A stretch of DNA of 23,811 nucleotides from a virus. The translations under genes and the position numbers were made by a program. The stretch is from the IMG/VR virus record IMGVR_UViG_3300046387_000734, positions 1 to 23,811 of that record; one strand, written 5' to 3'. Positions 1 through 23,811 of the stretch are shown piece after piece. The first letter of the stretch is position 1. The number at the start of each line of letters is the position of its first letter. The notes under the pieces were generated by a model. It worked only from the letters and a program-made list of their open reading frames with translations, was not told where the DNA came from and did not search any database.

Positions 1-1
1 G

Positions 2-325
2 AAGTTGAAATATCCATCAATGAAGCAATTTATTGAGAGTAATTTTGATGTAGAAGAGGTATCATCGAATGTGAATGAGTCTCTTGCTATGCTTTCATCA
101 TGTATTGAGATGGTTTATAATGAAGAAGAGAGTTGGGAGACAGATGATTGTTCTCCAGATGAATTGAAAGACTTTATTGAACAGTTAAACACTAAACAGT
201 TTAAGGATGTTGAAAACTTCTTTGATACCATGCCAAGATTAGAGCATAAAATCAAAGTCAAAAATCCAAATACTGGTGTTGAATCTGATGTAGTATTGGA
301 GGGACTGGCAAGTTTTTTCAGTTAG
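2..325 (+). CDS. 26: gp26-like baseplate hub / tail chaperone protein, 5' truncated by window
   Basis: The reading frame is open from the first bases, so the gene very probably starts upstream; the TTG at 5 and ATG at 20 are unlikely to be the true start. About 107 codons are visible. The C-terminal part carries an acidic helix followed by residues reading DFIEQLNTKQF, FFDTMPRLEHKI and NPNTGV, then VVLEGLASFF at the end. This is the pattern I know from the T4 gp26 / T4_baseplate family. In T4 gp26 is needed for hub assembly with gp51. The next ORF lies in the -1 frame, and the last codons before the TAG stop contain a T-TTT-TTC slippery heptamer preceded by a Shine-Dalgarno-like GGAGGG. The gene may therefore make both a normal and a frameshifted product. 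Family assignment is by recalled sequence pattern. Confidence 0.8.
   Translation, partial: KLKYPSMKQFIESNFDVEEVSSNVNESLAMLSSCIEMVYNEEESWETDDCSPDELKDFIEQLNTKQFKDVENFFDTMPRLEHKIKVKNPNTGVESDVVLEGLASFFS
298..319 (+). promoter_or_regulatory. Putative -1 programmed ribosomal frameshift element (SD-like GGAGGG plus T TTT TTC)
   Basis: GGAGGG (298-303) is followed after 9 nt by TTTTTTC (313-319). In the gp26-like frame the codons are AGT TTT TTC, so the heptamer is in the X XXY YYZ register. A -1 slip continues CAG TTA GGT ATG GCC into the 328-504 ORF and bypasses the TAG at 323-325. An SD-like element about 10 nt upstream is the known stimulator at E. coli dnaX. No start codon lies at a usable distance after this SD, and the 328 ATG has only AGG ending 1 nt upstream. 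I saw no strong downstream stem-loop. Frameshifting itself is inferred. Confidence 0.7.
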
Positions 326-327
326 GT

Positions 328-504
328 ATGGCCCACACGAATCTGGAGTCATACTATAAAATTAATTTTGCCTTGGTTCAGCATCATAAATACTCTTTGA
401 CTGAGATTGAAAACATGATGCCTTGGGAGAGAGATGTTTATGTCACTCTATTGAAACAGTATATTGATGAGGAAAATTTAAAACAACAACAAAGTAGATC
501 ATAG
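328..504 (+). CDS. 58-codon gp51-like ORF, probably the GT-type extension of the gp26-like protein
   Basis: The ORF runs ATG 328 to TAG 502-504 and encodes 58 residues, including YYKINFALVQHHKYSLTEIE and MMPWERDVY, then a Gln-rich end (KQQQSRS). The 'SLTEIENMMPWERDVY' pattern is seen in small phage tail assembly proteins; T4-like annotations often call the gene at this place gp51, the hub assembly catalyst. It lies in the -1 frame relative to the gp26-like gene and directly before tape-measure-like genes, which is the lambda G/GT layout. It has no usable ribosome binding site of its own: AGG at 324-326 is 1 nt from the ATG. It may be expressed only as a frameshift fusion, join(2..319,319..504), adding QLG plus these 58 residues. 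Its stop overlaps the next GTG as TAGTG. Confidence 0.72.
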   Translation: MAHTNLESYYKINFALVQHHKYSLTEIENMMPWERDVYVTLLKQYIDEENLKQQQSRS

Positions 505-1919
505 TGGCGGTTAAAAAATTACCTAAAATAAATGTTACCAAACTCACGGATGTGGGTATGGATAGTGGTGCTGTTACTTCAAAAAAGAGAAGAGGAAGAC
601 CTAAAAAATTACAGACACCTGCAGAGGTAGAAGCAGACATTAACTTAAGAGAATTTCAAAAGGCTCAAAAAAAAGTAAATGCATCTAAGTTGATGGGTTC
701 TCAGGTTAAGAAGACTAATGCAATTTTAATGGAATCAAATAAGATTCTTATGGATATTGCATCTGTTATATCAACTGACTTTACGACAAGGATTGACGGT
801 GAAAAACAAGAACTAAGAGATTTGCAATCTAAAAGACAGAAAGGTGAGGTTGCAGAGAAAGAAGGTAAATTAGAAGGTAAAGGGCAATCAACAAATAAAA
901 TTGGTGCAGCTGCACAAAAAATGATGCAACCTATCATGGGTGCCTTTGATAAAATAAAAGAATTAGTGTCAATTATTGGATTAGGAATACTTGGTAGTGG
1001 AGCACTTGAATTTTTAAAAGATCCAGCAAACCTTGAGAAGGTCAAGGGATTCTTTGATTTTATTGCCAAACATTGGAAATGGGTTTTAGGTGGATTAGGT
1101 GTATTAGTCGCACTTAAGTTTGTAGGGCCAATTATTACTCTTGTTAAAGTTGTAAGAAAGGCAGTTAAAATACTTCTAAAATTTGGTAAATTTGTTAAAA
1201 ATTTGCCGAAAAGATTAAGAGTTACAAGAAAATTAATCCAAAGAGCATTTAAGAAAAAATTTGGAACAAAGGTAGGAACAAAAATAGGAACAAAAATAGG
1301 GCAAAAAGTTACTAAGAAGGTAGCAACTAAAACTGCCACAAAAGTTGCGGTTAAGTCAGCAGGTAAAGGACTTGGAAAGTCAGTATTGAAAAAAATTCCT
1401 CTTGTAGGACTAGGATTAGGTGCAGCATTTGCAATCGATAGGTTAAGAGGGGGTGATTGGAGTGGTGCATTAATGGAATTAGGATCTGGTGCTGCGTCCA
1501 TGATTCCCGGTGTTGGAACTGCTGTATCTGTTGCTCTTGATGCTGGATTGATAGCAAAAGATGTTGTGGATGCAAAAAATCAAGAGGCAACTGAAGGTGG
1601 TGAAGTCACTGCAAGGAAAACAGGTGGAAATATATCAAAAGGAAAACCATATCTTGTTGGTGAAGGTGGCCCAGAATTATTCAAACCAAATATAAGTGGA
1701 TCATTATTGAGGGCGGGTGCTACAGCAGAAACATTAAAAACATTAGCAGAGGATGAATCACCAAACATAATTCAAATGGATTTACCTGCAATTAAATCAG
1801 CACCCCCAACTGTTCCAACAAAATCAGTTCCTGCAAATGAGGTTGAGTTGATAAGTCCTGTTAATACACTGAATGAATATATGTTGGTAGTACCTGATCT
1901 TCTAGGGATATCTGTATGA
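504..1919 (+). CDS. Tape-measure-like tail protein with N-terminal AT-hook-like motif (471 aa)
   Basis: The start is a GTG overlapping the previous stop (TAGTG); no SD is visible, so coupling is likely. Residues 27-35 read KKRRGRPKK, an AT-hook core. Residues 45-125 are charged and helical. Two hydrophobic stretches lie near 153-170 and 192-216. A Lys-rich repeat of GTKxGTKx type covers about 253-290, followed by a Gly/Ala-rich hydrophobic segment at 299-350. Residues 380-395 read GKPYLVGEGGPELFKP, a signature common near the C-terminus of phage tape measure proteins. Its place after the gp26/gp51-like pair agrees with a role in tail length or hub assembly. It is not obviously similar in sequence to T4 gp29 (about 590 aa), so an alternative is a hub-associated structural protein. 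Confidence 0.62.
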   Translation: MAVKKLPKINVTKLTDVGMDSGAVTSKKRRGRPKKLQTPAEVEADINLREFQKAQKKVNASKLMGSQVKKTNAILMESNKILMDIASVISTDFTTRIDGEKQELRDLQSKRQKGEVAEKEGKLEGKGQSTNKIGAAAQKMMQPIMGAFDKIKELVSIIGLGILGSGALEFLKDPANLEKVKGFFDFIAKHWKWVLGGLGVLVALKFVGPIITLVKVVRKAVKILLKFGKFVKNLPKRLRVTRKLIQRAFKKKFGTKVGTKIGTKIGQKVTKKVATKTATKVAVKSAGKGLGKSVLKKIPLVGLGLGAAFAIDRLRGGDWSGALMELGSGAASMIPGVGTAVSVALDAGLIAKDVVDAKNQEATEGGEVTARKTGGNISKGKPYLVGEGGPELFKPNISGSLLRAGATAETLKTLAEDESPNIIQMDLPAIKSAPPTVPTKSVPANEVELISPVNTLNEYMLVVPDLLGISV

Positions 1920-2923
1920 CAACTAACAACGCTGCAGCATCACAATTAAAATTAAATGTAACTAACATTAAAAGTGTGTTGGTTAAAGGTAATAAGAGTA
2001 TGACACGCTTGAAAGCGTTTAAGGCGAAAACAATATTTAATATGGAACAAGATGATTTAAGAAAGAAAGAAGAAGAGTCGTTAGAAGCAGTCAAACCAAA
2101 AAAGAAAAAGATTACAGCAGATAAATCACCAGTCAAATCTAAGGGTGGTATCTTAAATAAGTTGATGACATTTGCTGGTATTATATTAGGTGGTGTTTTA
2201 GTAAATGCATTACCAGCAATACTTAAAAAATTAAGAGATATATTTACATCGGTCTTTAATTTCTTAAAACCTGTTGGTAAAGCAATAATGGGAATTATAA
2301 ACTTCATTAGTGGTGACACGATGGATATGAGTAAATATGATTCTCAGAAAGCAACTGTTGATGATCAATTTAATCAGTTGAAAGAGGCATCAGATCAATT
2401 AAATGAAGACATTAAACCCATAACTGAGGTAGAATCATTACTAGGTGATTCCTCTGAATTGGATGAAGAGGGAGAAATTAAAGGTAAAGAAGAAGTAATT
2501 CAAGATAACCAAGAAACTGAATCAACAATAACACCAACTGACAATTCAATTGATACTAGTGGAATGGTAGAATCAACTACACCAGAGGAGAGAGAAAAGG
2601 CTGCAGTTCAAACTATGAAGACTGATCAGAATGTTCAGAAAAAGAATGAAGGTGGTAAGATAAGTACATCTAAAGGTAATATCAAAGATAGTGTCCCTGT
2701 ATTACTAAGCCCCGGTGAGTTTGTAATCAATCAGAAAATAGCAAAGAGTATTGGATATGAAAAATTAAAACAAATTAATGCAATAACTTCTAATTCTTCT
2801 GCTCAAATATCACCAAAAACACCCAATGATATTTCTATGTTAAATAATGGTAAGAAGAAAGGTAAAACTACAATCATAATGCAAACTCAAGTTGTTGAGA
2901 AAGTCACTCCAGTTCCAGTATAA
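1916..2923 (+). CDS. Second tape-measure-like tail protein (335 aa)
   Basis: ATG 1916 overlaps the preceding TGA by 4 nt, and AGGGA at 1904-1908 is a well-placed SD. The N-terminus is basic and Lys-rich (residues 50-75). A hydrophobic, membrane-like block covers about 80-133 and includes LMTFAGIILGGVLVNALP. Residues 138-245 are acidic, Ser/Thr-rich and probably disordered. Residues 246-289 hold GGKIS, then DSVPVLLSPGEFVINQKIA and a Gly-Tyr/Leu-Ile-Asn tail. This is the classic 'SPGEFVIN' tape-measure C-terminal signature. It differs from the 'GEGGPELF' signature of the gene before it, so the two neighbours may share or split one tape-measure function. Its stop overlaps the next ATG as TAATG. 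Confidence 0.6.
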   Translation: MTTNNAAASQLKLNVTNIKSVLVKGNKSMTRLKAFKAKTIFNMEQDDLRKKEEESLEAVKPKKKKITADKSPVKSKGGILNKLMTFAGIILGGVLVNALPAILKKLRDIFTSVFNFLKPVGKAIMGIINFISGDTMDMSKYDSQKATVDDQFNQLKEASDQLNEDIKPITEVESLLGDSSELDEEGEIKGKEEVIQDNQETESTITPTDNSIDTSGMVESTTPEEREKAAVQTMKTDQNVQKKNEGGKISTSKGNIKDSVPVLLSPGEFVINQKIAKSIGYEKLKQINAITSNSSAQISPKTPNDISMLNNGKKKGKTTIIMQTQVVEKVTPVPV

Positions 2924-4191
2924 TGTCAGCACCAGCAGCAGGCCCATCTAAGTACGATATAATTCAAATCGAAAAGGATGGAGAAACAATTGATCTTAAA
3001 GGTGGTACACTTAGTGTGGACTACTATGAGAGTTTGTATTCTCCAACTGTAACTGCAAAAATTGTATACATGGATGCAGGTGGTAATATCGAAGATAAAA
3101 AGTCATCTAAGTTTGTAAGTGTTAAAGAAGGTTTGCCTATAACAGGATTAGAGAGTGTTAAGATAAAAATATCACCTACTAGAGGTAAAGTCTTAGATTT
3201 TTCAAAAGATCCATTTAAGGTAGATGCTTGTCCAACTTTAAGTAAAGAGGCAAATCGTGAGACAGTTGCATTATCATTAGTTTCACAAAAACAAATAACA
3301 AATGATGAGACACCTATATTCGACAAATATACTGGTAAAATTAGTGATACAGTCAAAAAAATATTAAAAGAAAAATTTAAACTAACAAATGATAAAATTA
3401 AAATAGACCCTACAAGGAATGGATATAATTTTCTGGGCAAGGGTAGAGGTGGACTGAATTTGATTTTAGACTTATGTAGAAGATCAGTTCCTGTAAAGGG
3501 TGATGCTGGATATTTCTTCTATCAAACTAAGAGTGGATACAAATTTAGATCAATTGAATCATTGTTATCTGAAAAACAAAAATTTACTTTTAATTATTTT
3601 GGTGGATTTAAAAAAGATAATACAAAAGATGATAATGATAATAAACTAGTAAGGGAACCTATATTCCAGAAAGATCAAAATGTAAGTCAGGTTTTGAAAG
3701 GTGGAGTATATCGTAGTCGTAATATCTTTTTTGATCCACGCACTTTTTGCTATGAAGAGATTAATTATGACATTAGTGAAAAGGGTGTAAGTAAAACATT
3801 AGGTAAGGCTCCACCATTTGAGAAGGATGTAAAAGGATTTACAAAAACATTTCATCATATTTTAGATGTTGGAAGTTTAGATTCAAATGCAAGCACTGAA
3901 ATAAATAATGATCCTAGATTGTGGCAAGCATCATCTGTAATGAGATATAACTTACTACATTCACAAATAGTAAACATACAAGTTCCATGTAATTCTGAAA
4001 TTGAAGCAGGTGATATTGTACGACTTGAAATAGAATCAATTAGTGATAAAAAAGAAGAGAATCCATATGATGAACAACAAAGTGGTAATTATCTTATATT
4101 AAATCTTTGCCATCATTTTGATTCAAAGAGATCATTTACATCTATGACTTTAGTAAGAGACACTTATGGCAGACGCGGGAGTAAAAAATAA
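2923..4191 (+). CDS. Baseplate hub protein, gp27-like (422 aa)
   Basis: The length is close to T4 gp27 (about 390 aa). The N-terminus (residues 10-50) reads as beta strands of a hub tube-like domain (LKGGTLSVDYYESLY, then TAKIVYMDAGG). Residues 165-210 hold a Gly-rich turn and ILDLCRRSV, as in hub proteins that rebuild a second tube-like domain. The end, residues 387-415, reads SGNYLILNLCHHFD followed by SFTSMTLVRDTYG; 'SGxYLI..xxHxF' is the usual closing strand of phage hub proteins of the gp27/gpD type. It sits directly before the gp5-type OB-fold gene, the partner gp27 binds at the tail tip. TAATG overlaps join it to both neighbours; no clear SD is present at its own start. Confidence 0.68.
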   Translation: MSAPAAGPSKYDIIQIEKDGETIDLKGGTLSVDYYESLYSPTVTAKIVYMDAGGNIEDKKSSKFVSVKEGLPITGLESVKIKISPTRGKVLDFSKDPFKVDACPTLSKEANRETVALSLVSQKQITNDETPIFDKYTGKISDTVKKILKEKFKLTNDKIKIDPTRNGYNFLGKGRGGLNLILDLCRRSVPVKGDAGYFFYQTKSGYKFRSIESLLSEKQKFTFNYFGGFKKDNTKDDNDNKLVREPIFQKDQNVSQVLKGGVYRSRNIFFDPRTFCYEEINYDISEKGVSKTLGKAPPFEKDVKGFTKTFHHILDVGSLDSNASTEINNDPRLWQASSVMRYNLLHSQIVNIQVPCNSEIEAGDIVRLEIESISDKKEENPYDEQQSGNYLILNLCHHFDSKRSFTSMTLVRDTYGRRGSKK

Positions 4192-4988
4192 TGTTTGAAT
4201 TACCTAGTTTTTTTAATTCAAAACTTGAACCTTTTATAGGAAAAGTTGTTTCCCAAAAGGCACAAAAGGCCCAAGTCGGTGGGATGGGATGGGGACATAG
4301 ATTTAAAGTTCGTATCATGGGTACATACTCTGAGAATGATAATGTTGAAGATAAAGATTGCCATTCAGCAGTTGTGATGTTAGGTGTGACTGATGGAAGT
4401 GGTGCTGCAAATAGATTAAAATCTGTAAAAATTACACAAAATGATATTGTTTTTGGATTCTTTTTATCACCGGATCAAAACTTTCCTGTAATTACTGGTG
4501 TGATGGGAAGACAAAATAAAAAACATCTTAAAAACTGTGGTGGTAAATTTGGTGTTGGATCTGGTCATACATCTGACTTAAAGCCTGGTGGAACTGGAAA
4601 AAATGAATTTAATGAACAAAATAATATGCCCACACAGGGTTTAGGTAATGATGGTAAAACTGGTACTGGTGAAGGTAAAGCAGTGAATGATGCAAAACTA
4701 GAAGCAGCAGGTCTTGATCCAAAAAATCAAGAGGTGAGTACAAATCAAGATCCAAAGGGTTTTTCTAACTTTGATTTTACAGGATTAGATCAAGATAGTA
4801 TTAAAGAAATAGTGACTGAGAGTAAGGCATTTGCTGAAAAAGCAGGGAAAGATCTATCTAATTTAAAAGACACTATAATTGAAGAAGCACCGTTTGATGA
4901 ATTGAAAGGGGTTGCTGAAAGATTGACACCAATACTAAAAGAAACTGCAGAAAGTTTTGATATTGAAAGTACCTTTGAAATGTTCTAA
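4191..4988 (+). CDS. 5: gp5-like baseplate hub OB-fold protein without lysozyme domain (265 aa)
   Basis: Residues about 14-112 match a gp5/VgrG-type OB-fold: GKVVSQKAQKAQ, HRFKVRIMGTYSE, CHSAVVMLGVTDGSG, a gap-filling KITQNDIVFGFFLSPDQ, then FPVITGVMGRQN. The order 'formula for flow, pressure, version of GxxxG at the end' is that of T4 gp5 N-terminal domains. The rest (residues 115-265) is Gly/Asn-rich and then acidic and helical; I see no T4-lysozyme catalytic region and no C-terminal beta-helix repeats. A separate beta-spike gene lies at 7119-7649, so the three domains of T4 gp5 appear to be split or reduced here. GGGAG at 4177-4181 is a good SD 9 nt before the ATG. Confidence 0.72.
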   Translation: MFELPSFFNSKLEPFIGKVVSQKAQKAQVGGMGWGHRFKVRIMGTYSENDNVEDKDCHSAVVMLGVTDGSGAANRLKSVKITQNDIVFGFFLSPDQNFPVITGVMGRQNKKHLKNCGGKFGVGSGHTSDLKPGGTGKNEFNEQNNMPTQGLGNDGKTGTGEGKAVNDAKLEAAGLDPKNQEVSTNQDPKGFSNFDFTGLDQDSIKEIVTESKAFAEKAGKDLSNLKDTIIEEAPFDELKGVAERLTPILKETAESFDIESTFEMF

Positions 4989-4994
4989 TAAATA
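4987..4994 (+). promoter_or_regulatory. T4-type late box AATAAATA
   Basis: AATAAATA is 7/8 to the T4 late consensus TATAAATA. It overlaps the TAA stop (4986-4988) of the gp5-like gene and lies 19 nt before ATG 5014. AGGAA at 5000-5004 serves as SD. Confidence 0.5.
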
Positions 4995-5013
4995 AGTATA
5001 GGAAAGTAGTATT

Positions 5014-7119
5014 ATGGCAGACAAATTCTTACCAGAAATTAGTGAAATTACACAAACTTTCAAGGAAAAATCACCAATACCAAGTGTATTAAACCTTGAA
5101 CAGAAAAAAGTTTTCACTCAATTGATTAAGGACAATCCTTATGGGTTGCAAGATAATATCAAAACTTTAAAGGAAAATTTTCCTTCAGATTTTGGTGGAG
5201 TTTTTCCAACCTCTGAGTCTGAATTAGAGTCTTTTGATAAAAATAAGTTTGCTTCATTGCTTGATAGGCAGAAGTCATATGGTGACATAGCAACACTATT
5301 TCCTCTTGAACCACTTTCTGTAACCACAGGTGAGATTATTATTTTACCTGATGGTACAAGTGATAGATTCTTCGAGAAGGTCGAAGCGAAGATGCAAAAT
5401 TATTTTAACTCTATATCAAAGGTAAATGATTTCGCTACAGATTTACCAAATGAATTAAGTAAACTGACCAAATCCATTGGTGCTGCATCACAAACATTTG
5501 TTGGCAGAATATCAAATGCTCTACAGGATAGTTTAGTTGGTTTTATTGACGGAGGTATGGCAAAACTTGCAAGTCAGGTATTTGCAAGTAAAGTTCCCGG
5601 TGCAACAGGTATTGTAACAGGACTAGCAGGTCAACTTTCAGGTGTAACTGATAAGTTGTTCAGTGGTATGGAGTGTCTAACATCAAAGGTAACTGGTGCA
5701 ATGGGTGGTGTGATTAAGGACATGTTAGGTGGAATGACTAAAAATATGCTCAATGCTCCGACTTGTGCAATTCAACAGTTTATCGGTGGGTTGACAAATA
5801 AAATTGCAGATTCAATGCAATCAATCACAAAACCATTACTTAGTCCGATACTTGGTATTCTTGGCCCAATCGGTGCTAAGTTTGATGTAAAGGATACCAT
5901 AATGGGTGGTATTGATTTTATGAAGAAAGCAGGTAATCTTTTCAAATGTGCACCTCCACTCAAGCAAACATCTTCTTCAAAGTTTGTGATTGATGGTGGA
6001 CTTAAGAAAGATAAGACTCAAGGTGAAAGTCAAGGACTTTTAGATCAAGCATTTGGTGCAGCATCTACAGCATCAGGATTGATTGATAAAGCAAAAGGAT
6101 TTTTAGATAGTGGTGTTCCTTCAGGACTGAGTAAGTTTGAAGAACAGTATGGACAATGGAAAATATTTGGATCAACAGTCGGTGAAGCAGCAGATCAAGG
6201 AATTGGTGGTGGTAACTGTTATACTGGTAATAATTTTAGTTGTGGCCCTGCAAACATAGACATCTTTGGTGGTAGTGGTCAAGGTGCAACAGGTAAAGTC
6301 ATACTCGGAAACTTTATATCTAAGTTTGATAAAGAGGATATGTTTGGTACACTATCAAGAACAGCAAGTATCATTGGTGTTGATATCACAAATCCGGGTG
6401 AAGGATATGCAGAAGGCCCATTAATTGATTTTAATGATAAGTGTAATCAAGGTCGTGGTGCATATGGTAAAGCAATCGTAGATAAAAACATGAAATCACC
6501 AACCTATGGTCAGGTGACTTCAATCGTAATACTTAGCCCCGGTGAAAATTTCCCAACAGATGGATCTGAGGAAAAGGAAGCATTTATAAGAGATGTTATT
6601 ATTGAAGATCCCGGAATTGGATATGAAGATGCTTCTATTTCAGATGACATTAGACCAATCATTCAAAATGGTCGTATTGCTGCGATTGAAATTGTAGAAC
6701 AAATACCTTATAATAGATTACCAGACCTATCAGTTGAATCAGAAACTGGATATGGAGCTGTTATTCGACCTATATTATCTACAGAAAGAGATGAAAGAAG
6801 AACTGATCCAATTCAGGCAGGTGTATTTAAGGTTGTTCAATGTGTGGGAGCATTTTCATCAGGAACAACGCAACAAGAAACTACACAACTTGATGTTGTA
6901 AGAGAAGTTGAAGAGACTGCATCAACACCTGTAACAACTACAACCACAGAGACAAATGTTTCCGACACCACAACCGAGACTACTACAAGTAGCACTACTC
7001 AAACTAACACAACTAACAACACAAGTCAGCAAACGACTGGACAGAGTGACCCTCCTTCTAATAATAACGATTCTGGTGGTAGCGGGTCTGAGGGATCAGG
7101 TGGGGGTTACGGATACTAA
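5014..7119 (+). CDS. Virion structural protein, probable baseplate/tail-tip component (701 aa)
   Basis: I do not recognise a T4 orthologue. The N-terminal 150 residues are charged and helical. Residues 160-310 are Gly/Met/Ala-rich amphipathic repeats (GMAKLASQVFASKVPGA, AMGGVIKDMLGGMTKNML). Residues about 450-590 hold beta repeats with NPGEGY, SPGENF and DPGIGY turns, a unit common in marine T4-like virion proteins. Residues 618-680 form a Thr/Ser-rich linker and the last 15 residues are Gly/Ser with a GGGYGY end, which suggests a flexible, exposed tail. It lies between the gp5-like OB-fold gene and the beta-spike, so a tail-tip position is inferred. A late box and SD precede it; its stop overlaps the next ATG (TAATG). 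Confidence 0.55.
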   Translation: MADKFLPEISEITQTFKEKSPIPSVLNLEQKKVFTQLIKDNPYGLQDNIKTLKENFPSDFGGVFPTSESELESFDKNKFASLLDRQKSYGDIATLFPLEPLSVTTGEIIILPDGTSDRFFEKVEAKMQNYFNSISKVNDFATDLPNELSKLTKSIGAASQTFVGRISNALQDSLVGFIDGGMAKLASQVFASKVPGATGIVTGLAGQLSGVTDKLFSGMECLTSKVTGAMGGVIKDMLGGMTKNMLNAPTCAIQQFIGGLTNKIADSMQSITKPLLSPILGILGPIGAKFDVKDTIMGGIDFMKKAGNLFKCAPPLKQTSSSKFVIDGGLKKDKTQGESQGLLDQAFGAASTASGLIDKAKGFLDSGVPSGLSKFEEQYGQWKIFGSTVGEAADQGIGGGNCYTGNNFSCGPANIDIFGGSGQGATGKVILGNFISKFDKEDMFGTLSRTASIIGVDITNPGEGYAEGPLIDFNDKCNQGRGAYGKAIVDKNMKSPTYGQVTSIVILSPGENFPTDGSEEKEAFIRDVIIEDPGIGYEDASISDDIRPIIQNGRIAAIEIVEQIPYNRLPDLSVESETGYGAVIRPILSTERDERRTDPIQAGVFKVVQCVGAFSSGTTQQETTQLDVVREVEETASTPVTTTTTETNVSDTTTETTTSSTTQTNTTNNTSQQTTGQSDPPSNNNDSGGSGSEGSGGGYGY

Positions 7120-7649
7120 TGTCAAAGGAAGCAAGACAACTTGAGATATTTGGTGAAAAGTTATACTTTGAAACCAATACTGACAGAGTAGATAGTAATG
7201 GGCCTGCTGCGTATGTATTGGCATCACAGACAAGTGATAAAGTAAAGTATAATCAGAGTTTGCATGAAGGATCAGGAGATTCGAGAATATATGCAGAGAA
7301 GAGATTGCAGATAGAGTCAGGAGTTAAAAGTGAGACAAACAATCAAGCATTTAATATTCGAGTAAAAAATGGTCATGGAAATATCACAGCAGAGAATGGT
7401 AACTTTACTCTTGCAGGTGATAAAATTGTAATACAGGCAGATAGTGAATTAGTTTTACACTCACCAAATATCAAAATAGGTTATGCTCAGCCCGGAAGCA
7501 CAGATCAAGTTAGTATCAATGCACAGAATATAAAATTAAATGCTGCTGGTAAATGCACACTCCGAAATAAAATAATGTATAAAAATGGTTTGACATCACC
7601 TTTCTCAGCACTTGCAAACAGGTGGTATAACAGTCTTCTTCCGGGATAA
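7119..7649 (+). CDS. Baseplate spike-like beta protein, resembling the C-terminal beta-helix of gp5/VgrG (176 aa)
   Basis: Residues about 50-150 are a run of short beta strands with small turns: NIRVKNGHGNITAENG, NFTLAGDKIVIQADSELVLH, NIKIGY, VSINAQNIKLNAAGKCTL. Alternating 'I-x-A/G' strands of this sort build the triple beta-helix spike of T4 gp5 and VgrG. The N-terminal 45 residues look like an attachment region. The short C-terminus ends NSLLPG and may be the tip or a PAAR-like-protein docking point; I see no His/Cys metal set of a full PAAR domain. It probably forms the needle that the OB-fold gp5-like protein lacks. TAATG overlaps link it to both neighbours. Confidence 0.6.
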   Translation: MSKEARQLEIFGEKLYFETNTDRVDSNGPAAYVLASQTSDKVKYNQSLHEGSGDSRIYAEKRLQIESGVKSETNNQAFNIRVKNGHGNITAENGNFTLAGDKIVIQADSELVLHSPNIKIGYAQPGSTDQVSINAQNIKLNAAGKCTLRNKIMYKNGLTSPFSALANRWYNSLLPG

Positions 7650-9199
7650 TGACAAATATACCAGATATCAGTCAAGACGCACATTATAGAGGTGGTAATG
7701 CCATCTTTGATAGGATACATGTGCTTGACAAAATTGTTTATAATTTTGCAACTGATGACATCACAACAAGAAATCTTACTGTAACTGGTATTGCAACTTT
7801 TGGTACAAGTTCCACTACAATTGATGGTGCGACTGATACGATTCAAGTTGGAACTGCACTGACAATAGGACATACTCAAGGTTTACAATTTCATACACAA
7901 AATTTACACTCAGAGGGATTTGAGGTAAATCAAGTAAATATTTCTGGAATAGCTACGATTGGAAGTGATTTATATTTAACTGGTGCTTTAGTAGATACGA
8001 GTGGTGATACGGGAAGTTCAGGGCAACTTTTATCCTCAACAGGTTCTGGAACAAACTGGATAAATGCAAACTCAACCAGTGTGTTAAATGCAGTTAATGT
8101 TGGCGTAAATCTTAATGGTACAAGTGCAAATCAATTTGTATCATTCTTTGGTGCAAGTAGTGGTAATCAACCAAATCGTGTAGATGCAGCATTTACATAT
8201 AATCCATCAACAAATACAATGTCAGGTATCAATTACTCTGATACATCCACATTTACTAATACTAAGGTAACAGGTATAGCGACTGCTGCGATTTTAGAAG
8301 TGGAAGGTCAGTTGAGAGATGGAGATGGTAATTTTGGTTCTGCTGGACAGGTATTAACATCAGATGGAACTGATACAAAATGGGATGCGAGTTCAAACTT
8401 ACCTGCTGGATCATCAGCACAGGTTGCAATTACTGATGTATCAAGTGGAACTCCCAGAATTTTGCTATCTACTGGGAGTGGAACACAAAAAGATGTTTTA
8501 TCTAATTCTAATTTAACTTATAATACATCGACACAAGTTATAGGTGGAAAGATATCTAACATATCAAATCATGACACTGATGATTTAAGTGAAGGATCAA
8601 GCAATCTATATCACACAACTGCTAGAGTGAGAGCTGCAGTTAGTGCAACTGGAGATCTATCATATAATTCAGGCACAGGTCAGTTCTCTGTAAGTGTACC
8701 ATCTGCATTTGTAAGTGGAATGATAATCTTATGGTCAGGTAATACAGGTAATATTCCAAGTGGTTTTGTTCTTTGTGATGGTAATAACTCAACACCCAAT
8801 CTAACGGATAGATTTGTGGTTGGTGCTGGTGCAGCTTATAGTCCCGGAGCCACTGGTGGTAATTCAAGTGTAACTTTATCAACATCTAATCTACCAAGTC
8901 ATAATCACTCTATAAGTGTTTCTGGTACGACTAGTACTACATCTTTAACAGGTGACATTACAAAAATATCAGAGTGTTACAATGTGGCTGGTGGTGCAAC
9001 TGGTGTATTTACAAAGAAAGGAACTGGAAACTCACCTGTAACAGGAAGTTCGTCCACTAGTCCTACAGCAGGTGTTGATTTTGATGCTTCACATAATCAT
9101 ACTTTTTCTGCTTCTGGAACTTCTGGAAGTCAAGGTAGTGGTTCAGCACATGAGAATAGACCTCCTTACTATGCTCTCTGCTATATCATGAAAACTTAA
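7649..9199 (+). CDS. Tail fibre protein with phage tail-collar domain (516 aa)
   Basis: Residues 40-240 are stalk repeats (TRNLTVTGIATFGTSSTTI, then QVNISGIATIGSDLYLTGAL), and SAGQVLTSDGTDTKWD near 231-246 is a common fibre stalk unit. Residues 306-350 carry DTDDLSEGSSNLYHTTARV, another widespread stalk unit. The collar domain spans about 356-398 (SGMIILWSGNTGNIPSGF, LCDGNNSTPNLTDRFVVGAG), as in T4 gp12-type short fibres. The tip has two HNH triplets (418-420 and 482-484) and ends ENRPPYYALCYIMK, the normal collar-protein end; by analogy with gp12 the His residues may hold a metal. It is expected to be a trimeric host-binding or anchoring fibre. TAATG overlap upstream. Confidence 0.82.
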   Translation: MTNIPDISQDAHYRGGNAIFDRIHVLDKIVYNFATDDITTRNLTVTGIATFGTSSTTIDGATDTIQVGTALTIGHTQGLQFHTQNLHSEGFEVNQVNISGIATIGSDLYLTGALVDTSGDTGSSGQLLSSTGSGTNWINANSTSVLNAVNVGVNLNGTSANQFVSFFGASSGNQPNRVDAAFTYNPSTNTMSGINYSDTSTFTNTKVTGIATAAILEVEGQLRDGDGNFGSAGQVLTSDGTDTKWDASSNLPAGSSAQVAITDVSSGTPRILLSTGSGTQKDVLSNSNLTYNTSTQVIGGKISNISNHDTDDLSEGSSNLYHTTARVRAAVSATGDLSYNSGTGQFSVSVPSAFVSGMIILWSGNTGNIPSGFVLCDGNNSTPNLTDRFVVGAGAAYSPGATGGNSSVTLSTSNLPSHNHSISVSGTTSTTSLTGDITKISECYNVAGGATGVFTKKGTGNSPVTGSSSTSPTAGVDFDASHNHTFSASGTSGSQGSGSAHENRPPYYALCYIMKT

Positions 9200-9202
9200 T
9201 CA

Positions 9203-9231
9203 TTGACAAAAATACCTATATATGCTAGGAT
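9203..9231 (+). promoter_or_regulatory. Sigma70-type promoter: TTGACA, 17-nt spacer, extended -10 TGCTAGGAT
   Basis: A perfect -35 (9203-9208), exact 17-nt spacing and a -10 TAGGAT (9226-9231) with TG at 9223-9224 form a strong host-type promoter. The predicted start is near 9238, just before GGAG (9243-9246) and ATG 9254. It also shows that the TTG at 9203 is not a start codon. Confidence 0.75.
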
Positions 9232-9253
9232 ATTAAAAAATCGGAGTCTTTCA

Positions 9254-9493
9254 ATGAACGATGCATCAGTAGTAAAGACGATAATCGATATTTGTTCAAG
9301 GTCTTTTAAAATTGTTAGTGATCAAGGTCAAATACAAGTAGTTCATTGTGAAACTACTCAAGAATTTATGGATGTTCTTGAAGTATGTCAAGAGTTTTGT
9401 GAGGATGATATGCTTATCTATTCAGAGATCATTACGAAACCAAAAAGAGACAGAAGGACAAGAAAAAGGAAAAAACAACAAGAAACTGAATAA
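9254..9493 (+). CDS. Small protein of unknown function with Lys/Arg-rich tail (79 aa)
   Basis: I choose ATG 9254 (MNDASVVKTIIDICSRSFKI) because GGAG at 9243-9246 is spaced 7 nt and a sigma70 promoter ends at 9231; a longer frame from TTG 9203 would start inside the -35 box. Residues 1-60 look like a compact alpha/beta domain with three Cys and many acidic residues (TTQEFMDVLEVCQEF). The last 18 residues are very basic (KPKRDRRTRKRKKQQ), which suggests nucleic-acid or membrane-surface contact. I recall similar small proteins in cyanomyoviruses, with no known role. Its own sigma70-type promoter within a late structural block suggests an early or continuous need, unlike its neighbours. Confidence 0.7.
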   Translation: MNDASVVKTIIDICSRSFKIVSDQGQIQVVHCETTQEFMDVLEVCQEFCEDDMLIYSEIITKPKRDRRTRKRKKQQETE

Positions 9494-9496
9494 ATA
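9489..9496 (+). promoter_or_regulatory. T4-type late box AATAAATA
   Basis: It overlaps the TAA stop (9491-9493) of the 79-aa gene and lies 11 nt before ATG 9508. If used, the leader of the 82-aa gene would be only a few nucleotides, so a chance match is possible. Confidence 0.35.
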
Positions 9497-9507
9497 GTTA
9501 AAAAGAT

Positions 9508-9756
9508 ATGAAAAGGTTTGATAAATTTACTGAAGATATGGACAAGGTTGCTGCTTTAAGAGCAAGGCAGAAAGATGCTGTTTCAAAATTTAAATCAAGT
9601 TCTGAAGCACCAACTCCTCAAAAACCTGAGAGTCGAGTTCATTCTGGAGACATTGCAAGTGGAGATTTAACTGCTAGAAAAGCAGCAAAAGCAAAAGCAA
9701 TGGCAAGAAAAGCAGAAATCCGTGCTGAAATCCAGAACGAGAAACAGGATAAATAG
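9508..9756 (+). CDS. Small helical protein of unknown function (82 aa)
   Basis: The protein starts MKRFDKFTEDMDKVAALRAR and is almost all charged or Ala residues. Residues 1-30 and 54-80 (LTARKAAKAKAMARKAEIRAE) should be long, Ala/Lys-rich helices, probably coiled coil, with a Pro/Ser-rich hinge at 31-48. Similar 'KxFDKFxEDL' small proteins sit beside fibre genes in T4-like cyanophages; a fibre-assembly or scaffold-like role is only a guess. The predicted 5' leader is short and no strong SD is seen (AAAAAGAT before the ATG). The stop TAG is part of the next late box. Confidence 0.6.
   Translation: MKRFDKFTEDMDKVAALRARQKDAVSKFKSSSEAPTPQKPESRVHSGDIASGDLTARKAAKAKAMARKAEIRAEIQNEKQDK
9748..9755 (+). 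promoter_or_regulatory. T4-type late box GATAAATA
   Basis: 7/8 match to TATAAATA, overlapping the TAG stop (9754-9756) of the 82-aa gene, 29 nt before ATG 9784 of the giant fibre gene. The spacing leaves room for a leader of about 20 nt. Confidence 0.5.
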
Positions 9757-9783
9757 ATAGAAGACATACTTTGTACATGAGCG

Positions 9784-12700
9784 ATGCCACTTAATAAGTT
9801 AGAGAATTTTATAAAGAACACTGAGGGTAAAATTCTCTATGTAAATCCAAATGATATTGATGCGACCGATAGCATTACAAATCAGGGTAATTCATTAGCA
9901 CAACCGTTTAAGACAATCCAAAGGGCTTTACTAGAGTCTGCTAGATTTTCATATGTGGAAGGAAACAATAACGATTTAATTGAGAAGACAACAATATTAA
10001 TTTTTCCCGGAGAGCATGTAATTGATAATAGGCCTGGTTTCGCTGTAAAAAATGTAAGCAATTCTGCTGTTGCAGTATCCCCATCAGGTGCAGAAACAAC
10101 TGCTTCAGAAACTTTATCTCTTAACTTAACCTCTAATTTTGATCTGACACAAGAAGATAATTTACTCTACAAGTTTAATAGTATTAATGGTGGTGTGATT
10201 GTTCCTCGTGGTACATCATTAATTGGATTAGATTTAAGAAAAACAAAAATAAGACCTAAGTATATTCCTAATCCAACGGATAGTACAGTTGCAAATTCAG
10301 CACTATTTCGTCTAACTGGTACTTGTTACTTCTGGCAGTTCTCAATTTTTGATGGAGATGAGAGTGGACTTGTATTTACAGATCCATCAGATTTCTCTGC
10401 GAATAATCAATCAACACCAACATTCTCTCATCACAAACTAACTTGTTTTGAATATGCAGATGGTGTAAACATAGATACTCGATTTAATTTAACAGATTTA
10501 GACATATATTATAGTAAGTTATCAAATGCGTTTAGTGCAACATCAAGAACTATCAGAGAAGTTGATAGATTCCCTGCAAACTCACTAGGATTTGCTCCAC
10601 AAAGACCAGAATTTGAAATTGTTGGTGCATTCGCTTCAGATCCAATCAATGTTTCAACTATTATTTCTGGTGATGGATCAACTCCCGGAACTGTTGTTAC
10701 AGTTACAACTGCAACTCCACATGGATTAACAACAAACACACCAATCAAAATTAAGGGTGTGGATGTTTTTGATTACAACACATCAACTAAAGTTCAGAAT
10801 GTAACTAGCAGCACAGTATTTACATATCTTTTACCATTTGTACGAGATAATTTACCAGCAACTCCAAGTGCTTCATCTGCAACAGTAACTATTGAAACTG
10901 ATACTGTATCAGGTGCATCACCGTATATCTTCAACATATCTCTTCGTTCTGTATATGGAATGAATGGTATGCATGCAGACGGTGACAAGGCCACTGGTTT
11001 CAAATCAATGGTTGTTGCTCAGTTTACTGCAATCTCATTACAGAAAGATGACCGAGCATTTGTAAAGTATAATCAATCTTCGAGATTATATGAGGGTATT
11101 GATATTACAAAGGTTACAGGTGCAGAATTAGCATCTGGTGCATCTTCTCAAGATTCCTCAACAGTATATCATTTAGATTCTGATGCAGTTTATCGTCAGG
11201 AATTTGAAACAACTCATATTAAATTATCAAATGATGCAGTCATGCAGATTGTATCTGTATTTGCGATTGGATTTAATAAGCATTTTAACGCAGAGACAGG
11301 TGCTGATGCTTCAGTTACAAACTCTAACTCTAACTTTGGACAGTTTGCGATTGCATCTGATGGATTTAAGAAAGACGCATTTACAAAAGACAATAATGCA
11401 TATATTACTCAGGTAATTACTCCAAAAGCAATTACTTCAACAGAAACAAATATTGACTGGCAGAGATTAGATGTTGGATTAACTACATCCGTTGGTATCA
11501 CAAGTCATTTGTATCTATTTGGATTCAACACAAAAGATAATGTTCCACCCGTTGTAATTCAGGGTTATCGTGTTGGTGCAAAAACTAATGATGTTGTATC
11601 AGTTAACTTTGCAAGTGTAAATGATGGATCAAGTGTCACTGGTTATGGAACAAGTGATGCAAGTATATTGATGGTTGATAATGATATTTCAACTACAGGA
11701 ATTACATCCGCACTTGGTACAACATCTAGTATCAAGAAATATACAGTTCAATCAGGCCCCACATCTAACATTTTAACTATTGGAACTCATGAGTTACTAA
11801 CAGGAGAAAAGATAAGAGTTATAAGTGATGATGGTGATCTACCAGAAAATTTAACAGAGAACACAGTTTACTTTGCGATCAAACAATCAAGTACACAGAT
11901 TAAAATTGCAGCATCTAAAACTAATGCAACATTAGGAACTGCAATTGTAATTCATGGTGGTACAAAATTACAGATTGAAAGTCGTGTATCAGATAAAGAC
12001 TCTGGTGAAATTGGTTCACCAATTCAGTTTGACCCTGTAAACTCAAACTGGTTTATACATGCTGCAACTAATAATGATATCTACACTACAATGAATACAT
12101 TGGGTGTTGGTAATCTTGGAAACAATACTCCTGTATCATTTATTAAGAGAATTGCAGACGAAAGATCACTAGATGAAAAAGTATATAAGTTAAGAGTTGT
12201 AGTACCAAAAGAACTTACAAATGCAAAGAATCCAGAAGAAGGATTTATCATTCAAGAATCTAGTTCTACAAATGTAAGAAATGTCGGAGACTTCACCAGA
12301 ACTTCAATTACAGATCAAGATTATGACTTTGATCGTAATCCTAGATTTATAAGCACATGTTCTGCATCAGGAACTGCTATCACTGTAATCGCTGATGTAC
12401 CACATAATCTAAAGGCAGGTGAAAGAATATTCGTCAAGAATGTAACTGACAATAGTGGAACTGCAACAGGTATATTCAATAAAGGTTACAATGGATCATT
12501 CCTTGTAAGCACAATTGTTGACGATAAAACATTTACATATCCTACAACAGACACAGCAGGTGTAACACATACAGTTGGTAATTTTACAAATGATATATCA
12601 ACTCGTTCAACAACTCTACCAAGATTTGAAAGAAACAATTTACAGAGTAACTTCTATATCTATCGTAATGAAGTTATAAGTTCTTACATTAAGGATGTTC

Positions 12701-15636
12701 AAGATGGTATCTATCATCTATTTGTTCTTCATGCTGATAATGCAATTCCAACTGAATTTACAGGTGTTAAGTATGGTCAGAATGTAGTTGACTTGTATCC
12801 ACAGTTAGATCGAGATAATAATCATTCAAACCCACCTGCTTCAGTATCGTTTGGTAAGAGAGCTCCGATTGGTGATGTTTCAACAAATGATCTTAGAAAG
12901 AGTATTACAAGAGAGTCAACAGACAAACTCGTAAAAGATTTTGGATATGCCAAAATTATATCTGGTGTAAGTACAGGTGGTGCAATGGGAGTTGGACATA
13001 CAACTCTTACATTCGATAGACCACATGGATTTGGAAGTATCGTTACAGTCGCATCCATTGTTGGTGGATCAGGTTTAACAAATGGCACATATCATAATGT
13101 TAAATTACTTAATGAGGGAACCACAACTTGGGATGGTGCAACAGCAAAGGTCACAGTTGCAAGTAATGGAGTCACAGGTGTAGAAATAATTGAAGGAGGT
13201 TCTGGATTCACAGGTACAGAAACATTAGATATTGATAATTCATTCACAGGTGGATCAGGTGCTAAAGTTGTTATTGGAGTCACAGGTATCAGTACAAATA
13301 TAGGTGATTCATTACAAATCACTGGTGTTGGTACAGTCACAGATAATGTGGTAGCAATATCATCTGTTCGATCAACAACTTCAGTTTCAATTGCAGTCAC
13401 AACTGGTGATCCTGACATTATCACAGGTCAGTTTGCAATCAATCAGGGGCCAAAAGCAACGGTATCAAGTGTATCAACTCTTGATTCTACGACTGGAATA
13501 TCAACATTTACATTTACGAAGAGTCATGGATTTGTTGCAGGAAGTCCATTCAGAATATTAGATAATAGCAATAATAAGTTAGGAGACTTCTTTGTTAAGA
13601 CTGTCGTTGGTGTTAATACATTCTCAGCAATAACTACAGTTCAGTTAGCATCCCCAACTACAGTTCTTCCAAATGGAATGGCACCTGCCACTCTTACATC
13701 TGATAAGGAAGATGAAAATATTGGTTCAAGAGGACTTGCATTCTATGATAACGAGACATTTAATCTTGGTGCAAATGTAACCACAGGAACTTCTGTCGAG
13801 ATTAGTTTACCAAATGCGGGTATTGGAACCACAAGTAGATTTGAATTAGGTTCTTATATACAGGTTGGTGATGAGATAATGAGAGTTAAGTCTGCAACCA
13901 CTTCTGGTTCAGGCAATAATGAACTCACAGTGATTCGAGGTTCATTGGGAACAATTCAGGAAAGTCATTCAAGTGGTGAACAGGTTAAGAAAGTTAAACC
14001 AATACCAATTGAATTTAGACGACCATCTATTATTCGTGCATCTGGTCATACATTTGAATATCTTGGATTCGGGCCCGGTAACTACTCAACTGCATTACCA
14101 CAAGTTCAGGTCAGAACACTTACAGAAAGAGAAGAGTTCTTAACACAGTCACAAGAGAGATCATGTGGTACTGTTGTTTACACAGGTATGAACAACAGAG
14201 GTGACTTCTTTATTGGTAATAAGAGAGTTAGTTCTGCTACTGGTCAGGAGAGAACATTTGATGCACCGATTCCGACAGTTACAGGTGAAGATCCATCAAG
14301 ACTATCAGTTATATTTGATGAAGTAATTATTAAAGAAAGACTTGTTGTTGAAGGTGGTAAGTCAAGAACAATTCTATCTCAGTTTGACGGGCCAGTTACA
14401 TTCAACGAGGTTGTAAAAGTCAATGCTGCAATGACAGTTAATGACTTGATTAAGTTAAATGGAAACTTTGAGATAACAAATGATACTAACTCACATAGTC
14501 GTGATACAGGATCACTGATCACAGATGGTGGTATTGGAATCGAGAAGAACTTAAATGTTGGAGAGAACTTCAATGCTTTAGGTATATCAACTGTTAATAA
14601 TTTACGAGTTACAGGTCTGTCAACATTCACAGGTTTGATGGATATTGATGGTGGTGCTGAGATTGGTGCTTTAAAGATTGGTATCACCACAGTAAATATG
14701 CTTGGAACTATTGGTAATAATAATTTAATTATTGATTCTGCTGGCGGTACAACTACAATTCAAGATAATGTCGTTGTAAGTGGTGACTTTAGTTCAAGTG
14801 GTGCTACAAATGGTAACATCCGAATCGGTGTTACAGGTGATAATGAAATTGATACTTCATCAGGAAACTTAATAATAGATTCTGCAGGTGGTCTAGTTCA
14901 AGTTACTGATAATTTAGCAGTAACTGGTGCAATTACATCTTCAGATTTAACAAGTGGTAATATTAAAATTGGTGTCACAGGTGACAATGAAATTGATACA
15001 TCATCAGGAAACCTAACAATTGATTCTGCTGGTGGAACAACTACAGTTGACGATAACTTAAATATTACTGGAGACATTAACTTAACTGGTAGTTTCACAG
15101 GTTCATCAGTCACATTTAGTGGAAACTTAACTGCTGCTGGAGGAACACTTGGTAATGTTCAAGTTGGTTTAGCAGACAATCAAACAGTCACAACATCATC
15201 TGGTAAACTCATATTAGATGCTGCCACAAATGAAGTTGAGATTAATGCAGACATAGATCATAATGGTGCATTAAATACATCTGGTAACTTAGTATGTGGT
15301 GGGTCAGGAACATTTAGTGGTGATGTAATCGCATTCAGTTCTTCTGATTTGAATCTCAAAGAAAATTTAGTAAACATTGGTCAAGCAGTTGAAAGAGTCA
15401 ACAAATTAAATGGTTATACATTTACTTGGAAATCAGGGACAAATTTAGTAGATGAATATTTTGATGGTAAAGAAGATCTTGGTGTCATTGCACAAGAAGT
15501 TGAAGCACTTGGATTAGTTGGTCTGACAACCACCAGAGATAATGGTACAAAGGCAGTTCGTTATGATAGATTAGTTCCAATTCTTATTGAAGCGATTAAG
15601 GAACTAGATGCAAGGGTAAAATCTCTAGGAGGTTAA
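9784..15636 (+). CDS. Giant virion fibre protein with pectin-lyase-like start and S74 chaperone end (1950 aa)
   Basis: Residues 16-50 (ILYVNPNDIDATDS, then AQPFKTIQRALLE) look like the first coil of a right-handed beta-helix (pectin-lyase fold). Residues about 300-1290 contain at least five His-Gly-Leu-type beta modules, at PHGL 312, THEL 668, PHNL 873, PHGF 1080 and SHGF 1247. Residues 1647-1807 are 48-residue stalk repeats (NLIIDSAGG, NIKIGVTGDNEID). Residues 1853-1950 are an S74 intramolecular chaperone with Ser1854 and Lys1859 as the expected dyad. S74 proteins trimerise, then cleave and release the chaperone. The protein is likely a baseplate-attached fibre or tailspike that binds or degrades surface polysaccharide, though no catalytic residues are evident. 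The start follows a late box; a five-codon ORF (ATG 9777) overlaps it. Confidence 0.8.
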   Translation: MPLNKLENFIKNTEGKILYVNPNDIDATDSITNQGNSLAQPFKTIQRALLESARFSYVEGNNNDLIEKTTILIFPGEHVIDNRPGFAVKNVSNSAVAVSPSGAETTASETLSLNLTSNFDLTQEDNLLYKFNSINGGVIVPRGTSLIGLDLRKTKIRPKYIPNPTDSTVANSALFRLTGTCYFWQFSIFDGDESGLVFTDPSDFSANNQSTPTFSHHKLTCFEYADGVNIDTRFNLTDLDIYYSKLSNAFSATSRTIREVDRFPANSLGFAPQRPEFEIVGAFASDPINVSTIISGDGSTPGTVVTVTTATPHGLTTNTPIKIKGVDVFDYNTSTKVQNVTSSTVFTYLLPFVRDNLPATPSASSATVTIETDTVSGASPYIFNISLRSVYGMNGMHADGDKATGFKSMVVAQFTAISLQKDDRAFVKYNQSSRLYEGIDITKVTGAELASGASSQDSSTVYHLDSDAVYRQEFETTHIKLSNDAVMQIVSVFAIGFNKHFNAETGADASVTNSNSNFGQFAIASDGFKKDAFTKDNNAYITQVITPKAITSTETNIDWQRLDVGLTTSVGITSHLYLFGFNTKDNVPPVVIQGYRVGAKTNDVVSVNFASVNDGSSVTGYGTSDASILMVDNDISTTGITSALGTTSSIKKYTVQSGPTSNILTIGTHELLTGEKIRVISDDGDLPENLTENTVYFAIKQSSTQIKIAASKTNATLGTAIVIHGGTKLQIESRVSDKDSGEIGSPIQFDPVNSNWFIHAATNNDIYTTMNTLGVGNLGNNTPVSFIKRIADERSLDEKVYKLRVVVPKELTNAKNPEEGFIIQESSSTNVRNVGDFTRTSITDQDYDFDRNPRFISTCSASGTAITVIADVPHNLKAGERIFVKNVTDNSGTATGIFNKGYNGSFLVSTIVDDKTFTYPTTDTAGVTHTVGNFTNDISTRSTTLPRFERNNLQSNFYIYRNEVISSYIKDVQDGIYHLFVLHADNAIPTEFTGVKYGQNVVDLYPQLDRDNNHSNPPASVSFGKRAPIGDVSTNDLRKSITRESTDKLVKDFGYAKIISGVSTGGAMGVGHTTLTFDRPHGFGSIVTVASIVGGSGLTNGTYHNVKLLNEGTTTWDGATAKVTVASNGVTGVEIIEGGSGFTGTETLDIDNSFTGGSGAKVVIGVTGISTNIGDSLQITGVGTVTDNVVAISSVRSTTSVSIAVTTGDPDIITGQFAINQGPKATVSSVSTLDSTTGISTFTFTKSHGFVAGSPFRILDNSNNKLGDFFVKTVVGVNTFSAITTVQLASPTTVLPNGMAPATLTSDKEDENIGSRGLAFYDNETFNLGANVTTGTSVEISLPNAGIGTTSRFELGSYIQVGDEIMRVKSATTSGSGNNELTVIRGSLGTIQESHSSGEQVKKVKPIPIEFRRPSIIRASGHTFEYLGFGPGNYSTALPQVQVRTLTEREEFLTQSQERSCGTVVYTGMNNRGDFFIGNKRVSSATGQERTFDAPIPTVTGEDPSRLSVIFDEVIIKERLVVEGGKSRTILSQFDGPVTFNEVVKVNAAMTVNDLIKLNGNFEITNDTNSHSRDTGSLITDGGIGIEKNLNVGENFNALGISTVNNLRVTGLSTFTGLMDIDGGAEIGALKIGITTVNMLGTIGNNNLIIDSAGGTTTIQDNVVVSGDFSSSGATNGNIRIGVTGDNEIDTSSGNLIIDSAGGLVQVTDNLAVTGAITSSDLTSGNIKIGVTGDNEIDTSSGNLTIDSAGGTTTVDDNLNITGDINLTGSFTGSSVTFSGNLTAAGGTLGNVQVGLADNQTVTTSSGKLILDAATNEVEINADIDHNGALNTSGNLVCGGSGTFSGDVIAFSSSDLNLKENLVNIGQAVERVNKLNGYTFTWKSGTNLVDEYFDGKEDLGVIAQEVEALGLVGLTTTRDNGTKAVRYDRLVPILIEAIKELDARVKSLGG
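14722..15204 (+). repeat. Tandem 144-bp (48-aa) stalk repeats in the giant fibre gene
   Basis: Units begin at 14722, 14866 and 15010, each encoding NL(I/T)IDSAGG, then a variable part and GDNEIDTSSG. The third unit is 195 bp, with a 17-codon insertion; a diverged KLILDAA start follows at 15205. Units 1 and 2 are exactly 144 bp. Confidence 0.85.
15340..15633 (+). other. S74-type C-terminal intramolecular chaperone domain
   Basis: The domain starts SSDLNLKENL, with Ser1854 and Lys1859 five apart, as in the endosialidase-type Ser/Lys dyad. DLGVIAQEVEALG and AVRYDRLVPILIEAIKELDA are the other conserved blocks. Expected cleavage lies just before Ser1854 and would release about 97 residues. Confidence 0.85.
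15627..15632 (+). promoter_or_regulatory. Strong Shine-Dalgarno AGGAGG for the glycine-rich gene
   Basis: AGGAGG encodes the last Gly-Gly of the giant fibre (GGA GGT) and lies 4 nt before ATG 15637. It is the best SD in the window and suggests heavy translation of the adhesin-like gene. Confidence 0.7.
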
Positions 15637-16683
15637 ATGGCACTACAAGGATCAGGGCAAATTTCAGCAAGTAATATAGCCAATGAGTTTGGTTATACTA
15701 ATGGATCTGAAACAAGATTAGGTTCTTATCGAAGCACAAACGGGCAAGGAAACTTTCCTGTTTCTTTTGGTACTTTATCTTTTAGTTCGATTGATGGTAG
15801 TGGTTCAGTTCCAACATCAGGACAAATAAAATTTAGTGATTTTTACAGTACGAAATTACAGCAAGTAGTTAATTTTTATAGTTCTGGTAGAGGTGGTAAT
15901 AGATTGATAGCAAAAGATAGATATAATTCTGGTGGTTCAAATGATGTAAATGTGGTTGGTAATTATAGAACAAGACCAAATAATTCATCAGGAACAAAAG
16001 TACATATTCATGTGAATCAAACAATAGGATCGGAGAAAACAAGAGTTGAACATTGTGCCTTGAGAACTGGTTCATGGGATTCTAGTACAACATTACAGGT
16101 TGATATTGGTGGTTCAGGTAGAATCGGAGGTGGCGGTGGCGATGGTGGTCGTGGTTCAGTCAACTCTGGTGGTGGATTTGCAGGTGGACAGGGTACATCT
16201 GCGTTAGGTGTTCAGTATAGTCCAACACAAGTGAATGTTGCATCAGGTGGTTTTCTCGTTGCAGGCTTCGGAGGAGGCGGTGGCGGTGGCGGTGCATATG
16301 ACCACGATAAAAACTCATCAAGAACTGCCTCTGGTGGAGGAGGTGGCGGTGGTGCAGGTATACCGGCCGGTGCAGGTGGAGCAGAGGGTTCTGGTGGAGC
16401 AGAGGGTGGCCCCGGAGGAGCAGGTACAACAACTGCTGCTGGTTCTGGTGGAGGTGGTGGAAATAATGATGGAGAAGCAGTAGCCGGTGGTGGTGGAACT
16501 GGTGGGTCAGTAGGAGAAGGAGCAGATAATGGTGGCACAGGATTCGGTGGAGAAGGTTCGAGTTCAGGTGGAGGGTCAGCAGGATCTGATGGAGCAGCAA
16601 TAAGAAGAAATTCAGGATTTACAGTTAATGTAAGTAATAGTGGAACATTGAGTGGTAGCACAACTGCTACAAGTGTGCTATAA
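15637..16683 (+). CDS. Glycine-rich tail adhesin-like protein (348 aa)
   Basis: The N-terminus (GSGQISASNIANEFGY, then VPTSGQIKFSDFYST) is a fibre-attachment module common in marine phages. Residues 70-155 form a beta domain with HIHVNQ. Residues 156-315 are mostly glycine in blocks (GRIGGGGGDGGRG, GFGGGGGGGGA, ASGGGGGGGAGIPAGAGG), like the glycine-rich motifs of the polyglycine-II sandwich in T-even gp38 adhesins. The C-terminal 25 residues (GFTVNVSNSGTLSG) are beta-like. Variable loops between Gly blocks would then form the receptor-binding face. Local GC rises because of GGT/GGA/GGC codons and (GGCGGT)x3 at 16276-16293. It follows the giant fibre with no gap, so it may cap that fibre. gp38-like structure is inferred from composition. 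Confidence 0.68.
   Translation: MALQGSGQISASNIANEFGYTNGSETRLGSYRSTNGQGNFPVSFGTLSFSSIDGSGSVPTSGQIKFSDFYSTKLQQVVNFYSSGRGGNRLIAKDRYNSGGSNDVNVVGNYRTRPNNSSGTKVHIHVNQTIGSEKTRVEHCALRTGSWDSSTTLQVDIGGSGRIGGGGGDGGRGSVNSGGGFAGGQGTSALGVQYSPTQVNVASGGFLVAGFGGGGGGGGAYDHDKNSSRTASGGGGGGGAGIPAGAGGAEGSGGAEGGPGGAGTTTAAGSGGGGGNNDGEAVAGGGGTGGSVGEGADNGGTGFGGEGSSSGGGSAGSDGAAIRRNSGFTVNVSNSGTLSGSTTATSVL
16276..16293 (+). repeat. Short tandem repeat (GGCGGT)x3 in Gly codons
   Basis: Three exact hexamers encode six of the eight consecutive glycines at residues 212-219. Similar GGTGGC runs occur at 16131-16147. Such runs can change length by slippage and so alter the adhesin. Confidence 0.7.
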
Positions 16684-16704
16684 TATAAGCACTAGATTTT
16701 AATC

Positions 16705-17283
16705 ATGGCATTTGAGACTGATTTAATAAGAAGGTATAGTGGTGCTTTCTCGAAAGAGGACTGTATAAAAATAATAGATGGTATTAAATTCTTTGATAAA
16801 AACCATCTGCTCTTTTATGATAGAGAAAAACTTACGAGAGAAGATCATAAGACGGTAAATATTTCACATGATTATAATTTTTCAGCATCGAGTCGTATTT
16901 CCGAAGAAATTTTCCCCAAAATAAAACCTTGTGTAGATGAATATTTACAAGCATTTAATGTATTAGGTCTAAGAAAATTTTTACTACATGATTTAAAATT
17001 AAAACAAATTCCAGCAGGTGGTGGATTTCATGCTTGGCATTATGAAAATGGTGCATTGGATGTTGCTGCACGACAGTTCGTTGTTCAAATATATTTGAAT
17101 GATGATTTTGATGGAGGTGAAACAGAATTTTTATATCAACAAAGAAGAGAGGAAGCAGTTGCAGGGGATGTACTTATGTTCCCAGCCTCATTTACACATA
17201 CACATAGAGGTAATCCACCGTTAGGTGGTACTAAATATATCGCAACATCATGGGGGATGATTCAAAGTGAAAATAATTTTTAA
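16705..17283 (+). CDS. 2OG-Fe(II) oxygenase, prolyl-4-hydroxylase-like (192 aa)
   Basis: The family uses 2-oxoglutarate and O2 with Fe(II) to hydroxylate proteins or small molecules. Residues 108-114 read FHAWHYE, giving an H112-x-E114 metal pair (Glu, not the usual Asp). VVQIYLNDDFDGGETEFLY (residues 126-144) is the conserved core strand. GDVLMFPASFTHTHRGN (154-170) supplies the distal His, most likely H165, and GGTKYIATSW (174-183) carries K177, which likely binds 2-oxoglutarate. The whole double-stranded beta-helix is present, so the enzyme looks intact. It lies between an adhesin-like gene and a fibre gene, as in T4-like cyanophages. No clear SD precedes the ATG. The next gene starts 17 nt before its stop. 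Confidence 0.85.
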   Translation: MAFETDLIRRYSGAFSKEDCIKIIDGIKFFDKNHLLFYDREKLTREDHKTVNISHDYNFSASSRISEEIFPKIKPCVDEYLQAFNVLGLRKFLLHDLKLKQIPAGGGFHAWHYENGALDVAARQFVVQIYLNDDFDGGETEFLYQQRREEAVAGDVLMFPASFTHTHRGNPPLGGTKYIATSWGMIQSENNF

Positions 17284-17614
17284 AGTAGTAGAATACATAT
17301 CAGAATCAAATATTATTTCAGTTAAATTTTGCTATGAGAAATCAAGAAAATCTATTGATGATTATGTGCCTATAGCAATAAATTGTGATGAGTTAGACAT
17401 GTTTGATTATGAAACTTTTTCAGATACTTTAATTAGAAAATTTGGACTGAAAAGAATTAAAGATCAGGATAAAAAACTAGAAACATTACCAGATAATATA
17501 CCACAGGAAATAGAAGATAAATTTGAGGTACGAGATTTAATAGATAAAGTTATGGAGGGTAAATATCACGAGAGGGATAGATTTACCCTAAAGGTTAGGA
17601 GAGTGGAGTTATGA
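17267..17614 (+). CDS. Conserved phage protein of unknown function (115 aa)
   Basis: The start is GTG 17267, inside the oxygenase C-terminus in another frame, with GGGGGA about 10 nt upstream. The sequence begins MKIIFKVVEYISESNIISVK, a beta strand pair, then YVPIAINCDELDM and a helix ETFSDTLIRKFGL. The C-terminal half is charged, including the helix VRDLIDKVMEGKY, and ends in strands (FTLKVRRVEL). I recall similar small proteins beside oxygenases in cyanomyovirus fibre regions, but know no function. The overlaps on both sides (17 nt, then ATGA) tie its translation to the oxygenase. A partner or adaptor of the oxygenase is possible but unproved. Confidence 0.65.
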   Translation: MKIIFKVVEYISESNIISVKFCYEKSRKSIDDYVPIAINCDELDMFDYETFSDTLIRKFGLKRIKDQDKKLETLPDNIPQEIEDKFEVRDLIDKVMEGKYHERDRFTLKVRRVEL

Positions 17615-18102
17615 GTTATAAAAGATTTTTTAAAAAATGTGAGGAATTTTCTCTTTGTGGAGTTACCGCAGATGCAGGAGATGTTGACATTGATGGTGCA
17701 TTAAACAATTATACTATCTACCATATTATTGTAAAAGGTTCTGGGAGATTAGGCACACCATTTAGTTCAGAATATGTTGAGGGAGATACCAAAACAAATA
17801 ATTTTTATAATGAAAAGCATTTATTAGGTGTTGATCGAATATTTGAAGCATATACTGATACACTCATGTTTGGATTTAATCCTTTAAAACCAGATCAAGA
17901 TTGGGATGGTAAATTAATTGAAGAATCATTCGTTGGAGACTCAGATAGTTACCTTGTGTGTTTTGATGGAAACCCAGTAGTTAATGGTGTTGAAATGCAG
18001 AGAATGGACTATGCAAAGTTGACTGAGAAGAAATATGAAGTAGAATTAAAAGACGGCCTATTAGGTATTTTCACAAAAAAATTCGGATTTAAACTTACAT
18101 GA
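17611..18102 (+). CDS. Protein of unknown function in the oxygenase island (163 aa)
   Basis: ATG 17611 overlaps the previous TGA (ATGA), with AGGAG at 17597-17601. The protein is mostly beta by appearance: YTIYHIIVKGSGRLG (residues 34-48) and SYLVCFDGNPVVNGVEMQRM (residues 112-131), then DGLLGIFTKKFGFKL at the end. The pattern of 'gly-turn, strand, HxIxVxGxG' could fit a cupin-like small beta-barrel, but I see no clear His metal set, so this is weak. Genes of this pattern are known to me from cyanophage fibre regions without function. A role in modifying a fibre or a precursor with the flanking oxygenases is inference from position only. Confidence 0.6.
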   Translation: MSYKRFFKKCEEFSLCGVTADAGDVDIDGALNNYTIYHIIVKGSGRLGTPFSSEYVEGDTKTNNFYNEKHLLGVDRIFEAYTDTLMFGFNPLKPDQDWDGKLIEESFVGDSDSYLVCFDGNPVVNGVEMQRMDYAKLTEKKYEVELKDGLLGIFTKKFGFKLT

Positions 18103-18281
18103 AACTTAATCGTAATGAATTGATAGTTTTAAGAGGTGCTTTAAGTGTAAAGAAAATGTACAAGGGAATGAAACACGCACCACATGGAGTAATCATATGG
18201 GAAGACTGGATGCAAGATAGTTTGGATAGAATAAATGCTCATATAAAAGAATATCATCCTGATATACCCGATTGGAAATGA
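18099..18281 (+). CDS. Small protein of unknown function (60 aa)
   Basis: The ATG overlaps the previous TGA (ATGA), and its own TGA overlaps the next ATG in the same way. The sequence starts MKLNRNELIVLRGALSVKKM and continues with IIWEDWMQDSLDRINAHIKE, two likely helices rich in Trp, Lys and Glu. It may be a small helical protein co-translated with the two oxygenases. No motif is recognised. Confidence 0.6.
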   Translation: MKLNRNELIVLRGALSVKKMYKGMKHAPHGVIIWEDWMQDSLDRINAHIKEYHPDIPDWK

Positions 18282-18901
18282 AAGAAAACATATCAGCAGA
18301 AGCATACGAGACACCATTCCCACATTTAATTTTCCATAATTTTTACAATGAGGAAGAGTTGGAGTTGATATGGGAAGAACTAGATTTTTATACTAAACCT
18401 GATAAGTTATTAGATGTAAAAGAGTATCTAGGAGTTGCTGATAAAACAAATGCGAAAGCAATATATCTCGATTTAGTTTATCCAAAAAAATACAGAAAGT
18501 TATCTAATATTCTAACAGTTAATCGTAAAATATTTGAACCACAAGTCTTAGAACCATTTTCTAAACTACATGATTGTTGTATGCCCGCATATGATTGTAA
18601 TTACGATCATACAAAAGTAAGATACTATCATAATGGAGATTATTATGAACCCCATACTGATAACTTCTTTAGTTTCCTTGCTTTCTCATACTTTTATCGT
18701 GAACCAAAAAGGTTTGAGGGAGGTGAGTTGTTCTTCCCTAAATATAATTACTCGTTTAAATGTGACAATAACTCACTTATCATGATGCCAGCTTGGGTTG
18801 AGCATGGAGTCACTAAGGTCAGTATAAAAGATTCAGACTACTACGATGGATTCGGAAGATATGCCATCACGAGTTTCTTTGGTAATAAACAAACTGAATA
18901 A
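18278..18901 (+). CDS. Second 2OG-Fe(II) oxygenase (207 aa)
   Basis: I choose ATG 18278, which overlaps the previous stop as ATGA; the TTG at 18272 has no support. The N-terminus (TPFPHLIFHNFYNEEELELI) is the usual start of phage and bacterial small 2OG oxygenases. Residues 116-128 (YYHNGDYYEPHTD) give H126-T-D128; RFEGGELFFP (145-154) is the core strand; LIMMPAWVEHGVTKV (167-181) gives distal H176; GRYAIT (193-198) gives R194 for 2-oxoglutarate. All key residues are present in the standard HxD...H...R form, unlike the HxE form of the first oxygenase. The two differ in sequence and may have different substrates, possibly fibre residues or a small molecule. Confidence 0.83.
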   Translation: MKENISAEAYETPFPHLIFHNFYNEEELELIWEELDFYTKPDKLLDVKEYLGVADKTNAKAIYLDLVYPKKYRKLSNILTVNRKIFEPQVLEPFSKLHDCCMPAYDCNYDHTKVRYYHNGDYYEPHTDNFFSFLAFSYFYREPKRFEGGELFFPKYNYSFKCDNNSLIMMPAWVEHGVTKVSIKDSDYYDGFGRYAITSFFGNKQTE

Positions 18902-18904
18902 ATA
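18897..18904 (+). promoter_or_regulatory. T4-type late box AATAAATA
   Basis: It overlaps the TAA stop (18899-18901) of the second oxygenase and is 20 nt before ATG 18924 of the next fibre gene. The leader would be about a dozen nucleotides. Confidence 0.5.
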
Positions 18905-18923
18905 ACTAAAAATATCGTGATAA

Positions 18924-21212
18924 ATGTCTAATATAAGAAAGACTTTTAATTTCAGAGAGGGTGTACAGGTTGACGATGAGGCTCTTGTTGTAAAGGGAGA
19001 TCGAGTCGGAGTCGGAACTACATCCCCAGATGAAAGCCTTGATGTCAGAGGAAATGCAAAAGTCATAGGAATAATTACAGCAAACAACTTAGAAATAAGT
19101 GGTGTCTCTACATTCTCTCAAGTAAGTATTGGTTCAACTATATCTTTAGATTCTACAAGTGGTGTTGTAACTGCATCATCATTCAAGGGAGATGGTTCAA
19201 CTCTATCAAACTTACCCACATCACAATGGACAGATGTTAATACTGGTATTGGTGTAACACCGATATATGTGGATGGCAATGTTGGAATCGGAACCACAAA
19301 TCCTGAGAATGGCCTCCAAATAGGTGGAAATCCAAGTAACGGAGTTGGAGTTGGATTTAATACAGTCGGTGGTGTAGTAGCATCAGGTGTCATTACAGCA
19401 ACAACTTTTTCAGGTAATCTATCAGGGAATGTAACTGGGGATTTAACTGGAACTGCATCAAACGCAACTCAGGCTGCATCAGCAACTTTAGCAACAAATG
19501 CACAGGGGTTGACAGGCACACCAAGTATCACAGTAGCAAATATAAACTCAGCAGGGATAGGAACTATTGCAACTTTAAGTGTGACTGATTTCACAGTTCC
19601 CACACTAAAAGGTCATAGTACAATTCGATCAATACATGGAACTACAGTTACATTTATTGTGACTGTTGCAGCAAAGACTTCAGCACACCGATATAATGGT
19701 TCAGGTAGTTCAAATGGATATAAAATTGATGGTGTTGAATCGCCATTTATAACTCTCACACCCGGCCGTACTTATCGTTTTGACCAAGCAGACGGAACTA
19801 ACGCATTACATCCTTTAAGATTTTATTATGATGTAGATAAGACGACTGCATATACGACAGGTGTGACTGTAAACGGAACTCAAGGTTCAGCAGGTGCATA
19901 TACAGAGATAGTTGTAAGTGATACCACACCAACAGTCTTGCATTATCAATGCTCTAGTCATGCCAAGATGGGTAATGCTGTTCAAACTAACTCAAATATA
20001 TTAGACACAGAGCATAACTCAACAGTCAGAGGTTCAATGACTGCTACGAGTTTTGTAGGAGATGTAACTGGTAATGTGTCTGGTAATATAACTGGAACTG
20101 CTGGTACATTTACTACTCTTGATATAAATGGCGATGTAGATATTGATGGACACGCAGAACTTGATGCACTTAATGTTTCAGGTGTTGCGACTGCTACGAG
20201 TTTTGTAGGGCCACTTATAGGTAATGTAACTGGTAGCGTAACTGGTAATGTAGTTGGACTTGTTACATCATCAACCTCTAGTATTGGTGTTGCGACTGCT
20301 ACGAGTTTAGGAATAGGAACTAATATTGCCAATGCGGACATACAAATACATGATGCCACAGGTGCATCATCTATCGTAATTGGTAAAAATTCAGCAGTAG
20401 CGGATAATAATTTACAAATTAGGTATGGTGGAGGTGCATCAACATTTAGTGGTTTGGAAGCACTAGATATTATTAATCATGGCGATGGAAACTTTAATTA
20501 CTTTATAACTGGAATTAGTAGTTTCGTATGGCATAAAGGTAATGCAAATCCATTGATGGCTTTGTCTAGTACTGGTAACTTGGGTATTGGAATTACTCAA
20601 CCACAACATAGATTGTCAGTTGACGGAACATCTAAGGTCACAGGTGTTGCTACATTTACAAATGCTGTATTCATTGATGGTATATTGACAGTTAATGATG
20701 CAACAATAAGTAATCTTACTGGAAATGTTACTGGTAACATAAGAAATACGGTTGGTATGTCAACCTTTGCCGATCTAGAGGTTTCAAATAGTATTGGTAT
20801 AGGAATGACTGCTACAGGTAATTTCTTTAGTGTCTGTAGTTCAGCAGATAAAAGATTCTTTATTGATGCAAATGGTAATGTCGGTATTAAGACATCTACA
20901 ATTACAAGTGCTTTTGAATTAGATGTACGAGGAGACATCAAGGCACATCATGGACTTAAGGTTGGAAGTGGAAACCCATTATGTGCGGTTGATTTCTCAA
21001 ATCTAGTTGATATTGTAGAGGGTGGTTCGTCAAGAGCATCACTTTCATATATGATACCGCCAAGAGTTACTACTACTCAGAGGGATGCTTTAAGGGATAC
21101 AAGTGGTAACGCTTTGAGTGCTGACGAAAAAGGTGCATTTGTATTCAATACAACATTGAATAAGTTACAAGTCTGGACAGGTTCAGGATGGGAGACTATT
21201 ACAAGTTCATAA
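18924..21212 (+). CDS. Fibre-like virion protein with embedded cupredoxin-like domain (762 aa)
   Basis: The N-terminus (SNIRKTFNFREGVQVDDEAL) is an attachment module known from cyanophage structural proteins. 'VGIGTTxP..LxVxG' stalk units occur near residues 28, 120, 553 and 653. GNVTG repeats occur near 162-180, 371-394 and 420-445. Residues about 253-353 form a domain with ALHPLRF and HYQCSSHAKMGNA, giving H296, C343, H346 and M349 as the four ligands of a type-1 copper site. The C-terminus (PPRVTTTQRDALRD, then VFNTTLNKLQVWTGSGWE) is the common fibre-tip cap. It is probably a long trimeric fibre. Whether copper is bound is unknown. A late box precedes it and a terminator follows 77 nt after its stop. 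Confidence 0.8.
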   Translation: MSNIRKTFNFREGVQVDDEALVVKGDRVGVGTTSPDESLDVRGNAKVIGIITANNLEISGVSTFSQVSIGSTISLDSTSGVVTASSFKGDGSTLSNLPTSQWTDVNTGIGVTPIYVDGNVGIGTTNPENGLQIGGNPSNGVGVGFNTVGGVVASGVITATTFSGNLSGNVTGDLTGTASNATQAASATLATNAQGLTGTPSITVANINSAGIGTIATLSVTDFTVPTLKGHSTIRSIHGTTVTFIVTVAAKTSAHRYNGSGSSNGYKIDGVESPFITLTPGRTYRFDQADGTNALHPLRFYYDVDKTTAYTTGVTVNGTQGSAGAYTEIVVSDTTPTVLHYQCSSHAKMGNAVQTNSNILDTEHNSTVRGSMTATSFVGDVTGNVSGNITGTAGTFTTLDINGDVDIDGHAELDALNVSGVATATSFVGPLIGNVTGSVTGNVVGLVTSSTSSIGVATATSLGIGTNIANADIQIHDATGASSIVIGKNSAVADNNLQIRYGGGASTFSGLEALDIINHGDGNFNYFITGISSFVWHKGNANPLMALSSTGNLGIGITQPQHRLSVDGTSKVTGVATFTNAVFIDGILTVNDATISNLTGNVTGNIRNTVGMSTFADLEVSNSIGIGMTATGNFFSVCSSADKRFFIDANGNVGIKTSTITSAFELDVRGDIKAHHGLKVGSGNPLCAVDFSNLVDIVEGGSSRASLSYMIPPRVTTTQRDALRDTSGNALSADEKGAFVFNTTLNKLQVWTGSGWETITSS
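19680..19982 (+). other. Cupredoxin-like domain with intact His-Cys-His-Met set
   Basis: Encoded residues 253-353 read HRYNGSGSSNGYKIDG, TPGRTYRFDQAD, ALHPLRFYYDVD, GSAGAYTEIVVSD and HYQCSSHAKMGNA. The C-x2-H-x2-M loop with an upstream His at 296 matches plastocyanin-type metal loops. Domains like this recur in marine phage structural proteins. The fold is inferred from motif order. Confidence 0.72.
20039..20308 (+). repeat. Direct repeats GACTGCTACGAGTTT in fibre gene
   Basis: Exact copies start at 20039, 20189 and 20294. Copies 1 and 2 also share the following TTGTAGG. Copies 2 and 3 also share the preceding GGTGTTGC. Each encodes part of a (V)ATATS stalk unit, so these repeats are conserved in DNA as well as protein. 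Confidence 0.8.
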
Positions 21213-21220
21213 TTTATATA

Positions 21221-21235
21221 CATACCTTTGGTATG
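21221..21235 (+). other. Small stem-loop CATACC-TTT-GGTATG
   Basis: A 6-bp perfect stem with a 3-nt loop lies 9 nt after the fibre stop codon, with no T-run. It may protect the mRNA 3' end or be a chance palindrome. Confidence 0.35.
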
Positions 21236-21288
21236 GTTGTCGGAGATACTATAAGATAATTTAAGAACCAGTCAGCGAACTGTCACAC

Positions 21289-21313
21289 AAGACCCCACAT
21301 GGGGTCTTTTTTT
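21289..21313 (+). terminator. Rho-independent terminator closing the late fibre block
   Basis: AAGACCCC (21289-21296), loop ACAT, GGGGTCTT (21301-21308), then T to 21313. The 8-bp perfect stem with a seven-T run (21307-21313) is a standard intrinsic terminator 77 nt after the fibre stop. Confidence 0.9.
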
Positions 21314-21337
21314 GTTATAATGAATATATCTAAAGGA
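21313..21337 (+). promoter_or_regulatory. Extended -10 promoter and SD for the helicase gene
   Basis: TGTTATAAT (21313-21321) is a perfect extended -10 that begins in the terminator T-run; no -35 is visible. AAAGGA (21332-21337) is an SD 5 nt before ATG 21343. The same TTATAAT, 10 nt, AAAGGATT arrangement recurs at 22754. Confidence 0.65.
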
Positions 21338-21342
21338 TTTTG

Positions 21343-22515
21343 ATGCAACTAAGACCCCACCAAGAGAAAGCAATTAAGGCAATGTCAAGACACGACAAGG
21401 GGCAAGTGATTGTTCCTACTGGTGGTGGTAAGACTATCTGTATGATACAGGATGCTATTGAGCAATTCAAGAGTAACAGACTTAAAACTATTGTGGTGGT
21501 TGCACCTCGTATCCTACTAGCAAATCAGTTATGCGAAGAGTTCCTTGAGTTCATTAATGATGTTGATGTACTTCATGTTCATAGTGGAGAGACACATCAT
21601 GACAGTACAACTAAGTCTAAAGTAATTGAGGAGTGGGCATGGGCAAGTAAAAAACATCAACTCATATTTACTACATATCATTCTCTACACAAGATACAGG
21701 ATGCAACTGCGATGTTACCTGATACTGTATATTTTGATGAAGCACATAACGCTGTTCAAAAGAACTTTATTGAAGCGGTAGAGCATCATTCAATGTATGT
21801 GGTTCGTAATTTTTTCTTTACAGCAACACCAAAGCACTCATATACACCTTTCAAGGTTGGTATGAATGACACAGATATATTTGGTGGTGTCATTTGTAAT
21901 GTTGGAGCCCCTAAGTTAGTCAAGCAGGGATATATTTTACCACCTAAAGTCAAGATCAAGAAGTTCAATATCCTTGAGGACAAGCAAGAAGTTGCTGAGA
22001 GAGACTCACAGCATTTACTTGAGACAATTGATGAGAATGACATTAACAAGAGTTTGATTTGTGCAAGATCAACAAAGCAGATTGTCAGACTATTTACTGA
22101 CTCAGATTTTGCTCTTGATCTTGAGAATCGTGGATACTCATGGATGTTTATTACAGCAAAGACAGGTGGTGTTATCAATGGTAAGAAAGTTGATAGAGAG
22201 ACATTTTTCAATACTCTCAACAGTTGGGGTCAAGACCCACACCGTAAGTTTGTAGTTGCACATCATAGCATACTTTCCGAAGGTATCAATGTCAAAGGTC
22301 TTGAAGCGGTCTTATTCATGAGAAAGATGGACTTCATAGGTATCAGTCAGTCTATTGGTCGTGTAATCAGGAAGGGCGATGCTTCAAAGACATTCGGGTT
22401 GATTTGTGTACCAGTTTATGATAAGGTTGGTCTAAGCACTTCTAGGAGTGTTGAGGCAGTAGTTGATACTGTATTCAATCAAGGTAAACCCGCCATTTCA
22501 GTAGTGAGGTCATAA
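21343..22515 (+). CDS. SF2 DEAH-box helicase, UvsW/Rad25-like core (390 aa)
   Basis: ATG 21343 is preferred over TTG 21340 because AAAGGA is 5 nt upstream. Motifs in order: RPHQ (4-7), motif I PTGGGKT (25-31), motif II DEAH (132-135), motif III TAT (160-162), motif V SEGINVKGL (312-320), motif VI QSIGRVIRKG (336-345). It is an ATP-dependent nucleic-acid helicase or translocase. It has no room for the separate N-terminal domain of T4 UvsW (about 500 aa), so it may be a shorter relative that acts in replication, recombination or transcription switching. It is set apart from the fibre genes by a terminator and an early-type promoter. The stop overlaps the next ATG (TAATG). Confidence 0.85.
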   Translation: MQLRPHQEKAIKAMSRHDKGQVIVPTGGGKTICMIQDAIEQFKSNRLKTIVVVAPRILLANQLCEEFLEFINDVDVLHVHSGETHHDSTTKSKVIEEWAWASKKHQLIFTTYHSLHKIQDATAMLPDTVYFDEAHNAVQKNFIEAVEHHSMYVVRNFFFTATPKHSYTPFKVGMNDTDIFGGVICNVGAPKLVKQGYILPPKVKIKKFNILEDKQEVAERDSQHLLETIDENDINKSLICARSTKQIVRLFTDSDFALDLENRGYSWMFITAKTGGVINGKKVDRETFFNTLNSWGQDPHRKFVVAHHSILSEGINVKGLEAVLFMRKMDFIGISQSIGRVIRKGDASKTFGLICVPVYDKVGLSTSRSVEAVVDTVFNQGKPAISVVRS

Positions 22516-22742
22516 TGGACAAGAAACAATTAAGATCACTTTACAATTTCTATAAGGATAGTAAAAAGGGATTTGTAACTATGGATGGGTATGCGGCTAT
22601 CCCATCTGACGGAAAGAAAGTTGGTGTGGTGTACATGGGAGAGATACTTAAGTTTTGTCGTAACGAGGACTCAGCACATAACTTTATAGCACAACACAGA
22701 AAGACAGTCAAGAAACTGGCACAAAAGACTACCAAACCTTAA
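22515..22742 (+). CDS. Small protein of unknown function downstream of helicase (75 aa)
   Basis: ATG 22515 shares a base with the helicase stop (TAATG). The sequence begins MDKKQLRSLYNFYKDSKKGF, then YAAIPSDGKKVGVVYMGEIL, followed by a helix with FCRNEDSAHNFIAQHRKTVK and a basic end. It looks like a small alpha/beta protein with an excess of Lys/Arg. Coupling to the helicase suggests a shared process, but no known domain is visible. Confidence 0.65.
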   Translation: MDKKQLRSLYNFYKDSKKGFVTMDGYAAIPSDGKKVGVVYMGEILKFCRNEDSAHNFIAQHRKTVKKLAQKTTKP

Positions 22743-22754
22743 AATTTATGCTAT

Positions 22755-22776
22755 TATAATAATATAGTTAAAAGGA
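22755..22776 (+). promoter_or_regulatory. TATAAT -10 and AAAGGA SD for the 46-aa gene
   Basis: TATAAT (22755-22760) is followed 10 nt later by AAAGGA (22771-22776) and ATG 22779. No -35 is found 16-18 nt upstream. The arrangement matches that of the helicase gene. Confidence 0.5.
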
Positions 22777-22778
22777 TT

Positions 22779-22919
22779 ATGAAACACAAAGTTGAACTCT
22801 ATGTTGCAGGCCGAGTCTTTAATGAGCAAGTCTATGCAAAGAACTATGATGAAGCAAGACAGGTTGCACTTGCAAGAAATCCTAATGCTAGGGTTGTAAG
22901 TGTAACTGCTGTTCTATAA
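22779..22919 (+). CDS. Conserved small cyanophage-type protein (46 aa)
   Basis: ATG 22779 to TAA 22917-22919. The protein starts MKHKVELYVAGRVFNEQVYA, then a helix KNYDEARQVALARNPNARVV and ends SVTAVL. This is a beta-alpha-beta pattern that I recall in T4-like marine phages, where short 'MKHKVELYVAGxVFxE' ORFs recur without known function. It is not on most automatic gene lists because of its size. It has its own TATAAT and SD, and its stop is part of a perfect late box. Confidence 0.75.
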   Translation: MKHKVELYVAGRVFNEQVYAKNYDEARQVALARNPNARVVSVTAVL

Positions 22920-22922
22920 ATA
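22915..22922 (+). promoter_or_regulatory. Perfect T4-type late promoter box TATAAATA
   Basis: An exact 8/8 match, overlapping the TAA stop (22917-22919) of the 46-aa gene and 19 nt before ATG 22942. Confidence 0.72.
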
Positions 22923-22941
22923 AGGAAACTCATATAGTATC

Positions 22942-23250
22942 ATGCACGATCAAAACTCAATCGACAAAAATGAGACACCCTCTATGAAATATGAGAGAGC
23001 ATTGGATCTCTTTACTGAATCTGTAATGAAACCCGACCACGACTTGCGTGGCTGCGCCCATAATCAGGGATGCTATAATGAGTTACTGGAGATAAGAACT
23101 CATGTATTAGAGTATCTTAAGACTCTTAAAGAAGTCACACATCATACAAATGCTGACGAGAGTGACGAGATCGAAACACAGAAACTTAATGTTTTGAAGG
23201 AGTGGGGAAAAGAATTTAAAAGTGAAGACAAAACCACTATTTTTACATAA
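22942..23250 (+). CDS. Protein of unknown function (102 aa)
   Basis: It starts MHDQNSIDKNETPSMKYERA and is strongly charged and helical. Residues 14-30 are a helix; residues 37-66 hold RGCAHNQGCYNELLEIRTH, with two Cys six apart and an adjacent His, then a helix VLEYLKTLKEVTHH. The last 30 residues are acidic then basic. The Cys/His set is too small to call a zinc site. The perfect late box upstream suggests late expression together with the DUF4385 gene, which begins directly after its stop (TAA then ATG). Confidence 0.62.
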   Translation: MHDQNSIDKNETPSMKYERALDLFTESVMKPDHDLRGCAHNQGCYNELLEIRTHVLEYLKTLKEVTHHTNADESDEIETQKLNVLKEWGKEFKSEDKTTIFT

Positions 23251-23715
23251 ATGAAGGAATTTGATTATGAACTCGATTACAAGAACATTGACTTTAAAGA
23301 TCAGAGAAATCGCAAACTTTATCGTATTGGAAGGGGAGAGCAAGGAGTTCTACTGGTTCGCCCTTATACTAACACTATTTGTAATCATTGGAGATTTAAG
23401 ACCCCTGACGAGGCCGTAAAATCATCTAATAAAATCTTCGCAATGTACCTTGACTATCGTGACGAGAAAGACTTTATTGGTATGGATATGTGCCGAAAGT
23501 TTTTAGAAATGGGATTTACGAGAGCAAGACGATATGCAAATCATAATACAGGAAGGAAGTATAAAAAAGGTACAAGAGATATACTACCACAAGAAGAAGA
23601 TCATGCAACAAGTAAATATGCTCAATCCGCAACAATTTTTAAGAAAGTTAGAGATATTGTCGCAAAAAGTGATATATATGTTAGAATGAGGAGAGAGTGG
23701 AGAACTTCCGAATGA
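23251..23715 (+). CDS. DUF4385 family protein (154 aa)
   Basis: The sequence follows the DUF4385 pattern along its length: FDYELDYKNIDFKDQ, LYRIGRGEQGVLLVRPYTN, HWRFKTPDEAVKSS, FLEMGFTRARRYANH, then a Lys-rich linker and a C-terminal helix. The family occurs in bacteria and T4-like phages and has no established function; the conserved 'RGEQGVLLV' and 'GFTRARRYANH' blocks look like a nucleic-acid or nucleotide site, which is my inference. The gene has no clear SD and is probably coupled to the 102-aa gene. Its TGA overlaps the next ATG (ATGA). Confidence 0.85.
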   Translation: MKEFDYELDYKNIDFKDQRNRKLYRIGRGEQGVLLVRPYTNTICNHWRFKTPDEAVKSSNKIFAMYLDYRDEKDFIGMDMCRKFLEMGFTRARRYANHNTGRKYKKGTRDILPQEEDHATSKYAQSATIFKKVRDIVAKSDIYVRMRREWRTSE

Positions 23716-23811
23716 TGAGCCCTTTTGGCAATGTATTAAACACTAGAGATAGTTACAGTAAATTCTACCAAGAGAATTTTACAGAGGTTGAGGTTCAATT
23801 TGATGAGGAGA
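23712..23811 (+). CDS. Start of an unidentified gene cut by window end
   Basis: ATG 23712 overlaps the DUF4385 stop (ATGA), with a second ATG directly after it. The frame stays open for 33 codons to the window end, reading MMSPFGNVLNTRDSYSKFYQ and then an acidic stretch. It is too short to identify. Confidence 0.5.
   Translation, partial: MMSPFGNVLNTRDSYSKFYQENFTEVEVQFDEE

Follow-up and report, generated by a model that had tools for sequence, protein, structure and literature searches.

Frameshifting of the G/GT kind is textbook knowledge for long-tailed phages. In lambda, as in P2 (E/E'), HK97 and others, the first ORF, located ahead of the tape measure gene, gives a short product that a slip close to its end extends in the -1 frame; the slip heptamer of lambda is G GGA AAG. 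A comparable signal in E. coli dnaX consists of a Shine-Dalgarno (SD)-like element about 10 nt upstream, a slippery heptamer (A AAA AAG) and a hairpin about 5 nt downstream. For T4, a 2022 paper by Vladimirov, Gautam and Davidson reportedly treats gp26 and gp51 as tail assembly chaperones, going by its title.

A passage of the 2016 review by Atkins describes G-T frameshifting as widely conserved "except T4" and gives an SD spacing of 9-14 nt for -1 shifts (PMC5009743). In Vandenendeviridae and Andersonviridae, a -1 slip is described in part of PMC12846349; it takes place on GTTTTT, a conserved T-rich motif towards the end of TAC-N, the short tail assembly chaperone, and the downstream part is likewise annotated there as a separate hypothetical protein. 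Because the same source cites the 2022 paper, which it credits with poly-T slip signals in T4-like TAC-N genes, the slip in T4-like phages may already be published. Some T4-like phages have been found to carry one short and one fused gene in place of the slip, according to an excerpt of PMC10885494. The passages of these accounts that deal with the T4-like chaperone slip state neither a downstream hairpin, nor a gp51 without a start codon, nor the spread over the families considered below.

Here we analyzed a 23,811-base IMG/VR fragment of a marine T4-like virus (the window), which starts inside a gp26-like gene. The site near its beginning is like that of lambda in its layout, with a short product and a predicted -1 extension from close to the end of the first ORF, ahead of a likely tape measure gene, and like HK97 in that the gp26 model is moderately similar to its chaperone. 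It differs from lambda in the heptamer, T TTT TTC, in the protein family, which is PF12322 and not lambda G, and in the SD-like element and downstream hairpin that flank the site; the binding roles of the products would be those of lambda by analogy. With dnaX it shares the order of SD-like element, slippery heptamer and hairpin, but gene and product are unrelated, the heptamer differs, and a search of positions 240-440 against Rfam gave two chance-level matches and none at the gathering score. The signal of the window would work like a dnaX-type tripartite signal, but we do not class it as a member. The same two proteins are found in T4, where they are encoded by two genes on opposite strands with no slip heptamer, whereas the Vandenendeviridae and Andersonviridae are other phage families with a shorter motif (PMC12846349, in part).

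Layout of the window

The features of the junction are listed in Table 1. The window holds just the final 107 codons of the gp26-like gene, which starts before it; a full-length counterpart of this gene (L003) has 99% identity over the window's gp26 part. An earlier note on this DNA had read a GGAGGG, a 9-nt gap and a T TTT TTC in X XXY YYZ register, and these coordinates proved right when read directly. The gp51-like ORF also lies, as claimed there, in the -1 frame relative to gp26, this frame being open from 289 to 504. The same note had called the module complete: the SD-like element, the heptamer and the -1 ORF are all present, but the hairpin had been overlooked.

Table 1. Features at the gp26/gp51 junction of the window and directly downstream
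Feature	Positions	Strand	Basis or remarks
gp26-like gene, C-terminal 107 codons (short tail assembly chaperone, TAC-N)	2-325	+	PF12322 T4_baseplate 1.4e-29; phrog_150 baseplate hub 6.4e-29
SD-like element GGAGGG	298-303	+	9-nt spacer (304-312), then the heptamer
Slippery heptamer T TTT TTC	313-319	+	In phase with the frame from base 2 to TAG; AGT TAG directly after
TAG stop of the short product	323-325	+	TAG, TAA or TGA in relatives
Probable stimulatory hairpin	325-355	+	5 nt past the heptamer; fold and covariation
-1 frame extension (TAC-NC-specific part, annotated elsewhere as gp51)	319-504	+	CAG TTA GGT ATG ..., giving FFQLGMAH...
58-aa ORF, a separate gp51 gene by usual annotation; independent initiation improbable	328-504	+	ORF listing
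Putative tape measure protein, first part	504-1919	+	PHROG families named peptidase, endolysin and, weakly, tape measure
Putative tape measure protein, second part	1916-2923	+	Several weak tape-measure PHROG matches

The gp51 part is matched by phrog_634, baseplate hub assembly catalyst, over 328-501 (2e-28), and a Pfam search of it gave no convincing match. Judged by such sequence matches, both products are homologous to the T4 gp26 and gp51 families. The site precedes genes with weak tape-measure matches, which would be the lambda layout, and in the annotation of Caulobacter phage Cr30 a tail tape measure gene lies downstream of the site with one small ORF between. The putative tape measure region of the window (504-2923) is made of two ORFs with an ATGA overlap (504-1919 and 1916-2923), whereas S-CAM4 and S-CAM1 have a single long ORF (2.6 and 3.1 kb, respectively) after the gp26/gp51 site. 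Elsewhere in the window, phrog_1922, baseplate hub subunit and tail lysozyme, is matched over its positions 20-199 by ORF 4191-4988 and over 233-654 by the neighboring ORF 5014-7119, so the hub gene looks split in two.

Conservation of the heptamer and the frame relation

Homologous loci were collected from the best 80 IMG/VR loci by the gp26 part, three scans with the gp51 part (best 80 each), a fourth scan (2 loci) and named phage records; the window itself (L081) and T4 (L082) were excluded. The patterns of the gp26-part scan and of the first gp51-part scan do not span the slip site, while the later gp51-part queries begin at the slip-site FF and one of the six peptide patterns spans the site, which may slightly favor loci having it. 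In all of the best 80 gp26-part loci, a TTTTTTC begins 10 nt ahead of the gp26 stop and gp51 lies in the -1 frame. Over the whole set, gp26 and gp51 stand in the -1 relation in 336 of the 339 scanned loci, which are not independent because loci of different scans overlap. The three others are an Aeromonas locus with a fused gp51 (L096) and a truncated one (L264), both without a gp26 match, and L060, which was dropped since its match is an upstream segment in another frame, the junction itself being normal. Further counts were made on the 333 loci with enough flank, from which representatives were taken at 80% identity (97) and 90% identity (186).

Of the 336 loci with the -1 relation, 335 have an in-phase TTTTTT[C/T/A] that begins 7-16 nt ahead of the gp26 stop (276 TTTTTTC, 57 TTTTTTT and 2 TTTTTTA). 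The earlier note had named a broken heptamer or another frame relation in homologues as contrary evidence; nearly all of the scanned loci keep both the heptamer and the -1 relation. The sole locus with the -1 relation and no heptamer (L136, around 1504) has its gp26 end missing, possibly by an assembly deletion. Motifs of the form H_HH.U_UU.Y rank among the most efficient in E. coli, as a passage of PMC4066793 states.

The conservation is seen at the level of codons. Among the 97 representatives, the codon before the heptamer's TTT ends in T (AGT, GAT, TCT, GCT, AAT or GGT; 65% expected from codon usage) while its residue varies between Ser, Asp, Ala, Asn and Gly, and the first Phe codon is TTT against a background of 68%. 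Of 4850 other positions in the last 50 gp26 codons, 2 have an in-phase T TTT TT, compared with 97 of 97 at the site, the representatives having been taken from loci with the heptamer (335 of 336 before that choice). In the 22 window ORFs scanned, which offer 7626 codon-phase positions, TTTTTT[C/T] stands in phase 3 times, and only the one at 313 has a preceding SD-like stretch; slippery-type heptamers of any letters number 40 in all, and of the 37 besides these three, 3 have such a stretch. When IMG/VR was scanned with a protein-free DNA pattern (GAGG, gap, TTTTTTC, stop, GTATG), all 80 of the matches listed were gp26(0)/gp51(-1) junctions, the pattern being shaped on the window's group and some loci being contigs already in the set.

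Among named records, 18 of the 22 inspected are of the frameshift type, and all 18 have TTTTTTN (13 C, 3 T and 2 G). They span Kyanoviridae, Llyrvirus, Eurybiavirus, Caulobacter Cr30, Pseudomonas pf16, two Vibrio phages, of which ValKK3 is a Schizotequatrovirus, and Pootjesviridae. In the Rhizobium and Sinorhizobium phages of the last family (L342 and L343, junction near 1200), T TTT TTG replaces T TTT TTC at the same place. Several loci (L020, L036, L041, L066 and others) carry a second in-phase heptamer, A AAA AAT, 64 nt upstream of the gp26 stop.

The SD-like element

The spacing of 9 nt in the window is within the 9-14 nt range of dnaX-type signals. An anti-SD match of at least 4 nt at -19 to -8 is found in 86 of the 97 representatives (89%), compared with 11% of 3298 control windows. 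Synonymous randomization, however, still gives a match of at least 4 nt in 87%, against the 89% observed. Matches of at least 5 nt are seen in 43%, compared with 27% after randomization (200 randomizations, maximum 42%). The Glu codon at the SD site is GAG in 59 of 76 cases and GAA in 17, whereas the last 50 codons, including the site, have 212 GAG and 336 GAA. The conserved residues LEGL account for most of the SD-like stretch, and on top of this GAG is preferred over its synonym. The element to which the earlier note had pointed is present and common in relatives, but it is largely forced by coding.

The downstream hairpin

In the window, 325-335 are predicted to pair with 344-346 and 348-355, with A347 bulged (-12.9 kcal/mol, z -2.97). 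Averaged over the set, folding is strongest directly after the heptamer: the mean z is -2.19, -2.50, -2.48 and -1.52 for folding windows starting 0, 3, 6 and 9 nt after it, and lies between -0.75 and +0.38 at other offsets from -120 to +90. Compared with a randomization that preserves the -1-frame protein, the mean energy is -9.4 versus -4.2 kcal/mol (mean z -2.27), while control windows give z values of -0.35 and -0.69.

The hairpin alignment of the window's group was built from 97 of 186 sequences (from the gp26-part scan, the first gp51-part scan, L085-L087 and the window), from which L078, with an insertion, and two identical stretches were removed, leaving 94 distinct sequences. In these, 91.0% of the paired cells are complementary, compared with 27-46% when one arm is slid by 1-3 columns. 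Double-change cells number 17, versus 3.6 in shuffles, but 25 and 26 when the arm is slid by 2 columns. One pair covaries (U-A in 69, A-U in 8, G-C in 3 and G-U in 1), and there substitutions at the wobble position of the codon following the ATG go together with substitutions in a Glu, Ala or Val codon of the opposite arm. RNAalifold with default scoring found no consensus structure in the 94-sequence alignment; with RIBOSUM scoring and without outliers, the hairpin appears.

The hairpin folds in 83 of the 94 and does not in 11. Among these 11, L065, L143, L153 and L172 also lack the gp51 ATG, having CTG or CTA, and the other seven retain it. S-RIM2, S-SSM5, ACG-2014d and pf16 do not beat synonymous controls for the hairpin, pf16 having a strong stem further downstream, and in other clades it occurs in other registers or is not evident. 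We regard the hairpin at 325-355, on its fold and pairing pattern, as a probable stimulatory element.

Start codons of gp51

Between the heptamer and the conserved YY of gp51, 112 of 333 loci and 27 of 97 representatives have no ATG, GTG or TTG, 8 further representatives have GTG or TTG only, and 62 have an ATG. In those 27 representatives gp51 can hardly be a separate gene. The records without a start codon before conserved gp51 include S-CAM4, S-RIM2, ACG-2014d and Melnitz-2 (4 of the 18 frameshift-type records); those of S-CAM4 and ACG-2014d omit gp51, and those of S-RIM2 and Melnitz-2 start it within the conserved part. In an alignment of 16 sequences, conservation of the -1 frame reaches back to the heptamer's FF, with the consensus FFRIALxHxxLExYY.

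Where an ATG exists, no clear SD precedes it. The ATG of the window (328-330) has no usable SD, as the earlier note had pointed out, and sits in the 5' arm of the hairpin. The same is borne out, and no clear SD for the second ORF was found, among the 64 representatives with a nearby -1-frame ATG: the SD match 5-16 nt upstream is below 3 nt in 36, 3 nt in 26 and 4 nt, the maximum, in 2. Since the ATG is part of the stem in the window's group, it may owe its presence there to the stem. In the Vibrio, Cr30 and Rhizobium/Sinorhizobium phages the ATG overlaps the gp26 stop (TAATG or TGATG), so some separate initiation is possible in them. On the sequences compared, gp51 cannot in general be made by initiation at an ATG of its own.

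T4 and the two-gene type

Four of the 22 named records are of a two-gene type, namely T4, Aes508, Abraxas and Mm5. In T4, gp26 ends ...GLKEFFELL, adjoining the slip point, and gp51 (249 aa) matches the same Pfam family as gp26, has the extension in addition and reads straight through; no slip heptamer was found at the corresponding places. T4 thus encodes the short form and the long form separately. The proposal in the earlier note that the T4 pair gp26/gp51 corresponds here to one frameshifted pair is supported for the window, but in T4 itself the two lie on opposite strands and gp51 is a gp26-like protein plus extension. Both genes of Acinetobacter phage Abraxas are annotated as tape measure protein assembly chaperone. 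Morganella phage Mm5 (L345, 1051-2333) has a fused gp51 followed, unlike T4, by a tandem ORF on the same strand that is gp26-like by eye.

In a tree of 21 gp26/gp51 N-parts, the 14 frameshift-type rows fall on one side of a branch (91/90, not starred) and the two-gene type on the other. The putative gp26-like ORF of Mm5 falls beside the gp51 rows on the longest branch, and the tree did not confirm its identity as gp26. Because the tree is unrooted and has long branches, and because of the position of the Mm5 ORF, it does not reveal in which direction the change went or how many duplications there were.

Predicted structure of gp26

The AlphaFold2 model of full gp26 (L003) has a pLDDT of 85. 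When its residues 1-95 were compared with solved structures by VIA-align, the best matches were 3fgx (Z 7.5), the HK97 tail assembly chaperone 2ob9 (Z 7.5) and YqbN 3klu (Z 7.4); we take 3fgx and 3klu to be chaperone relatives. The next neighbors were at Z 5.2 and then 2.2, and the top Z is below the tool's caution line of 8. Foldseek against the PDB gave nothing significant for the model (2ob9 at E 1.5), and against predicted viral proteins its best named matches were T4-like baseplate hub proteins. A gp26 profile (alignment A1, including T4-type rows) found nothing convincing among the sequences of solved structures. The predicted model moderately resembles solved tail assembly chaperones, which is supporting evidence and not proof, as the Foldseek E-values are not significant.

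Discussion

We consider it very probable that, at this site, one gene gives two tail assembly chaperones through a programmed -1 ribosomal frameshift. The interpretation as a lambda G/GT-type frameshift, put forward in the earlier note, is supported by the conservation of the heptamer, by gp51 parts without start codons and by the fused homologue in T4. We infer the slippage itself, its rate, the action of each element and the binding roles as follows. Most ribosomes would read gp26 to the TAG at 323 and release the short chaperone (TAC-N). A minority would pause at T TTT TTC, held between GGAGGG, paired to 16S rRNA, and the hairpin that begins 5 nt further on; the two tRNAs would slip back by one base and reading would resume at CAG (319), giving TAC-NC, made of gp26 and some 61 residues of "gp51". 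If lambda G/GT is a guide, the tape measure protein encoded just downstream would be coated by many short copies, and a few long copies would recruit tail tube subunits. As a conserved slip signal sits at the gp26 end, the separately annotated gp51 is probably just the tail of the longer gp26 version.

It has to be considered whether the frameshift is real but the products are baseplate hub factors, as the T4 naming implies, and not chaperones of the tape measure. The database names (baseplate hub, hub assembly catalyst) favor this, the chaperone fold match is moderate, and the tape-measure identity of the next genes is weak. However, a short and a long form made by a -1 slip and located before a likely tape measure gene, the fold match of gp26 to the HK97 chaperone, the chaperone annotation of both Abraxas genes and the title of Vladimirov et al. 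2022, in which T4 gp26 and gp51 are reportedly tail assembly chaperones, make the hub reading unlikely.

Termination-reinitiation that uses the ATG at 328, just past the end of gp26, would make gp51 a separate small gene. The ATG lies 2 nt past the TAG in the window, the stop/ATG overlap in two Vibrio phages, Cr30 and two Rhizobium/Sinorhizobium phages permits coupling, and all 17 annotated frameshift-type records give gp51 as separate or omit it. Against this, more than a quarter of the representatives (27 of 97) lack any start codon before the conserved region, there is no SD, the window ATG is buried in a hairpin, and a bare ATG would need no T TTT TTN register, which is kept in 335 of 336 loci. 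We therefore regard separate initiation as very unlikely. Still less probable is a fusion made by transcriptional slippage. Six or more T in a row are found in 335 of 336 loci, but in 276 of the 335 a C follows the six counted T, which is short for polymerase slippage; two Rhizobium/Sinorhizobium phages have TTTTTTG; and the register in codons, the SD-like element upstream and the hairpin 5 nt downstream are features of ribosomal signals. A sequencing or assembly error within one gene, for which a homopolymer is a classic site, is next to impossible: the -1 relation recurs in 336 of the 339 loci, which come from overlapping scans and give 97 non-redundant ones, and also in 18 named records, from isolates or single cells, that span several families. 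We rejected such an error, an independent gp51 gene and transcriptional slippage as the principal route.

Returning to a programmed slip that makes two chaperones, we think it likely, with less assurance than for the slip itself, that in the wider T4 superfamily gp51 is not a gene but the -1 frameshift tail of gp26, made through a conserved slip signal that has three parts in the window's group. As part of the same likely reading, its scope would take in Kyanoviridae, Eurybiavirus, Llyrvirus, Pootjesviridae, Caulobacter Cr30, Pseudomonas pf16 and the straboviral Schizotequatrovirus, T4 would be derived, and its core lineage would have replaced the slip by duplication, one copy losing the extension and one keeping it in frame. 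We infer that the two-gene state of T4 is derived because the slip is widespread in other long-tailed phages, as a passage of PMC5009743 has it.

The relatives of the window's gp26 part number 482 phage-collection records, with GenBank and RefSeq copies counted apart. Of the 18 frameshift-type named records, 17 are annotated, and gp26 and gp51 are joined in none of these 17. Many marine phage genomes may have gp51 wrongly annotated as a gene of its own or not annotated. The sampled T4 relatives outside the core straboviruses carry the signal, in contrast to the "except T4" in the passage of PMC5009743. If the reading is true, T4-like tails would be unified with the lambda-type rule of one gene giving two chaperones by a slip, and the frameshift and two-gene types would form a natural pair of solutions to one dosage problem, recoding versus duplication.

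What the first reader, a model, noticed from the sequence alone, without database searches (positions are those of the whole stretch)
19680..19982. Fibre protein with an intact type-1-copper-like ligand set (H296, C343, H346, M349)
The domain reads ALHPLRF ... HYQCSSHAKMG, i.e. an upstream His and C-x2-H-x2-M, the order used by plastocyanin-type cupredoxins. It sits in the middle of a stalk made of unrelated fibre repeats. A metal site on a virion fibre could act in stability, redox sensing at the host surface or receptor binding. A purely structural relic is possible, but all four ligand positions are kept.
Basis: partly seen in the sequence, partly recalled or inferred. Interest (0 to 1): 0.75.

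Follow-up and report, generated by a model that had tools for sequence, protein, structure and literature searches.

The report
Copper-protein domain in marine phage fibres
A tail-fibre protein of an ocean phage carries a small domain related to the blue-copper proteins of photosynthesis and denitrification, with all four copper-holding residues intact, and the same domain sits in tail and baseplate proteins of hundreds of sequenced marine phages, so many ocean viruses may carry copper centres on their tails.

Summary
Residues about 240-357 of the 762-aa fibre (nt 19641-19994) form a cupredoxin-fold domain with an intact type-1-copper ligand set: H296, C343, H346, M349, in the C-x2-H-x2-M spacing of amicyanin. 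AlphaFold2 models the core at pLDDT 93-98, and its best PDB matches are copper proteins (rusticyanin, laccases, and the N-terminal domain of a three-domain nitrite reductase). All four residues are invariant in 41 diverse domains (mean pairwise identity 55%). They are also invariant among 99 distinct homologues, except one bacterial copy lacking Met. The family includes the C-terminal domain of the gp9 long-tail-fibre connector: 334 phage records match, nearly all named as marine phages or cyanophages. Profiles of these relatives retrieve almost only type-1 copper proteins from the PDB. Within single phages the site is kept whole or lost: 30 copies complete, 11 with none, 2 with only the first His, none with other partial sets. 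I conclude that this is a cupredoxin module whose site is maintained for metal binding, probably copper. Metal occupancy and biological role (stability, redox response at the host surface, copper-dependent attachment) are untested. I found no description of it in the open literature I could search.

The parts
18924..21212 (+). Tail-fibre gene, 762 aa, holding the domain
   Evidence: Single open frame; PHROG tail fiber phrog_30742 (5.6e-80) and tail protein phrog_3269
19641..19994 (+). Cupredoxin-fold domain, aa about 240-357, eight strands
   Evidence: AF2 block pLDDT 93-98 over the core; Foldseek/VIA best hits are copper proteins; profile links to PF00127-type proteins through relatives
19809..19811 (+). 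H296, first His ligand, just before strand 4; in an 'HP' motif as at the type-1 site of multicopper oxidases
   Evidence: Invariant in 41/41 and 99/99; profile alignment to a multicopper oxidase HPIHLH motif (weak)
19950..19952 (+). C343, thiolate ligand, last residue of strand 7; only Cys of the domain
   Evidence: Invariant in 99/99; codons TGC and TGT both used; C list of the protein
19959..19961 (+). H346, second His ligand, strand 7-8 loop
   Evidence: Invariant in 99/99; codons CAT and CAC both used
19968..19970 (+). M349, axial ligand, strand 7-8 loop
   Evidence: 98/99; one bacterial copy has Ala
19400..19560 (+). Stalk repeats upstream (GNLSGNVTGDLTGTASNATQ...)
   Evidence: Read from the translation
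20040..20260 (+). Stalk repeats downstream (SFVGDVTGNVSGNITG...)
   Evidence: Read from the translation
20950..21212 (+). C-terminal region of the fibre (VDFSNLVDIVEGG...VWTGSGWETI)
   Evidence: Lies in the region 20010-21209 used as an independent query; 12 newly fetched loci chosen that way carry the domain with all four ligands

Best explanation
The stretch is a cupredoxin module inserted in the stalk of a tail fibre. The chain folds into an eight-stranded sandwich that brings H296, C343, H346 and M349 together as a type-1-copper site. Each chain most likely binds one copper ion; if the fibre is a trimer, as tail fibres usually are, it holds three. The site is maintained by selection for metal binding rather than for the fold. 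My preferred role is a metal-stabilised, possibly redox-responsive hinge or adhesion module at the fibre/baseplate. Shown by computation: homology to cupredoxins, ligand conservation, whole-or-none loss, spread through marine phage tail and baseplate proteins. Inferred: copper as the metal, occupancy in virions, and the role. My odds: cupredoxin homologue with intact site 0.95; binds copper in the virion about 0.65; role stability about 0.35, redox response at the host surface about 0.25, copper-dependent attachment about 0.15, other 0.25.
For: AF2 model from 41 homologues, core pLDDT 93-98, pTM 0.81, eight strands with the ligands at cupredoxin positions. Foldseek: all seven hits under 1e-3 are rusticyanin and almost all of the next 43 are laccases, other multicopper oxidases, nitrite reductase or pseudoazurin. 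VIA: best Z 9.4, rmsd 3.2, 106 aligned, on the N-terminal domain of Hyphomicrobium nitrite reductase. Quartet conservation: 41/41, 98/99, gp9 set 22/22, independent N- and C-terminal anchor sets all intact. Copies in 19 phage records: 30 full, 11 none, 2 first His only. Relatives' profiles: A4 retrieves amicyanin at 7e-5, its first 22 PDB hits all copper proteins; A3 retrieves nitrite reductase at 3e-4 and rusticyanin with all four ligands aligned. A1 to A4 1.5e-19; A4 to PF00127 proteins 4e-7. Copper-bind matches inside virion proteins of P-SSM2, S-MbCM7 and P-TIM68 overlap hits of this family.
Against: The window's own domain has no Pfam match above cut-off, and its direct profile match to PDB cupredoxins is weak (0.044 and 0.078); the strong links run through relatives. 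The structural Z of 9.4 is only moderately above background. Ligand geometry could not be measured. No metal data exist here. Free copper in seawater and in cytoplasm is very low (general knowledge), so loading in the virion is not assured. Site-less copies with related sequence persist in virion proteins, so the module can serve without metal.
Confidence: 0.66

Rival explanations
1. Cupredoxin fold and site are real, but the metal is purely structural: it locks the ligand loop and stiffens the stalk module, with no redox or receptor role.
For: The domain occurs in many different tail and baseplate proteins and positions, which fits a generic building block.
Against: Site-less copies persist in the same kind of virion proteins, so the fold can do without the site; the whole His-Cys-His-Met set, not a looser set, is kept.
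Confidence: 0.3
2. The site binds a metal other than copper (Zn, Fe) or none in vivo; the residues are kept for local packing.
For: Cupredoxin sites can bind other divalent metals in vitro (general knowledge); the T4 fibre tip binds iron through HxH motifs (PMC11705849).
Against: A conserved lone Cys with two His and a Met in this spacing is the copper set; profiles retrieve type-1 copper proteins, not zinc or iron proteins.
Confidence: 0.2
3. An ordinary Ig-like/beta-sandwich fibre domain in which the four residues are a coincidence.
For: Beta-sandwich domains are common in phage fibres; no curated family match above cut-off for the window protein.
Against: Four pre-named residues invariant across 25-93% pairwise identity, whole-or-none loss, fold and profile matches specific to copper proteins.
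Confidence: 0.03
4. Copper-dependent attachment: the loaded site, or its redox state, helps the phage dock on the host, in the manner proposed for iron in fibres (Ferrojan/Trojan horse).
For: Location in fibres and in the long-tail-fibre connector; metal in fibres is an existing proposal for marine phages (PMC11705849).
Against: No receptor evidence; the domain is mid-stalk here and C-terminal in gp9, not obviously at a tip; hosts are diverse (cyanobacteria, Pelagibacter, Methylophilales).
Confidence: 0.15

Closest known systems
Plastocyanin/amicyanin/pseudoazurin (Pfam PF00127 Copper-bind)
   Same: His...Cys-x2-His-x2-Met order; amicyanin has the same C-x2-H-x2-M spacing; relatives' profiles match
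   Different: Those are free periplasmic or lumenal electron carriers; this is a module inside a fibre, with 'HP' after the first His where plastocyanin has 'HN'; the window copy itself does not reach the Pfam cut-off
Rusticyanin
   Same: Best Foldseek hit of the model (2e-4); relatives' profile aligns all four ligands
   Different: Longer, acid-stable soluble protein; loop spacings differ; about 12% identity
N-terminal cupredoxin domain of three-domain nitrite reductase (2dv6, 6tfo)
   Same: Best VIA match for both models (Z 9.4 and 7.5); also a cupredoxin module inside a larger protein
   Different: Part of an enzyme, not a virion
Pfam PF25489 (At5g54830-like domain)
   Same: A bacterial relative hits it at 6e-10, above cut-off; phage copies hit it weakly
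   Different: Named for a plant protein; I know of no assigned function; the phage copies stay below cut-off
Cyanophage plastocyanin (PetE) as a host-derived metabolic gene
   Same: Also a phage-encoded cupredoxin; six of fifteen phages searched encode a 110-131 aa PF00127 protein besides the virion domain
   Different: Soluble protein for host photosynthesis, not a virion part
Iron-binding HxH motifs of T4 gp37 and alterophage fibres
   Same: Metal site on a phage fibre (PMC11705849)
   Different: Octahedral iron by paired His; other fold, other ligands

Membership tests
Cupredoxin superfamily (type-1 copper) | Greek-key beta sandwich of about eight strands | tested here: met
   AF2 model, eight strands, core pLDDT 93-98; best PDB matches are copper proteins. 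Predicted, not solved
Cupredoxin superfamily (type-1 copper) | Ligands His, Cys, His, Met in order; Cys ends strand 7; His and Met in the 7-8 loop | tested here: met
   H296, C343, H346, M349 against the model's strands; invariant set
Cupredoxin superfamily (type-1 copper) | Ligands within bonding distance of one metal | not testable with these tools
   Model coordinates are not returned
Cupredoxin superfamily (type-1 copper) | Sequence homology to known members | tested here: met
   Through family relatives: A1-A4 1.5e-19, A4-PF00127 4e-7, A4 versus amicyanin 7e-5. Direct A1 match weak: PDB 0.044 and 0.078, hhalign to A2 2.7e-4 at probability 41%
Cupredoxin superfamily (type-1 copper) | Binds copper with type-1 spectroscopy | not testable with these tools
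   Needs purified protein
Pfam PF00127 Copper-bind (plastocyanin/azurin family) | Score above the gathering cut-off | tested here: not met
   No match for the window protein; closest phage relative 20.8 bits against cut-off 21.2. So it is not filed as a PF00127 member
Multicopper oxidase | HxH motifs for type-2/3 copper and several cupredoxin domains | tested here: not met
   HPLRF instead of HPxHxH after the first ligand; one matched domain in the protein
PHROG tail fibre families | Match to phrog_30742 and phrog_3269 | tested here: met
   5.6e-80 and 7e-44

The most novel reading that the evidence does not exclude
Most marine T4-like phages, and some podophages, carry redox-active type-1-like copper centres on the tail (gp9 connector, fibres, gp7), which act in virion stability or as a redox-dependent step of attachment, and which put a copper pool in ocean virus particles.
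Probability: 0.4. Interest if true: 0.87.

Novelty: new variant of a known kind. Interest (0 to 1): 0.7.

Why it matters
Electron-transfer copper domains are known as soluble carriers or enzyme parts; as a conserved part of virus particles I found none described. If the sites are loaded, a very abundant group of ocean viruses carries copper and possibly redox chemistry on the tail. That would bear on trace-metal budgets (as argued for iron in fibres), on virion decay in sunlit water, and on the light dependence of adsorption reported for some cyanophages (the last link is speculation). It is directly testable with existing isolates such as P-SSM2, Syn33 or S-TIM5.

Tried and rejected
Direct sequence searches of the window domain against the PDB and Pfam gave only chance matches or nothing; the link needed profiles of relatives. 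Ig-like alternatives (Big_15, Ig_C17orf99) appeared only as weak matches. Multicopper oxidase was rejected for lack of the HxH motifs. Bacterial origin: among 150 genomes of the Gallionellaceae order only the starting genome matched; the other strong genome-contig hits (L082-L086) resemble the phage family closely and sit in single-cell or metagenome assemblies, so they are likely phage sequence (inference); origin unresolved. Plasmids: no match. hhalign of A1 with six PF00127 proteins gave 2.7e-4 but only 41% probability. In the amicyanin alignment the first His is two positions out of register; the rusticyanin alignment is in register. Paper searches found no virion cupredoxin; subscription papers and bioRxiv were not searchable.

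Full report
Observation. The window is a 23,811-base virus record with T4-type tail genes. DNA matches are to marine Synechococcus and Prochlorococcus myophages but the best ones cover only about 2% of it. The domain occurs once in the record.

Conservation. A viral-contig scan gave 80 loci. An alignment of 41 diverse domains (A1; pairwise identity 25-93%, mean 55%) has 12 invariant columns of 132, among them all four named residues (hypergeometric 4e-5). Among 99 distinct spanning homologues from all sources His, Cys and His are 100% conserved and Met 99%, while their synonymous codons alternate. The Cys-His and His-Met spacings vary a little (2/2 in 94, 2/3 in 3, 4/2 in 1), as in cupredoxin ligand loops. 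Because pattern scans can favour conserved residues, I repeated the test with loci chosen by other parts of the fibre. The N-terminal part gave 7 distinct domains, all intact, and the C-terminal part gave 12 newly fetched loci, all intact. Only 11 of 79 loci chosen by the N-terminus had the domain, so it looks like a swappable module (some of those loci are truncated).

Fold. AF2 from A1 gave pLDDT 88 overall and block means of 93-98 over the core, with eight strands. H296 stands just before strand 4, C343 ends strand 7, and H346 and M349 lie in the 7-8 loop, which is the cupredoxin arrangement (general knowledge). Foldseek's only PDB matches under 1e-3 are rusticyanin. VIA gives Z 9.4, rmsd 3.2 over 106 residues, for the N-terminal domain of a three-domain nitrite reductase, then laccases and rusticyanin. 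BFVD shows the same fold in many cyanophage virion proteins and in giant-virus 'beta-sandwich' proteins.

Family. tblastn of the window domain finds 122 phage records, under cyanophage, Methylophilales-phage, pelagiphage, marine-virus, uncultured or unassigned seawater phage names. tblastn of the C-terminal domain of a cyanophage gp9 finds 334. gp9 of these phages has the T4 gp9/10 N-terminal domain plus this domain at its C-terminus; 22 such domains, including annotated connectors from several genera, keep all four ligands. Further copies lie in fibres, gp7-like baseplate proteins, a P-SSM2 tail spike protein and podophage tail-region genes. A1 and the gp9 profile A4 are homologous (hhalign 1.5e-19).

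Link to copper proteins. A4 retrieves amicyanin at 7e-5, and its first 22 PDB hits are all copper proteins. A3, made from divergent fibre, spike and gp9 copies, retrieves nitrite reductase, amicyanin, rusticyanin and plastocyanin, with rusticyanin's four ligands aligned. hhalign of A4 with PF00127 proteins gives 4e-7. Pfam Copper-bind and Cupredoxin_1 match some phage copies at 1e-4 to 1e-3, just below cut-off.

Site kept or lost as a unit. In 19 phage records 43 distinct copies were classified: 30 with all four ligands, 11 with none, 2 with the first His only, none with C-H-M but no first His. The lowest-scoring site-less copies (under about 13 bits) may not be true homologues; seven copies with no ligands score 18-36 bits. 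Many site-less copies lie in very long baseplate-type proteins. So the fold can probably persist without the site, and where the site is kept it is kept whole, which argues for metal binding rather than packing.

Mechanism. Shown: homology, predicted fold, ligand conservation, distribution. Inferred: copper as ligand, one per chain, and a role in stability or redox-dependent attachment. I rank a metal-stabilised and possibly redox-responsive module first, but the role is open.

Novelty. The fold is known and the place is new as far as the searched open literature goes. The nearest precedent is iron held by HxH motifs in fibre tips (PMC11705849), a different site. Soluble plastocyanin-type proteins in cyanophages are separate genes in the same genomes.

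Noticed in passing
window 16705-17283 and 18272-18901: Two 2OG-Fe(II) oxygenase genes (PF13640) lie close upstream of the fibre gene, between fibre genes; they could hydroxylate fibre residues.
   Followed up: no
window 9784-15636: 1950-aa protein ending in a Peptidase_S74 intramolecular chaperone, likely another fibre.
   Followed up: no
window 19686-19688 (H255): A fifth His, H255, in the strand 1-2 insertion is conserved in 37/37 domains of the close family; role unknown.
   Followed up: partly
L226-L229: A Gallionellaceae MAG has four copies of a 432-443 aa protein with a PF25489-type cupredoxin domain, one with Ala for the axial Met.
   Followed up: partly
L135, L137, L234, L235, L237: Related domains without the C-H-M ligands in very long baseplate-type proteins of cyanophages, natural site-less comparisons.
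   Followed up: partly
BFVD A0A481Z6J5, A0A481Z7Q7, A0A481YY19: Giant-virus (Pithovirus and Marseillevirus LCPAC/LCMAC) 'beta-sandwich proteins' match the model's fold; ligands not checked.
   Followed up: no
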